64,000 nt of DNA from Periconia sp. R9002 (Eukaryota > Ascomycota > Dothideomycetes > Pleosporales > Periconiaceae). Below are positions 1-64,000 of the stretch, in pieces (within the stretch, counting starts at the first letter, position 1; every line of letters starts with the position of its first letter). The stretch is from positions 62,001 to 126,000 of the forward strand of contig JAMAHW010000090.1 in NCBI GenBank assembly GCA_023627715.1, in the 5' to 3' direction. A model generated the notes under the pieces. The model was given only the letters and a program-made list of their open reading frames with translations, had not been told where the DNA came from and made no database searches. A program made the position numbers and the translations under genes.

Positions 1-584
1 TCGACCTGGATGTCGGGTACGCCGTCTACAGGCCCTTCGACATTTCCCCGCAGTATCCATCGGATGGCCGCAGCCATGTAACCAAACCTCGCGTCGTTGC
101 CTCCTTCCACTTGATCGCCGTCACCTAACGTCTCGCCGAATCCACCGTCAGGCTTCTGCATTTTGTTGAGCCATGCTAATATCTCTTTTCTCTTGACTCT
201 CTCCAAGTCATCTCCAAGAATCACGAGAGCGGAAAGGGCGAAGAAGGTACCGGGCACGTGAGCAGGATCCCATATCTTGTTGTCGTCGTTCCTGGCGTCT
301 CCAAGATTGGTTGCTGGCGCAGGTCTGAAGCCTCCTTCTGGCAGCTGGCAATGATAGATCCAATCTATGTATCCTTGACGTTCTTCGGGAGAAAGTGCGG
401 AGGGGAGATCACCGAGGATATCGAGAGCAGAAAGGATGAAGAGGCCTAAGATCATACGATTGGCATCGTTGCCGGTGTAGTGGTGCGGCAGGAACGTCTT
501 TAGGTTTCTCCGCCAATACCTAATGTGGGCGGAGTAGTTGAGTTTTTGTTCGTCACCATGCGCAACGACGACGGCAGGGCTCAT
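1..584 (-). CDS. CDC43: Geranylgeranyltransferase type I beta subunit (C-terminus beyond window)
   Basis: Beta subunit of the heterodimer that attaches geranylgeranyl to CaaX proteins such as Rho/Cdc42 GTPases. The first 194 codons are visible and open to the left edge without an intron. The start at 584 begins MSPAVVVAHGDEQ and is followed by an RYWRRNLKTFLPHHY segment, matching the N-terminal helices of PGGT1B/Cdc43. The family's prenyltransferase repeats follow: IDWIYHCQLPEGGFRP near residue 85, then MQKPDGGF near 150 and GGNDARFGYMAAAIRWIL near 165. The zinc-ligand region and C-terminus lie outside the window. It is divergently arranged with the RhoGAP at 1422. Its own substrates are Rho GTPases, but that proximity is probably coincidental. 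The alternative, farnesyltransferase beta (RAM1), fits less well because the N-terminal segment follows the GGTase I pattern. Confidence 0.88.
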   Translation of the reverse strand, partial: MSPAVVVAHGDEQKLNYSAHIRYWRRNLKTFLPHHYTGNDANRMILGLFILSALDILGDLPSALSPEERQGYIDWIYHCQLPEGGFRPAPATNLGDARNDDNKIWDPAHVPGTFFALSALVILGDDLERVKRKEILAWLNKMQKPDGGFGETLGDGDQVEGGNDARFGYMAAAIRWILRGNVEGPVDGVPDIQV

Positions 585-1421
585 GCTGGTGTTTGTTTGG
601 TTTCGACTGTCCAGGACTCGGGCGAGTAGGCCGCGAAAGTGGATTTTGTGGCTTAGAACGCCCGCTTGATTGCTTATTATGTCGATGTCCAAGCGCCGGG
701 TTGACGCCGACGACGGGACGAGGAAGGGATTTTTTTATCGTTTGATGACTATTCAGCCCTGTGAACGGGGTTGAGATTTGCCTCCTTTTTTTCGTTCTCG
801 TCCAGTTCCTGGATGGAGGTTGTGGACTTGCTATTTCGAGGCGGTACTAGGTAGGACGAGTGACGTGTTGGAAGGCAGACGGCCCAATGTAGCAAGGCTT
901 GCTTGGGAACTGATCGGGGGACAGTCCAAGCCGTGGCGGCGGGTCATTCTGCGGCCAAACGGCGGGTGACTAAGGACATGTGCCTTGGATTCAATGGGGT
1001 TAACTCGACGCGATCCTGGAACCCTTAGTGTAGGGTAGAGCCACGAATGACCCCTGCTTCCTGAGTGCGTGCGTGCTCTCAGCTCCTGCTCTGCTGCAGC
1101 AACTCACTAACTTATTATTAACTGCAACTTTCAATCCCACGCACAACTTCTCTCCTGACGACCCGACATCAACTCTTCTTCCCTCACCCTCTTCCGCTTT
1201 CCTCTTGCTTTTTCCTTTAGCGACCCGCCCTGCCTCACCTTCAACCATCCTGCGCTAAAGCATCAGACGTGTCCTGCCTGCGTCACTGAGACTCCCACTC
1301 CCAGTCTTTCCCACCCGACATTCGCTACAACCCACCCGGCTCCAGTCCCGACTTTGTGCGCCATCTCTGTAGCCGTTTGGTTAGGTTTCGTGCCGATCTT
1401 GATACCCCATCTTCTTTTCCA
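585..1421. other. Intergenic, divergent promoter region
   Basis: This is shared upstream DNA of the geranylgeranyltransferase (left, minus) and the RhoGAP (right, plus). From about 1140 to 1350 the plus strand is strongly pyrimidine-rich (CT tracts), as is usual for core promoters and 5' leaders in filamentous fungi. Short open frames occur on both strands but none shows a recognisable domain. Confidence 0.6.
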
Positions 1422-4142
1422 ATGGCGTCAGGCTTTGCCGGCTCGTTCTGGTCGAGCGATTATGCAGGAGGTACGGCCCCCGTTGTCCGCGCTCCTGCGC
1501 ATATCTACACTCGGTACAATCGCTAAGTGCGCTAGGCTTGGGTGTTTTATTTGGAAAACTGCAACAGGGTGTCCAGGAAAACCAACAAATCCTCACCGTT
1601 GCTCGTTTGCGCGCCGATGCCGAAGAGCAGTATGGAAACAGCTTGGCGGCTATATCTCCCGCGACAGAACGCGTGTCGGGCGGCTTCACTAGAGATGAGG
1701 GCGCCAGCGTGCGAAAGGTGAGTGAAGATGCCAGAAAGAGGGTCGGCATCACCGTTTATAACCATCTGTCCAGGCGTACGAGGGTGTGCGCACCGAAATG
1801 GAAACCGCCGCCGAGAACCACCGTAAAATCGCATCCAACATCCGCGAGTTGGTCGTGAATCCCTTTGGTCGCTGGTGTGAAGCGCATGCTGTGCGTGTCC
1901 AGAATTCGCAAGACGATTTGCAATCCCGCATCAAGCTCCACGACCGTCAGGCTGAAGCGGTGCGCAAGTTTCGGTCTCAGTACTATAATAAATGTCGATT
2001 GGTGGAGGATCTCGAAGAGGAGGACAAACTGGCATTCCAGGATCCTGATGCTCAACAGAGTCCCAAAGTGAAGGTGCCCACAATCAAGATGACTGAGCAT
2101 GAAGACAACGAGGAGGACCCCATTGATCTCGGTGATGAGACGTACACACCTGAGCAGGTCAAGAAAATCTTGACCCACATGCTGGAAACCATCAAGCTCG
2201 GCGAAGTGAAGGTTCCCATCCTGGGGACATATCAAAACTGCTCCAATGGTGCAGACATCACCGACTACATCCAAAAGCACATGAAGGCAACCAGCGTAAG
2301 TTATGCCGAGCGCATCGGCCAGGACTTGATTGAGAATGGTTTTCTTCGTCTCATTGGAAATGTCGGCAACACGTTTGCAAACAGCTCCCGGATGAACTAC
2401 CAATGGAAGACCAAGGTTTTCCAGATTACCGATATACCGGAAAAGAAGCAGGGCCTCGCTCGCTCTTCCACTGCAATGTCCACAGACAGCTTTAGCGTTG
2501 ATTCTCCTGCCGGTGCCGTTCAGGAATATCTGCAAGGCTGGAATCCCCTGAACAACCAGTACCCCAACGAGACTCCCTCGGAGAGGCTCCGCCGAGAGGC
2601 ACGTGAGTCTGATGAACGATACAAACAGTCGGTGAAGAAGCTGGATTCTCTGCGCTGCAATCTTGAAGAGGCCATGATTGATCACTTGAAGTTCATGGAG
2701 CGATGCGAATTGGACAGACTGAAGGCGATCAAGGCCGTCATTCTCGACTTCTCCGGTGCCATTAGCAATGTCATTCCCAGTCTGCAGAGCACTGTGGACA
2801 AGATGATGCTCTTCCAGGAGACGGTTCAGCCATTGGGTGACCTCCGGTACCTGCTGGAGAACTACAGGACTGGCCAGTTCATTCCGAGGGTCACCACCTA
2901 CGAAAACTACTACAACTCTGTAGATGGTAAGTAACTTCCAGGTTAAGACTAAAGGACATGCTAACAAATTTTCAGAACAAACGTTCGGCGTGGACCTGGA
3001 GGCGAGAGCCCGATCTGACCGCAAGCGCGTGCCAATCATCATCACTACCATCCTCACTTTCCTGGACAACCACTACCCCGACCTAGAAGGCGACGAGGCC
3101 CGTCGTGGCATCTGGCTCGTTGATGTTCCGTTGTCACAAACCCACGATTTGCGCGCTGCCATCAATACTGGCAAGACATTCCCTCACGAAGTTCTCGACA
3201 AATACGACATCCCTATTGTTGCCAGCGTCCTGAAACTTTATCTGCTTGAGCTCCCTGGTAAGCCTGCCTGCTTTCTGGATTAACAGTATAAAGCTAACGT
3301 TATAAGATTCTCTTGTCTCTTCTCATGTATACGAAATCATCAAGACTATCTACAGCACAACGGCGGCCGAATCGTCCGAAGAGACACGCGTATCCGTTAT
3401 CCAGTCAACCCTGGGACAACTTCGCCTCGCCAACATTGCTTCGCTCGATGCCCTCTGCACCCACTTCACTCGCCTGATTGAGCTTACTTCGGCCGACGAA
3501 GCCTACGTCACCTCTCTTGCTAATACTCTTGCTCCTTGCATTCTTCGACCTCGACAAGAGAACAGTTTGACCATGAACGAACGCTACAGCTACCGTCTGA
3601 TCCGCGATCTCTTCGCCCACAAAGATGCCATCTTCGGCGAGTTGAAGCGTGCGAGCAGCTTGACACATTCCTCCTCAGGGGCACAGCGACCGCGTGCCAT
3701 TTCAACGGACGAGAGCAACAGGCGTGCAAACTACGAAGAGCGCAACCGTGCCATCGCCGCCCAACGCTCCCCTCGGGCTACGTCCCCCGGACCAGGTGCC
3801 CGCAACTCGATGGGTGGATCCCACCGCCGCGACCGCAGCCAAACGAGATTCCCAGTCAACACGTCCTCGCCAACCGAAACCCGTCGCAACACACGCAACT
3901 CGCTCGAAGTCCCCGGCAGCATCGACAGCCCCGTCGTGGAGGGCAACGTCACCAACGGCGCGACCACCGCAGAGCCAGCGTCCGTGGAGCATCCTGCCCC
4001 ATCGAGCACGCGCGTCCCTCTCCCCCGAAAGCACGCCGGCAGCTTGGCTAGGAGCAATCGAGATTCGGCGGGTAGTTTGAAGGGCATAACGGAAGATGGC
4101 GCGAGAGGCGTTACGCTAGAGGACAAGCCGATGGATGACTAG
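1422..4142 (+). CDS. RGD2: F-BAR/DEP/RhoGAP protein, Rgd2 type
   Basis: Predicted Rho-family GTPase regulator of about 833 aa acting at the cell cortex. Exons by phase and splice motifs are 1422-1470, 1536-1717, 1774-2926, 2976-3257 and 3307-4142. The order is an F-BAR first half (FWSSDYAGG then LFGKLQQGVQENQQIL), a DEP domain inserted at about residues 200-300, the second F-BAR coiled coil (about 345-450), RhoGAP (about 462-650) and a Ser/Arg/Pro-rich disordered tail. A DEP inside the F-BAR followed by RhoGAP is the Rgd2 arrangement of yeasts. Unusually, the position of the catalytic arginine finger reads GIWLVDVPL, with Leu instead of Arg, and the second conserved Arg (KxxLR) also reads Leu (KLYLLELP). 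The domain may be catalytically weak or work differently. The family assignment is firm; activity is inferred. Confidence 0.9.
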
Positions 4143-4626
4143 TAGTTTATGCCATTTGTACCCTTGTGCCTCTGTCTAGCTCTTAGGCATTTGATGTATT
4201 GGAACATGAAACCTTCTTTTTTCTTTCTTCTCCCTTTCTCTGATGAATGAAAGAAGAAAATATCTAATGTCCCCCTTACTCGAAATCGTAATGACCTTGG
4301 GATGAATGGATTTTATGTTGTAGTTCTTTCTCTCTCTCGGTGTCGGTGTGTCTGTTGGAAGATTGCGATAGTCTAGAGCGTGTGATATCATATATCATAT
4401 ATTACATATCGATTTTGTTTTATCGTTTCGTTTTCAATTTTTGAGAGTGGTTTTCTTTTTATTTCTCGAACATCGCACCAAGCGTAATATGTTATATGTA
4501 AATCGGACCTGCTGTGGGTTTTATACCAATTGTCATTCGTATGATATCTACTATCAGCTACTCAAAAGTAACTCACGGCGTACATTCCCTACCTATGGAA
4601 TATCTCTTCTACGCCCGTGGAAAAGG
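4143..4626. other. Intergenic, convergent 3' ends
   Basis: The space between the stops of the RhoGAP (plus) and the dehydrogenase (minus). It is AT-rich with T tracts and ATATCATATAT stretches around 4380-4415, compatible with 3' UTRs and polyadenylation signals of both genes. Nothing else is seen. Confidence 0.6.
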
Positions 4627-6249
4627 TCAAGTCCTTGCCTGCGCCTCGAACCTCCGCTTAAAAGACTAAAATCACGTCAGCTCACACACACACAGACACA
4701 TATACCTTCAAAAGAAGAAAAAAAAAGATTTAAAAGAGAGAACCGAAAACCCACCTGACAACTAACCCTACACGCCTCCAGCAACCCCACCCGCGGCTCA
4801 TACCCCAACACGCTTCTCGCCTTACGAATACTCACATACCGATCCTTCGTCGCATCCAACACAATCCCCCTACTCAACACGCTCTTCGCACCACTCACCC
4901 AACCCCACCACTCGACTCCCCATCCAACCCACCACGCGACACCCTCGGGCACACGCACCTCGAACGGCGGCGTGTGGTCGAATTCCCTCCAGATGGCGAG
5001 ACAGAGGTCGCGCGGCGACACGGGCTCGCCGTTTGTGATGAAGAAGGCTTCGCCTGCTGCGGTGCCCGAGTTGAGCAGGTTGGCCACGGCGAGGACGTGC
5101 GCGTCTGCGGCGTTGCTGACGTAGGTGTAGTCTTGCAGGTTGGTGCTCGAGCCGAGGATGAAGGGGGTTTCGTGGGCGCGGATGCAGGCGTGGATGGTGG
5201 GGATTGCTGTGGGGTGGTGAAGGGGGTTGATTAGCTTTTTGTGGGGGTTGGGGAGAGTGATTAGGGATTAGGGAGGTGGGAGGGGTTTACAGAGGGGTGG
5301 CACGCCGGGAGGTCATATATCGGGTAGCTAGTGTACCAGGCGTTATTCACAAATCAGATAACTATACTAGACATACTATGTAGGTCGTAGAGCTTCGATT
5401 CGTAGAACCTATTAGTCTTCCCGATATGTGACTTTCCGGCGTGTCACCCCTCTGTAAAAGAGTACGTACTGACTGGGTCATTGGGACCGAAGAGCGCTGA
5501 GGGTCGGAGGACGCAGGTGAGAAAGTCTGGTTTGTTCGCTGAGAGGACGAGGTTTTCGGCTATAGCCTGAGCAGTGTTAGGATGGTGGGGGAGAAAGGAG
5601 GGAGTGTACTTTGAGACTGGTAACATCCGGAAGCTGAAAGATTGAATGGAGCAGTTCAGTCGGCGATATATGTACGTACTTTGGACTGTCCGTAGCATGT
5701 CGTGGCTCGTCCGGTGCTCCACGTCTCATCTACATTCCTGAAATCTTTATCGAGCTCGTCGAGGAGTACCGTCACACTGCTCGTATACACCTACATACGC
5801 ACGCACGGCCGTCAGAATTACTGAAAGGACCCTTAGAGTACCAGATCATATAGCGAGCGACTCACGAAAGCCTTGACTCCCACCTCTTGAGCAACATCAA
5901 GGACGTTCCTCGTCCCCTCTATGTTAATTTCAAAGACCGTGTCCCATAACTTCTTATTCTTCTTTCCGTAGGGTGCGTATCGATCTTGACCAACTGGGTA
6001 AACACCAACGGTATGCACAACGACATCTGGTCTAGCCTCCTCGAAAATCTTTTTTAGATCTTCACGCTGCAGTACACTGCTGCGGACATAGCGGACTTGA
6101 GAGAATGATTGCGTGCCGAGAGAGGGTGGGTTGATGTCGAGTGCTGTGATTGTGTATATAGATGGATCGGGAAGCTGGAGGAAAGACTGAATGATGGCTG
6201 TGCCGAGGAAGCCGGTGCCACCGGTTATCAGGATTTTAGTTGGGGCCAT
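4627..6249 (-). CDS. NAD(P)-dependent 3beta-HSD/Erg26-like dehydrogenase
   Basis: Short-chain dehydrogenase of the extended 3beta-hydroxysteroid dehydrogenase family (sterol-4-alpha-carboxylate 3-dehydrogenase-like), about 360 aa. Exons on the minus strand are 6249-5866, 5790-5680, 5566-5470, 5206-4755 and 4665-4627, and all phases agree. The Rossmann motif GGTGFLG is at residues 10-16. The catalytic Y-x3-K (YGQSK) is at 161-165, preceded by YTSS. FGPNDP and QDYTYVSNAADAH are typical family blocks. The last exon encodes SFKRRFEAQART and was chosen because the branch motif CTGAC and TTTTAG acceptor precede it; reading through the fourth donor instead gives a low-quality tail that runs into a CA repeat (4683-4700). 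Intron 3 is unusually long (263 nt) because it contains an inverted-repeat element (5290-5454). Whether the enzyme works on sterols or a secondary metabolite is unknown. Confidence 0.85.
5290..5454. mobile_element. MITE-like element with 35-bp terminal inverted repeats, TA target duplication
   Basis: The ends 5290-5324 and 5420-5454 are inverted copies (31 of 35 positions match by hand). Each starts CAGAGGGGTG and reads on to ATATCGGG. A TA dinucleotide flanks both sides (5288-5289 and 5455-5456), as made by Tc1/mariner (Fot1/Pogo-like) transposases. The 165-bp element has no coding capacity, so it would be a non-autonomous miniature element mobilised in trans. It lies wholly within intron 3 of the dehydrogenase gene. 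All four mismatches between the arms are transitions. Confidence 0.85.
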
Positions 6250-6950
6250 GAGGAGGCGTAGGGTGGGTGTGACCAGAGTGATGGGGGTGGGCTTTTGGGG
6301 AAAGTAGTACAGCTTGTAATGTTTGGGTGTTTGTTATGATTGCATTTCTCTGGGTACTTTTGTGCGCGTTTAACATGTGTTGTTGGCGGATCCTGATTGA
6401 CGGTATTTCTAAAACTTATTTGTTACAAGAAACGCCATTCGGCGAGGATGAGTGGTGGAGGATGAAAAGACATCATCGGAGTATCCGCAACATGATGTCC
6501 TCTTCCCAGTCTAGTTAGGCATAATCTAGGAGGATCGCTATAAAAATACTTCAGGTACATTTATATGTACTGTAAGAAGGCATTTCTGAAACTTTTATTT
6601 CCATATCGGCAGAATTTATTTTGAGAAGGATAGATTATTGATTATTCATTTTTTGTATAATCCATCTCGACGTGTGACAGTGCATTATCTTCAGTTCAAA
6701 TGGGTTGCCAATTCAGGCAACTAGGAATTTCAATGCACCGAAACTGAGCAGTGATCGATGGATTTTACATACCTGCCTAATTGGGAAGTTTGGACTTCTT
6801 TATCCAATCATGTGGAGAGGATCCCAGATCTAGATTGATAACGATACTCCTAGTATTCAATGTTGTAAACACTCCAATATAGCAGACCAGGCTTTTCTAG
6901 CTCAACCCTATACGACAGACTGGATGTATACCTCCAACTAAATCCTAATC
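6250..6950. other. Intergenic, divergent promoter region
   Basis: Upstream DNA of the dehydrogenase (minus) and the NAT9-like gene (plus). It is AT-rich between about 6530 and 6900. A 63-codon open frame at 6327-6518 has no recognisable feature and was not called. Confidence 0.5.
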
Positions 6951-7792
6951 ATGAAACTCAATGAACACGAAGGTACATATATACTCCTTCCTGACCAAGC
7001 CATTCCACTAATTCTAAGCCAGCGTTGTTAACGCCCAAAATTCTACTCGTTCCATATTCGGAACACCACGTCCTAACCTATCACGAATGGATGCAAGATC
7101 CAGTAAGCCTTGCACTTCTCCTTTCTCCAATACACTTCTCATACACCCCATTCTTGTGTACTCATACATCCGCCCAGGAGCTCCAAACCCTGACTGCCTC
7201 CGAACCACTTACTCTCCCCGAAGAATACGCCATGCAAAAGTCATGGCGCACCGATGCCGACAAACTAACCTTTATTGTCTGCGCTGCTCCCTCTACCATT
7301 GACCCTGCTCTATCCACCATCACCGCTGGGAGGGAGGACGCACCTGACTCCATGATCGGTGACGTCAATCTTTTCTTGACACCTGATGATGATGAGAATG
7401 AAGAAGAGAGCCGTACTGCTATGCATTCGGTAGTCGGTGAAATTGAACTTATGATCGCTTCGAAGCAGCATCGAGGGCGTGGTCTGGGGAAAGAGATTTT
7501 GAAGCTCTTTATGTGGTATATTCTTGAATCGCTTCATGGGATCATGGATGAGTATAAGAGCGCCAACGCCGTCGATGCAAAGGAGGTGCATTTGACATAT
7601 TTAAGGGTGAAGATTGGTAAGGATAATGTGCGGAGCATCAAACTGTTTGAAAGTGTGGGCTTTACGAGAGTGACTGAAGAGCCGAATTATTTCGGCGAGT
7701 TGGAATTGAGATGGATGCCGCAACGGAAGTCGTCAGATGTGGTACGAAGGGAATTGGGCGATGCAATGAAGAGATTAACGTTCAAATCATGA
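6951..7792 (+). CDS. GNAT-family N-acetyltransferase, NAT9-like
   Basis: Predicted acetyl-CoA-dependent N-acetyltransferase of about 238 aa, related to human NAT9. Exons are 6951-6972, 7023-7102 and 7178-7792. The first exon encodes MKLNEHE, the conserved start of this family, and continues in phase to ALLTPKILLVPY. After WMQDP the text resumes at ELQTLTASEPLTLPEEYAMQKSW, a hallmark of NAT9 proteins. The acetyl-CoA loop is QHRGRGLGKE (RxxGxG). The second intron is 75 nt, a multiple of three with no stop, so intron retention would add 25 residues rather than break the frame. Its 3' end converges with RPT4, 182 bp away. Substrate unknown; the fly and human homologues have been linked to microtubule stability. 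Confidence 0.88.
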
Positions 7793-7974
7793 GGCCGCCA
7801 TACAAAACATTTCGGTCCATCTCAACATAGATATTGCATGATATGGACGAGCGATGATTGATTCAAGCAGAAAGCAGTTTTCTACTATTGATTTTTGATT
7901 ATTATACATGACACGTACCATCTATCATGATTGCCTGTCATTGCGTATCAATATCGTCCCAAGGGTGCTTCGCT

Positions 7975-9260
7975 CTACAGTTTCTGGTACTCGAGCTTGC
8001 CCTCCAATTTCTTTGATTCGGCCATCTTCCGTACTGCCTTGTTGAAATCGTCCTGGTTAATGGCGTCTCGGTAGTCCTTGATGGCAAATAAACCGCTGGA
8101 ATAAGTTAGTAATCGAAAATATGTAACAAATAAGATACAAACTTACGCTTCTGTGACAACGTTGCGGAGATCAGCTCCGTTGAACTGATCACTCATCTTG
8201 ACGATACTTTCAAAGTCAATCTCGCCCTCGGTCTGTACACCGCTAGCGTGAATCTTCAAAATCTCCAGGCGGCCGACTTCGTTGGGTAACGCAATCTCAA
8301 TCTTCCTGTCCAATCTTCCGGCACGCAAAAGGGCAGGATCAAGAGTATCGGGTCGATTTGTGGCCATGATGATCTTAGTCTGTCCCAAGTAGTCGAAACC
8401 GTCAAGCTGGTTGAGCAGTTCCATGAGTGTTCGCTGAATTTCTCGATCTGCTGAAGTACCTTCGGAGAATCTTCGTCCACCGATAGCGTCGATTTCATCC
8501 ATGAAGATGATGCACGGTTCGTGCTCCTTTGCGTAGCCAAACATCTCTCGAATCAGACGCGCAGACTCTCCAATGTATTTGTCGACGATAGCGGAAGAAA
8601 CAACCTTGAGGAAATTCGTTTCCAAACTACTTGCTACAGCACGTGCAAGTAAAGTTTTGCCGGTACCAGGCGGGCCATAGAGTAGAACACCCTTCGGCGG
8701 CTTGATTCCTACTCGTAGAAACAGCTCCGGATTCTTCAGTGGCAGTTCTATCACTTCTCGGAGTTCGCGAATTTGCTCGTTCAAACCACCGATACCACCA
8801 AAGCTGACTTGGCCTGGATCCTCCAGCGACATGTTGTAGACGAGCGGGTCAACTTCGCGGGGCAACATTCGCATGATTGTGAGAGTAGTCATATCCAGCG
8901 CAACTCGGGTTCCCTGTTTCAACTTCGCCTTGTCAACCTTTGACCGGCATCCGACAACATATCGAGGTCCTGACGACGCCTTTACGATGACTACAGTTTG
9001 TCAGCATCCTTCCAACATTTCCCCAGGTTTTGATGGGACTTACATCGCTCCTCATCCAACTGCTTCAATACCTCGCCTATTATTTGACCCACACTCTGCA
9101 AAGCCTTGATGTTGTCTTCTGATACGTCGAAATCGTGTTGGAGGCCCTTAATCTCTAACCGCAACGCCTTCAGCTTTGCCTCCCACTCTCTCGACTCTAG
9201 TAGCTTCCCCTTATACTCTTCAAGTGCGTGCTCACGCTCCGGATCGCTACTACCGCTCAT
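7975..9260 (-). CDS. RPT4: 26S proteasome regulatory ATPase Rpt4
   Basis: AAA+ ATPase of the 19S base ring that unfolds ubiquitylated substrates and opens the 20S gate. Predicted 393 aa from exons 9260-9044, 8990-8147 and 8095-7975 (introns of 53 and 51 nt). An N-terminal coiled coil (about residues 5-70) precedes the OB region [13 protein letters not shown]. The Walker A motif GPPGTGKT, the Walker B motif IIFMDEID and an [11 protein letters not shown] second region of homology are complete. The sequence follows Rpt4/PSMC6 rather than the other five Rpt subunits, including the [13 protein letters not shown] segment. The stop in EYQKL gives the family's usual length. It shares a 394-bp divergent promoter region with RRP9. 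Confidence 0.96.
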
Positions 9261-9654
9261 GGTGAGAAGCTGAAGTGGTGTCTAATCAAGGATTGGAATT
9301 CCCCGGGAGGCGGGCGACGGTCGATGACGAACAGGCGTAAACAGCTGTGGTTGCAGCGGGGACAGATAGGAGTGAGGGATGTGTGGTTGCTCGGATAGAT
9401 TTCTGGTGGATTGACCGGGATACGAGCTGGCGTATGGTTTTGAAGGAGCTGATTGATGAAGAACGTGGGGACGAAGCTTCTCGTTCACCTTGCGGCAGGC
9501 GGAGCTCTCGATGAGGCAAGCACGCGGCGTGTATCGGAGAAACTAACGGCCCGGCTAGACATCGGCGTTTTGTGTAAAAAGTTCCCCGATCATTGGAAAT
9601 TTTTGGTTTTGCTCCAAAACCGCCCTCGAAAACCTTTAACACTCCAAGCTCGCA
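9261..9654. promoter_or_regulatory. Divergent promoter region of RPT4 and RRP9
   Basis: A 394-bp gap between the two start codons. Short open frames run through it on both strands without recognisable domains. No binding site could be assigned with confidence. Confidence 0.5.
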
Positions 9655-11469
9655 ATGTCCTCTTTCTTCACGGTTCCTGCGTCGCAACGCAAAAGGAAAA
9701 GGACAGAAAGTGCTTCCGCGGCATCGAAGAAACGCAATGTAGCGACCGACAGCGCTCAATCCGCCAAAGCTTCTCGCCGCGCTCCACGAGACGAATCGAT
9801 ATCTGGCAGCGATGATTCGGACGACGATGATCGAGATACAGGATTCTTTGAGGGGCCTGAAGGATCCTCAGAAGAATCAGAGGATGAGAATGAGACCGCA
9901 GCTGAAAAACGTCTAAGGCTTGCTGAGCGATACATTGAAAACACTCGAAAGCAATTGGAGGATGACGGTGGATTTGATGCTGCAGACATCGACAGAGATC
10001 TTATTGCGCAGAGATTGAAAGAGGATGTAGCGGAGACAAAAGGGAAAATATACAGAAACATTGCCGATCAGTTGGATTTCGCGAATGCCGCCCACGTCAT
10101 GGGCAAGTCTAATTTACAGAAGGCAGTAACGGGATGTGCGCTACGACTTCCATATGCTTGGACTGTTAGCAAAGATATAGTTGTGGAGAAATGGGAGGTT
10201 GCGGACCCAAACGTTTACAACTCTACGGACCCAGACCGACCCACGAATGTCACCCCACGGCGGACGCCCAAACGACTAGTCTGGCGGAAGGGAAATCCAC
10301 ACAAGAAGGGCGACAAGGACTTTCTTGGACATACCGGCGAAATAATCTCTATTGCTATATCGGATTCTGGTCGTTACTTGGCTACCGGCGACAAGCATGC
10401 TCGTCTCATTATCTGGGATGCCGAAACTTTGACCCCGCGTAAATTGTTCACTCGACATCGGGATGCCGTAACATCACTTTCTTTCAGAAGAGGCACCGAG
10501 CAACTTTTCTCTGGTGGAGCGGATCGTGCTGTGTTGGTGTGGAGCGCCGCAGAATCTGCCTATATTGAAACGTTGCATGGCCATGAAGACGTAGTGGCAG
10601 CGGTCGCAGGTGGGCTTGAGGTGAATCAAGAGACTTGTGTGAGTGTCGGTTCAAGAGATCGCTCGGCAAGGTTATGGAAAGTTGTTGATGAAAATCAATT
10701 GGTGTTTCGTAGCGGTGGGACCGCAAGGCAGAAGGGAATGGATCAACTACGCAAGGGCCGTTTTGGAGATAAGGGAAAGAAAGACGATGCCGCAAAAGAA
10801 AATGGCGTCACTAGTGCGCATGAAGATGAGGAAGAAATTATCAACTACGCTGAAGGATCTATGGACTGCGTTGCTCTTCTTGACGCTGGGTTATTTGTCA
10901 CAGGGTCTGACAATGGCGCGCTATCTTTATGGTCTATCAACAGAAAGAAGCCATTGTATGTTCTACCTCTCGCTCATGGACGCGACCCGTCTTTACCGCC
11001 CGAAGAAATGTCCGCAAATCACGATGCAGAAATTTCCGGGCGAAAAGGGCCACGCCTCCCAAGATACATCACAGCTATCGCTACTGTTCCTTTTGCGGAT
11101 TTGATTTTAACCGCGAGCTGGGACGGTTGGATTAGAGCCTGGCGTGTGAGCGCCGACAAGCGCGCAATTGAACCTGTTGGCAAAGTGGGGAGGGTTCCTG
11201 TTCAAGCTGATGGGGAAGAACTAAGAAATGGCACCGCGAATGATGATGAGACTAGTATCATCATACGAGGAATTGTAAATGGGCTTTCCGTACAGGAGAG
11301 AGGGGATCGTGGGCGGGATGGCCTTTGTATAGTTGCTGCGATCGGAAAGGAACCTCGATTAGGACGCTGGATGTCTGGAAAAGTGCCCAATGGCATCTAT
11401 GTCTTTGAAGTGCCCAGGAGGGCAGCTACTGCCAATGAACTGGCAGAGGAGTCAGAAGACGATGAGTGA
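9655..11469 (+). CDS. RRP9: U3 snoRNP-associated WD40 protein Rrp9
   Basis: Single-exon gene of 604 aa. It encodes the WD40 protein (human U3-55K) that binds the box B/C motif of U3 snoRNA and is needed for 18S rRNA processing in the nucleolus. The N-terminus is basic (QRKRKRTES, SKKR: likely nuclear signals) and then very acidic (SGSDDSDDDDRDTGFFEG). AEKRLRLAERYIENTRKQ is a conserved family helix. WD repeats begin near residue 215 (HTGEIISIAISDSGRYLATGDKHARLIIWD) and continue past ILTASWDGWIRAWRV. An acidic, Lys-rich insert sits between repeats at about residues 360-395. The ATG at 9655 is the first in frame and starts the family's MSSFFTVP-like N-terminus. Confidence 0.95.
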   Translation: MSSFFTVPASQRKRKRTESASAASKKRNVATDSAQSAKASRRAPRDESISGSDDSDDDDRDTGFFEGPEGSSEESEDENETAAEKRLRLAERYIENTRKQLEDDGGFDAADIDRDLIAQRLKEDVAETKGKIYRNIADQLDFANAAHVMGKSNLQKAVTGCALRLPYAWTVSKDIVVEKWEVADPNVYNSTDPDRPTNVTPRRTPKRLVWRKGNPHKKGDKDFLGHTGEIISIAISDSGRYLATGDKHARLIIWDAETLTPRKLFTRHRDAVTSLSFRRGTEQLFSGGADRAVLVWSAAESAYIETLHGHEDVVAAVAGGLEVNQETCVSVGSRDRSARLWKVVDENQLVFRSGGTARQKGMDQLRKGRFGDKGKKDDAAKENGVTSAHEDEEEIINYAEGSMDCVALLDAGLFVTGSDNGALSLWSINRKKPLYVLPLAHGRDPSLPPEEMSANHDAEISGRKGPRLPRYITAIATVPFADLILTASWDGWIRAWRVSADKRAIEPVGKVGRVPVQADGEELRNGTANDDETSIIIRGIVNGLSVQERGDRGRDGLCIVAAIGKEPRLGRWMSGKVPNGIYVFEVPRRAATANELAEESEDDE

Positions 11470-11760
11470 GCGGTGTAGCTGATGTACATGTACTTGTTGA
11501 TGTACGCTCATAATGATACCAAAAATGCATATCTATAGATCCTGGATTTGAAAATATATGCCTCATTTATTGCTTCTAATTCCGGAATCAGTAATTCTCA
11601 CCTTAGCACCCTCCACGAGAGCGAGTTGCTGCGGTGAAGACCGAAATGATGATGGTCGTCGCGGAGCACGTGACCTCGCGACACAGCTTGCTTTTGCCGC
11701 ATATCAAACCCTGAACTTTGCGCCGCGAACCACAACTTTGCCTCGTAACCTGGGCTCGAT

Positions 11761-13788
11761 ATGACGGACACGGCAATGGAGGATGGACAGGATGTACGAC
11801 CATCTCCCGTGAAGAGGTCGCGCGCGGAGATGGAAGCAAATGACAATAAAGTCGCCAAAACTGCTGCGGCAGACGCCGATGACGGTACGTCTCATAGGAT
11901 GCACGCGCGCAAGGTTTAGCTAATAGTTCTACAGATGATACCTCCTCCGACGATGATTTCGGACCCGCGTTGCCTTCTTCTGCGCCCAAGAAGAAGAAGA
12001 GGAAACTCCCCTACGAAAAGCTCTATATCGCTGCGTTACCGACCGCAAAACGCTACTTCAAATCGTTGATGCACCGCGAGCAACTTAGCTTCACGACGTT
12101 TACTCCACACACCGATTTCCTCATAACGAGCTCCATTGACGGCGTCGTCAAGTTCTGGAAGAAGGACTTTGGTGGCATTGAGTTTGTGAAAGAATTCAAA
12201 GCGCACGATGGCGAGATCCGCTCTGTGAGCGTCAGCGCAGATGGCAGGAGTTTCGCGACTGCCGGAATAGACAAATCAGTGAAGATTTTTGATGTTACTA
12301 CATTCGATCTGCTTGCTATGCTCAGCCTTGACTACACCCCAAACGCATTGTGTTGGGTCCATGGGAGAGGCGCGTCGCTTCCTCAGTTGGCGGTATCTTC
12401 CGCAGAGAACTCTTGGATTCGCATATACGATGGAAGAGGAGAGAACACCGAGCCTTTGCATACACTCAAGAAGATTCATAAGCAGCCTGTGACACTTATG
12501 GCCTACAACAACAACTTCGATTGCGTTGTGTCTGTGGATCAGGGTGGTATGATAGAGTACTGGCAGCCGAGCGGGAACTTCGAAAAGCCCGATAACGTAT
12601 TTGCTACGAAAAGTACCACAGACTTGTTTGCATTCAAGAAAGCCAAGTCGGTGCCCTCGACCTTAACATTATCCCCTGATGGCAAGCAGTTCGCAACCTT
12701 CTCCTTTCCCGACAGGCATATTAGAGTCTTCCATTTCGCCACAGGGAAGCTTCACAGAGAATACGACGAATCAATTGAAAGTATAGAGGCAGCACATCAA
12801 GCTGGCACTGCTGTACAGACACTGGAAGATATGGAATTCGGACGCAGATTGGGTATCGAACGAGAGCTCGACCAACCCTTAGCCCGTTCGCGCATGAACG
12901 TCGTTTTCGATGAAACGGGGAACTTTATCCTCTATGGCTCTATGTATGGTGTCAAGGTCCTAAATACGTTCTCGAATTCTCGCGTCAAACTCTATGGTCA
13001 AGAAGAATCTTTCCGCCCGCTCTGGCTATCCCTCTATCAAGGTCAACCAGAGAAGAAGGGCGTTGTCACTGTTGAAATGGCTGCATCTGAGAACCCTCTG
13101 CTCCAGGAAGCGGAAGCTCGAGATGCAATGTTAGTATCTACTGGCTTGGGTAAAGTACGCTTCTACATGTTCACGAATGATGATAGCGTTGCCAAGTCAC
13201 AGCGGGATGTACAAAACGAGAAACCTATCAATCTCGCTGCTAAGAAGAAGATTGAAGACAAGCCCGCTGCCACGGGAACATCTGCCACTATCCACACCAC
13301 TTATGGAGACATCATGGTCCGTCTCTTTCCTGAAGCAGCTCCAAAAGCCGTGGAGAACTTCGTCACACATGCTAAGAATGGCTACTACAACAATGTGATT
13401 TTCCACCGCGTGATTAGGAAGTTCATGATTCAAACGGGTGATCCGATGGGAGATGGTACCGGCGGTGAAAGTATATGGGGGAAGGAATTCGAAGACGAGT
13501 TTTCAACACTCAAACACGACAAGCCGTATACACTGAGCATGGCAAATGCCGGACCAAACACCAATGGGTCGCAGTTCTTCATCACGACAGAAAAGACGGT
13601 AAGATCTCTTGCCATGTTTAGTACTGCTATTGTTGCTAACATTACTACAGCCTTGGCTTGACAACAAACACACAGTTTTCGGCAGGGGAGTTGGCGGCTT
13701 GGACGTGGTACACAAGATCGAGAACACCAAGGTATATAAGGAGAAGCCGGAGGAAGACATCAAAATCATCAGCATCTCCATATCTTAG
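11761..13788 (+). CDS. WD40-cyclophilin peptidyl-prolyl isomerase (PPWD1 type)
   Basis: Predicted 641-aa nuclear peptidyl-prolyl cis-trans isomerase, the fungal counterpart of spliceosome-associated PPWD1. Exons are 11761-11884, 11935-13598 and 13651-13788. The N-terminus is acidic with a basic patch KKKKRK. WD40 repeats span about residues 80-400 ([24 protein letters not shown]). The cyclophilin domain starts near 490 ([26 protein letters not shown]). Active-site segments are intact: [28 protein letters not shown] and, in the last exon, the [12 protein letters not shown] tryptophan. Translating through the last donor gives a truncated protein lacking that Trp, which supports the intron at 13599-13650. 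Confidence 0.94.
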
Positions 13789-14326
13789 TGAGATGTAGTA
13801 TATAGGTGGTTAGAAGAGAAGATGTACATCTACTGGAGACGTATGTTCAACACAGGATAATTTTTTGCGATTGCATGTACGACCAATCATTGCGCTCTCT
13901 CCCACAGCTCGAAAGCAGAGAGAAACCGCACCCAAGATCAGCCGCGCTTGATCTCCACTTCACATGACGGTTTTCGTTCTCATGGACCCTCGCATAAGCG
14001 GGTATCTCCAATTCGAAAATGCTTTTTAGTGAGTGTGATAATTTGCGTTGTTCAATGAAGAAGAGAAAGCTGGGACGGAGGTGCAGAAAGTTTTGAAGGG
14101 GCGCGGCCCGGAACTCGGCGAAACGTGGCGCCGTGCCCCGCCAATGAGCGAATTGAGTCATGGTCTTTTTCGCCTTTGCTGTGGGCATTTCTCTCGAGAG
14201 CGACCGCTTGTTGTATCGGACCCCTCCCAATCTCGCCTCGTCGTTTTCCTCAGCCTAGACGCCTGCACGACGCCCTCTCTCAATCCCTACCCATCCAAGA
14301 ATTCTCCACACGAACGACCACCCAAC
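13789..14326. other. Intergenic upstream of eIF2 gamma
   Basis: Holds the PPWD1 3' UTR and the eIF2 gamma promoter and leader. A CCAAT box (about 14147) and a TGAGTCA site lie within 200 bp of the eIF2 gamma start. A long open frame (14048-14626) runs into the gene in its own frame but begins upstream of the conserved start and is treated as leader. Confidence 0.55.
14154..14160. promoter_or_regulatory. Candidate Gcn4/CPC1 (bZIP) site TGAGTCA
   Basis: Exact match to the TGASTCA core bound by Gcn4/Cpc1-type bZIP activators, 167 bp upstream of the eIF2 gamma ATG and next to a CCAAT box. eIF2 is part of the general amino-acid control circuit that produces Gcn4, so a feedback site is plausible. 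A 7-bp match can occur by chance. Confidence 0.35.
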
Positions 14327-15943
14327 ATGGCGTCTGATACCGAGTCCGAGCACGAGCACCGCGATGACGAAAGCGTGTCCGACCCCGAGGAGGTGGAAGA
14401 CAGCAAGCCCAAGTCGGCTTTGAAAAAAACGAGGGATGTGCTGCCTCCAGCCGAGCGTCCAGAGCTACCGTACGCCATCGGCCCTTCACAATCCTCGAGG
14501 GTGTGCTTACACGTGATAGGGAACAACCAGATCCATCCACAGTCGACTTCACAAAGCTCACTCCATTGTCCCCCGAAATTATTTCCCGCCAAGCCACCAT
14601 CAACATTGGGACCATCGGCCACGTAGCTCACGGAAAGAGTACGGTGGTGAAGGCCATCTCGGGAGTGCAGACTGTCCGTTTCAAGAACGAACTCGAGCGA
14701 AACATCACCATCAAACTCGGTTACGCAAACGCGAAGATCTACCAGTGCGACAATCCCGAATGCCCTCGACCAACATGTTACAGGTCCTACAAGAGCGAGA
14801 AGGAAGTGGACCCGCCGTGTGAGCGTGAGGGATGCGAGGGAACATACCGGCTGAAGAGACATTTGTCATTCGTTGACTGCCCCGGTCACGATATTCTGAT
14901 GAGCACTATGTTGTCAGGAGCCGCTGTCATGGACGCCGCACTGCTTTTGATTGCCGGAAACGAAACCTGCCCGCAGCCACAGACCAGTGAGCATCTTGCT
15001 GCCATCGAAATCATGAAGCTCAACCACATCATCATTCTCCAGAACAAGGTGGATCTGATGCGAGAAGATGGCGCTGCCGCTCACTACGAGTCTATTCTCA
15101 AATTCATTCGAGGCACAGTTGCCGACGGCTCACCTATCATTCCCATCTCCGCCCAGCTCAAGTTCAACATCGACGCTATCAACGAGCACCTGATCTCCAA
15201 GATTCCGGTCCCAGTACGAGATTTCACGGCGAAGCCCCATATGATTGTCATCCGATCATTCGATGTTAACAAGCCCGGTGCCGAGATTGATGAGCTGAAG
15301 GGTGGTGTTGCTGGTGGTAGTATCTTGACTGGTGTGCTGAAGCTGGGTGATGAGATTGAAATCCGACCTGGTATCGTGTCCAAAGACAGCGCAGGAAAGA
15401 TCCAATGCAAACCCATCTACTCCCGAGTAGTGTCACTGTTTGCCGAGCACAACGACTTGAAGTTTGCTGTGCCAGGTGGTCTCATCGGTGTTGGTACCCG
15501 TGTCGACCCTACACTGTGCCGTGCGGATCGTCTTGTTGGTTTCGTCCTGGGTCTGCGCGGGCATCTCCCCAACATTTACACCGAGCTTGAAGTGAACTAC
15601 TTCTTGCTCCGACGGTTGCTCGGTGTCAAGACGGCTGATGGCAAGCAGGCCAAGGTCGCAAAACTAGCCAAGAACGAAGTTCTGGTAAGTCCTTTTGGAA
15701 TATCTATTACATCCGAGAATCTAAACTAACAATGCAATGCAGATGGTCAACATTGGATCCACTGCAACTGGCGCCAAAGTCATCGCTGTCAAGGCTGATG
15801 CTGCTCGTCTTTCCCTCACGTCACCTGCGTGTACCGAGATTGGTGAAAAGGTTGCTTTGTCAAGGCGTATCGAGAAGCACTGGCGGTTGATCGGTTGGGC
15901 CAACATTGTGGCTGGAAATGTCCTTGAGCCTCTCCAAGACTAG
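14327..15943 (+). CDS. GCD11: Translation initiation factor eIF2 gamma
   Basis: GTP-binding gamma subunit of eIF2, which carries Met-tRNAi to the 40S ribosome. Predicted 502 aa from exons 14327-14469, 14520-15684 and 15743-15943. The N-terminal 50 residues are acidic. G1 is GHVAHGKST and is followed by the switch region [23 protein letters not shown] zinc knuckle follows ([20 protein letters not shown]). G3 is DCPGH and G4 NKVD. Domain II starts near [22 protein letters not shown]. The last exon finishes domain III ([13 protein letters not shown]). The second intron is set by GTAAGT and GCAG, without which the protein would lose its last 66 residues. Confidence 0.97.
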
Positions 15944-16970
15944 GAAGAGCTTGGGGTGTGAATCAGTGGCATCAGTCAAAAAATAGCAACACGATGTTTA
16001 CGACGATAATGGAGGTCTTTACGGGGCGATTTGTATCACGATTATGATGCCAGCATTTTTGGCATTTCCCTCTCCAGCATGGGTTCGGCATTATGTATAG
16101 ACGGCAGCAGAGAGATGGATCTACGGCTTTTCAGGAAAAAAGGGGGCACTTGGAAGAGCAAAAGTGGAGAAAATGGGATTGGAGTGAGGGGGTGTTGACG
16201 GGAGGCAGTGAGTAGATGTAGCATTGTCAAAATAGTACATGAAGTATCAAAGCCATACCTAAAATGAAATCCTAGAGAGGAGGATGTGACATGTACTAGG
16301 GGTCGCCAGGCTGTGGGTAAACGGGCAGAGTAGCAGGCACTATGCCCGATAAGCGATGCGTGGAGCGCATGTCGTGCTACGTTTTGGTAACTAAAGGGAG
16401 AAAATGGCGCAGATTGCGGAGGTACGGAGGGCAATAGTAGGATAGATGACGATTGATGTGCATACAACTTTTGCCGACGAAGCTTAAATACACGTCCGTC
16501 GCCCGCATCGCCATACTTACACCATACAAAGGTCGTTTGTGGTACTACTTCGACGGCAACGCTTTCCCCCACGACTTGCCTTTGTACATGATGCAGATGC
16601 GATCACGAGTGCTCGAGGCCAATCCAGCTAAGGCGCCGGCGACCAATGAGAATGGCTCTAATGCGCTTCAGTTACCGTGCGACCGCCGCGAGCCGCATGT
16701 TTGTTCCCTAATGGCAGGTTAACACGAACCGTCCCAAGTACTTCCCCTAAGTACAGGTATAGGCTTATCACGGTTTATGAAGAGAAAAATTTATAACGCC
16801 AACATTTCCTCAGCCGAGACCCGTCTCACGCACTCACTCACTTGCTTCCTATTTATTCTACTCCCTCAGACAAAGCAATCCTGCCCCGCCATACCGCAAC
16901 CCCACCATCATCAACCACATACCTAAGTATACACCTCCGAGCCTCAACTTGAATCCACACAACTCCAACC
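15944..16970. other. Intergenic, promoter and leader of ornithine aminotransferase
   Basis: About 1 kb between two co-directional genes. The last 180 bp are rich in C and A (leader-like: CACTCACTCACTTGC and following). A 176-codon open frame on the minus strand (16042-16572) has no recognisable domain and a composition unlike neighbouring proteins. No other feature is seen. Confidence 0.5.
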
Positions 16971-18590
16971 ATGTCTCCTGGCGCAATTCACGCAGACTCA
17001 TCTTCAGCCGGCAATGGCACCTCCTTGAAGCCCACCGCCCGCCCTTTTCACCCTACAGGCACTCCCGATCCTACCAAGTACCACGCCGCATCCTCAAACG
17101 AGGCCATCAAGGCCGAAGCTGAGTTCGCTGCTCACAACTACCACCCACTGCCAATTGGTATGCTTACCCCGCTACCCCACCCGTCTACATGTTGCAGAAT
17201 CGCAGAACTTACCAACAATTCAAGTCTTCTCGCGTGCAAGCGGCACCTCCGTCTGGGACCCCGAGGGCAAGCACTACCTTGACTTCCTCTCCGCCTACAG
17301 TGCCGTGAATCAAGGGCATTGCCACCCCGAGCTTGTGAAGGCGCTGGTCGAGCAGGCTTCGAGGTTGACCCTCAGCAGTCGCGCTTTCTATAACGATGTA
17401 TTCCCTCGTTTCGCTGAATATGCCACCAAGCTCTTTGGTTTCGATATGATTCTGCCAATGAACACAGGCGCGGAAGCTGTTGAAACCGCAGTCAAGGTCG
17501 CGCGCAAATGGGGTTACAAAGTCAAGGGCATTCCACAAGATGAAGCTCTTGTTTTCGCGGTGGAAGAAAACTTCCACGGCCGTACAGTGAGTGGACTGTT
17601 ATTAATGTACGGGAACAATTGGCTAACGCGACTTTTCAGTTTGCTGCCATCACCATGTCAAGCGATCCTGAATCGCGAGATAACTACGGCCCATACCTTC
17701 CCAACATCGGAAGCATCAACCCCAAGACCAAGAAACCAATCAGGTACAACAACGTCGATGATGTACGTGATGTGTTGGAGACATACGGTGAAAAAACCGC
17801 AGCATTCCTTGTCGAGCCTATTCAGGGTGAGGCTGGCATTGTCGTTCCAGACGACAGCTATCTCAAGGAAGTCAAAGATCTCTGCGTGAAGCACAATGTT
17901 CTGCTCATTGTCGATGAAATTCAAACTGGTATTGCGCGGACAGGAAAACTCTTGTGCCATGAATGGAGCGGCATCAAGCCAGACCTGGTACTTCTTGGCA
18001 AGGCCATTTCAGGTGGCATGTATCCTGTCTCTGCAGTCTTGGGCTCCAAAGAAGTCATGCTCACTGTTGAACCTGGAACTCACGGTTCAACCTACGGAGG
18101 TAACCCCTTGGGTTCCGCCGTCGCCATCCGCGCTTTGGAAGTGATTCAGGAAGAAAACCTGACGGAGCGTGCTGAAGCGCTCGGTCACCGATTCCGTGAC
18201 GGCCTGGCGAAGCTCAACAGCCCTATGATCAAGCTTATTCGAGGAAAAGGACTGCTAAATGCCATCGTCATCGACGAAAGCAAGACGAACGGCCACAGCG
18301 CATGGGATCTGTGTATGCTCTTCAAAGAGAAGGGATTGTTGGTAGGAAGAGCCCTGAAGATTATGCACGTACGAGACAGGCAAGATGCTAATAGCGACGG
18401 ACAGGCGAAACCCACTCACCAGAACATCATCCGCCTGGCACCACCGTTGGTGATTACAGAGCAGGAGATTGACTCGGCGCTCAAGATCATCCAAGAGGCC
18501 ATGGAGGAACTGCCCAACTTGAAGGGTAAGAGGGAGGAGGAAGTGCTCCCTCCGGGTGAGAAGAACGTGCACATTGGTGTTGACAACTAA
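16971..18590 (+). CDS. CAR2: Ornithine aminotransferase
   Basis: PLP-dependent class III aminotransferase that converts ornithine and 2-oxoglutarate to glutamate semialdehyde and glutamate, the second step of arginine catabolism after arginase. Predicted 508 aa from exons 16971-17157, 17198-17586 and 17640-18590. The first intron is only 40 nt. Conserved blocks include [79 protein letters not shown] and the PLP-lysine segment [15 protein letters not shown]. The N-terminus (about 35 residues) is Ser/Pro-rich and not a clear mitochondrial signal, in line with the cytosolic fungal enzyme. The C-terminal 20 residues ([14 protein letters not shown]) are an extension beyond the core fold. Confidence 0.96.
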
Positions 18591-20904
18591 ATCGCTCATG
18601 CTTTCCTCATGCCTCCTTACGGTCCCTCTGCATTGACGTAGACATGGTGCAACATCGATTTGCTTGTCAAGATACGATAGCGCAGCTGTGTTCGCCGAAG
18701 AAAACATTTGGATCATGTGCAGAGGCCATGAGGCCGTGGCTACAGGGTGCTAGCGATATGTTGGAGGAGACGAGAAAGCCATTATGCCTTTTTACCTCAC
18801 ACTAACAGTGAGACGGAGACATTGAGGAAGTGCAATACTTGATTGCAAATCCTCGAAACAAGGTTGTCTCAGAGAAGGAAAGGAAGCCTAGAAGGATCCA
18901 AACGGTTGGACAGCGTTGGACCGCTTGTGCACGGAATAACGCAAGATGCTGTCGAAATTGTATAATCATCGGTATCTTGCAACCAGGGAGGGCGATTGCT
19001 CCGCCGGGGTGCATTTTCCTCCTTATGTACATGGCCAAGACTCCAGCTATCTTGTCTATCAGCGATGTTCAGTAATTAAAAATAGAAACAGGTCGTATCG
19101 TATCCGTGAAGTGCTTTTATATCTCGATGTCATGTCTCGCTCGTTCCCGCTCGTTTTCCCCCAAATTCCCTCTCTGATCCAAACATGGCCGACTTGTGAC
19201 ACTCAATCCCTTCCTCTGGTTCCCCGCCTTGTTCATTAGATGAAGATAACTGCGCTCACTTCCATGTCCAACACTTCGCCACGATGCAAACCCACTATAT
19301 TGAAACAAGAGGAGGACGAGGAACAAGAGATGCAGGCGGCGCCGTACATGTAGTCTGCCATGGATGAAGGACCCACGCAACCTCTTCCTTGGTGCTTCCG
19401 CCGCAACCCGAATCTCACGCACGACCCAGCGAAACCAAGATGCCTAGACAGACGTATGGTCCAGAAACAGGTAGCGATGACGCTTCGGAACGCGACTCTA
19501 TGCAGGATGCAGAATGCAAAGAATGACAAACGTACGTCTAGTATTGCGCGAAACAGAGTTCTTGTTACCTGTCACGAATTCCTGACAAGCTGTAACAGCC
19601 GAGGAATCTGGACATGAACAAATGGATGGAGACAGTAACCGAGAATACAGTTTGAGGTTCCATGGTACGGGGTACATGGCATACTTCACATGGTATGCCA
19701 TGCTGCCATGCACACGCGAGTCCCCAGATAAACTCTGGTACCTTTCCTTGTGTCTGCTGGCGCCATGAGCACCTGTCAACCAGTCTCACCAGTAACAACG
19801 ACGCATCCGCCTCCAAGACGACCCAACGAAAAATAAACACAACTCGGACAAGACCGAGAGACTGACGCACGTCGTTTTATCTCTGGGCAGTTACAATTGC
19901 CTACGGTTAGAACGGGCAATAAATACGAAGGCAAAGGAAGAAGAACAAGAAGCGTCATCAATGCATTCTCGGATGATTTCCTCTCCAACACGGCTTCGCT
20001 TCTCTTTCCAATCTCTCTCCATCATCATCACTGTCTAAGGAATAGATACTAAGCTCTAGACGGTTAACAGTGTGGGAAATGCACCATGCGGAGCCTCGGC
20101 GCACATCAAAGTCCGAGTGAAGATGGGCATTTTGTTCCCACGAGCGCTAGCTTTTGCGAACAAAGCCGCCCACTTCCCGACGACTAGATGCGGGATCGGA
20201 TGCATGCCTTTGTAATGGATTGCCGAGCTTTAGGGCGTAACGAAACGCCGAGTCAGCGTGAATTGCTTGATTGCAATTGGCGTCTTGCCTGCATGGGCAT
20301 GGTAGCATGGCATTTGTTTCGTTTAGGAAGCCGAGGCCGTTTGTTGACCCTACCTAGTGACCTCACGACTCTTTTTCTAATGCATGCGCAAACCCTCACG
20401 TTATCACTGTTGCCTGTGTCTGCCTGTCGTTGCCTTCGACCTTACAAATCTTCCCCCCGGGCCCTGTTCTTTCTCTCCACCGCTCTTCCTTCCACCGCCC
20501 TCTCGTATATTAATTCCCCACCCGACATATTTGCCCTTTCGCGCGACGAGAGAGGGAGAGAGTCGCTGCTGTGGTAATACTTTGGGTTTCGAACGCTTCT
20601 GTTTTTGTTTTCGTCGCTAGGCAAAAAAAAGAGAAGTTCAACATTCAACATCCATGGAGCAGCCCCGTTTTTGAATTCCGCAGACATAATATTCTCCATT
20701 TCGTTTTCGTCAATGTCGTTGTTGCTTGGATAATCGTTCCCCCTCCTGTCCCCGCGACAACTGACGGTAGTTTTCGTCCGGACGAAAAAAAAAACAAATC
20801 CTTCCGACCAAAGGATTCGGTACACTACCTACACCCACCAGCAACATCTATAGAGGATTCGCAATTTCTAAAATAGACGCACATACAAACCCCCAACATT
20901 AATC
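18591..20904. other. Intergenic upstream of the ABC transporter, no gene seen
   Basis: A 2.3-kb gap. Many open frames of 60-130 codons occur on both strands, none with a recognisable domain or codon pattern. The last 450 bp are pyrimidine-rich and look like promoter and leader of the transporter. They contain a perfect 18-bp palindrome (20771-20788). Confidence 0.5.
20771..20788. promoter_or_regulatory. Perfect 18-bp palindrome upstream of ABC transporter
   Basis: Reads TTTTCGTCCGGACGAAAA, centred 125 bp before the transporter ATG. The core TCCGGA holds two inverted CGG triplets, the half-site of Zn2Cys6 activators that control drug pumps in fungi. If it is transcribed, it would also fold as a leader hairpin. 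The palindrome is observed; the function is inferred. Confidence 0.4.
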
Positions 20905-23900
20905 ATGTCGAAGCCAAGCCCTGCGTCAACCGACACCTCGCTCACGGAGAAGAATGAGGAGTGGCGCTCGCAAGACCAAGAAGTAGCGGCCCAGCAACCG
21001 AAGGAATATGAACCCATCATCGATGAGCCTCTAGAAACCGCAAAAGTCGACGACGATCTTCAAGATTCGCAACAACAGCACATCACCAACGATCACATTG
21101 ACTTGGAGAAGTCGCAATCAAGACGCGGTAATCTTTCAAGATTGCAGAGCAGCACGAGCGGAGTTTCGTCGTTTAGTGAAGAGCTGTCAAGTACCAAGAG
21201 CTCGACCGTGGTGCGGAAGAAGTGGTACAAGCGACTGAATCCGCTCAAATGGGGCAAGAAACCTCCCATCCCGGAGAAGAGGGAGGTGTCGGCCGAGTAT
21301 AGGGCTGGATTGCTGAGTCGGATTACGTTCCAATGGATGGCGCCGTTGATGGTGGTAAGTAGCACCCATATTTTTAATTTGTGTTGTCAATGTACATATT
21401 GGATGCAGCAAAAGATGATATTGACTATTCGTGTACGTGTAGGTTGGTTACAAAAGACCACTTGAACTTAATGATCTCTGGCTTGTCAACCCGGACCGGA
21501 GCTGCGATGTCATGGTCGAGCGGCTCCAAGCTTCCTTCAAGAGACGGCGTGAAGCAGGCTCCCAACGCCCCCTCCTAGGCGCGCTTTTCGATACCTTCAA
21601 AGTCGAGTTCCTCCTCGGCGGTTTCTTCCAGCTCATGGCCAGCGTCATCCAATCCGTCGCCCCCTTTGTGCTGCGCTACCTTATCAACTTCGCACTGCGG
21701 GCCTACATTGCCCAGCGTACAGGCCGGCCGGGTCCGCCTATTGGCGAGGGTGTCGGGTTGGTGATTGGCATCACTTTGATGCAGTTCCTGCAGGGCATGG
21801 CGACGACGCATTTCATGTACCGCGGAATGATGGTGGGTGGCCAGGCGCGCGCGGTGCTGATCTCTGTGATTTTCGATAAAGCAATGAAGCTTTCGGGTCG
21901 CGCAAAGGCGGGTGGGAAAGCCGTGTTGGAAGCGCCGCCGCCGGACGTGCAACCTGGCAGTGAGGCCGAACGGAAGTGGTATCAGAAGCTGCTCAAAAAG
22001 AAGCAGAAGGAAGTGCAGACGCCGAAGGGGCCGGGTGATGTCTCGGGAGATGGGCAAGGCTGGGGGAATGGAAGGATTATTAATTTAATGTCTACAGATA
22101 CCTACCGTGTCGATCAGGCTTCTGGTTTCTTCCACATGATATGGACCTCGCCCATCGCGATCCTCATCACGACGGCGCTGCTGCTGGTGAACTTGACATA
22201 TAGCGCTCTTCCCGGTCTGGGGCTCCTCATCCTTGTGATGCCACTGCTGGGTAGGGCAGTACGCACGCTGTTCCGGCGCCGCATGGCCATCAACAAAATC
22301 ACGGATCAGCGGGTCAGTCTAACGCAGGAAATTCTACAAGCCGTGCGCTTCGTCAAGTACTTTGGCTGGGAAAACAGCTTCCTAGAGCGTGTTGAGGAGA
22401 TCCGTACACGTGAGATCAAGGGCGTGCAGATTCTGTTGACGATTCGTAATGGCATCATGTCGGTGGGTATGTCGATGCCCGTATTTGCATCCATGCTGTC
22501 CTTCATCACATACTCATTGACGGACAACGCGCTTAACCCGGCACCGATTTTCTCGTCGCTCGCTCTCTTCAATTCACTTCGTCTTCCCCTCAACTTCCTC
22601 CCCCTGGTCATCGGTCAAGTTATCGACGCAAATGCCTCCGTCAAGCGCATTCAGGAGTTTTTGCTGGCAGAAGAGGCCGAGGAGTCTGCGGAATGGGATT
22701 ACAATGCAAAGGACGCGGTTGTGATGAGGAACGCGGAATTCACATGGGAACGACACCCTACACGGGACGACGACGACACACCTGCAAAGGGACCCGGTGG
22801 ACCCGGCAAGAAACCCACCCGTAAAGACAAGAAGGAGCAAAAGAAGAAGGATAAGGAAGAGAAGCGATTGAGCGCGCAACAGACGACCGATCCCGAGAAG
22901 AAGGCGGAGGAAGCGGAAGAGGAGGAAGAGCCGTTCAAAATGAAGGGATTGAATCTTGCCATCGGACGCAATGAGTTGGTGGCAGTGATTGGGAGCGTCG
23001 GGTCGGGCAAGAGTTCATTCCTCGCAGCTCTCGCCGGCGACATGCGCAAAACGCACGGCGAGGTGACGATTGGGGCGTCCCGCGCCTTCTGCCCTCAATA
23101 CGCCTGGATCCAAAATGCAACCGTCCGCGAAAACATCGTCTTCGGCAAGGAATTCCGGCAAGGTTGGTACAACAAAGTCGTGGATGCGTGCGCGCTGAGG
23201 CCGGATCTGGAAATGCTGCCCAACGGCGACGCCACGGAGATTGGAGAGCGCGGTATCACGGTGTCGGGAGGGCAAAAGCAGCGCATGAACATCGCTCGAG
23301 CCATCTACTTTGACGCAGATATCGTGCTCATGGACGACCCGCTGTCTGCCGTCGACGCCCACGTCGGCCGCCACATCATGGACAACGCCATCTGCGGCCT
23401 GCTCAAGGACAAGTGCCGCATCCTCGCCACCCACCAACTCCACGTCCTGAACCGCTGCGACAGGATCATTCTGGTAGAAAATGGAGAGGCCAAAGCGATC
23501 GACACGTTCGACAACCTCATGGCGAACAATGCCGATTTCCAGCAACTCATGACGATGACGGCGAAGGAGGAGGAAAAGGAAAAGGAGGAAGATGTGGATG
23601 GCGATGAGATTGAGGACGAGAAGAAGTCGGTCCAGAAGAAGACGAAGAGGAGAAAGAAGAAGGCGGCAGCGCTCATGCAAGAGGAGGATCGCGCGGTCAA
23701 GAGCGTGGATTGGGATGTGTGGATTGCGTATCTCAAGGCTGGTGGTGGGATTTGGACGGGCCCGCTTGTGGTGCTTCTCTTGATCCTTTCGCAGGGCGCG
23801 AATATCAGCACCAGTTTGTGGTTGTCGTGGTGGACGTCGAACAAGTTTGGCTTCAGCGAAGGCGTATACGTGAGTTGCCGTGTTATTGTATGCCACGTTC

Positions 23901-25516
23901 ATTCTACTAACAATTTATTCTAGATTGCCGCCTACGCTTGCCTGGGCTTCTCCCAAGCGCTCACCATGTTCCTCTTCTCCATAGCTGTATCCGTCTTTGG
24001 CACCGAGGCCGGCAAAGTGATGCTTCACCGCGCCATCTACCGCGTCCTGCGGGCGCCCATGTCCTTCTTCGACACGACGCCTCTCGGACGCATTACGAAC
24101 CGCTTCTCCAAGGACATCGATGTCATGGACAACACCCTCACCGACGCGATCCGCATGTACTTTATGACCATGGCCATGATCATCTCCGTCTTCATCCTCA
24201 TCATCGCCTACTATTACTACTACGCCATCGCGCTGGGGCCGCTGTTTATCATCTTTATGTTCTCCGCCGCGTACTACCGGTCGTCTGCGCGCGAGGTCAA
24301 GAGACACGAGTCGGTGCTTCGAAGCAACGTGTTTGCGCGCTTCAGCGAGGCGATCCAGGGCACACCTACCATCCGCGCCTATGGGCTGCAGCAGCAGTTC
24401 TCCCGCTCGGTCCGCGACGCCATCGACGACATGAACAGCGCGTACTACCTAACCTTTGCCAACCAGCGCTGGCTCAGTCTGCGCCTCGATCTAATCGGCA
24501 TCATGCTCGTCTTCACAACAGGAATCCTCGTCGTCACGTCACGCTTCTCCGTCGACCCCAGCATCGCAGGCTTAGTGCTCTCCTACATCCTCACCATCGT
24601 CCAAATGATCCAATTCACCGTCCGCCAACTCGCCGAGGTCGAAAACAACATGAACGCCACAGAACGCATCCACCACTACGGCACCATGCTCGAGGAAGAA
24701 GCCCCCACCCACCTAAACACCCCGCGCCCAACCTGGCCCGAACACGGCGAAATCGTCTTCTCCAACGTCGAAATGCGCTACCGCCCCAACCTCCCCCTCG
24801 TCCTCAAAGGCCTCAACATGCACGTCGCACCCGGCGAGCGCATCGGCGTCGTGGGCCGCACGGGCGCGGGCAAATCCAGCATCATGAGCACCCTCTTCCG
24901 CCTCGTCGAGCTCTCCGCGGGCTCCATCCTCATCGACGGCATCGACATCAGCACCATAGGTCTCCACGACCTCCGCTCCAAACTCGCCATCATCCCCCAA
25001 GACCCTACCCTCTTTAAGGGAACCATCCGATCGAACCTCGACCCCTTCCACGAACACTCCGACCTCGAACTCTGGTCTGCCCTTCGTCAAGCCGACCTCG
25101 TCTCGTCCGACGCCACCCTCGACGATAAATCGGGGCGGATACACCTCGACTCTGTCGTTGAAGAAGAAGGTCTGAATTTCTCCCTTGGGCAACGCCAACT
25201 CATGGCCCTCGCCCGCGCGCTCGTCCGAGGTTCCCAAATCATCGTCTGCGACGAAGCGACGTCCTCCGTCGACTTCGAGACTGACCAAAAGATCCAACGC
25301 ACCATCCTCGATGGATTCAAAGGGAAGACGCTGTTGTGTATTGCGCATCGGTTGAAGACTATTATAAGGTATGATAGGATTTGCGTCATGGATGCGGGCA
25401 CGATTGCGGAGTTGGATAGTCCGTTGAGGTTGTGGGAGAGGGAGGGGGGCATTTTTAGGGGCATGTGTGAGAGGAGTGGGATTCGGAGGGAGGATTTTTT
25501 GGTGGAGGGGGAGTAA
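20905..25516 (+). CDS. YOR1: ABCC-family multidrug/oligomycin-resistance transporter (Yor1-like)
   Basis: Full ABC exporter of about 1489 aa from exons 20905-21354, 21443-23869 and 23924-25516. The order is TMD1-NBD1-TMD2-NBD2, with no TMD0. The N-terminal 110 residues are polar and cytosolic, then FQWMAPLMVVGYKRPLELNDLW leads into TMD1. NBD1 (about 630-860) has Walker A GSVGSGKSS, signature VSGGQKQR and Walker B IVLMDDPLSAVD, with Asp in place of the catalytic Glu, as in other ABCC proteins. NBD2 (about 1240-1480) has GRTGAGKSS, a changed signature FSLGQRQ and the canonical Walker B VCDEATSSVD. A long charged linker (Lys-rich, then Glu-rich) interrupts the start of NBD1 around residues 600-645, and another (EEEKEKEEDVDGDEIEDEKK) joins NBD1 to TMD2. 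It likely acts at the plasma membrane. Substrate range cannot be read from sequence. Confidence 0.94.
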
Positions 25517-26052
25517 GAATATAATAGGTGGTATCGTTCTTTCCTTTTTCTCTTTTGTGAGATGGGATGGGTTGGGGGTAGAAGGGGGCGTATTAAAAAT
25601 TTTAGGTAATTTCATTCATAAGTATGGGGATTTTTTTTTTGCTTTCAACGGGGGGTAAGTAAGATGTGTAGTCGGCCGGGCTCAGCGCCCTTTTTTCTTT
25701 CCAACAAAACTTACTTTTTTTCCTTGTCAAGGCTATCTACATATTCTAGCTAGCCTGTAAATGTTTTCTATATCCAAAAGACAATACACATCCACTGATA
25801 TCAAGCTTTTCCCTGTTCGTTTATGTTTATTTCCTAGCCCTCGCTTCATTTGCTCCCTTGGGTTCTTTTAGGAGGGTTGTGTACGTAGTGTAGTTAGGTA
25901 TGTATTTAGTAGTTACCTGACCTAGGAAAGAAGAGAAAGGAAATAGGGATTCTCTAGACCCTATTCTTTTCTTTTTTTTTTTTCGAAGAGTGCTGAGTTC
26001 TGAGTTGTGAGTTCTTAGTCCAGTCAACCACTTATTTCCGTGCGAAATATGA

Positions 26053-26068
26053 TGTGTGTGTGTGTGTG
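26053..26068. repeat. (TG)8 microsatellite
   Basis: Eight perfect TG units. Confidence 0.9.
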
Positions 26069-26714
26069 CGTACTTTACCTGTGTTGGCGTGAGGGAATGT
26101 ATGTATGTGACCGTCAATTATATCGTTCCTGTCCCGTCTCCTCTCTCTCCCCCTTCTACCCTCAAAATCACCAAAAAAAAACCCCGAAACCTAAACATAA
26201 ACCCACCTACTAAGTTACCTCATCTCTTCGTTTGTCCTTTTCCTTATTGTAAAAACCCTCATCCCTATATCCCCCTTCCTTTCCACCCTACACATGCACT
26301 CCATCCACCAACCCCCTATCCCAACCCCAGAAACAAAACCCCCCTTCATCCTCCGCTCTCATTCATCAAAGACAAAACACTCAAAATAACATGACCTCAA
26401 ATCAAATGCACACCTTTCCTATCTACCTACTTCCCCTTCTTCGCCAGCTCGCCTCTCCTACCTCTCCTACCTACCCTACTAGTCCAGTATGTTACTAGTC
26501 CACTAGCACAACCTAGCCGTGATGCCAAGCTCCAGTCCGGTATCAGAGTATTTGACCGACTGATGAACCGAGCTCATTAACAAGCGACCGACCGAGCGAT
26601 TTTAAAAGAGAGAGAAGCGGGAGGGGGGGGAAAAAGAAAGAAGGCCCGATTAGGAGTACAAGCGTGATTAACTAGGAAAGTGGACTAGGTCATGCCAGTA
26701 ATTCATGCTAGAGG

Positions 26715-26735
26715 GAGAGAGAGAGAGAGAGAGAG
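26715..26735. repeat. (GA)n microsatellite
   Basis: Uninterrupted GA run of about ten units. A shorter GA run lies at 27176-27191. Confidence 0.9.
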
Positions 26736-27710
26736 GGATACGTATTTGCAAATGCGAAAAAAAAAAGGACAAAAGGGAGAAAAAAAATCAGGTTGGTTCA
26801 ATGCTCTGGTTTTAGTTCTAGTTTGAGCAATTTCGGTGATTTTGGAAGGGGAAAGGGAGAGAAGATGAAGAAAAAAAAAAAACGATAATGGTGTATCGTA
26901 ATCGAACAAAAGAAATTCCTTCTTTTCTTGCCTTGTCCTTTTCTCCTCCCCTGCGAGCGAGCGGGGGAAACGAGATGCGTGGTTGATATTAACGTCACGC
27001 GCAACGTGTAGTGTTTAAGAACGAAAGGGGGGTTGGGTTGGATTGAATGATGTAGAATGGTATGATTAATGGCGCTGTAAGGATAGACATGCACGTACGT
27101 ATAGAGATAGATAGAGAGACGGGCATAGATAAAAGGAGCGGATGGGAGATAGGGGAGGGGTGAATCAAGTAGGATGAGAGAGAGAGAGAGACAAGAGGTA
27201 GGGCAGGGAAAGGAAGGGGGAGGAGACATACGTAGGAGAGGAAGGAAGAGGGGGGTGGAGTGGTACATGTATTCTTCTTCTGTTTCTTATTTGACGATTG
27301 TTCAGGACGAAAACGAATTCGGAATACACAGAAGTAGTTTGCTTAATTTGTATACGATTTTTATTGATACTTGCTTGCTTCCTGCTTTTTGCAACTGATG
27401 AGATTGATGGATACAAATATAGACACCTACGTATCTTATCTGTATACATCTTATCAATCTTGAATTACCTTACCTACCGCCATTGCTCCAATTCACCCCT
27501 GCTCTGTCTACCCGTCTATCTATTCGTTTCTCAAGCCACCTTTTATACTCACAGTATTGGCAGAAAAAGTCCTTGTTCTAGCCCCTTACGCATGCATGTC
27601 GTATGCATGCACGCACGCGCCGCACACGCAGATACCGTGAGGGGACATCGCACGTGTCGAATGCATGGGATCGGCTCACGACCGTTCGGGACGAACAGTT
27701 ATCGGGCGCG

Positions 27711-27742
27711 AAGGGAAGGGATGGGAAGGGATGGGATGGGGA
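27711..27742. repeat. GGGAA/GGGAT short tandem repeat
   Basis: Imperfect tandem of GGGAAGGGAT and GGGAT units. Confidence 0.75.
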
Positions 27743-29785
27743 GTGGAAGAGGCAAAGGCGCTTAGCTTGGGATGGTGGATTGAGGGGAAGTGGGATGGTT
27801 TCGTTTAGGTGGGTAATTGGTGAGCTAGTTGGGGTGATTGTGTAGTGTACAGGTAGCTTGAAAGTTAGACTCCACGAGGCTGGCTGGTTGGCAGTTTTGT
27901 TGGCTACATGTCGGTCAAGTGATGTGATGTTTCGTAGTTGTTTTCAGAATCAAATCCAAGTGGACTTGTGGAGAAAGAGAGAAGTATTGAAGTGGCTGAG
28001 GCTAGCTCGCGTGTTTGATCCCATTCGCTTAATTATCCCTTTCGATTCGATCCATTCAGGGACATGTACGCGTATTCGTACCCATCGGCGTAAATGCGCG
28101 AGCGTATCTGGTGGCATTGCACTGTTTTGTAGAAGCAGTGCTGGATGCGGACTTGGGTTGCGTGCGTGCATGCGTGGGCAGATTGCGTATACGCAGCGTG
28201 GCGGGCGGCGCTCGCGATAGCAACAGACGGCGCAATTCGCCTTTGGCGACTGGCTTCGTGACCATGAATGAGTGAAGGATGAAATCATGGACGGCGTGTG
28301 TGCCGAAATGATTTCGAGGGCGAGTACAGGATTGAAACAAGCAAACGGCTGGTACCGGGACATATGATACCGTCATATAGCGGCGCATATCCATTCAATG
28401 ATAAGTGAATCGAAATGTTGGAGCAATCTAGCTCCAACAAGACGACGGCCGTTGGCTGGTAGGCAGTCTAGCCAAGGGGTTCCTCTGTGGGCTCGTTATT
28501 TAGCACCGCCTGCAGAGGCTAGGCTGGGCTGGCTAGAGCCTACTGTGGCAATCTTCGCGTGCGGCTTGACTGCTGATTTGTTTTTGGCGTACTTGGCTTC
28601 GCTGGGGAGCGTGCTTTTTGTCGTCTTCCATCTTGGATTCCTCGTTCGGGCCAACTTTAGGGGCTATGTAAAGTAGTTCTTGAAGCTAGGCAAGCGTAGC
28701 TCCAAGCAAGTACCTCGAGAAGAGAACAGAACGACGACGAGGATGAGGGTTGAATGAAAGTCCCCCTTGATGATGGATCAGGGATAATGCATCCTTCATC
28801 AATCATCACGGATACGAAGGTGGTAGTGCGGTGCCTGGTGGTGTTGGCGGCATGGCGGGCCTCGGATTGGTCTGCCAGCCTGCCGGGCGGATGGGCTGAT
28901 CATGGATCCAAGATGAAGGGCGCACGGGCCTCCGTCTCCAATTCACTCTCCACTCCCCCCAGGGTCTAGCTCACTCACCATGACTACGACTTTGTACACT
29001 AACACTATCCTTCTTGTGCCCGCAGTCATGCACTGCTCTCCTCCCCTACGGCCTACATTATCCCTCCTCCCCCTCCGCTCCTTATCTGCAATCTCTGCTG
29101 CTTCCTCTTGCTGTTTGTTTTATTTGTTCGTTTGTTGACTGGTTGAACCATTGATTGATCCTGTCGTGGCACGCATTCTTTTGCCGCACAAACGAACCAA
29201 CCACCCATCCATACCACCATTATCCATCGTTATATATAGGCTAACGACGAAGCCACCATTGCGAGGAAACAATAACCCTCGCCATTGCTACCTAGTTCCA
29301 GCCGCGCCTGCCCATCATCACCCTTGGCTTTTTCCACCACCGCACTACGCCCACCCAAGCACTCACTTAAGTAGTACCCAGCTGGCCGCCGTCGCCTGCA
29401 AATCTCGCCTTGGTTTGCTTTGCTGTGCTTCCTGCATTACTAGCTGGCCCATATACCAAGACGGAGTCGAAGATTGCGACCGCCTGTTTCGCTCTCCACT
29501 TCTCAGAATATCACGCGCGGACCACCTCAACACCCCCAACCCCGAGACGTCACACATCTCCTGTCCTGGCCTGATCGCCAATTGACCTCCGCCCCCCGAT
29601 CTATTGCTTTTGCTTCCTCCCGTTTGTGCATCGTCTGTCCGTTTGTACAATCGAGGTATTAAAGCGGAAAGGGTGAGCATTTCGACCAAGCTCTACTTCC
29701 TCACGAACCGTACCTACCAACCCTGGCGGGCTGTGTACAAACAACACCTCCGCAGCAAGCACATCTGCCAACGGCCTCTACAATC

Positions 29786-30352
29786 ATGGCGACACCCTCC
29801 AACAATGTCAATGAGAAGCCCGTCACCTTCGGCGCCGTCGTACAAAATGCCTCGTCATTAGAAACCCCCCTCCGCCCGCAAGCCTCGACCAACTCAAGCC
29901 TCAACGACACCACCGCCGAGACAAATGCAGGCTTCGATTCGTCCAACCCTTACTCCGCCTTCTACAAGCACCCCGAGGCGCGGCGGTCTCTCGACGCGTC
30001 GTCGGCGCCGCAATCAAAAATACATCTTGATGTCGACGTGCGGGACCTCGAAGCTGGCAGCGTGCCGCTCTCAGCAGCCACGACGCAGAACCCCAAGATC
30101 AGTGTCGACGGCCGGGTCAAGGAATGCACCATGTGGCCGTCACGGCAGACCATCATGGAGCAGAAGAAGATGAACAAGCGAGCCCGCGGCTGCAAGCAGT
30201 TCAGGAGTCTCAACAGCAAGCAGAGACTGTGGGTTAAAATCCTGATCGCGGCGCTGGTCGTAGCGGCAGCAGTGGGCCTCGGTGTGGGTATCTCGAGGGC
30301 GGTTGGCGGTGGCATCTGGAAGAGCAAGGGCCACACGCAGGAGATTGCATGA
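29786..30352 (+). CDS. Conserved fungal single-pass membrane protein, unknown function
   Basis: Single-exon gene of 188 aa. The N-terminal 110 residues are polar and low-complexity (Ser/Thr/Asn/Pro). Then comes a compact segment, MWPSRQTIMEQKKMNKRARG, followed by FRSLNSKQRLWVKI and one hydrophobic helix (about residues 148-170, LIAALVVAAAVGLGVGISRAVGG). The basic residues before the helix suggest that the N-terminus is cytosolic. I recognise the Trp/Lys-rich segment and glycine-rich TM as recurrent in ascomycete hypothetical proteins but know no function. The ATG at 29786 is the first in a good context (ATCATGGC) after a long non-coding leader. Confidence 0.75.
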   Translation: MATPSNNVNEKPVTFGAVVQNASSLETPLRPQASTNSSLNDTTAETNAGFDSSNPYSAFYKHPEARRSLDASSAPQSKIHLDVDVRDLEAGSVPLSAATTQNPKISVDGRVKECTMWPSRQTIMEQKKMNKRARGCKQFRSLNSKQRLWVKILIAALVVAAAVGLGVGISRAVGGGIWKSKGHTQEIA

Positions 30353-32072
30353 TGAGATGGTGAGTTTGCCTTTGTATATTCATCTGTACGTCATGGTCTC
30401 TCTTATCTTTCACATCATCGTCTTATCTACAGTACAGAATACTAACATGTCTGCTAGTACTCCTATTTCCACCCGATTCTACGTCCCTTTCTCATACACC
30501 TCCGCTTCATGACATCTCTTCGTCTGTCTACGTCTCCATGTTGTTCCACGGCATCCAATCATCCATAGACAGGAGGTCTCTTCATTTTGTTTCCTCGCTA
30601 TCCACCGCAAACTCTGCGCGGCTGTTGTCCTGTTCCGTCATCATCACGGGCGTGGCTAATTCGGGAGGTTTCTGGGCTTTTACTCGTTTTACTCATGGGT
30701 TGCGCTCGCGCGTCTTGGCTGTTACAAAAATGATTTACCATACCCTCTTACGGTTTCGCTTTCCGATCCGAAGTTCTCCTGAACACACTCTCTCTTTTCA
30801 TACATGGTTCGGGCTCGTTTTTTCTTCAGTGGCGCGGCGGCGAAGGGGCGTTATAAAAAGAATAGAGATTCTGGGTCTTTTCGTTTTTTCCCCTCCCTGA
30901 CGATGGGATTGGCTGCCTGCACAGTACAGTACATCATACCTAGCATAGCATACTATTGCATTGCATGCACATGCGTGTGTGTGTGCGTCTGTTTTCTTGT
31001 ATACTTTTTTTTTCTCCATCATACCATACTTGATACCTCGAGAGCGCATCAATCACATTGTTCGTTACCATACCATACAAACTGTACCCTGCCTCTTTTC
31101 CCTCACACGCTTGAATCACCTGCGTGTCTACGGGAAGGGTAATAATAGAGACTTCTTTGCGTTTGAAATAGGAATAGTAAAAAAGGACCGAATGTCAGTC
31201 TTTGTCTTGTCTTTGTCTTGAGTACGGGTAGTTACGTTTGGGCTACTGTTTTGATGTGACGTACTACGTGCTACTTACACGCTACGTTGATATTTACGGC
31301 CATGGACAAAACACTGATTGATTGCATTCAAGTATTTTTGAACGTCTAGTACATGTACCCATGTCATGTCTATCATCTGAAAGGACAAGGTCCGACCGCG
31401 TACATAGGTATGTATGTACGTACGTTCCCTTTTGTATGTATGTATATATATGACACAAATAGGTGGGTAGGTGGAAAAGTACGTACAGGAACGAGACGGA
31501 TGGGGTTAGTTGCGTAACTTATCTCCTCCCTGCTTTCGATTCTGTAGGGGTTAGGGATGGATGGGTGGATCCCCGCCCGTATGTAGAGTTTTGGAGGTTT
31601 TTTTTTGGACGGTATGTGGCTGGAGGGGGGAAGTATGTGTACATAGTAGTAGTGTAGATTGCGTGGAAGAGGCTTTTTTTTAGGGGGTGGGGTTTGTACG
31701 GTATGTATGGTTGGATGTGTAGGATGGGAGGGTTGTAGGTAATAAAGATCTATCTAGGTCCTTACTCACGTACGCCCCACCCCCTTCGGTTATATAGAGA
31801 GATGCGTTTTTACGTGGATTTCTTGGGTTTCGTGGGCTTGGTACCAAGGGTGAGATGGAGAGGGGATATAGTAGAAGGTGGTGGTGGTGGTGGTGGTGAA
31901 AGAGGTGGTGAGGGAATGTAATGTACATATTAGATACCTACATAGGTATGTATATAAAGATGTATCGGTACGTATGTTTGGTGGGCATAGCGTGGAAAAC
32001 AATCCAGAGGTAAATCTCTCTGATCTTCTTCTATTTATACAATTACTCTATACAAAGACGTCCCTCCCAACC
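30353..32072. other. Intergenic, convergent 3' ends, no gene seen
   Basis: 1.7 kb between convergent stops. It contains CA/TG-rich stretches (30960-31010), many TACGTAC/TACCTA/TAGGTA motifs (31260-31450 and 31920-31980) and a G/T-rich block (31460-31930) with a GGT repeat. Open frames are low-complexity. Confidence 0.55.
31877..31898. repeat. (GGT)7 microsatellite
   Basis: Uninterrupted GGT/GTG run within a G/T-rich block. Confidence 0.9.
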
Positions 32073-33113
32073 CTACACAATCTTCTCCGCCTCCTCCAGC
32101 AACCGCTCAACCCTAAACGCCGCATCGCCGCGCGTAAACAGGCTCAACAGCTCCCCCCTCGCCGCCGCCTCCTGCCCGCCACCACTCACGACGTAGAACT
32201 TCTGCATGCACATGACCAGCCAACGCGCATCGTCAACGCTGACGCCCTTATTCTCCATGACCTCGCCCTGGCCGAGCACCAACCCATGGCTCTCGCCGAG
32301 CTCCGAGTGGAACGTGATGGTGGTGTGCGGGGCCGCGAACTCGCCGCGGAGCTTGAACTCGGCGAGCGTCGTGAAGAGGAGCGTCGTTGTGTGCGGGTGC
32401 GGGTGCGTGAATTGGAGGTAGTGGAGTTCGGCGGCTTGGTGCGATGCGGGCGATTTGGAGACTTCGGTCTGCGCGTCCGGGACTTCGCGTGGTAGGGGGA
32501 GGACGAAGGATGGGTGCTGCTTCGCTGTTTCGAGGAGTGTGATGAAGGTTGTGGCGGGGAGGGTGAAGTGCAGCGAGCGCTCGTTATGTGCGTGGCGTAG
32601 CCGCCAGAGGGTTTCAATTTCTTGGTTGGGGAGCGTGGACACTTTGGGCACGTCTAGGAAGGAGTCGAGGGTTTTTACGCCCGGTGGAGGGGCGGGGTTG
32701 GCGCTGGATTCGGGGGAGGGTGGCGCCGGAGGTGCTGGCCAGGGGGATTTGGAGGGTGGTGGGTTTGAGGATGTTGGTGAGGAGGTAGGTGAGGGCGATG
32801 GCGACAGCGAGGGTGTGGGTGTGGGTGGAGGTGTGAGTGGTGCTGTTGCGCCTGGGACCGCGGCCTCGTTTCTGAGTCGTTTGATCTCGTCTTTGTAGGC
32901 TTGTTTGAGTTCGGATATGTCTTTGAGACCTTTTTCTCGCGCCTTGGACTCGAGTTGTGCTTTGTATTTGGCGAGTACGCGCTCGTCTGGGTCGCTATGG
33001 GTTGCGAGGTAGCGGACGTCGAGGACGCGGGCCCATCGGCGTTGGCAAACTCGTGGGTTCGCGAGCGGTTGGCGGAGAAAGCTTCGAATTGCGGGGATGC
33101 GGTAGGCGGCCAT
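32073..33113 (-). CDS. ATP11: Mitochondrial F1-ATPase assembly chaperone Atp11
   Basis: Single exon, 346 aa. Atp11 binds free F1 beta subunits in the mitochondrial matrix until they pair with alpha. The first about 38 residues (RIPAIRSFLRQP, CQRRWARVLDVRYLAT) are rich in Arg and lack acidic residues, a typical presequence. A coiled helix (YKAQLESKAREKGLKDISELKQAYKDEIKRLR) is conserved. The core starts at VKTLDSFLDVPKVSTLPNQEIETLWRLRH, a family signature, and includes HPSFVLPLPRE and a C-terminal LGESHGLVLGQGEV block. Between helix and core, residues 87-145 are a Pro/Ser/Thr/Ala-rich linker, longer and more repetitive than in homologues I know. The strand carries strong codon bias for C-ending codons. 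Confidence 0.93.
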   Translation of the reverse strand: MAAYRIPAIRSFLRQPLANPRVCQRRWARVLDVRYLATHSDPDERVLAKYKAQLESKAREKGLKDISELKQAYKDEIKRLRNEAAVPGATAPLTPPPTPTPSLSPSPSPTSSPTSSNPPPSKSPWPAPPAPPSPESSANPAPPPGVKTLDSFLDVPKVSTLPNQEIETLWRLRHAHNERSLHFTLPATTFITLLETAKQHPSFVLPLPREVPDAQTEVSKSPASHQAAELHYLQFTHPHPHTTTLLFTTLAEFKLRGEFAAPHTTITFHSELGESHGLVLGQGEVMENKGVSVDDARWLVMCMQKFYVVSGGGQEAAARGELLSLFTRGDAAFRVERLLEEAEKIV

Positions 33114-34915
33114 GATGGAGGCGATGATGAATTGGTGTTATGTCCTACTCGGGCACCATGCGCATAGCAGTCAATTGATGAAGTGGCGGCGATAAACTTC
33201 ACCAGTTGCCCTTGATATGGATGTGTAGATCATCTAGATTAGATGCAGGGACCCGCCGAGGGATCTCCGATCCATCACCACGCTCTTCTTTATCACATGT
33301 CGATGTCCACCACCTGTATGGCGCCTGTCAAGCGGGCACCAAAGTTGCAGCGCTTTGCTTTTCGCTCGCGCCAGGTGATCAACGTTGTTGCTTCATGCTT
33401 GTTCCCGTACATACGTACACCTGCATGGACATGTGCAGGTTTAGCCATTGTCCTCGCGTGACACGGGTTGTGGCTGTCTGGTTGCCTGAAGAAAACGAGA
33501 AGCGTGTACGTAGGCATCAGCATCAGTACATACATACACATACGTATTGGCGCCGTGTCCCTGAACTAGGCAGGGCAGACAGACAGACAAGCAATACAGG
33601 AACGTTGATCATGCTGTAGGTGATATCTGTGCCCCATGTCTCGCCCTACAGGCTACAGGTGATCAGCGCCCTCGTCTTCGCCTGGGCCTTTGTCACTGCC
33701 GCTGTTGGTTTGGATGTGTGCACTCGCCGCACTCGCGTACAGAGGTCCATCCACCCTTCAAGACGTATCTAGGTATAATTTGCTCATCACGGACTGTTTC
33801 AAGTGGAGGCAGCGGGGATGGTGGTCGATATTAGATACCTAGCGCTGGTACCACGCCAGGGTGGGTGGGCGCTGACTGTGCCGTGCCGTCGATGGCGATG
33901 GAGCAAACCAGCGGGTGCCAGTACTGGTGTGGCTAACGAGGCCTCACATCTTCCGCGTTGAATGTTGCTCACTTGACATGGACGGGGTGGAACATTGAGC
34001 AATGTGATGATTCATTGTGGGCCTGGAGAGGGATATCTGTCTTTGGTGCATCTGTTGCTAAAAGATTGCATGCACCTGCATTAGATATGCACTGCTCCAT
34101 CCGAATAGGTAGAATAAACGGTGCGGACAAGAGATGCTTCGGGAGCGGACCCAGTTTATAGCACTTCGGCGCGTCTGACGTATGATCGGCCGCCACCAGG
34201 GCCCAATAGAGGCAGGTACACCACCGTACTGGCACCTTCGCGGCTTTACCAAGGCACCATCTGTCTATTCGCTTTCTCTCCACTCCAACCATCATCCACC
34301 CATCCACCACTTCTCTTAATACCACTTACATATACAACATTGCACCTGTGTTCCTCTCCCCCGAGCCTCCGGTTGACCCAACAGGCCGCAACCCCCCCAA
34401 CGTACATTGGAAAGCACAAAAACAGAACAATATCCCAGACCGCCCTCCAATTCATTCTCCCCCCTCAGCCTTAGCCCTCTTGTTCTTCTTTCCCCTTCCC
34501 CCCACACTTGTAGAGCTATCACCCGAAGACTTCATCATCACCCACCTCTACATACTATACATTTTCAGCACAGCAGCATCTCCCTCTTCTCTACGGTTGC
34601 CTTGAACCAGGCGCCCGCTCTAATTTACTATCCCGTGGTTGTGGCTTACCATCGGTGCTGGCCATACCCCGACGTCCCCACCATTCGCATTTGCGGCATC
34701 CTAGCTACCTTCTCCTCCATATTAATTGCAATCCCCCAACCCCGACCGCACAACCCAACACGGCGCATTTCCCCCAGAAACTTCTTCCCCTTTACCAACC
34801 AGGCATGTGAATGCGCCTGCTCGCCACGAACAAACCTCCTCCTTGTTCCTCTCCACTTCCGACCACGCCTTGGCCGCCATCTTGTTCAAGCGGCCGCACC
34901 TAGGCTGCCACAGCC
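33114..34915. other. Intergenic, divergent promoters of ATP11 and the ArfGAP gene
   Basis: 1.8 kb with no convincing gene. The right-hand 650 bp (34240-34890) are C-rich and G-poor on the plus strand and give long open frames of Pro/Ser/His-rich composition, which I regard as leader. Short TACATACACATACG-type stretches are present near 33530. Confidence 0.55.
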
Positions 34916-37900
34916 ATGGGTATCGTCAACAGCATACCCGAGGAGGGTTCTCTCTTCCTCCGTGACCAGAATCGATGTGGGCATTTCGCTGCCACCCTCT
35001 ACAGCTACGCGACTGACCAGACATAGTCTCCGTTGCCGCCCTCAGCATATCCAATAATCGGAATCGCACCCTTTTGAACATTACCCCCAATGCTTTCCCC
35101 GCTACTAGATATGCCGCGAAAAGGGAGTTGGGAGATGAAAGCGTCATAGAATACATTCAAGTGCGACACCATTCATGGCCTCATTCCTTTTCGTGCATGT
35201 GCTAATCACACCCCAGGACCCCGAACCAGCACTCGCCGGTGCGCCGCCTTCTTTCCTCCTGCGATTACCCGCCGACGAAGAGTTGACGTTCAACTTCACT
35301 TTTGTAATTCGACAGGGCCAGACACACCCCCATCCCTACAACGCCGATGGCGCTTCCTCGACCGCCCCGCCAGCACTTGTCGATACGAACATAAATGGTC
35401 TGACTTTCGTATTCGCCTCCAATGCAAAAGAGGTGGATAATCTGGTCACCAGAGAATTTCACGCAAACCCGAATCTTCACAAGGATCCCCATGTCGAGCT
35501 TGTGGGCGATTTCTCGACTACAGGCAACGCTTCCGTGCAGTTCCAGTGGAGCTGGAAATGGAAACCCCCAAAGCCGAGCGAGGACCGGGGCGGTGGATGG
35601 CGAACAAGCTGCGCGGTATCTCATCCTCATCCGACCATTCAGAATCCCAAGTATTGACTAGTTCCGTCCAGTTCGTCGAGTATGATCAGCGCGCACACAA
35701 ATTAGAAGCACTGGCAACTTTCACGTTTTGGGTCCAGAGCGCACCGAAGCCTCTCCGTAGTCCTACATCTCCTTCTCCACGCTTGGAGCTTGCAGTACCC
35801 CCGCGGCTTCGTGTGCCTTCGAATCAGTCCATCGAGTCTCGAGTAAGCGACACGGATGATCCGAGAACCGAGTCGCTCGAGCCAGTCGCGCCAAAATCAC
35901 CAACATTTGAATCTATTCCCGAGTACGGTCTTGGATTGGTGCCGAGCCAGACTACGACTCTGACAAATAATAGCGTCAAACTTGACGTGAATTGCGCTCG
36001 GCCAGGCGAGGATTTGAGTCAGACGGAAGACGGGCCACTGTTCCGAGCAACGATGAAATCGCTGGAGCAAAAGACGGGCACGATGCGCGCGAGGTGGAAG
36101 AAGGTTCTGAAGCGAGCCGAGTCGACTCTGGAAGCCCAGGTGGCCTGCAACAATGCTACCTCCGAGCTCATGGAAGCTTTGCGAGAGGCCTCTACGTCTA
36201 ACGCAAACGCAGTACAACCGGCTATTGATCATTACTTTGATAAAATTGCCAAGGAGATTCTCGTATATGAGCGATCCAATACAATCAACATACAGAAACT
36301 CATCATCGACCCTATTCAGAAACTATACAACATTGACATCAAGAAGGCAGAGACAAAACGTAAAGATTTTGAAGATGAGAGCAAAGAATACTATCAATAC
36401 CTCGGTCGCTACCTAGGACAACGGCAGGACACGCTGAAGGAGAAGAAGAGAGCAGAATCTGACTCCAAATATCAATCAAAACGCCGCACCTTTGAGCTTC
36501 GACGCTTCGACTACTCATCATTTATGCAGGATCTTCATGGAGGACGAAAAGATCAAGAGATCCTGTCGCATCTAACCCGGTATGCTGATACGCAAGCCAA
36601 GTATTATCTAGAGACGGCCAAAAAAATCGAAACTATGCTACCTCAACTAGAAGCTCTCAGTTTTGAGGTAAAACAGGCTGATAAAGAATATCAGCTCCAG
36701 AGGACTGAACGAGAGGAGAAGAGGCGGGTTTTGGAAAAGAATAACAAGCCCTTTGAAGAGCCTCCGCTGGCACAGGCTCCACCGACAACCCCTGCAAACG
36801 GCAGTGCGTCTAGAGGGGCACCTTCGTCGCTAGAGTCGATCATACCTGGACGCAAACCGAGCGTCACACCCGTGTTCCATAGCACTTTGAGCCCACCTCC
36901 GCCAGGCACCAGTGGGGGGATGACGCCCATTGCAACTCCTTTAAGTCCGGATGGTGTGCAGACTGCTCTAAATGCCGGGAGCCCTCAACCAAATAAGTTC
37001 AAAGGCATCCGTGATCTTGAAGACAAAGATCCAAGCGCTCATGTTAGTTCCGATCCAAATTCAACTGCGTACCGCAAGGAAGGCCTCCTGTGGGCTCTCA
37101 GCAGGCCAGGCAGCCATGTTGATCCAAAAGGTCTCAACAAACAAGCTTGGCACAAATTCTGGATTGTTCTTGACCAGGGAAAACTTTCCGAATACACAAA
37201 CTGGAAGCAGAGCCTGGAGTTGCATATGGATCCAATTGATCTTCGTGTGGCTTCTGTCCGGGAAGCCCGGAATGCAGATCGGCGATTCTGCTTTGAAGTC
37301 ATTACACCGCAGTTTACGCGTGTTTATCAGGCGACGAACGAAGATGACATGAAGAATTGGATTGCTGCAGTGAGTAATGCTTCGCAATCAGCCGTCGAAT
37401 CGGTTGGAAAACGCGACGATCGCCCATCTACAGACTCTCTCCCCGGCCAAACCCGACGTGATATTGCGTCTGTTCTTACCGGAAAGAGCCCTTCGCTATC
37501 TCACAAGAACAATTACAGCTCCAAGACTCCTGCTCGACATGCCACCGTTGGTGACCGCCCTGGTTATAGGAGAGAAGAGAGTATCGGTGACGACGGTAAA
37601 TTGCTGCAGCAAGTGCGCGATGCTGATCCGAGCAACCGATTGTGCGCAGACTGCGGCTCTGAAAGCAAAGTTGACTGGGTTTCGATTAATCTGGGCATTG
37701 TCATCTGTATTGAATGCAGTGGCATTCACCGGTCTCTGGGAACACATATCAGTAAAGTTCGTTCATTGACCCTTGACACGACTTCTTTTACACCGGACAC
37801 CATTGAGTTGCTTCTGAAAATCGGCAATCGTATCAGTAACACCATTTGGGAAGCGAGATTAGACAAGGCTATGAAGCCTATGGCGAGCTCAACCCGTGAG

Positions 37901-38569
37901 CAGAGGCTTCACTTCATAACCGCCAAGTACTCTGAGCGTGCCTACGTTGCCCCTATCAATCCGACGTTATCGCACTATGGATCGCCAGACGAGACATTAC
38001 TAGCGTCTATTAAGAAGAACGACATACAGAATGTCCTGTACGCTCTTGCGTTGAAAGCAGATCCCAACGCAAAAGATCGATCGCGCGGAACTCACTCTGT
38101 ATTCTTAGCTCTAGCAGCAGCAGACCCCGCCTCCCCTTCAGCCTCCGTATCGCCCGCCACTTCTCCCGGAATTCGCCCAACGACATCTAGCTCTAGCCCT
38201 TCGCGAAAACCATTCGCGATAGCCGAGCTCCTGCTCCAAAACGGCGCAGAGCTTCCGACCCAGCCCGCCCCAATACCCCTCAGCGCCTCCGCACGCATGT
38301 ACCTCGACCACAAGGCCGATCAAAAGTCGGGAACAAAGAGGACCACCATGCTGGGAGCCAACCAGCCCAATCCCCGCGACGACACTCTAACGGCTCTGCC
38401 GCAGATTGTGGCCGGCAATGGGAGCACACCAGGTGAGCGAGCTCGCGAACGCGAGGCCAAGCTGCAAAAGCGCGTCAGCGCCGGCGGAAGGTTGGTCAAG
38501 AACATGCCGGAGGGTACTTCGTCCTTGTCGTCATCGTCTGCTGCTATCGAAGGTAGGCGAGGCCCGTAG
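34916..38569 (+). CDS. BAR-PH-ArfGAP protein (ACAP/centaurin type)
   Basis: Predicted 1163-aa GTPase-activating protein for Arf GTPases, acting at membranes in vesicle traffic. Exons are 34916-34976, 35027-35160, 35217-35615 and 35672-38569, with consistent phases. Residues 1-250 form a fungal N-terminal region (NITPNAFPATRYAAKRELGDESVIEYIQDPEPA, WKWKPPKPSEDRGGGW). A BAR-like coiled coil covers about 312-550. PH runs from about 666 to 768 (KEGLLWALSRPG to MKNWIAAVSNA). ArfGAP (about 845-955) has its CxxCx16CxxC finger intact (CADC, CIEC) and the catalytic Arg in GIHRSLGTHISKVRSLTLD. Degenerate ankyrin-like repeats follow (ETLLASIKKNDIQNVLYALALKADPNAKD). The third intron joins TSCA to FVEYDQRAHKL, which restores the conserved block across a frame change. 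It resembles S. pombe Csx2/Cnt5. Confidence 0.92.
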
Positions 38570-40353
38570 AGCTTGCTTGTGCTTACTTCTTCCTCCTTGT
38601 GAGACTTGTTTGCAGTGCATATTTTCCTTGGGCGACTTGCGGTACCTTGTTCATATGGGCATCAGAAGGCTAGGAGTCGGTAGGCGTCATCTCATGCCGG
38701 CGGCGGCGGCAACGGCGTTTATTTCTTTTTCGGGTTGGTGGGGATCATGGGAGGACTGCGGCATTTTGGGTGTTTTTGATAATCTTCACCGTTTCTTTAG
38801 GTTTGGAAGGGTACGGCTGTCGTTTTTTGTCCGCTTGTTACCCCCTTTTCTACCTTTTTTTACTCTTATTATTACTTTTTTGGATATGTGACGAGTCTGT
38901 GGGGCATGGCGGGCGTGTTGTTCGTTACTGGGTAGATTGGTTGTTTGTTTTGTGTGGTGTGGGTGGCTTTTCTGTGCATGTATGAATGACTGAATGAAGA
39001 CAACGGAAAGCAAAGGAGAGGAGGCTTTATAATTAATCACGTCACTTTCATTTCTCTTTCTACCTACCTACATACCCTCTCTTGTCTGTTTATATAATTC
39101 TTCTTCTTCTCCCTTCTTTTTGTTCCCTTTTCTTGTCTTGTACCTTGACCGAACGTTGACTTCAAGGGGGAAGGAAGTACATATATCGATACCTACATGT
39201 GTATATATGTAATTAACTGGCACGGCTTGGTAGGTACGTGGGGTCGGTTGCATTTCTTCTTCTTTGTATACATGACAGATAATTACTCGTCTACATAACG
39301 ACTTCTAAAGACTCACTCAGCTGCTCCTCCATGTATTCTTTGCAATCAATTAAATTTTCCCCATCTCTCCATCTCTCAGCTCCTCCCCCTCCCACTAAGA
39401 CAAACAACCTCCTTAGGAACAAGTGTACGTTCTTACTCAACGCAATCAATCAGTCAAACTACATACTACCTTCGACTACGTACTTCCTCACCTAAGCTAA
39501 GTATGAAAGAAGGAAAAGGTTTGTTTTTTACGACTTCCCCCTCCTGCCCCTCTCAGCCATTTCCCACGTATTAATCACACACGGGATATATTTAGGTGTG
39601 TCCAGGGATTTGGTTTGGTTTGGTTTGGTAGAAAGGGTTAACGGGGGGGATTAACTTTTGCTGTTTTGGGAAAGAGGGGAGGGAGGGTAGGGTAGGGGGG
39701 GTTAACGGGGGTTAGTCAGCGGTGTGCATACATGTGTGGGGTGGGCGTGCGTGCGTGCGTGGGATGGGTGTGTACGGACGTGTGGAGGGTTTTGGGAGGG
39801 TGGGAGAGAGGGGGATTATGTGATTGTAAGTGAGGATATGTGGGTGGGTGGAGTCAAAGACGTTGTTGGTCTAAGACATCTGGAGACATACATGTACATA
39901 CAGACAAAACAAGTGTGAGATTGTTGTAATGCGTACACGCGGTGGAAGATAAGACCGAGAAAGAAAAAAAAATATCGTGCTATGGTATTCTTCTACATCT
40001 TATTCTTTCAATCGGGGTGGGTTTCCAGCCATCTCACCCATTCGTTCATCCATCCATCCATCCCTTGAATGAGATAAAGAAAAAGCTCCATTCCGTGCAA
40101 TTCCGCCGAGAAAAAATCTCTCCTCGAATACCCGTCAAGAAGAAAACGCCCACGTGTGTATCATGATCCTGTTGTTACAATCCGCATACTTCCCAAGTGA
40201 GACAAAAACGCCGAACTCATTCATCACTGATGGCAATAGCACTAAAAGGAAAGAAACACAAGGCGCACATGTTCACTCTATACCTATCAATACAGGGTTC
40301 GTGAAGTGGTATATATTTATAACAAACGAGACAGAAAGAAGGCTTTTGTGCTT
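38570..40353. other. Intergenic, convergent 3' ends with strand-composition switch
   Basis: 1.8 kb without a convincing gene. T-rich just after the ArfGAP stop (38800-38890), C-rich at about 39310-39580, then sharply G-rich at 39590-39880, including a TTTGG repeat and repeated GGGGTTAACGGGG. Short translations are low-complexity. Confidence 0.55.
39609..39629. repeat. (TTTGG)4 short tandem repeat
   Basis: Four perfect TTTGG units at the start of a G-rich block. Confidence 0.85.
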
Positions 40354-41559
40354 TTAGGCCTTCCATCGGGCTTCAGTCCACTGATCGTATTCGTGAGCCA
40401 AGCTCTTCTTGACCCACGGGATGGTAATGGCGGTCCATACGCCGGCCCAAAGGAAGGGGAGGGTCCAACCAACCTAGAAACACACATGTTAGATATGGCC
40501 ATGGTATGCACATCTCAAGTATTCACTTACAACATAAGCGGCATCCCGCTGGATGGTGAAGACAATCGCTACGGTCACAGCACTGCAGCAAATGGCGCCA
40601 ATGGCCCAGAACAACGTTAAACGGTGCAGCATCTCACGGAACGCCTTGCTGGCTTGGTATCGCAGATTCAAACGCTGTCTGAATTCGGTTCCACCGGAGC
40701 CGTCCACCGCGCAAATATCCTCAATGTAGGCGTAGATTCCAGGGCGGAGGGGGGCACCAACGGGCAAGGAGGAGATGCGGCAGGGGGCGGGGACACCAGC
40801 GATACGGAGAATATCGACAAGGAGCAATTCTACGCCGATGGCGAACAACATGGTGGATGCAGGGATGGCGAGGACGCGGATCGGTGGGTTCCTAGGGCAG
40901 GTGCCGGCAATGAGCTCAATCATGACGAAGAACCAGCCCACAGAGAGATTCCAATGAAACCAGTCGAGGTACCACCTTTGAGCGCCAATGACCCTACAGT
41001 TTGAGTTCTTCCTCCACAGTCTTCTGAAGCGAATGAAGTATTCGACAATGGATACGGTTCCCAACAAGGCTGTACTAATACTGAAGACGGCATTCGCGCT
41101 CAGCTGTTCACGAGTCAAGCCATACCACAAGCCAAAGTATAGCCCGATGGGCATGCACACGCAGTCGAGAAAAATGAGGAGCCAGAACCAGAAGATGGAT
41201 TTTTTGCGAGGTTGTAGCGAGTAGTTCAGCGGGGGTGGGCGGGTGAATTCAGGGTCTTCGAAGACGACCTGAGTGTGGGGATAGATGGCGGACGGGTTCG
41301 GGGAGACTGCGCGGCTAGTCTGCTGGGTCGCATTGAGGCTCGCATTGGCGGAGGTGCGCTCCCGAGATCGTGGTCTCCGTTCATCGTCGTCTGAAACGTC
41401 TTGCACGGCGATATCAGGGACTTGCACGTCTGTTTGGTTTGGTGGGTGTGTGGAGTAATCGGTTGTAGCTATGCCTTCCTTCTCCGGATCGGGCTGGTGT
41501 GTTGGCGCCGGTGGCCGAAGAGGCTCTGTCGAGGACGTTTGGGTATTTGTAACGGGCAT
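40354..41559 (-). CDS. Fungal six-TM membrane protein, unknown function
   Basis: Predicted 382 aa from exons 41559-40531 and 40474-40354 region (second exon starts at 40473 by phase). Residues 1-110 are polar and Pro/Thr/Asp-rich, presumably cytosolic. Six hydrophobic helices follow, starting with SIFWFWLLIFLDCVCMPIGLY. Helix 2 is in NAVFSISTALLGTVSIVEYFI, helix 3 in WFHWNLSVGWFFVMIELIAG, helix 4 around AIGVELLLVDILRIAG, helix 5 in FWAIGAICCSAVTVAIVF and helix 6 in WTLPFLWAGVWTAI, from the second exon. The protein ends in AHEYDQWTEARWKA. The loop between TM4 and TM5 has three Cys/Arg-rich positions (PAPCRISSLPVGAPLRPGIY). I do not recognise a transporter or enzyme motif. Without splicing, the last TM would be lost. 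Confidence 0.8.
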
Positions 41560-42275
41560 GACGGGAGTGGTTGTTTGGTCTGTTGTTGTGTGTCGTGGTG
41601 GTGAGGAGAAGGTTGGGTATCCAGCGCAAGACTAGATTAGAAGCACAAAGGCCAGGGAGGCTGGCTAGCAAATAAATGGACAAAAAAAAGAAGGCCCAAA
41701 AGAAAAGACCGAGAAGTGGATGGTGCCGGACGGCGCGGATAGCTGGGGTCTTATGGCGGATTGGTTATGCAGAGTAAGCAGGAAGTTTTGCATTGGCAAG
41801 CAAACGGTGCAGGAAAGCAAGCAGTAAAAGCAGAGAGTTATCGCAGGGGCTTGTCCAAAGGGTCGAGTAGTAATCGTCGATGTGATGTCATTGGCCGTTT
41901 ACGTCAAAGGTGCCGAGCCGGGCCAAGCAATCCCGCCAGCAACAACCCCCCCTCGGAAGAATGGTAAACGCCGACTCATGACGACGCCTATGCTGCCATG
42001 GCGGCGATCTTCTGATGTGAGGGTATATGCATCGCGTCTATGTGCGTGGTATTGGTGTAGGTCTTTAGTTGTCTGCTTGTGCCTATGCCTATGTCAGGTC
42101 ATGTGGCCCGTGCGCACCCTTGAGCACCTGTCTTCCGTACCCTGAAATCTGGTCCCGGCTCCTCTGACCTCACCACTTCTTTCCTCCTCACACCACCTAC
42201 CAACAGACACTCAAACTCTCTGCTCCTGCAGTCCGGCAATCCTTATCGCCCACAGAATATGTAATAAACATTCTC
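41560..42275. other. Intergenic, divergent promoters
   Basis: 716 bp between the membrane-protein and lipase starts. The final 180 bp before the lipase are CT-rich (CCTCACCACTTCTTTCCTCCTCACACC), a leader-like composition. Nothing else recognised. Confidence 0.5.
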
Positions 42276-43496
42276 ATGGCCACTTTCCACGGCCTCCAGC
42301 TATTCACCTTCGTCCTGGCCCTGGCGGCTAGCACCCTTTGCCGATCCACCCCATCTCCCAACAATGGCACTACAAGCACCATCTCACGGGAGCTCTTTTT
42401 CGAGCTCGAGGAACAGGCCCGCATCGTCGACATTGCATACTGCGTAGGAACCGCCGGGTTGGGCATCCAGAAACCCTTCGAATGTGCCAGCCACTGCGGC
42501 GACGAGGACTTTAAGCACTTCGAACTCGTCACGGCATGGAATACGGGCCCTCTTCTTTCTGATTCCTGCGGTTATATTGCTATATCGCACCCTCCCTCGC
42601 CTCCGCGTATCATTCTTGCCTTTCGAGGCACCTACTCCATCGCCAACACCATCGTCGATCTGTCCACAATCCCACAAGAGTACGTCCCATATCCTGGAGA
42701 TGATGGCGACGATGACGACAGTGGAAGCTCTTCCGACTTTCTCGGACCCATGTTAGGCCCTTTGTACGGAATAAACAGCAGAAAGAGAGGCGAGCCAGAT
42801 CCACCACCCGCTGACCCTCCAAAATGTGAAAACTGCACCGTTCACACCGGTTTTTACACCTCGTGGCTCAACACACGTAAAGTGATCCTCCCCGATTTGA
42901 CGGCCGCCATTCAAAAGTACCCCGGTTACAAGCTCGTACTTGTCGGGCACTCTCTAGGCGGCGCTGTAGCTGCCATCGCAGGGCTTGACCTGCAAGCACG
43001 AGGCTGGGACCCACATGTGACAACTTTTGGTGAACCGCGCATCGGAAACAAGGAACTCGCCGCCTATGTCAACGAGCGCTTTAATATAAGCAATAGCACC
43101 GAGGAGAGCAGTTTTTCCACAACCAACAAGTTTCACCGTGTGACCCACGCCAACGATCCCGTCCCACTCCTACCGCTTGAAGAATGGGGTTACACCATGC
43201 ACAGCGAAGAGTTGTTCATATCTGCCGAGTCGTTGCCTTACTCTCAAGAGGATATCCGCCATTGCGAAGGTGATGAGGACCCTACCTGTATCGCAGATTC
43301 CGATCCGTCGAACGCGCCGGGTTGGGGTATTCCGTCACGATTCAAGTTTTGGGAGCTATTCTTCGCGCATCGTGATTACTTTTGGCGGATAGGACTTTGC
43401 GTTCCTGGTGGAGATCCAAAGGACTGGTATAGGAAGTATCCAAAACATGGAGACGACGACGATAATGGTGTGCAGAACACAGTGGATGAACTGTAA
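42276..43496 (+). CDS. Secreted class 3 (fungal) lipase
   Basis: Single exon, 406 aa. Extracellular triacylglycerol lipase or feruloyl-esterase-like hydrolase of the Lipase_3 family. An N-terminal signal peptide is evident (residues 1 to about 22, LQLFTFVLALAASTLC). Before the active site lies the oxyanion block IILAFRGTYSIANTIVDLS. The nucleophile elbow is GHSLGG (Ser226), followed by AVAAIAGLDL and TTFGEPRIGN. The other triad members are probably Asp294 (HANDPVPLLP) and His365 (FFAHRDYFWR). An acidic insert, GDDGDDDDSGSSSD near 145-160, and Cys residues (CENC, CVPGG) likely decorate the surface or form disulfides. N-glycosylation sequons are present (NGT, NCT, NIS, NST). Physiological substrate is unknown. 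Confidence 0.93.
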   Translation: MATFHGLQLFTFVLALAASTLCRSTPSPNNGTTSTISRELFFELEEQARIVDIAYCVGTAGLGIQKPFECASHCGDEDFKHFELVTAWNTGPLLSDSCGYIAISHPPSPPRIILAFRGTYSIANTIVDLSTIPQEYVPYPGDDGDDDDSGSSSDFLGPMLGPLYGINSRKRGEPDPPPADPPKCENCTVHTGFYTSWLNTRKVILPDLTAAIQKYPGYKLVLVGHSLGGAVAAIAGLDLQARGWDPHVTTFGEPRIGNKELAAYVNERFNISNSTEESSFSTTNKFHRVTHANDPVPLLPLEEWGYTMHSEELFISAESLPYSQEDIRHCEGDEDPTCIADSDPSNAPGWGIPSRFKFWELFFAHRDYFWRIGLCVPGGDPKDWYRKYPKHGDDDDNGVQNTVDEL

Positions 43497-43903
43497 AAAA
43501 TGGGGGTTCTAGAAGTCGTTGCAAGCAGCTCCCTGAAATTCCGAGATTCCACTTAGATCACAAGGCATGATTGAAAAGCAGACAAGGTGAAACTTTTTTC
43601 TGTGGTTGTAAATGTTGTGTACGAGAGTTATACTCGTATATAATATTTACAATCATAACAAACGGGTCGCATTGTCTGCTCTTCAAAACGTGAACAGCGT
43701 GAACAGCGGATAAACGAAAGACTTCCTCTTACAAGTTCATTTGGCATGTCTTTCAGGCCTGGCCAGCGTGTTTTGGGAATTTATACATTGAGCTTTGTAT
43801 CCTACTTTCTTTCTTCTATCATGTCGTTCTCCCCACTGGTAATTTAATACCTATGTAGAACCTGCTAGTAATACCAGTAATACCACTCTACACCACCTCA
43901 CCC
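43497..43903. other. Intergenic, convergent 3' ends
   Basis: 407 bp, AT-rich, with an ATACTCGTATATAATATTTACAA stretch near 43635 typical of fungal 3' UTRs. No gene seen. Confidence 0.55.
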
Positions 43904-44989
43904 TTACAATCTCAATCCCTTACACCCACCATCCAACCACGCATTCACCTCCTCGAAATCCCTCACCCACGCCATGACCTTCCCTCCACCACTCCACTCC
44001 CCTAAATCCCTCAACCTCACACATGGCACCCCACACCTCGTCAACGCCTCCCCCAACTTGCCTCCCCCACTATCCCCCTTGCCGTCCTGATCGCGCATGC
44101 AGATCCCGAGGTCGGCAGCGAAGAGGCACTCGAGGTCTGTGGGGCTGTCGCCTATGTAGATGACTTTCTTTTCCGTGCCGTTCGGCGCTGCTGTACCTAA
44201 ACTGGCGTCTGCAGCAGGAGAAGAGGAGAGAAGCGATTCAAAAATCGCCAATTTGTGCCTGCTAGACAGGATGAGAGGGGGTGCGTTTGGGTGCGTGTAC
44301 GTCGAAACGATATTCCCTGTAGTTACCGGTTCGTCGTCCGTGATGTTCGTTGCGTGAGATTGTGTAGGAAGAGGAACAAGACCCTCAAGCTCATTCGATA
44401 TGATCCTCGCCGTCGGGAACTCAATCCGCGGGTCCACAGCGGAGAGACACGATGCGATGAAGTGTCTGCTCCAATTCACGCTAAGAATCGTAAGTTCGAC
44501 ATCCTCATCATCACCCTCCTTCCCTTCCCCCTCCTTCTTCTTTCCCTTTGAAATCGTCCCCCATCGCCCACAAAACCCCCCAAACCCCTTCCTAACCCTC
44601 ACTCTCCCCTCCCGCACCTCCCTCCTCGCTCCCACTTCCACATCCCCATTCCTCAACCCCGCGAAAATCCGCGCGGACGCTACACGCTCTAAACTCCTCC
44701 TTTCCACATCCTCGGTCACGCACAACAATTCCTTTTCTCGGTCGAAATCAGACATATCTCCCGCTCCCGCGGGTTCGGTGATATTAGAAGAGTGATGATT
44801 TTCGAGCGTGCGCGAGAGGTCGTGCATGTATGCGTTGGAAAGGCGTGTCCATTCTTGCAAGATGTGGTTCTTTTGGGTGGGTGTGCGGGAGGGGGTGGAG
44901 GCGGAGATGTGGACGAGGGAGGTGAGTGTGTCGTGGGTGGTTATTGTGGAGTCCCAGTCGAGGATGAAGTGGATTGGGGTGGTGGGCAT
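43904..44989 (-). CDS. HAD-superfamily phosphatase-like hydrolase
   Basis: Predicted 361 aa from the Met at 44989 (MPTTPIHFILDWDSTIT). The frame stays open upstream to a Met at 45079, which would add 30 His/Thr-rich residues. I prefer the inner start because it sits directly before the conserved core. HAD motif I is DWDST (Asp nucleophile, second Asp acid/base). SVNWSRHFIASCL provides the motif II-like Ser. A Lys in SSRHKLAIFESLL and GDSPTDLECLFAADLGI (motif IV, acidic pair for Mg2+) complete the set. The sequence is close to the phosphoserine phosphatase-like branch found in fungi. A Glu/Lys/Gly-rich insert occupies about residues 150-185. Substrate unknown. Confidence 0.83.
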   Translation of the reverse strand: MPTTPIHFILDWDSTITTHDTLTSLVHISASTPSRTPTQKNHILQEWTRLSNAYMHDLSRTLENHHSSNITEPAGAGDMSDFDREKELLCVTEDVERRSLERVASARIFAGLRNGDVEVGARREVREGRVRVRKGFGGFCGRWGTISKGKKKEGEGKEGDDEDVELTILSVNWSRHFIASCLSAVDPRIEFPTARIISNELEGLVPLPTQSHATNITDDEPVTTGNIVSTYTHPNAPPLILSSRHKLAIFESLLSSSPAADASLGTAAPNGTEKKVIYIGDSPTDLECLFAADLGICMRDQDGKGDSGGGKLGEALTRCGVPCVRLRDLGEWSGGGKVMAWVRDFEEVNAWLDGGCKGLRL

Positions 44990-45079
44990 TTTGGTGGTGG
45001 TGGTGGTGTGGATGGGTGAGGGGATGTAGTGGTGGTGGGTTTTGGCGTGGGTTTTGAGGGTGTGGCGGATACGGTTCAT

Positions 45080-45587
45080 AGAGAGGGATGCGGGGGGGTT
45101 ATTGTGGTGGATGGGTTATATGGGACATTTTTTTTATTTTATCTTAGTTTGGGGGATGGAGGGAGGTGGGAGATGGTTTTGGTGATGGGTATTAGGGAGG
45201 GTCGTTAGGATGATCGGGTGTGTGGGGTAGGTAGGAAACCAACTGAATTAACTTTCTAAGCCAGTTTTGCTATTTCCGCACCACGTATGATGCCTTTTTT
45301 ATGCAACGATTGTTTTCCCATGGACTGTCAGGAGGAGTTTTACCGCGAATGAGAAATCTCAAACCATAACATACTCAAAAACAAGCGGGCAGCTTGAGAC
45401 ACCGAAATTTGACATGCGATCATTTCATTTTTAAGTCGGTCAGTCTAACACGTTGACCAGAACTTTTTTTTGGAGAGATTTCGCAGACATCATTGCCTAC
45501 CCTTCTATGCTCCACATTCCGAACCTCCTTGACAGAACCACAAAAACCAGCGAACTGGGATGAGCTCAAGCTACATCAATTGAATGC
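45080..45587. other. Intergenic
   Basis: 508 bp between the HAD gene start and the 3' end of the Naa25 gene. G-rich on the plus strand near 45090-45230 (CT-rich as read from the HAD gene, leader-like). No other feature seen. Confidence 0.5.
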
Positions 45588-48500
45588 CTAGCTCAGCTTG
45601 ACCTGCAACACCGCCTTCAATGCTACACGATTTGACAACACATATCCACTCGCATAATCCCTCACATCTTCTGCAGATAGAATGGTGCCGAGGGCTTCGC
45701 CAGTGCTACCCTCAAGAGCTGCATCGCGAACCAAGGCTGTACCGCGCGCATTCAAACTTTCAATGTCGTTGTTAGTCGCCTGGCGGAGTGCCTCATAACA
45801 TTGCTTGACTTTGAGATTGACGTTCTTGAGTTTTGGTTTCGCCAACTTGACGTACGCCGAGACTTTATTCTTGACGCCTTGTTGAATGAACTTGTCCAGT
45901 TGTTGGAGCATGCGTAAGGCTTCAAGCAAGCCGTATCGGTGCATAAGGTACTTTTCGTTGAACAATGGTACAGCTTCTTCGTTGGGTTTGCTGAAGGCTT
46001 CGGCGAAGGATTCGAGCTCACTGGACAATATGTCCAAGGCTTCATCCATAGATTTGATGGGTGTGGACTCAGATTCAATCTGAGGGGCGTCGCCTTGGAA
46101 AACGATGTAACGAGCCGGATTCCACAACTTGTTCATGGCCGTCTCAACTACTGCGAATCCACCTTTGCCGAATTTCTCCCTTGATTCATCGGCAGATAAC
46201 ATGCCCACTGCACGCTGGTATGTGACAAGGGACGCCGGGTTGAGTATACTGCCTTGAACCGATTCACGCAATGTGTAGTAATTGTATAGCCACCCGATCG
46301 AAGCTGGTTCATGCTCTAGTATAAGCGACATCGTTTCATTCTCATCCCCTGATCCGAAATTGGGCACAAAATTCAGATCACGATTGTCTGACACTTTGGA
46401 TAGGCCTCAATGATTAGTTAGCAGGAAAATCTCCGGATATATCGCTATCTATTTTGTGGCCAATGCCTAAACTTACCCTGGAGAATGTCTTGCGATACCG
46501 CATCGACTTCGATCCCACGTAAAGCAGAAATGCGATTCTTTTCAACAATGCACAACTTTTTGGTGATGCTGTTATGAAATTTTTGCTTGAGATCGAGCAT
46601 ATCTAAAGCAGTGTCGTAGTAGAAGTGTTCCATGTCGTTGTATAGGTGATCGTCCGTCTTATTCTCCATCCGTGTGATGGTATCGATAACCTTGTTGAGT
46701 TCGGCAGTAGCTGAGAAGCCATCGTAGCCTAGAACATCAAAAGGATGTGTTTGAGATATGCGTGCAAGTAGAACCCATGATACAGTATCCATCAACATCT
46801 CCTTGACTTTGGCATGTTTATAGTGTTGAAACGCAATAGTTCCCAGGCCAAGGTTCAAATGTAAGCGAGCAGAAACTACAGTTAATGCCCGCAAATTTCT
46901 GAAGTCCTCCTCTTCCATGAGATGTCTTACAAACATAGTAGCCTGGATTAAGTAACGCATCGAATTTTCACCAGCCCTCTTGTGAAGACTGAGTAGGCCG
47001 ACAATAGCTAAGAGGGCAGCTTCGAAACGCACGTCATTCTCAGATGAGGGGGCAAGATGGTGGAACTTAAGAGCTCTAACCACAAAATCTTCAATCAGCT
47101 CTTTGCTCGTTTCAGAGGATATTGAAATCGTCAGTAGATATTCGAACGCCAATACATTGCTCTCAGTTCGGATCCAGGTGGAGTTGGCAGATTCATTCGA
47201 ATTCGACTTTGAGGACTCCGAAGTTTCCTTTATGTGGGTGTAGAACTCTTTCTTCTGATCGTCTGGTAGCAGGGCTACGCAATGTCGTAGATCCTTGAAG
47301 CAGCTACGACCGGCAGAATGTTTACTCCAATACATTTTGCAGTTGTCTAGCATGGACTTTCCAGAATGCAAGGCTAAGTTCACAAGAGTGGAAGCGACAG
47401 CTCTGACCTCTAGGTTCGGTTGCACCTGTATCAAGCGCGACTGCAATGCTTCTATCCGTTCCCTAGCCCTAAAATGGTCAGTGTGAAGCGAACCATAACA
47501 ACAAGGTCCAAACCTACTCCTTTTCTGAATACAAATGAGTGATTGCATCTATAATGGAAGTCCATATTATCCACTCAGCTGTACACAAATGTACCAACTG
47601 CTGCTGGGATTTCTCCTTCTCTACACGGTCGAACACAGTGGAAAGCGTCTTCTCACATACACTCTCAAGCAATGCCCAGTTTTCACATTTGCGTATGGTC
47701 TCAATAAGAAGAAGACGGATATCGGCATCGTACTTAGGCCTGAGCTCATCCATAGTTGGTGAAGACGCGGTCCAGAGCTGTTCAAGCTCAGCAGATCGAT
47801 TCTGTCGGCAATAGATATGTGCCATGAATCGCAAGTCTCTCATATCCTTCACACGTATAGTTTGGTCCTGAATGCGTAAGCTTCGATACTTGAATGAGAT
47901 TTTGCAACCTTACCGTTGGTTTGGGTGAGTTGTCAAACGCTTCTTTCATTTGCTTCAAAGCAATCATGAATTGGATTTGACTGCTTGGATCAGGCTTTCC
48001 AGATGTTCTACTAGCTTCTATCTTCTTCTCAGCCGCTAACTGGTTAGCTAGAATAGACGTATAGTATATCGCTTTCTTCGATTTGGGTCCTTCTTTGTTG
48101 GCATGAACAATCGCCTGCGGAACGTCAGTCAGCGAAACAGTGTCGAAAACACTGCAGTGAACAGCATACGATTCGAGCATCTTCCCAACAGTCTTCTTGC
48201 ATTGCAGATATAAAAAGCTCGGACCATAAGTCCAATCTTTGTGGATGCGTTGGAAGAGCTTTTGCTGCATTCTGCCACGCCTTGAGACCAAGTTCACCAA
48301 CTGAGGCCAAAGTAATGGAGTGAGGATTCGGTCTTCGTAATGCTTCACTTAGGTGGCTGTAAATAAAACACAAAAATGGTATATCGACGATAGGCGGCTG
48401 GTGTTGGCAGAGGGTTTGTAGAATGTCGAGAGCGACTTTAGCGTCTCCATCTTTGTCTACCTGAAGAAGGGCAGCAGCTTTCCATGCCTTGGTTTAAATT

Positions 48501-48660
48501 GTGAGTACATGCCCATTCCTCGTTAGCTTTATTGATTGCTTACCAACACATATGGATCGGCGGGCCTCTTTTTCAGGTGTCGGTTTATCGCATCGAGGGC
48601 GAACTTTGGTTTAGGAAAGTCCCGCTGGGCTTTGACGAGCTTATCCCAATTGAAAGCCAT
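45588..48660 (-). CDS. MDM20: NatB N-terminal acetyltransferase auxiliary subunit (Naa25/Mdm20)
   Basis: Non-catalytic subunit that anchors the NatB enzyme (Naa20) to ribosomes to acetylate Met-Asp/Glu/Asn N-termini, including actin and tropomyosin. Six exons by hand: 48660-48544, 48487-48170, 48114-47914, 47867-47518, 47468-46477 and 46393-45588. All phases close, giving 927 aa, comparable with animal Naa25. The N-terminus starts MAFNWDKLVKAQRDFPKPKFALDAINRHL, a TPR helix pair. Further TPR-like repeats cover about residues 20-330. The conserved middle contains LNLGLGTIAFQHYKHAKVKEMLMDTVSWVLLARISQTHPF. The C-terminal exon is helical (ESTPIKSMDEALDILSSELESFAEAFS). No catalytic motif is present, as expected. 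Confidence 0.88.
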
Positions 48661-49124
48661 AGTTGTTTATATCGCACCCAGCCGAGACATGCACTTGACT
48701 ATAATGTGGCATGCGACCACTACTTCCTTGGTTATAGTGGTAAAACCAGTTTATTGTAATGACAAAACGTGCGTAGTGCGGTGTTGGGGCGACAGGAACC
48801 GACATGTGTGGGTAAAAAGCCTTCCGACTACGTTAGGTATCCGCGCCATGTCTCGGCTACGCCTTCCGCTTTTGGCCCCGCAGTCAATAAACTACATGTA
48901 TCAGTCTACACGATGAGCGAAGCCGACATAACTACAAGCTGTAATTCACCAAGGAGGATTTGATGGGGCGAGAAATCGTCATAAAAGTCCATCAAATGAA
49001 CCGAAATCTGAATATTTACATCCCCCGTTTTGGCGGACTGTAATCCCTACACTGTAATTTACATAGTATACAATATATACACGCTGAAAAACGTCTCGCC
49101 TTGTGCAGCATCGCGTGCCGTGAC
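48661..49124. other. Intergenic
   Basis: 464 bp between the Naa25 start (left, minus) and the MetRS stop (right, minus). It holds the Naa25 promoter and MetRS 3' UTR. AT-rich around 49000-49090 (TACATAGTATACAATATATAC). No gene seen. Confidence 0.5.
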
Positions 49125-51151
49125 TTATTCTTTGCTGCTAAGAGGCGGAAACAGAACACCCTGTGATCCCTTTCCAAGGGGAATCAAGGGTGTTCCATAG
49201 TCTAAATCACCACCGGGCTTGCAATACTCCAGCGACCTGCGCGACTTATCAACGCCTAGCTGGTCAAGAAGCATTTCTGCTTTGTTAGGCATATATGGCA
49301 TCAAAAGAATGCCCACCATGCGAAGAGATTCCGAGGCGAGGTAGACAATTCTGTCAACATCCTCTCCCGGCTCCCCCTCAGCAATATTGAGCACTTTTTC
49401 CCATGGAGCAGACATGTGGAAGAATTGATTCGACTGCAACACAATTAGTTCAGAATTTCAGATCCAGCTTCCCTCAACTCACCCTGCGCGCAAATTCCAC
49501 AAGCTCGGACAAGGCTGTTCTGGGATCAAGGTTATCGAGCGCTTGCGCAATGCGTAAAGGTGCCTTTGACAGAGTGTTTTCGTAGAAGCGTCGGCCTGGG
49601 GCTTCAATGTAGTCCTCGGAGTATGGATCTTGGTTTTCCCATGTTGTAAAATCCAAAGGCCCCATTCGCTCCACTGCTCCCCGCACACTCCACATCTTTG
49701 CTCTTGTAACCCGGGATGTCATGTTTCCGAGGATTCCGAGGAGAAACTTGTCGTACGTGTTGATGATGGAATAGTTATTGTAATTAGAGTCGTCTTGAAT
49801 ACCTCCCTCATGTGCCAGGTAGAACCGCATGACATCGGGTCCGAATCTGTCCAGTGCGAGGAAGGGGTCAACTACGCGCCCAGTAGATTTCGACATTTTA
49901 CTGCCGCCGAGCGTCCAGTGTGCATGGGTTAGTATTCTCTTAGGCAAGGGGAGACCAAGTGCCATGAGAAAGGCTGGCCAGTAGATGCAATGGAATCGGA
50001 CTATATCCTTGCCAATGACTTGACAATCAGCAGGCCAACCACCTTCGTGGTCGCGCCCAGGTGTCCAAGGATATCCGGCCTTTGTTGCATAATTCATCAA
50101 AGCATCCAGCCAAACGTATATGGTTTGGGACGAATCCCCTGGTACACCGATACCCCACGTCAGTCGAGTTGACGGCCGCGATATAGACAGGTCTTCAAGG
50201 CCTGATTCTACAGATTGAACGACTTCCTTCATTCGATGTTCTGGTGTAATCCACTGGGGGTTTGCCTCGTAAAATTCCAAAAGCTGGTCGCGAAAGGATG
50301 AAAGACGGAAGTGGTAGTTGGTCTCAGACGACCACTCTACTTCGCTCCCTGTTTCGATTGAAGTCTAGTATGTCAGCAAGTTTTCTTGTCCCTGGAAAGC
50401 CCTCACTCACCACCATCTTACGGCCAGTCGGGGGATCAATATATGGCCGCACTGCGGACGGTGGATAAAATGCCTCATCTGTGACCGAGTACCACCCTTC
50501 ATGCTTTTCGGTATAAATGTAGCCTTTCTCTTTCAAGAGGAGCTGCCATGTTGTAAGCCACCGCCGAAGCAATTACAACCCATTGTGTCATACCCACGCA
50601 TATTCAACGGCATCCTTGTGTTCTCTGTCTGTCGTTCGGACGAAATGATCGTTGGTGAGGAGCGCTTTTTGCGCAAGCTGTTTGAAGACGGTGGCGCCAT
50701 CGTCGCAAAAGAGCTTGGGGTCTACTCCAGCTTTTTCGGCTGCTCGTTGAACCTTGAATGTTATCAGCCATGGTATTGCAAATTTGGATGTATTTGTATA
50801 ACCTTCAGGCCATGCTCATCGGTGCCGGTGCACAGCAATGCCTTCTTGCCCTTCAGCACTTGCCATCGCTTGATGATGTCCGCGAGGACCATGGTGTAGA
50901 GGTGGCCGACATGAGGAGCTTTGCAATCTATTAGCGAATCTAGACCAACTTCTCTTTCTTGTGTTCAACCAACCGGCATTGACATAGAAGATCGGCGTAG
51001 TGATGTAGAACGGCTTCTGATCCGTGGAAAGATGACGGGTGCCAATTGCCTTTACACTGCATGCTCTGCATACCCACGGGTTCGTTCGAGACAGACTAGA
51101 ATACAGCCGCCGACCGGCTGGGGCTGCCAAGTTGTAGATGCGTGAGCGCAT
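49125..51151 (-). CDS. MSM1: Mitochondrial methionyl-tRNA synthetase
   Basis: Class I synthetase charging mitochondrial tRNA-Met. Exons: 51151-50974, 50918-50803, 50752-50594, 50542-50411, 50364-49483 and 49433-49125, in phase throughout, 591 aa. The N-terminus MRSRIYNLAAPAGRRLYSSLSRTN is Arg/Ser-rich without acidic residues, a mitochondrial presequence. A Met at 51268 would add 39 residues and is less likely because it buries the presequence. PFYITTPIFYVNA and the HIGH-type motif HVGHLYTM cross the first intron. GYIYTEKHEGWYSVTDE, SIETGSEVEWSSETNYHF and the KMSKS loop (GGSKMSKSTGR) are complete. The anticodon-binding helices follow. The zinc-finger insert of cytosolic enzymes is absent, as in other mitochondrial types. 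Confidence 0.95.
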
Positions 51152-52127
51152 TCTTCCGAATCCTCGTCCAAAGCAGCTTTCATCCCATTGCGGAGAGCTT
51201 CCCTTCTCCGAGGCCAACTTTTGCGCACGGACCGCCGCCGCTAGCTCGCTATTGACGATCCATTTCAATTACAACATCATCTCCTGGCACCCACTCTACA
51301 ATAACCGTATACAATCCGCCAAACGTGTCTATTCACCATGACTGCTGTCGTATTGAAGGTAAATGTCATTCATAATGGTCTAGAATTGCTCACAACAGAT
51401 AATTATCCTTTCCACCTCGGCGAGTGAACGTACGTCGTATCTGCACATACTCTGTATAACATCCAAGAGCAAAACCATCTGGACCTCCAAGCAATTGAAC
51501 CACCGATTTTGTGGTGAAATCTAGGCTCCATTGGATTCAATGGAAAATACTCTCAATCATTCCAACGGATGCTTTGAGGCGGTCGCCTCTTCACTTTCCA
51601 ATGTCTGGAATCCTATTCAGACCCTAAAACGGCAATATTCTCGTCACTTGCCGCCTTCCCTTCTTGTCTGCATCCAACTACGCCCCCGACTCCATTATTA
51701 CATCCTTTGTATCGCGGGCACCTCATGGTCCTGCGCCATGATTAACAAAAATCTGGAACTTTATCCACTTTGTCGTCGCTCTTGTGCTAAATCCCATGAT
51801 CTTCTCTTGATGGCGGGCCTTCACTTTTCCACTTCGTCGAGCCTATAATTAGGTAAGTCGGCGAAACAACGTTCAAGTCTATTGAGTCTATTCAGGACTG
51901 TTTTCCAACTACTGTCTTTATTCTCCCCATTGAGTCTCCTCCTTGCCGGCCAACACTAGGAAGTCACTCCTTTATGCCCCCACGCCCTTCTTCGTATATA
52001 TAACCTGCTCTTCTTCAACTTGAGCGTTTTTCCGACATCGACATTCGTATCCTATCATTCAAGTCCAAGTCGACAATCTCCAACTACTACACCACTCTTT
52101 GAGAAGTCTTACCTTAACACTTCCACC
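51152..52127. other. Intergenic upstream of the repeat-precursor gene
   Basis: About 1 kb between the divergent MetRS and repeat-precursor genes. It contains CT-rich leader DNA close to 52080 and a TATA motif (51995-52003). A possible two-exon 48-codon reading (51338-51358 plus 51399-51524) is noted but not called. Confidence 0.5.
51995..52003 (+). promoter_or_regulatory. TATA-box candidate (TATATATAA)
   Basis: 125 bp upstream of the repeat-precursor ATG, in the position expected for a strong, regulated fungal promoter. Other genes in this window lack such a clear TATA motif close to the start. Confidence 0.5.
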
Positions 52128-52619
52128 ATGAAGCTCAACGCCGCCATTGCCGTCGCTATCCTTAGCGCTACCTCCTACGCCGTCGCTCTTCCCGACCCCG
52201 GCTGCCGATTTGTTGGTCAGCCATGCAAGCGTGATGCCGAGCCTCGTCGATTCGTTGGCCAGCCTGCTAAGCGTGAAGCCGAGCCTCGTCGATTCGTTGG
52301 CCAGCCCGCTAAGCGTGAGGCTGAACCTGAGGCAGGTGCGTTACCCGAAGCCGAACCCCGTCGATTTGTTGGTCAGCCTGCAAAGCGTGAAGCTGAAGCT
52401 GAGCCCCGTCGATTCGTCGGCCAGCCTGCTAAACGTGATGCTGAAGCCGAGCCGCGCCGTTTTGTCGGCCAGCCTGCTAAGCGTGATGCTGAAGCAGAGC
52501 CCCGTCGATTCGTTGGCCAGCCTGCAAAGCGTGAAGCTGAGCCTCGTCGTTTTGTCGGCCAGCCTGCTAAGCGTGATGCTGAGGCCGAGCCCCGTCGATT
52601 CGTCGGCCAGCCAGCGTAA
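52128..52619 (+). CDS. Secreted Kex2-processed repeat precursor, alpha-pheromone-like
   Basis: Single exon, 163 aa. The start at 52128 begins a signal peptide (MKLNAAIAVAILSATSYAVA) with an AVA cleavage site; an upstream in-frame Met (52020) would spoil it. No pro-region follows: LPDP leads directly to GCRFVGQPC, then eight copies of RRFVGQPA. Copies are separated by Kex2 sites (KR) and spacers of acidic dipeptides. Every spacer breaks exactly into X-Ala or X-Pro dipeptides (DA-EP, EA-EA-EP, and the irregular EA-EP-EA-GA-LP-EA-EP), the substrate of Ste13-type dipeptidyl aminopeptidases. This is the maturation scheme of alpha-factor-type pheromones. The first copy resembles the WCxxxGQPC filamentous-ascomycete pheromone but has Gly for Trp; the others have lost Trp and both Cys. 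Alternatives: a Kex2-processed repeat protein of other function or a dikaritin RiPP precursor (no UstY-type gene is nearby). RR before FVGQPA could also be cleaved. Confidence 0.82.
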   Translation: MKLNAAIAVAILSATSYAVALPDPGCRFVGQPCKRDAEPRRFVGQPAKREAEPRRFVGQPAKREAEPEAGALPEAEPRRFVGQPAKREAEAEPRRFVGQPAKRDAEAEPRRFVGQPAKRDAEAEPRRFVGQPAKREAEPRRFVGQPAKRDAEAEPRRFVGQPA

Positions 52620-52685
52620 AAACTTTTCTTCCTAAAGACGACATTCACGTAAAGGGCCCATGTCTGGAGAAACTGGTCAACAGGA

Positions 52686-52816
52686 GTTAGTTGGGTAACC
52701 TGCTAAACTATGAGACAGAAGCCGAACCTGCCCCGGCTGTTTACAAGCGTGATCCCAAGGCCGAGGCTGAGGCCTTTGCAAAGGCCTGGTGTCGCTTTGT
52801 GGGCCAGCCGTGCTAA
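52686..52816 (+). pseudogene. Decayed end of the pheromone-like precursor with canonical WCRFVGQPC copy
   Basis: 67 bp after the stop of the repeat gene, DNA at about 52690-52730 still aligns with a repeat unit (GTTGG, CCTGCTAA, GAAGCCGA), but CAG has become TAA and a base is inserted. The next stretch is open from 52691 to the stop at 52814-52816 in another frame. It encodes AVYKR, the spacer DPKAEAEAFAKA (again only X-Pro/X-Ala dipeptides), then WCRFVGQPC and stop. Ending right after the last pheromone copy is usual for such precursors. I found no intron with usable phase that joins it to the upstream gene, and it has no ATG. So it is either a broken part of the same gene or an assembly or sequencing error in repetitive DNA. 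Confidence 0.65.
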
Positions 52817-54411
52817 ACGCGTCGCTCCACCGAAGATCCATCACAGTCATGCGGGTGACTCCGACCTGGTTGAAACAGTATTGCCTTTTTCCTTCTACCA
52901 TTCGCTTCTCTGATTATACTACGACCCAAGCCCCTGAAGACTCGAAAAGCCGTCCAGTATGCCCCGGACGCCATACAAAACAACCATTTGATTACTGGAT
53001 TTCCTTTCTCAGTCAGCCAGAGGCTATTTTATATTTCTTTCTCCTGGATTCAATACTTGGATTCTACTGCATGTATTAGACTTTGCTCGATCATAGGTGT
53101 CCGATTTGTGGGCATTTTGCATCTAATGAGCCGGCCAGTCCTTCATCTGCAAGTACTGCAGGACATCTGAACGTGTACTATCTCTTTACCATGTACATGA
53201 TTAGAGTGTTTTCCTGATGAAGGATCATACTACATACTGGTCTTTTTTGAAAAAAATAAAATCAATTCTTGTATATTAATGCTTAACTTCTTTCTACCGC
53301 TTGATGGTGACCATTGAACCGCACTGAAATTTTATCCCTCATGGTAGATATGCCCCGTCCATCCATGCCACCCTGTACCCATGAAAAACGCCCCACTTGG
53401 GTAAAATCTCAATCACACAAACATCGGTGTGAACAAACACCCAAAGCACAATCTTTCCCGCAGGGCCACTTTGAACACCCACATATACACGCGCGCGCGT
53501 CCCATTTTTGACAGCGCAGTTTAACTGCTCAAATAATGCGTAGGATAAATGTAACCAATCAGCAAAATGTGATATGTGGGTGTTTATATCTCGCCCCCTA
53601 CAGCTGCCTGCCGACCTACTCCATCATCATTATTTGTTTAATGCATTAAGTAACTGCGTAAATAGCTTTAACGGTCAATTCACTACAAGATGCACGATAC
53701 GTGACATGGTAGGGAGAATTCAGGGGCGGGTGTAGCGAGACACATTTGTTATTCAGACCTTCGGAATCTCTTCACCACAAACGTATAGGACAGTAGATTC
53801 GTAGGTCTCACTAAAGATAATAGAAAATTCGATATATGAACACCCAGGGATGATTAATGCAAAGTTAAAGTTGTTATCAATCAATTCGATCGTAAAATCA
53901 ATCGTTATTTTACAAGTTCACCCTATCTTTCTCTTTCTTAGGGCAAATTATTCAGACATAATTTAGTAGGTTAGGTATAAGGGTGACTAGATATTCCAAC
54001 AATGTTTTGTAGACGTGTGAGGCATCTACAACATTATTACATACATTACAAATTTCACCAATCCATAGCAGAGTCCTTAGAAACTATAACTAACTTAAGA
54101 TGTTTTAGCGAGCGAAACCCTACAAGTTTGAAAAGCTTTTCGGTTTCTTAAATACAACTACAGTCATTGTACATTAGAGGCTGTAGCGTAGGGTATTCTT
54201 TCTTTAGCAATACTTGTCCTTTCCCCACTCCATTGTTTGTCCCCTACTTACCTATCCATGATTTGAATGCTTATAAATTTACGTTAGTGCTTACTGATTA
54301 CTTGATGCGATATTAAGAAAGCTGCTACTGCGCCTCGCTAAGCCTACCTACTTTTACCTCTTATTTAAAGTGTCTGCCTGCAGCGTCCACTAGCTGTACA
54401 GTACTTCAAAA
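52817..54411. other. AT-rich intergenic region
   Basis: 1.6 kb, noticeably AT-rich from about 53170 to 54400 compared with the rest of the window, and without a coding-like frame over 75 codons. It could be decayed DNA bordering the accessory genes. No terminal repeats or target duplications were seen. Confidence 0.5.
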
Positions 54412-56013
54412 ATGGCGTTTCGCCGTATACCAAATGAACTACTTTACTGTATAGCAGAGGCTCTGGACCAAGAGAGGGATATCAACGCTTTCTCACAAAC
54501 GACTCGCCGCACTTACTTTCTATTAAATCCATATCTTTACTATCACAACACACAACAGTCTGGAAGCTCGGCCTTATTGTGGGCTGCTGAGCATGGGCAA
54601 GTGACAACGGCTGAGAAGCTGATGCGAGAAAGAACCGATGATCAAGCTGTATCTGACTATTCGAAACCTCTCTGCGTGGCAGCAGAGAATGGGCATCAAG
54701 AGATAGTTAAGCTGCTACTGGATAATGGGGCCGACACGACAGCAACCAAAAATGGGTGGACGCCGCTTAACCGGGCAGTGTCTATGGATCATATCATGAC
54801 AGTTAAGCTGCTGCTTGAGAAAGGGGCGGACATAACAGCGAATAAAAGTGGGTGGACATCGCTGCACTCAGCAGCAGACAAGGGATATAAGAAGATAGCT
54901 AAGCTGCTGCTTGAGAAAGGGGCGGACATGACAGTTGACAAAGATGGGTGGACACCACTCAACCTAGCAGCCGACAGTGGCCATATTAGCACAGTCAAGC
55001 TGCTATTGGATAATGGGGCAGATATGGCAACAGACGACCCTGAAATGGCGCCGCTCGACCGGGCAGCCATGCATGGTCATTTTAAAACAATAAAGCTACT
55101 CCTTAAAAAAGGGGCGGTTATAGCAGACACTGGGTACACGCCGCTCCACGCAGCAGCACAATTTGATCACATCGAGATAGTCAGGCTGCTGCTCAAGGAG
55201 GGGGCAAAGATAGCAGCACCTGATGATGGCGGCCGGACACCGCTCAGAACAGCAGCAATCAATAACCATGTAGAATTGATTGAGCTACTGCTTGAGGAGG
55301 GGGCAGATATAACACAAGGCGATGATAAGGGCTTCACGCCACTTCACGTAGCAGCAGAAAAAGGTTGTTTTGATACAGCTAAGCTGCTGCTGACTAAAGG
55401 AGCAGATATGGCTGTTATTAATGGTTTTGGTGCGACGCCGCTTTACCAAGCAGCACATAATGGCCGTCTGAACATAGTGGAGCTACTGCTTGAGAACGGG
55501 GCAGATATAACAATATGCGGCAGGGACAACTGGACGCCACTTAACATAGCAGCCGAGTTCGGTCAACTTGAGATAGTCAAGCTGTTGCTCGAGAAGGGAG
55601 CAGATTGGACGGTACCTGAGAGCGCTGCCGGCTGGACGCCGCTGAACTCAGCGGCAGAGAGGGGCCACCTTGAAATAGCCAAACTTCTACTTGAGAAGGG
55701 AGCAGACATAGAAACAAGCAGTATCGATAACTGGACACCACTCAATGCCGCAGCGGACAGTGGCCATGTCAAAGTAGTTGAGCTGCTGCTCGAGAAGGGA
55801 GCAGATATGGAAAAACGCAGTGACCGTGATGGCTGGACACCACTCTACTCAGCAGTATTCCAAAACCATCCCGAAGTAGTCAGACTGCTACTTGAGAAGG
55901 GTGCAGATTTCACAGTAACAGACAAGGAGGGCACCACACTGCTTCGGGCAGCCCGGAAGAAGCCCGACATACTCGAGCTGTTGCGCGAGAAAGGTGTTCA
56001 CGACGATACGTAA
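54412..56013 (+). CDS. F-box-like/ankyrin-repeat protein
   Basis: Single exon, 533 aa. Residues 1-45 (FRRIPNELLYCIAEALDQERDINAFSQTTRRTYFLLNPYLYYHN) match the F-box-like head of fungal F-box/ankyrin proteins, which would recruit an SCF ubiquitin ligase. It is followed by about 14 ankyrin repeats to the C-terminus, most fitting GWTPLxxAAxxGHxxIVKLLLEKGAD. The repeat partner is unknown. Adjacent repeats are very similar in DNA: the 30-bp stretch encoding KLLLEKGAD is identical at about 54807 and 54891, a sign of recent duplication or exchange. The last unit is degenerate (TTLLRAARKKPDILELLREKG). It lies alone between an AT-rich gap and the ubiquitin-like/zinc-finger gene, facing it tail to tail. 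Confidence 0.9.
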   Translation: MAFRRIPNELLYCIAEALDQERDINAFSQTTRRTYFLLNPYLYYHNTQQSGSSALLWAAEHGQVTTAEKLMRERTDDQAVSDYSKPLCVAAENGHQEIVKLLLDNGADTTATKNGWTPLNRAVSMDHIMTVKLLLEKGADITANKSGWTSLHSAADKGYKKIAKLLLEKGADMTVDKDGWTPLNLAADSGHISTVKLLLDNGADMATDDPEMAPLDRAAMHGHFKTIKLLLKKGAVIADTGYTPLHAAAQFDHIEIVRLLLKEGAKIAAPDDGGRTPLRTAAINNHVELIELLLEEGADITQGDDKGFTPLHVAAEKGCFDTAKLLLTKGADMAVINGFGATPLYQAAHNGRLNIVELLLENGADITICGRDNWTPLNIAAEFGQLEIVKLLLEKGADWTVPESAAGWTPLNSAAERGHLEIAKLLLEKGADIETSSIDNWTPLNAAADSGHVKVVELLLEKGADMEKRSDRDGWTPLYSAVFQNHPEVVRLLLEKGADFTVTDKEGTTLLRAARKKPDILELLREKGVHDDT

Positions 56014-56324
56014 GGCCGAGGGATCTCCTAGCAACGCTACATGGCCCCGAACCTAGATACGCCTTTCTGGATCTCTTCGTGCACGTCAACATAATGATGG
56101 TACACTAAACTATGCGGTTGTTGGTGTATGTAGTAGCTATAACCTCGTTGAGAAATAGGCTCGATGGGAATAACTTGTATACGCGATATCCTTGTATGCG
56201 TAAGACGCAGACGAAGAGCAAATTAACCTTCGGAAGTATGAATTCGAGACGCCTCGAATGTCATGCTTGGCTATGAGAAGATACAGTGTTGAAAATTTCT
56301 ATTACCCATTTTAAATACACATTT
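56014..56324. other. Intergenic, convergent 3' ends
   Basis: 311 bp between convergent stop codons of the F-box/ankyrin gene and the zinc-finger gene. Nothing recognised. Confidence 0.5.
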
Positions 56325-57961
56325 CTATCGTCTCGTGCCGCATATAGAGCAGAAGGTAGGAGTCAAATCGGAATTGGAGGCATTACAATTTGTACACACC
56401 CAGGCACCGGGCGCTGGCTCAGCTGCTGGTGTTCGTTTCACGTGTGAAGTGTTGTTGTCTCTCGGCTCGACTATAGAAACTCGGCAGAAGTCGGATACAT
56501 TGCAATCGCCATCCTCGGAAGTTAATAGATCTGTGATTCCGTCATCCTCCGGGAAATGAATTCCATCATTGCCCTGACCGAGCCCGTATCGATAGTTGAT
56601 GTAGCATTTTGGGCTTGCAAATGTTAGCAAAAGCACTTCGGGATGCGGAGATTATATACCATTGCACTGACTCTCCTTCCTTGAAAAGCCTTTTCTCCTC
56701 ATAATGGCATCCGGGGCACGAAGTTTGGTCCAGGTCAAGTGCAAACATCATGCTCATGTCAACATGCTGTCCCGGCTGTCGCTCGTTAGTATGGATTTTC
56801 CAACCCAAAGTAACTTGTTTCGTTAGGTGAGCAGTAGGGGGGCAGGGGGAGAATGACATACGCGAAAAACGCCCTTCCACGAGTTCCGGAGCGCAATCAG
56901 ACTCTGGCGCGCGGTATCGCGCAGATCAAACTCCAGCCTCGTTATTTTCGGTCTGCCGACATGTTCAAAGCGGATTTGTAGCACTGCGAGGAACGCCGCC
57001 ACCGAATCGATGAATTCTAAATGGAAGGGGGCGATCCGGCCAAGTGCATCGTGAAGAACGACTGGTTGTTGAAGTAGTACTTGACTAGGCAAACTTCGTT
57101 GAGTGCGAAGGCAATCTTTCATGTCTAATACGTGATGCATGAGATTGCTGTTTAGTGTTTGGAGGTTTTTCATCTCTTGGCGGAGATCTTCGGTCTGTCG
57201 AAAGGTTTCTTGGAGTAGAGCGAACATGGCGCGTTGCTCATCGGCAGACAGACCCCTAGATTGCTTTGTCAGGAAAGTTTTGCTTTTACACAGGTCGAAA
57301 CAGTGTGGATTTCTTCTTGTGATGAAGGGAAGGAAGTATGTACATTTTCAGCTTATTCTGGAATTCAAGCAGCATGTTCTTCTGCTCTGTTACTTCTACG
57401 GCACACGAGTCTAATTGCGTGGCAATCCCACTTGTAGCGGATTCGATCCTCGTCGTACGGCTGTCCACTCTCATGGTTGATTCACTAGGCTTGTCAGCTA
57501 GTGAAATGTAAGAACGAATAATACTAATTCAGAGCTCACATCTGAAAAGTGATTAAGAGCATTTCCAACGCTCCAACATGCATCTCAATCTCGGATCTGA
57601 ATTTTTTTACATCGTCTCTCTTGCACAGCGCCCACTGAACCTGTCGAAACATCATGACGAGCCTTGCTTCCGTTACATACTGGGCGTCGAGTTTTCGAAA
57701 TTTGGCGATATCTAGAAGAAATGTCGTTAAACAGAGCTTGCAAGCATCCAGATTCTGCTTCAGTGCTTGCATATGCTGATGTGTATCGAGTCTGACTTTC
57801 CCCAAAGCTTGGAGCGCATTTTCTAGAGAGCTCAGGGATCGTGATAGCTCCGCGAAATCTGCACGAGCGCCACGTGTAGCCGACAGTGAGTCGATTGCGT
57901 CCTTGAAAAGCTTGACGCCGGCTATGAAGTCAGATACCGACACACCAAATGGGAAAACCAT
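56325..57961 (-). CDS. STAND-type N-terminal, ubiquitin-like and zinc-finger protein
   Basis: Predicted 471 aa from exons 57961-57540, 57484-57290, 57255-56862, 56775-56660 and 56613-56325, all in phase. Residues 1-140 (FPFGVSVSDFIAGVKLFKDAIDSLSATRGARADFAELSRSLSSLENAL) resemble the helical N-terminal domain of fungal NLR/STAND proteins. A coiled coil follows (about 145-250). Residues 268-352 (VVLHDALGRIAPFHLEFIDS to PGQHVDMSMMF) match the fungal ubiquitin-like (ULD) module, split by an intron. Then come two CxxC pairs (CPGC 357-360, CPKC 376-379), a probable zinc site, and a terminal RanBP2-type finger (WVCTNCN, FCSICGTRR). No NACHT or NB-ARC domain is present. The last splice makes the second CxxC, which supports the model. 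Biochemical role unknown; the NLR-like head suggests signalling in non-self recognition. Confidence 0.78.
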
Positions 57962-60900
57962 GCTGGAAACCTCGTGCGCGGTGGCAATCAGAGCTGTAGT
58001 AGGCGTGCATTTACACGACGGAGTGAGCAGCAGGTTTTAGTCAGGTTAGAAGGTAGCCTGGCCAAAGGGACGAGCAACTCATCTATTTGTTCAGCGTATT
58101 GGGCTATTATTGAAGTCACGTAGCGTACAGGGAGACATACCACAGGACAGCATTCAAAACCCGTGATAAGTTTGCATAAGAGTGCTATAAGCCAGTTTCG
58201 TAAGAGGGTAGTAGGGAAGAGTTGAGACGGGGTCAGCTCAGGGCGGGGTTCCTACCCCAGGGTGTAGAGGCGAGGCTCGTGTTGAGATCTTGGGGAACTC
58301 GAGTTGATTTTCACGAATGACTGGCGGAGGCTGAACAACAACACAGAGGGTAGAGCAGACAACTTGCAACAGGTAGTAATTCCAGGAAATGGGTTGTGTC
58401 TTGGAGTGAATACAAGAAGTCATAAGTACTTCTTGCCTGGCTATATATTTGTCTATTGTAGTTGTTCTCACTATCCTCACCGTGAATTTAGTGAATTGGT
58501 CACCTGTGCCTGCTTCTCGTCGTAGGTGAGTTCGGCACATAATTACTGGTCAAATTCATTGCTTTCTGGTCTATAGCTACCATGGATCCTACTTTTTTTT
58601 CTATGTGAACGATTAGGAAGGGCTCTACCTCGACAAAAATAAGATCCAAAAGTAAGAAATAAAAAAGGCGGACCACCTTTTAGGACCAAAGTATCACTGA
58701 AAAAGAAGTCAAGGGCGTTATATAAGACCGACGGTCGTGGTCCTATGTGACCAGACTGGTCCGTCCATACGGTGACGTCCACCCATGGATCCTACAGAGA
58801 GAGGATGGGGCGTCAAATCGTACCTCTGTTTACATGTTTCCCAAGTACCACACAACCCAACCCGCAATCGCAGCCACATCCCCTCTATCTCCCTCTAACC
58901 TAACCTACCACAACCTCACCCATTTCTCATCCATATACCCTAACACCGATATCCTCTATCCCTATAAACCCACCAATATCTACATCCAAACATCAACATC
59001 AATGACCAACACAATACTCATACGTCACTAATCGAATCATGCCCACACAATCACCTATCTAACAAAACAAACAGCTCAGAATCACACACCTCCCTCTCTC
59101 CCCCCTCCTCCGACCTATCTATCAAACCACTTAGTCTCACACATCCCTAGCACAACCAACACAAAAAAACCTCACCATCCACACCAAACTTAAACCCCTC
59201 TCCCCCTTCCTCAAAAAACGTACCACATAAAACTACCACTCTTCCCTTTACCTACACACCATTCCCAGAACTCCTCTCCCGTTTAAAAAAAGGTAATCCA
59301 AAAAACCGAGGTGACAAAAATAAACCAGTGCAGCTATAACAAACCAAAACATTCCTACTCCTACAACCACAAGAAATCACACCCACACGCTTCTAATCCT
59401 CTAACTCTTATCTACTTGTAGCCTGTTCTTTTCACGAACAATACATCCCACCATCCCACCATCAGTAATCCTACACACCCGTAACTACCACTCCTTCCCT
59501 TCCCACCCACAACACCCATTCACAATCCATTCCCCATTCACAACCGTTTCTACTTACTCAGCACATAACCATATACACAATACCCCATCCCATCCAATCC
59601 CACGCCACACCCCAAACACCACTCCTCCCTCCCGTCCTCCCCACACAACCTCTCCCCAGCTCAAGAAACTAGTGTAGGTAAATGGTAACCACCCGACCCA
59701 ATCTTATCTAATCTAATCTGATCTAATATGTGTAGTATGTGTGAAGTGATATATATAATATACTCGGGATTTGACTGTTTGGTTTGGTGGTGGTTGGAGT
59801 ATTTAATTTGGGGGTAGGGTTGGGTTGAGACGGTTGTTGGTGTGGGAGGGTTGGGATATGGGGGTATAGATATATATTGTGTATCCTTTGAAATCTTACT
59901 GGGTTTTTGTTCGTTTCATTGTACTATTATTGTATTACGGTGCCGTTGGGTTCGGTTGATAGGAAAGGATGGATGAATTCAATGAAAGTACAAGTACAAC
60001 TATGTGTAGAGAATTAGTATTATAATATATTGAGGTTTATTAGGGGAAGAGAAGGGGAGGTACGTACACGAAACGATTAATACAAATAATGAAAACAGTT
60101 CGTGAGTTGGATAGCACATCACGTCACGTCACGTTATACTAGACTAGACTAGACTAGAGTATAGTGGTATAGGTGTGTATGTATGTATATAGGTGTGTGA
60201 TAATGGAGAACGAATAAAGTAATAAGAATAGGGTGACGATAACAAATTGGTAGTCAATTGACAGGGAAAAGGCAAGCAACGTCAAGGGACAGAAACGGAA
60301 AATGGAGCTGGAAAATGGGATATCTCCTTCCCGCGTTCAACCACCTCTCCCCTAACCACCCCTCTCTCTCCGCTTTAACAACAATAAAAATGTTGAGAGA
60401 TGTTGAGAGATGGTGCTGGATGTGAAGGATGTTCATTCATGCGCATTATCACTCCACAAACAATCAAAACGATGTTCATGCGAAAGCGCGGGTAAGCGGG
60501 TAGCTAGCTACATGGATCAATCCAACCGACCCCTGAGTCACATCAATTGTATTTGGAATACGGTGGGTGTACATTATAGCATTGATTTAATATCGGGTAA
60601 GAGTGTTTGTTAAGGTTGGAAATGTGGGTAATGAGGAGTTAATTAACCTTCTTTATTATCCCACTTTTTCTGTAGGGTAGGTAGGTGTTTCGTTTGGTTT
60701 TACGGTTTGGGAGAAGGTAATTCGGGATAGAAATAGGAGTGCTCTGTGTTTTTTTTGGAATTGCTGTAAGAGAGTTGCTATGTATCTATACCAAAAACAA
60801 AGGGGGAGTTTAAAAGAAAGAGTGATGCGTTATATGGTAAAACTGAACTCAATTCAATTCATTTGCATTGCAAAAAAGCGCTACCTAAATACACCCTTAT

Positions 60901-61630
60901 CCTCCCTCATCCTCATCACGGTCGTCGCAAGCGACATGACCACCAACCAACCACCACCTTTTTGAACCCCCCAAAAATCCCTCCCCTCCCACCACAGTTT
61001 TCCAGTCATAAAACCAGGACATAACACATCACAGCACACCCTCTCTCCCCCCTTCTCTCATTTCCTTACTCCACCTATTCAATTTTTGTCCCAGAAAAAT
61101 ATCCCATCCTTATCCAAATCTTTGACAGAACATGACATTAAACGTGAAACCAAAAACAAAAAGCAACAAAAAGATCAAAAAAGGAAAAGGGAATCTCATT
61201 ACGTGACACAACGACCTCGCGATCGTGCTGCTTGAAAAAAGTTAGAAGTCTTCAGGGGGTAGTAGTAGTAATAAGGTTTGAAAGGGAAGGGAGAGAAACG
61301 TATATGCTCATTGACGTTGACGGTGATTTGGAATGGTGTGAAAATGATTTGCTTTGCTCGCTGGATTGCTTGCTAAGATGGAGAGAAAGATCGCTAAAGG
61401 GTATAAAGAAAATGGAAAACGCGTCAGAAGATCAAAAGTTCGTTAGATGGGGGTATGGGGGGATGTGTGGCAGGAGTTGAGAGTGGTTGGTGGGAAAAGT
61501 TGTAGTACGGAATGGAAATAAAAATGCAACGCTCGCTTGGATAAAATCAAATAAGGGAAAGGAAAGAAGAAGCAGAACAAAAACGTAGGAAAAGAGACGA
61601 CGGCTTTGAAATCATGCTGGGTGATGAGGA
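57962..61630. other. Long intergenic region with strand-composition switch
   Basis: 3.7 kb with no convincing gene. From about 58850 to 59680 the plus strand is C/A-rich and nearly free of G; from about 59740 to 60240 it is G/T-rich and poor in C. Simple repeats include TCTAATC units (59704-59727), a CACGT triple (60116-60134) and CTAGA units. The stretch 60960-61200 is again C/A-rich. The right-hand part probably carries the long 3' UTR of the SAM-PH gene. Open frames are low-complexity. Confidence 0.55.
60139..60157. repeat. (CTAGA)n short tandem repeat
   Basis: About four units of CTAGA, directly after a CACGT triple repeat. Confidence 0.8.
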
Positions 61631-64000
61631 TCACTGCTTCGTGCCATTGATATTAACCTCATACCCATCGTTCTTAGCCCTCAGGGCTTTGGCAAGCATG
61701 AGCTCGCGCATCCAATCGATGCGTTCATCGCGAGACTTGACGGCGAAATGGTGCACCTTGCCGCTCGGCAGCACCTTCTTGATATCGCCCTTGCCAGGCG
61801 CGGTGGGGACGAGCTGGAACTCAAACGCCATGGGCATGCCGCTCTTGTCCTTTTGCTGGTGGCCCGAGGAAAGCTTGAGGGCGCGCAGCTTGGCGGAGAG
61901 CTTGTTGGACGCGAGCGAAGAGCAAGCGACGGCGTAGTCGTCGACGTCGATGGTTTGCAGCGCCGACGACGACGGGAGCTCGTTGGCGTGCATGGCGAGG
62001 GTGGTGCCTTGCAGGCGGAAGTGCTGGTCCTGCCACTCGTGCCGCAGGAGCCGCGTGCGTCGCTTCTTCATCCAGCCGTGGTGGTTGACGCCGTTGTACA
62101 CGAAGCCCCCCTTGGTTGGTGGTGGGGCGGTCTGGGTGTGGTGACGTGGGATGGATGAGTTGGTGCTGTACCGGATTGGGTCGTCCGAGAGGGGGCTGTC
62201 GTCGCCGGAGAACTGTGTCTCGTGGAGCGTGTCGTCGTCGCCGTCTGATGGGCCCGCTGTCGGGCTGAAGACTTGGTCCTCGTTGAGCACGGGAAGCGGC
62301 AGCGAGGGACGGCGCCAGTCCACGCGCGACCCGGCTCGCTGTACCGGGTCGCGGTATTGCATGTTGGGAGGAACCGATTGGCTTGTGTCGCGTGATACAG
62401 GCCCGGCGGGCACGGCAGTGACGGGTGCGTCCATTTCGGAAAAGGGCGTCCCAAAGCGGTAGACGCCACCAGGGCTGGCTGTGCGACAGGGAGAAAAGGC
62501 CGTGTCTGGTGCGATTTGCGGGCTCGCGGTTGCACTGCGTGGAATGTGGGTCTGGAGAGGCGCCGCCGACATGGAGCGGGGAGGGGGGATGCTGAGTTTG
62601 GGCAGAGACTTGAGGTTGGGATTAGGGGCGGATGCAAACTCTGGCGGATGAAGCATGGGACGGGAAAAGTTTGCCGAATCATACGAAGCCGATGTATGCG
62701 CCGATGTAGAGGCGGAGAAGGCAGAGGATTGCTGGTAGAGGGATGGTTCATAAGGTTGGACGACGGATGGTCGTGGAGGGAACATCTCTACTGGAGGCGT
62801 TGGGGGAGCTTCGATCGGAGTCGCTGTTGCGTACGGCTGCTCGACCCCCTGAAGCGTGAGGAACTGGCGTACGTTATCCTGAGGATCGCGCAAGTCCAGC
62901 TTCTGCAGAACATCTTCTTGGAGTGTGAAGTCTGGGAGCTGGCCGGGACCCAGCAAGTCAGAGGATGCTACGACCGAGGGGATGGCATCTGAAGTAGGGC
63001 GGTAGACGTTCTCCACTGCCCGATTCGCTACTTGAGCGTTGCCTGGATCTCCAGCAATGAATATCTGACCCCCTTTTTCGGGAGATATGGGGAAGCCGAG
63101 CTGGACGCCATGCTCTTCCTGGAGTCTGGCCAGTTGTCGTTGCTGCTTTCGCCACTTGTTGCACCGCTCTCCCTTTGCACACTTGTGTGGCTTGGGGAGA
63201 AGCTGCTCGATGGCTACAATGGACACCGACTCGGCAGGGGTGATGACATCGTCGGCTGGGTTTCGGTGCCGGCGACCTCTTCGCCTTCGACCACCTCCTG
63301 GCGTGATGGGCGTCTTTGCATCGTCTCCATCGCAAGGCTCGCCCTTTGACTTGTCTCGGTGTCGACGTTCCCTGTTCTTGCTCTTGGATCGCTGTCTTGC
63401 CTCCGTGCAGGGTCGATCTATATCTGCAAATGGCGTTGGAGCGGGCCCAACGGGGGAGATGAGGCCGTCTGCAGTTCGCAGAGAATCGATCTGGTTCCAC
63501 AGCTGGTGTCGCTTTCCGAATGATACAATCTCTAGCTCTTTCAGGTCGTCAAATTGTAGGTCAAGCAGAACGGCGCCAGTGATATCGTGCGCTCTGAAAC
63601 GCTCAATGACATCGTTCTCGAATCCGTTCTGGTGCATCCAAGTAGCGACCTGGGACGATGTCCAGGCACGAACTTCTGCATTGTCGAGGTGAGCGACGGC
63701 CGATGCGATGTTGTTGTATTCCTGGCGGGGGACTACCGTCTCAGGAGTGTCTTCGCGGAAAGAAGTCTGCAGTCGCAACGGGGTTTCTTTGGGGAACAGG
63801 GGAGACAGTTGTAGGGCACTATCGAATTGGAACTCGTTGGATGACTGAGAAAAGCGGAATAGGTGGGGACCCCTGGGCCCCTCTACCGGTTTTGGTAGGT
63901 ACCATTCGGCAAATTGAGGCCTTATCTCGTCTCTGGGAGTTTGGATTTCCTCAAAAGTCGAAATGGTGGTTTGACTCTTGCGATTGTCGCTCTGTTGCGT
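61631..64000 (-). CDS. SAM-PH domain polarity scaffold, Boi/Pob1-like (N-terminus beyond window)
   Basis: Open without a stop from the right edge to 61631; 789 C-terminal residues are visible and no ATG occurs in the first 75 codons, so the start lies outside. A SAM domain (about 63480-63690: AWTSSQVATWMHQNGFENDVIERFRAHDITGAVLLDL) is followed by a basic region (RQRSKSKNRERRHRDKSK), a Cys-containing HKCAKGERCNKWRKQ segment, and a long Ser/Pro-rich disordered stretch with an SPxSP pattern. A PH domain lies at the C-terminus (about 61650-62110: HHGWMKKRRTRLLRHEWQDQHFRLQGTTLAMH to RDERIDWMRELMLAKAL). SAM-then-PH is the order of Boi1/Boi2 and S. pombe Pob1, which link Cdc42 and exocytosis at growth sites; their N-terminal SH3 would be in the missing part. 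The exact orthology is uncertain. Confidence 0.85.
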   Translation of the reverse strand, partial: TQQSDNRKSQTTISTFEEIQTPRDEIRPQFAEWYLPKPVEGPRGPHLFRFSQSSNEFQFDSALQLSPLFPKETPLRLQTSFREDTPETVVPRQEYNNIASAVAHLDNAEVRAWTSSQVATWMHQNGFENDVIERFRAHDITGAVLLDLQFDDLKELEIVSFGKRHQLWNQIDSLRTADGLISPVGPAPTPFADIDRPCTEARQRSKSKNRERRHRDKSKGEPCDGDDAKTPITPGGGRRRRGRRHRNPADDVITPAESVSIVAIEQLLPKPHKCAKGERCNKWRKQQRQLARLQEEHGVQLGFPISPEKGGQIFIAGDPGNAQVANRAVENVYRPTSDAIPSVVASSDLLGPGQLPDFTLQEDVLQKLDLRDPQDNVRQFLTLQGVEQPYATATPIEAPPTPPVEMFPPRPSVVQPYEPSLYQQSSAFSASTSAHTSASYDSANFSRPMLHPPEFASAPNPNLKSLPKLSIPPPRSMSAAPLQTHIPRSATASPQIAPDTAFSPCRTASPGGVYRFGTPFSEMDAPVTAVPAGPVSRDTSQSVPPNMQYRDPVQRAGSRVDWRRPSLPLPVLNEDQVFSPTAGPSDGDDDTLHETQFSGDDSPLSDDPIRYSTNSSIPRHHTQTAPPPTKGGFVYNGVNHHGWMKKRRTRLLRHEWQDQHFRLQGTTLAMHANELPSSSALQTIDVDDYAVACSSLASNKLSAKLRALKLSSGHQQKDKSGMPMAFEFQLVPTAPGKGDIKKVLPSGKVHHFAVKSRDERIDWMRELMLAKALRAKNDGYEVNINGTKQ

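Follow-up and report, generated by a model that had tools for sequence, protein, structure and literature searches.

Does a pheromone gene made up largely of cysteine-free repeats still encode a canonical, two-cysteine signal? The question is raised by an open reading frame (ORF) in Periconia sp. R9002, located in a window of 64,000 nucleotides on contig C90 of the draft genome. A sequence-only reading had described the ORF as an alpha-pheromone precursor whose repeated peptide has become linear and cysteine-free, a change that would alter recognition by the receptor or lend the peptide a different function. The elements of the ORF are listed below.

52128-52619, + strand: the 163-amino-acid ORF (standard code), defined as an open reading frame with its translation
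52128-52187, + strand: putative signal peptide, MKLNAAIAVAILSATSYAVA, from inspection of the translation, with a presumed cut after AVA
52200-52226, + strand: GCRFVGQPC copy, with LP DP before it and KR after it
52245-52310, + strand: two RRFVGQPA units (52245-52268 and 52287-52310), found by motif search and assigned to predicted exon 1
52359-52616, + strand: six further RRFVGQPA units, continuing the exon 1 frame and lying within the predicted intron
52617-52619, + strand: stop codon directly behind the last FVGQPA, which would end the predicted intron-retained form

The repeat array, its relatives and its class

The putative signal peptide, the single GCRFVGQPC and the eight RRFVGQPA copies (starting at 52245, 52287, 52359, 52407, 52455, 52503, 52545, and 52593) are all present as first described. 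The statement that KR stands behind each copy needs correction, since the last RRFVGQPA runs straight into the stop codon. Within the ORF, copies are separated by KR and by X-Ala/X-Pro dipeptides, and one linker of the array, KREAEPEAGALPEAEP, is longer than the rest. A tandem-repeat scan recovers the array as a strong repeat, in three overlapping long rows with scores of 206 to 381. Because the eight RRFVGQPA cores are separated by at least nine base changes, all of them synonymous, the array is not a product of chance.

The ORF protein was searched against about 5.8 billion proteins, with scoring of the 7997 candidates that had the most words in common with it. Seven of these matched at E ≤ 0.01. 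The best among those scored was a 95-residue hypothetical protein of P. macrospinosa, DM02DRAFT_614486 (hereafter P0001), with an E value of 7.6e-21 and 30% query coverage. The remaining six were two JGI proteins, one of which carries repeated WCRFPGQPC, one ENA protein, and three Hortaea werneckii proteins that carry other repeats. With the predicted spliced product as query (52128-52335 joined to 52719-52816; see below), P0001 aligned across 100% of the query at 83% identity (E 1.4e-42), and was the sole match at E ≤ 0.1 among 238 candidates. By sequence comparison, the ORF is part of an alpha-pheromone precursor gene orthologous to P0001.

The two genes share the putative signal peptide (one difference), an identical first copy, GCRFVGQPC, an internal copy without Trp and Cys, and an identical WCRFVGQPC tail, which in the window lies outside the ORF. 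They differ in that P0001 has one internal copy, RKFVGQPV, whereas the window has eight of RRFVGQPA; no retained-intron form is known for P0001. Note also that the internal copy of P0001 has no clean Ste13 ladder (GF SS GQ stand before RKFVGQPV), whereas the copies in the window do. Here, the ladder is intact, taking in all dipeptides before all copies, in both the predicted spliced and the predicted retained forms. The GCRFVGQPC copy has Gly at the usual Trp position. Since it is the same in both species, and is placed right behind the signal peptide and LP DP, it may be a conserved second product.

A lipase gene served as a marker of synteny:

42276-43496, + strand: neighbouring lipase gene, 88% identical to P. 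macrospinosa protein P0008

The gene lies about 8.6 kb upstream of the pheromone gene, and its product is 81% identical to a P. digitata protein. Relative to P. macrospinosa, about 11% of ungapped residues differ. The fungus is probably a different species from the sequenced P. macrospinosa. In that species the lipase and pheromone genes are most likely linked too, because the lipase orthologue comes from a 168032-base contig, as does P0001. Other neighbours were named by reading their translations. Upstream are methionyl-tRNA synthetase-like (49474-51268, - strand) and SRP68-like (45588-48348, - strand) ORFs. Just downstream is a single-exon, ankyrin-repeat-like ORF of about 535 residues (54394-56013, + strand), which contains a 96-base tandem DNA repeat at 54679-55026.

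The original assignment to the alpha-pheromone precursors is supported. The orthologue ends in WCRFVGQPC, a Ste13 ladder precedes every copy, matches to STE2, STE3, Kex2-type and DPPIV-type proteins are found in the genome, and none of the at least 61 UstYa matches is on the contig. Like the Ppg1 and MF-alpha precursors of Pezizomycotina, among them the two-Cys Dothideomycete group outlined in excerpts of PMC6339444, the gene encodes a presumably secreted protein with Kex2 KR sites, an X-Ala/X-Pro ladder and a WCxxxGQPC peptide. Unlike in those precursors, most copies lack Trp and both Cys, the canonical copy is in a predicted second exon, and a predicted intron encodes more copies. Variation in repeat number and sequence is well known for alpha-pheromones of filamentous ascomycetes, according to excerpts of PMC6339444 and PMC10569646. 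The repeats in the window are flanked by Kex2 sites; GCRFVGQPC and WCRFVGQPC have 9 residues, and RRFVGQPA has 8, one below the 9-14 range given in the available part of PMC10569646. A central GQ turn is present in all nine ORF copies and in the exon-2 copy. The canonical WCxxxGQPC pattern is absent from the ORF, and occurs at 52787-52813, where it would be part of the product if exon 2 is expressed. Excerpts of PMC6339444 also describe PYG[L/M]P[I/V]G alpha-pheromones in Pleosporales, the same order, which likewise have a Cys-free core motif. Theirs is a different core, whereas the window gene keeps GQP and still encodes a two-Cys peptide.

The ORF, the predicted spliced product and P0001 all lacked a Pfam match above cut-off; the best below cut-off were DUF1382 and Tachykinin. 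In our view, a Pfam match is not a defining feature of Pezizomycotina alpha-pheromone precursors. To our knowledge, the yeast MF_alpha models do not cover the filamentous alpha-pheromones.

Matches to the expected partners are scattered across the genome. The STE2 receptor was matched in two exons on contig C1 (E 4.6e-73, the second being below cut-off), and STE3 in two pieces on contig C26, one containing TAG (introns were not modelled). A Kex2-type protease is indicated by one P-domain match on contig C29, and DPPIV_N has three genome matches, two of them strong. Since PF04769 (MAT1-1-1 type) gave no genome match, in a search run without a positive control, the strain could be MAT1-2. There were 12 HMG-box matches in the genome, ten with loci. 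These were read by eye, except L039, and none was assigned as MAT1-2-1. One HMG-box exon, at C7:504970-505140, reads AFILYRQHHQ...ISKIIGEQW, and we take it to resemble an FMF-1/Ste11-type regulator.

A canonical copy beyond the stop codon

Features downstream of the ORF are as follows.

52787-52813, + strand: canonical WCRFVGQPC, found by codon-pattern search (C90:114787-114813), starting 167 bases past the ORF stop
52719-52816, + strand: predicted exon 2, ...EAEPAPAVYKR DP KA EA EA FA KA WCRFVGQPC stop, from identity to P0001, coding score and the Ste13 ladder
52687-52728, + strand: decayed repeat copy across the predicted 3' splice site, no longer in frame and with an internal TAA, from alignment against shuffles

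On the same strand, 92 bases past the ORF stop, another frame encodes ETEAEPAPAVYKRDPKAEAEAFAKAWCRFVGQPC (52712-52816), ending in a stop codon at 52814-52816. This tail, which is outside the ORF, agrees with P0001 at 34 of 34 residues. Two of these (E and T) precede the predicted acceptor, and the other 32, in exon 2, are identical to the P0001 tail. At the divergence rate of the lipase, the chance of no difference in the tail is 0.02. Furthermore, the dipeptides ahead of WCRFVGQPC in exon 2 are X-Ala/X-Pro in six cases out of six (chance 7e-6). The codon-pattern search also found two further WC...GQPC matches elsewhere in the genome: WCYQTGQPC (C10:152682-152708) and WCSWLGQPC (C67:196781-196807).

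These observations bear directly on the opening question. The idea that the gene has shifted to a Cys-free peptide is not supported in the form proposed: the first copy keeps both Cys, and downstream there is still an intact canonical WCRFVGQPC, most likely in a second exon. Absence of Trp and both Cys applies to the internal copies, as it does to RKFVGQPV of P. macrospinosa, but not to GCRFVGQPC, which has both Cys, nor to the downstream WCRFVGQPC. The reported ORF most likely consists of exon 1 and the first part of an intron. Because WCRFVGQPC is preserved as a probable exon 2, and the ORF would include part of an intron, there is no need to assume that Ste2 now recognises its canonical ligand differently. 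It is possible that the retained form makes the Cys-free octapeptide, with perhaps another job.

Predicted splicing and retention

The predicted gene structure has the following parts.

52128-52335, + strand: predicted exon 1, with the signal peptide, GCRFVGQPC, two RRFVGQPA units and part of the third linker, from the ORF, coding score and alignment with P0001
52336-52718, + strand: predicted 383-nucleotide intron, alternatively retained, from splice-site scores and frame
52336-52341, + strand: predicted 5' splice donor, GTGCGT preceded by CAG, the sole GTRNGT in 52128-52816
52701-52708, + strand: branch-point-like TGCTAAAC, imperfect, from motif search
52716-52718, + strand: predicted 3' splice acceptor, CAG, from donor/acceptor matrix scores

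Candidate donors were enumerated as GT or GC in 52560-52740 and as GT in 52150-52616. In a simple enrichment scan there was no sign of GTGCGT being a favoured donor, with 5 of 124 for this hexamer and 11 of 124 for the control. Since enrichment over the whole scan was as frequent for the control (2367) as for the signal (2257), we replaced the scan by a reference-free ab initio gene model. This was trained on 264 kb of this genome and gave 76 genes and 133 introns; genes with coding sequences below 600 bases were excluded and introns were restricted to 45-150 bases. None of the 133 introns is inside the pheromone gene.

The donor at 52336 has a matrix score of 3.28, the best among the 45 GTs in the gene. 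For comparison, it equals or exceeds the donor scores of 77% of the 133 ab initio introns, and 0.55% of the 3606 GTs in the window reach this value. All other GTs inside the ORF score 0.32 or less (GC donors were enumerated only, without scores). Among the linkers of the array, only the one that carries this site is unusual. Its hexamer is rare: GTGCGT starts one of the 133 trained introns, GTGCG starts three, and in an earlier gene model, which excluded genes below 900 bases, GTGCGT started one of 68. Nine acceptors can be joined in frame, and the one at 52718 scores best among them; together with the branch point, it is at the 17th percentile of trained introns. A CTRAY branch motif was not found anywhere in 52128-52816. 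At 383 nucleotides the intron compares with a median of 63 for the ab initio set, from which long introns are absent because lengths above 150 were excluded by design. A weak acceptor and a long intron would fit inefficient splicing, and equally no splicing at all.

The predicted donor and acceptor join exon 1 in frame to the WCRFVGQPC tail, giving a product of 101 residues. The junction stretch of this form ends AV YKR, which is not a Ste13 dipeptide, and no copy follows it directly. Note that the smooth exon junction is less telling because the linkers are low in complexity. The ETEAEP of the P0001 tail also matches genomic bases just upstream of the predicted acceptor, a match that would suit an intronless Periconia gene.

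The intronic part of the ORF looks like coding sequence. Per 100 bases, and in their own frames, coding scores are +2.3 for exon 1, +2.0 for the intronic part of the ORF and +3.6 for exon 2. Conversely, 52620-52718 scores negatively in all three frames. In the retained form, the donor-bearing linker EAGALP reads as X-Ala/X-Pro dipeptides, with GA across the donor and LP after it (chance 0.02). The coding scores, the ladder across the donor and the exon 2 dipeptides make both forms look like working precursors. Among the six intronic cores, pN is 0 and pS is 0.49. The chance that their base changes, at least eight, would all be synonymous is about 7e-5 under a simple model that ignores the shared history of the copies. 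The linkers vary (E or D, and in length) yet retain KR and the dipeptides. Because the cores differ synonymously only, and the Kex2 and Ste13 sites are kept, the intron-retained form also looks translated. Synonymous-only variation in the cores could also be a relic from before the intron arose.

Overall, we lean slightly towards a two-exon alpha-pheromone precursor gene of the ppg1/MF-alpha type, in which splicing would yield the canonical precursor and retention would yield linear, Cys-free FVGQP peptides. Splicing of 52336-52718, which we think probable, would give a protein with the signal peptide, GCRFVGQPC, two RRFVGQPA and WCRFVGQPC. Kex2, Kex1 and a Ste13-type dipeptidase would then release the 9-residue WCRFVGQPC to act on the Ste2 receptor. 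Were the intron retained, six further in-frame RRFVGQPA would be read, with a stop right behind the last, and WCRFVGQPC would be missing. The retained precursor would then hold GCRFVGQPC and eight linear Cys-free peptides, either RRFVGQPA or, if Kex2 also cuts after RR, FVGQPA. Hence, the choice of signal could be made by splicing or retention of one intron. Translation of the retained form is fairly likely; a signalling role of its own is rather doubtful.

Alternative explanations and significance

Two alternatives, each of which we regard as unlikely, dispute one half of this reading. In the first, the gene ends with the ORF as reported. Its ancestral tail would have been lost through a frameshift and a stop codon, leaving WCRFVGQPC at 52787 as a pseudogene remnant, and Cys-free peptides would truly have taken over in this lineage, as the sequence-only reading proposed. 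The copy preceding the tail has indeed decayed, with an internal TAA and loss of frame. Its alignment to the repeat scores 16, where the maximum of 2000 shuffles is 13; the part inside the predicted intron, 52620-52718, scores 10 when taken alone, which 7 of 2000 shuffles equal. The weak acceptor and long intron point the same way, as does the neat end of the ORF behind FVGQPA. In addition, PF04769 found no match, in a search that had no positive control, so this strain may make no use of the gene. Against this alternative, the tail agrees completely with P. macrospinosa and has an intact ladder, and the best donor in the gene restores its frame.

The second alternative accepts splicing and gives weight to the spliced form alone. 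The six repeats in the intron would be a passive expansion with no role, and leaky splicing would produce them now and then. They could be recent copies of the exonic units, and intron retention accounts for about 55% of alternative splicing events in Cordyceps militaris, where it is the major class (excerpts of PMC3522581). Conversely, the minimum of eight changes among the six units leaves the core peptide unaltered, the Kex2 and Ste13 sites are kept throughout, and the copy beyond the stop has decayed.

Far less probable is a misassembly of the array, creating the stop and the unique stretch 52620-52686 in a gene whose true form is an uninterrupted array with WCRFVGQPC at its end. Misassembly readily affects short tandem repeats, and this draft assembly is in 267 contigs. 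Against this, 52610-52715 matches nothing else in the genome, and 52620-52686, compared as a duplicated 5' or 3' flank or as a piece of exon, was no more similar than shuffled sequence in each of four comparisons. The stretch also grades into the decayed repeat with several differences, a pattern that a collapsed repeat would not produce.

Finally, it is hardly credible that the gene encodes a UstA-like precursor of a dikaritin or of another cyclic RiPP: it shares KR-separated, Kex2-processed repeats with such precursors (excerpts of PMC7329392), but its core has no Tyr, the Ste13 ladder and a WCxxxGQPC peptide are present, and the reading was rejected because none of the at least 61 UstYa (DUF3328) matches in the genome is on contig C90. 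The UstYa matches were made exon by exon and are spread over many contigs, several with internal stops (introns were not modelled). This suggests many cyclic-peptide clusters elsewhere in the genome.

Splicing is known to act on ascomycete pheromone systems, but on the receptor. Alternative splicing is described for the pheromone receptor gene map3 of Pneumocystis in excerpts of PMC6747714, and is mentioned for the receptor in Huntiella omanensis in the available part of PMC13037118. In the window, it is predicted to act on the precursor and its peptide copies. In the open-licence literature, judged by title and abstract among the matches listed, we did not find an intron that encodes pheromone copies, or splicing that swaps them.

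What might the Cys-free peptides do? Work on the alpha-pheromone of Fusarium oxysporum, as given in excerpts of PMC7289986, offers an analogy. There, the central Gly-Gln turn is required for receptor-dependent responses. A double D-Ala analogue (residues 1 and 2) retains Ste2-dependent chemotropism and fails to repress germination, while Cys oxidation abolishes activity and the disulfide form is inactive. By analogy, we propose that a natural peptide which keeps the GQ turn and lacks Trp1, Cys2 and Cys9 might be unaffected by oxidation and act as a partial or biased ligand. Tentatively, and with some doubt, the two-exon reading can be extended. The intron would be a pheromone-like array under coding selection, and splicing would switch between a canonical two-Cys pheromone and eight redox-insensitive analogues without Trp and Cys. 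These could act selectively on Ste2, for example in chemotropism without growth arrest, or could block it.

In light of the Fusarium results with D-Ala and with Cys oxidation (excerpts of PMC7289986), a natural analogue that lacks Trp1, Cys2 and Cys9 would readily serve to test biased signalling. The locus also carries a warning, in that gene predictions and repeat-peptide surveys based on single ORFs can miss the canonical copy. If the preferred, two-exon reading is true, one gene could make two signals for the same receptor, chosen by splicing, and both ligand and receptor would be simple to test.
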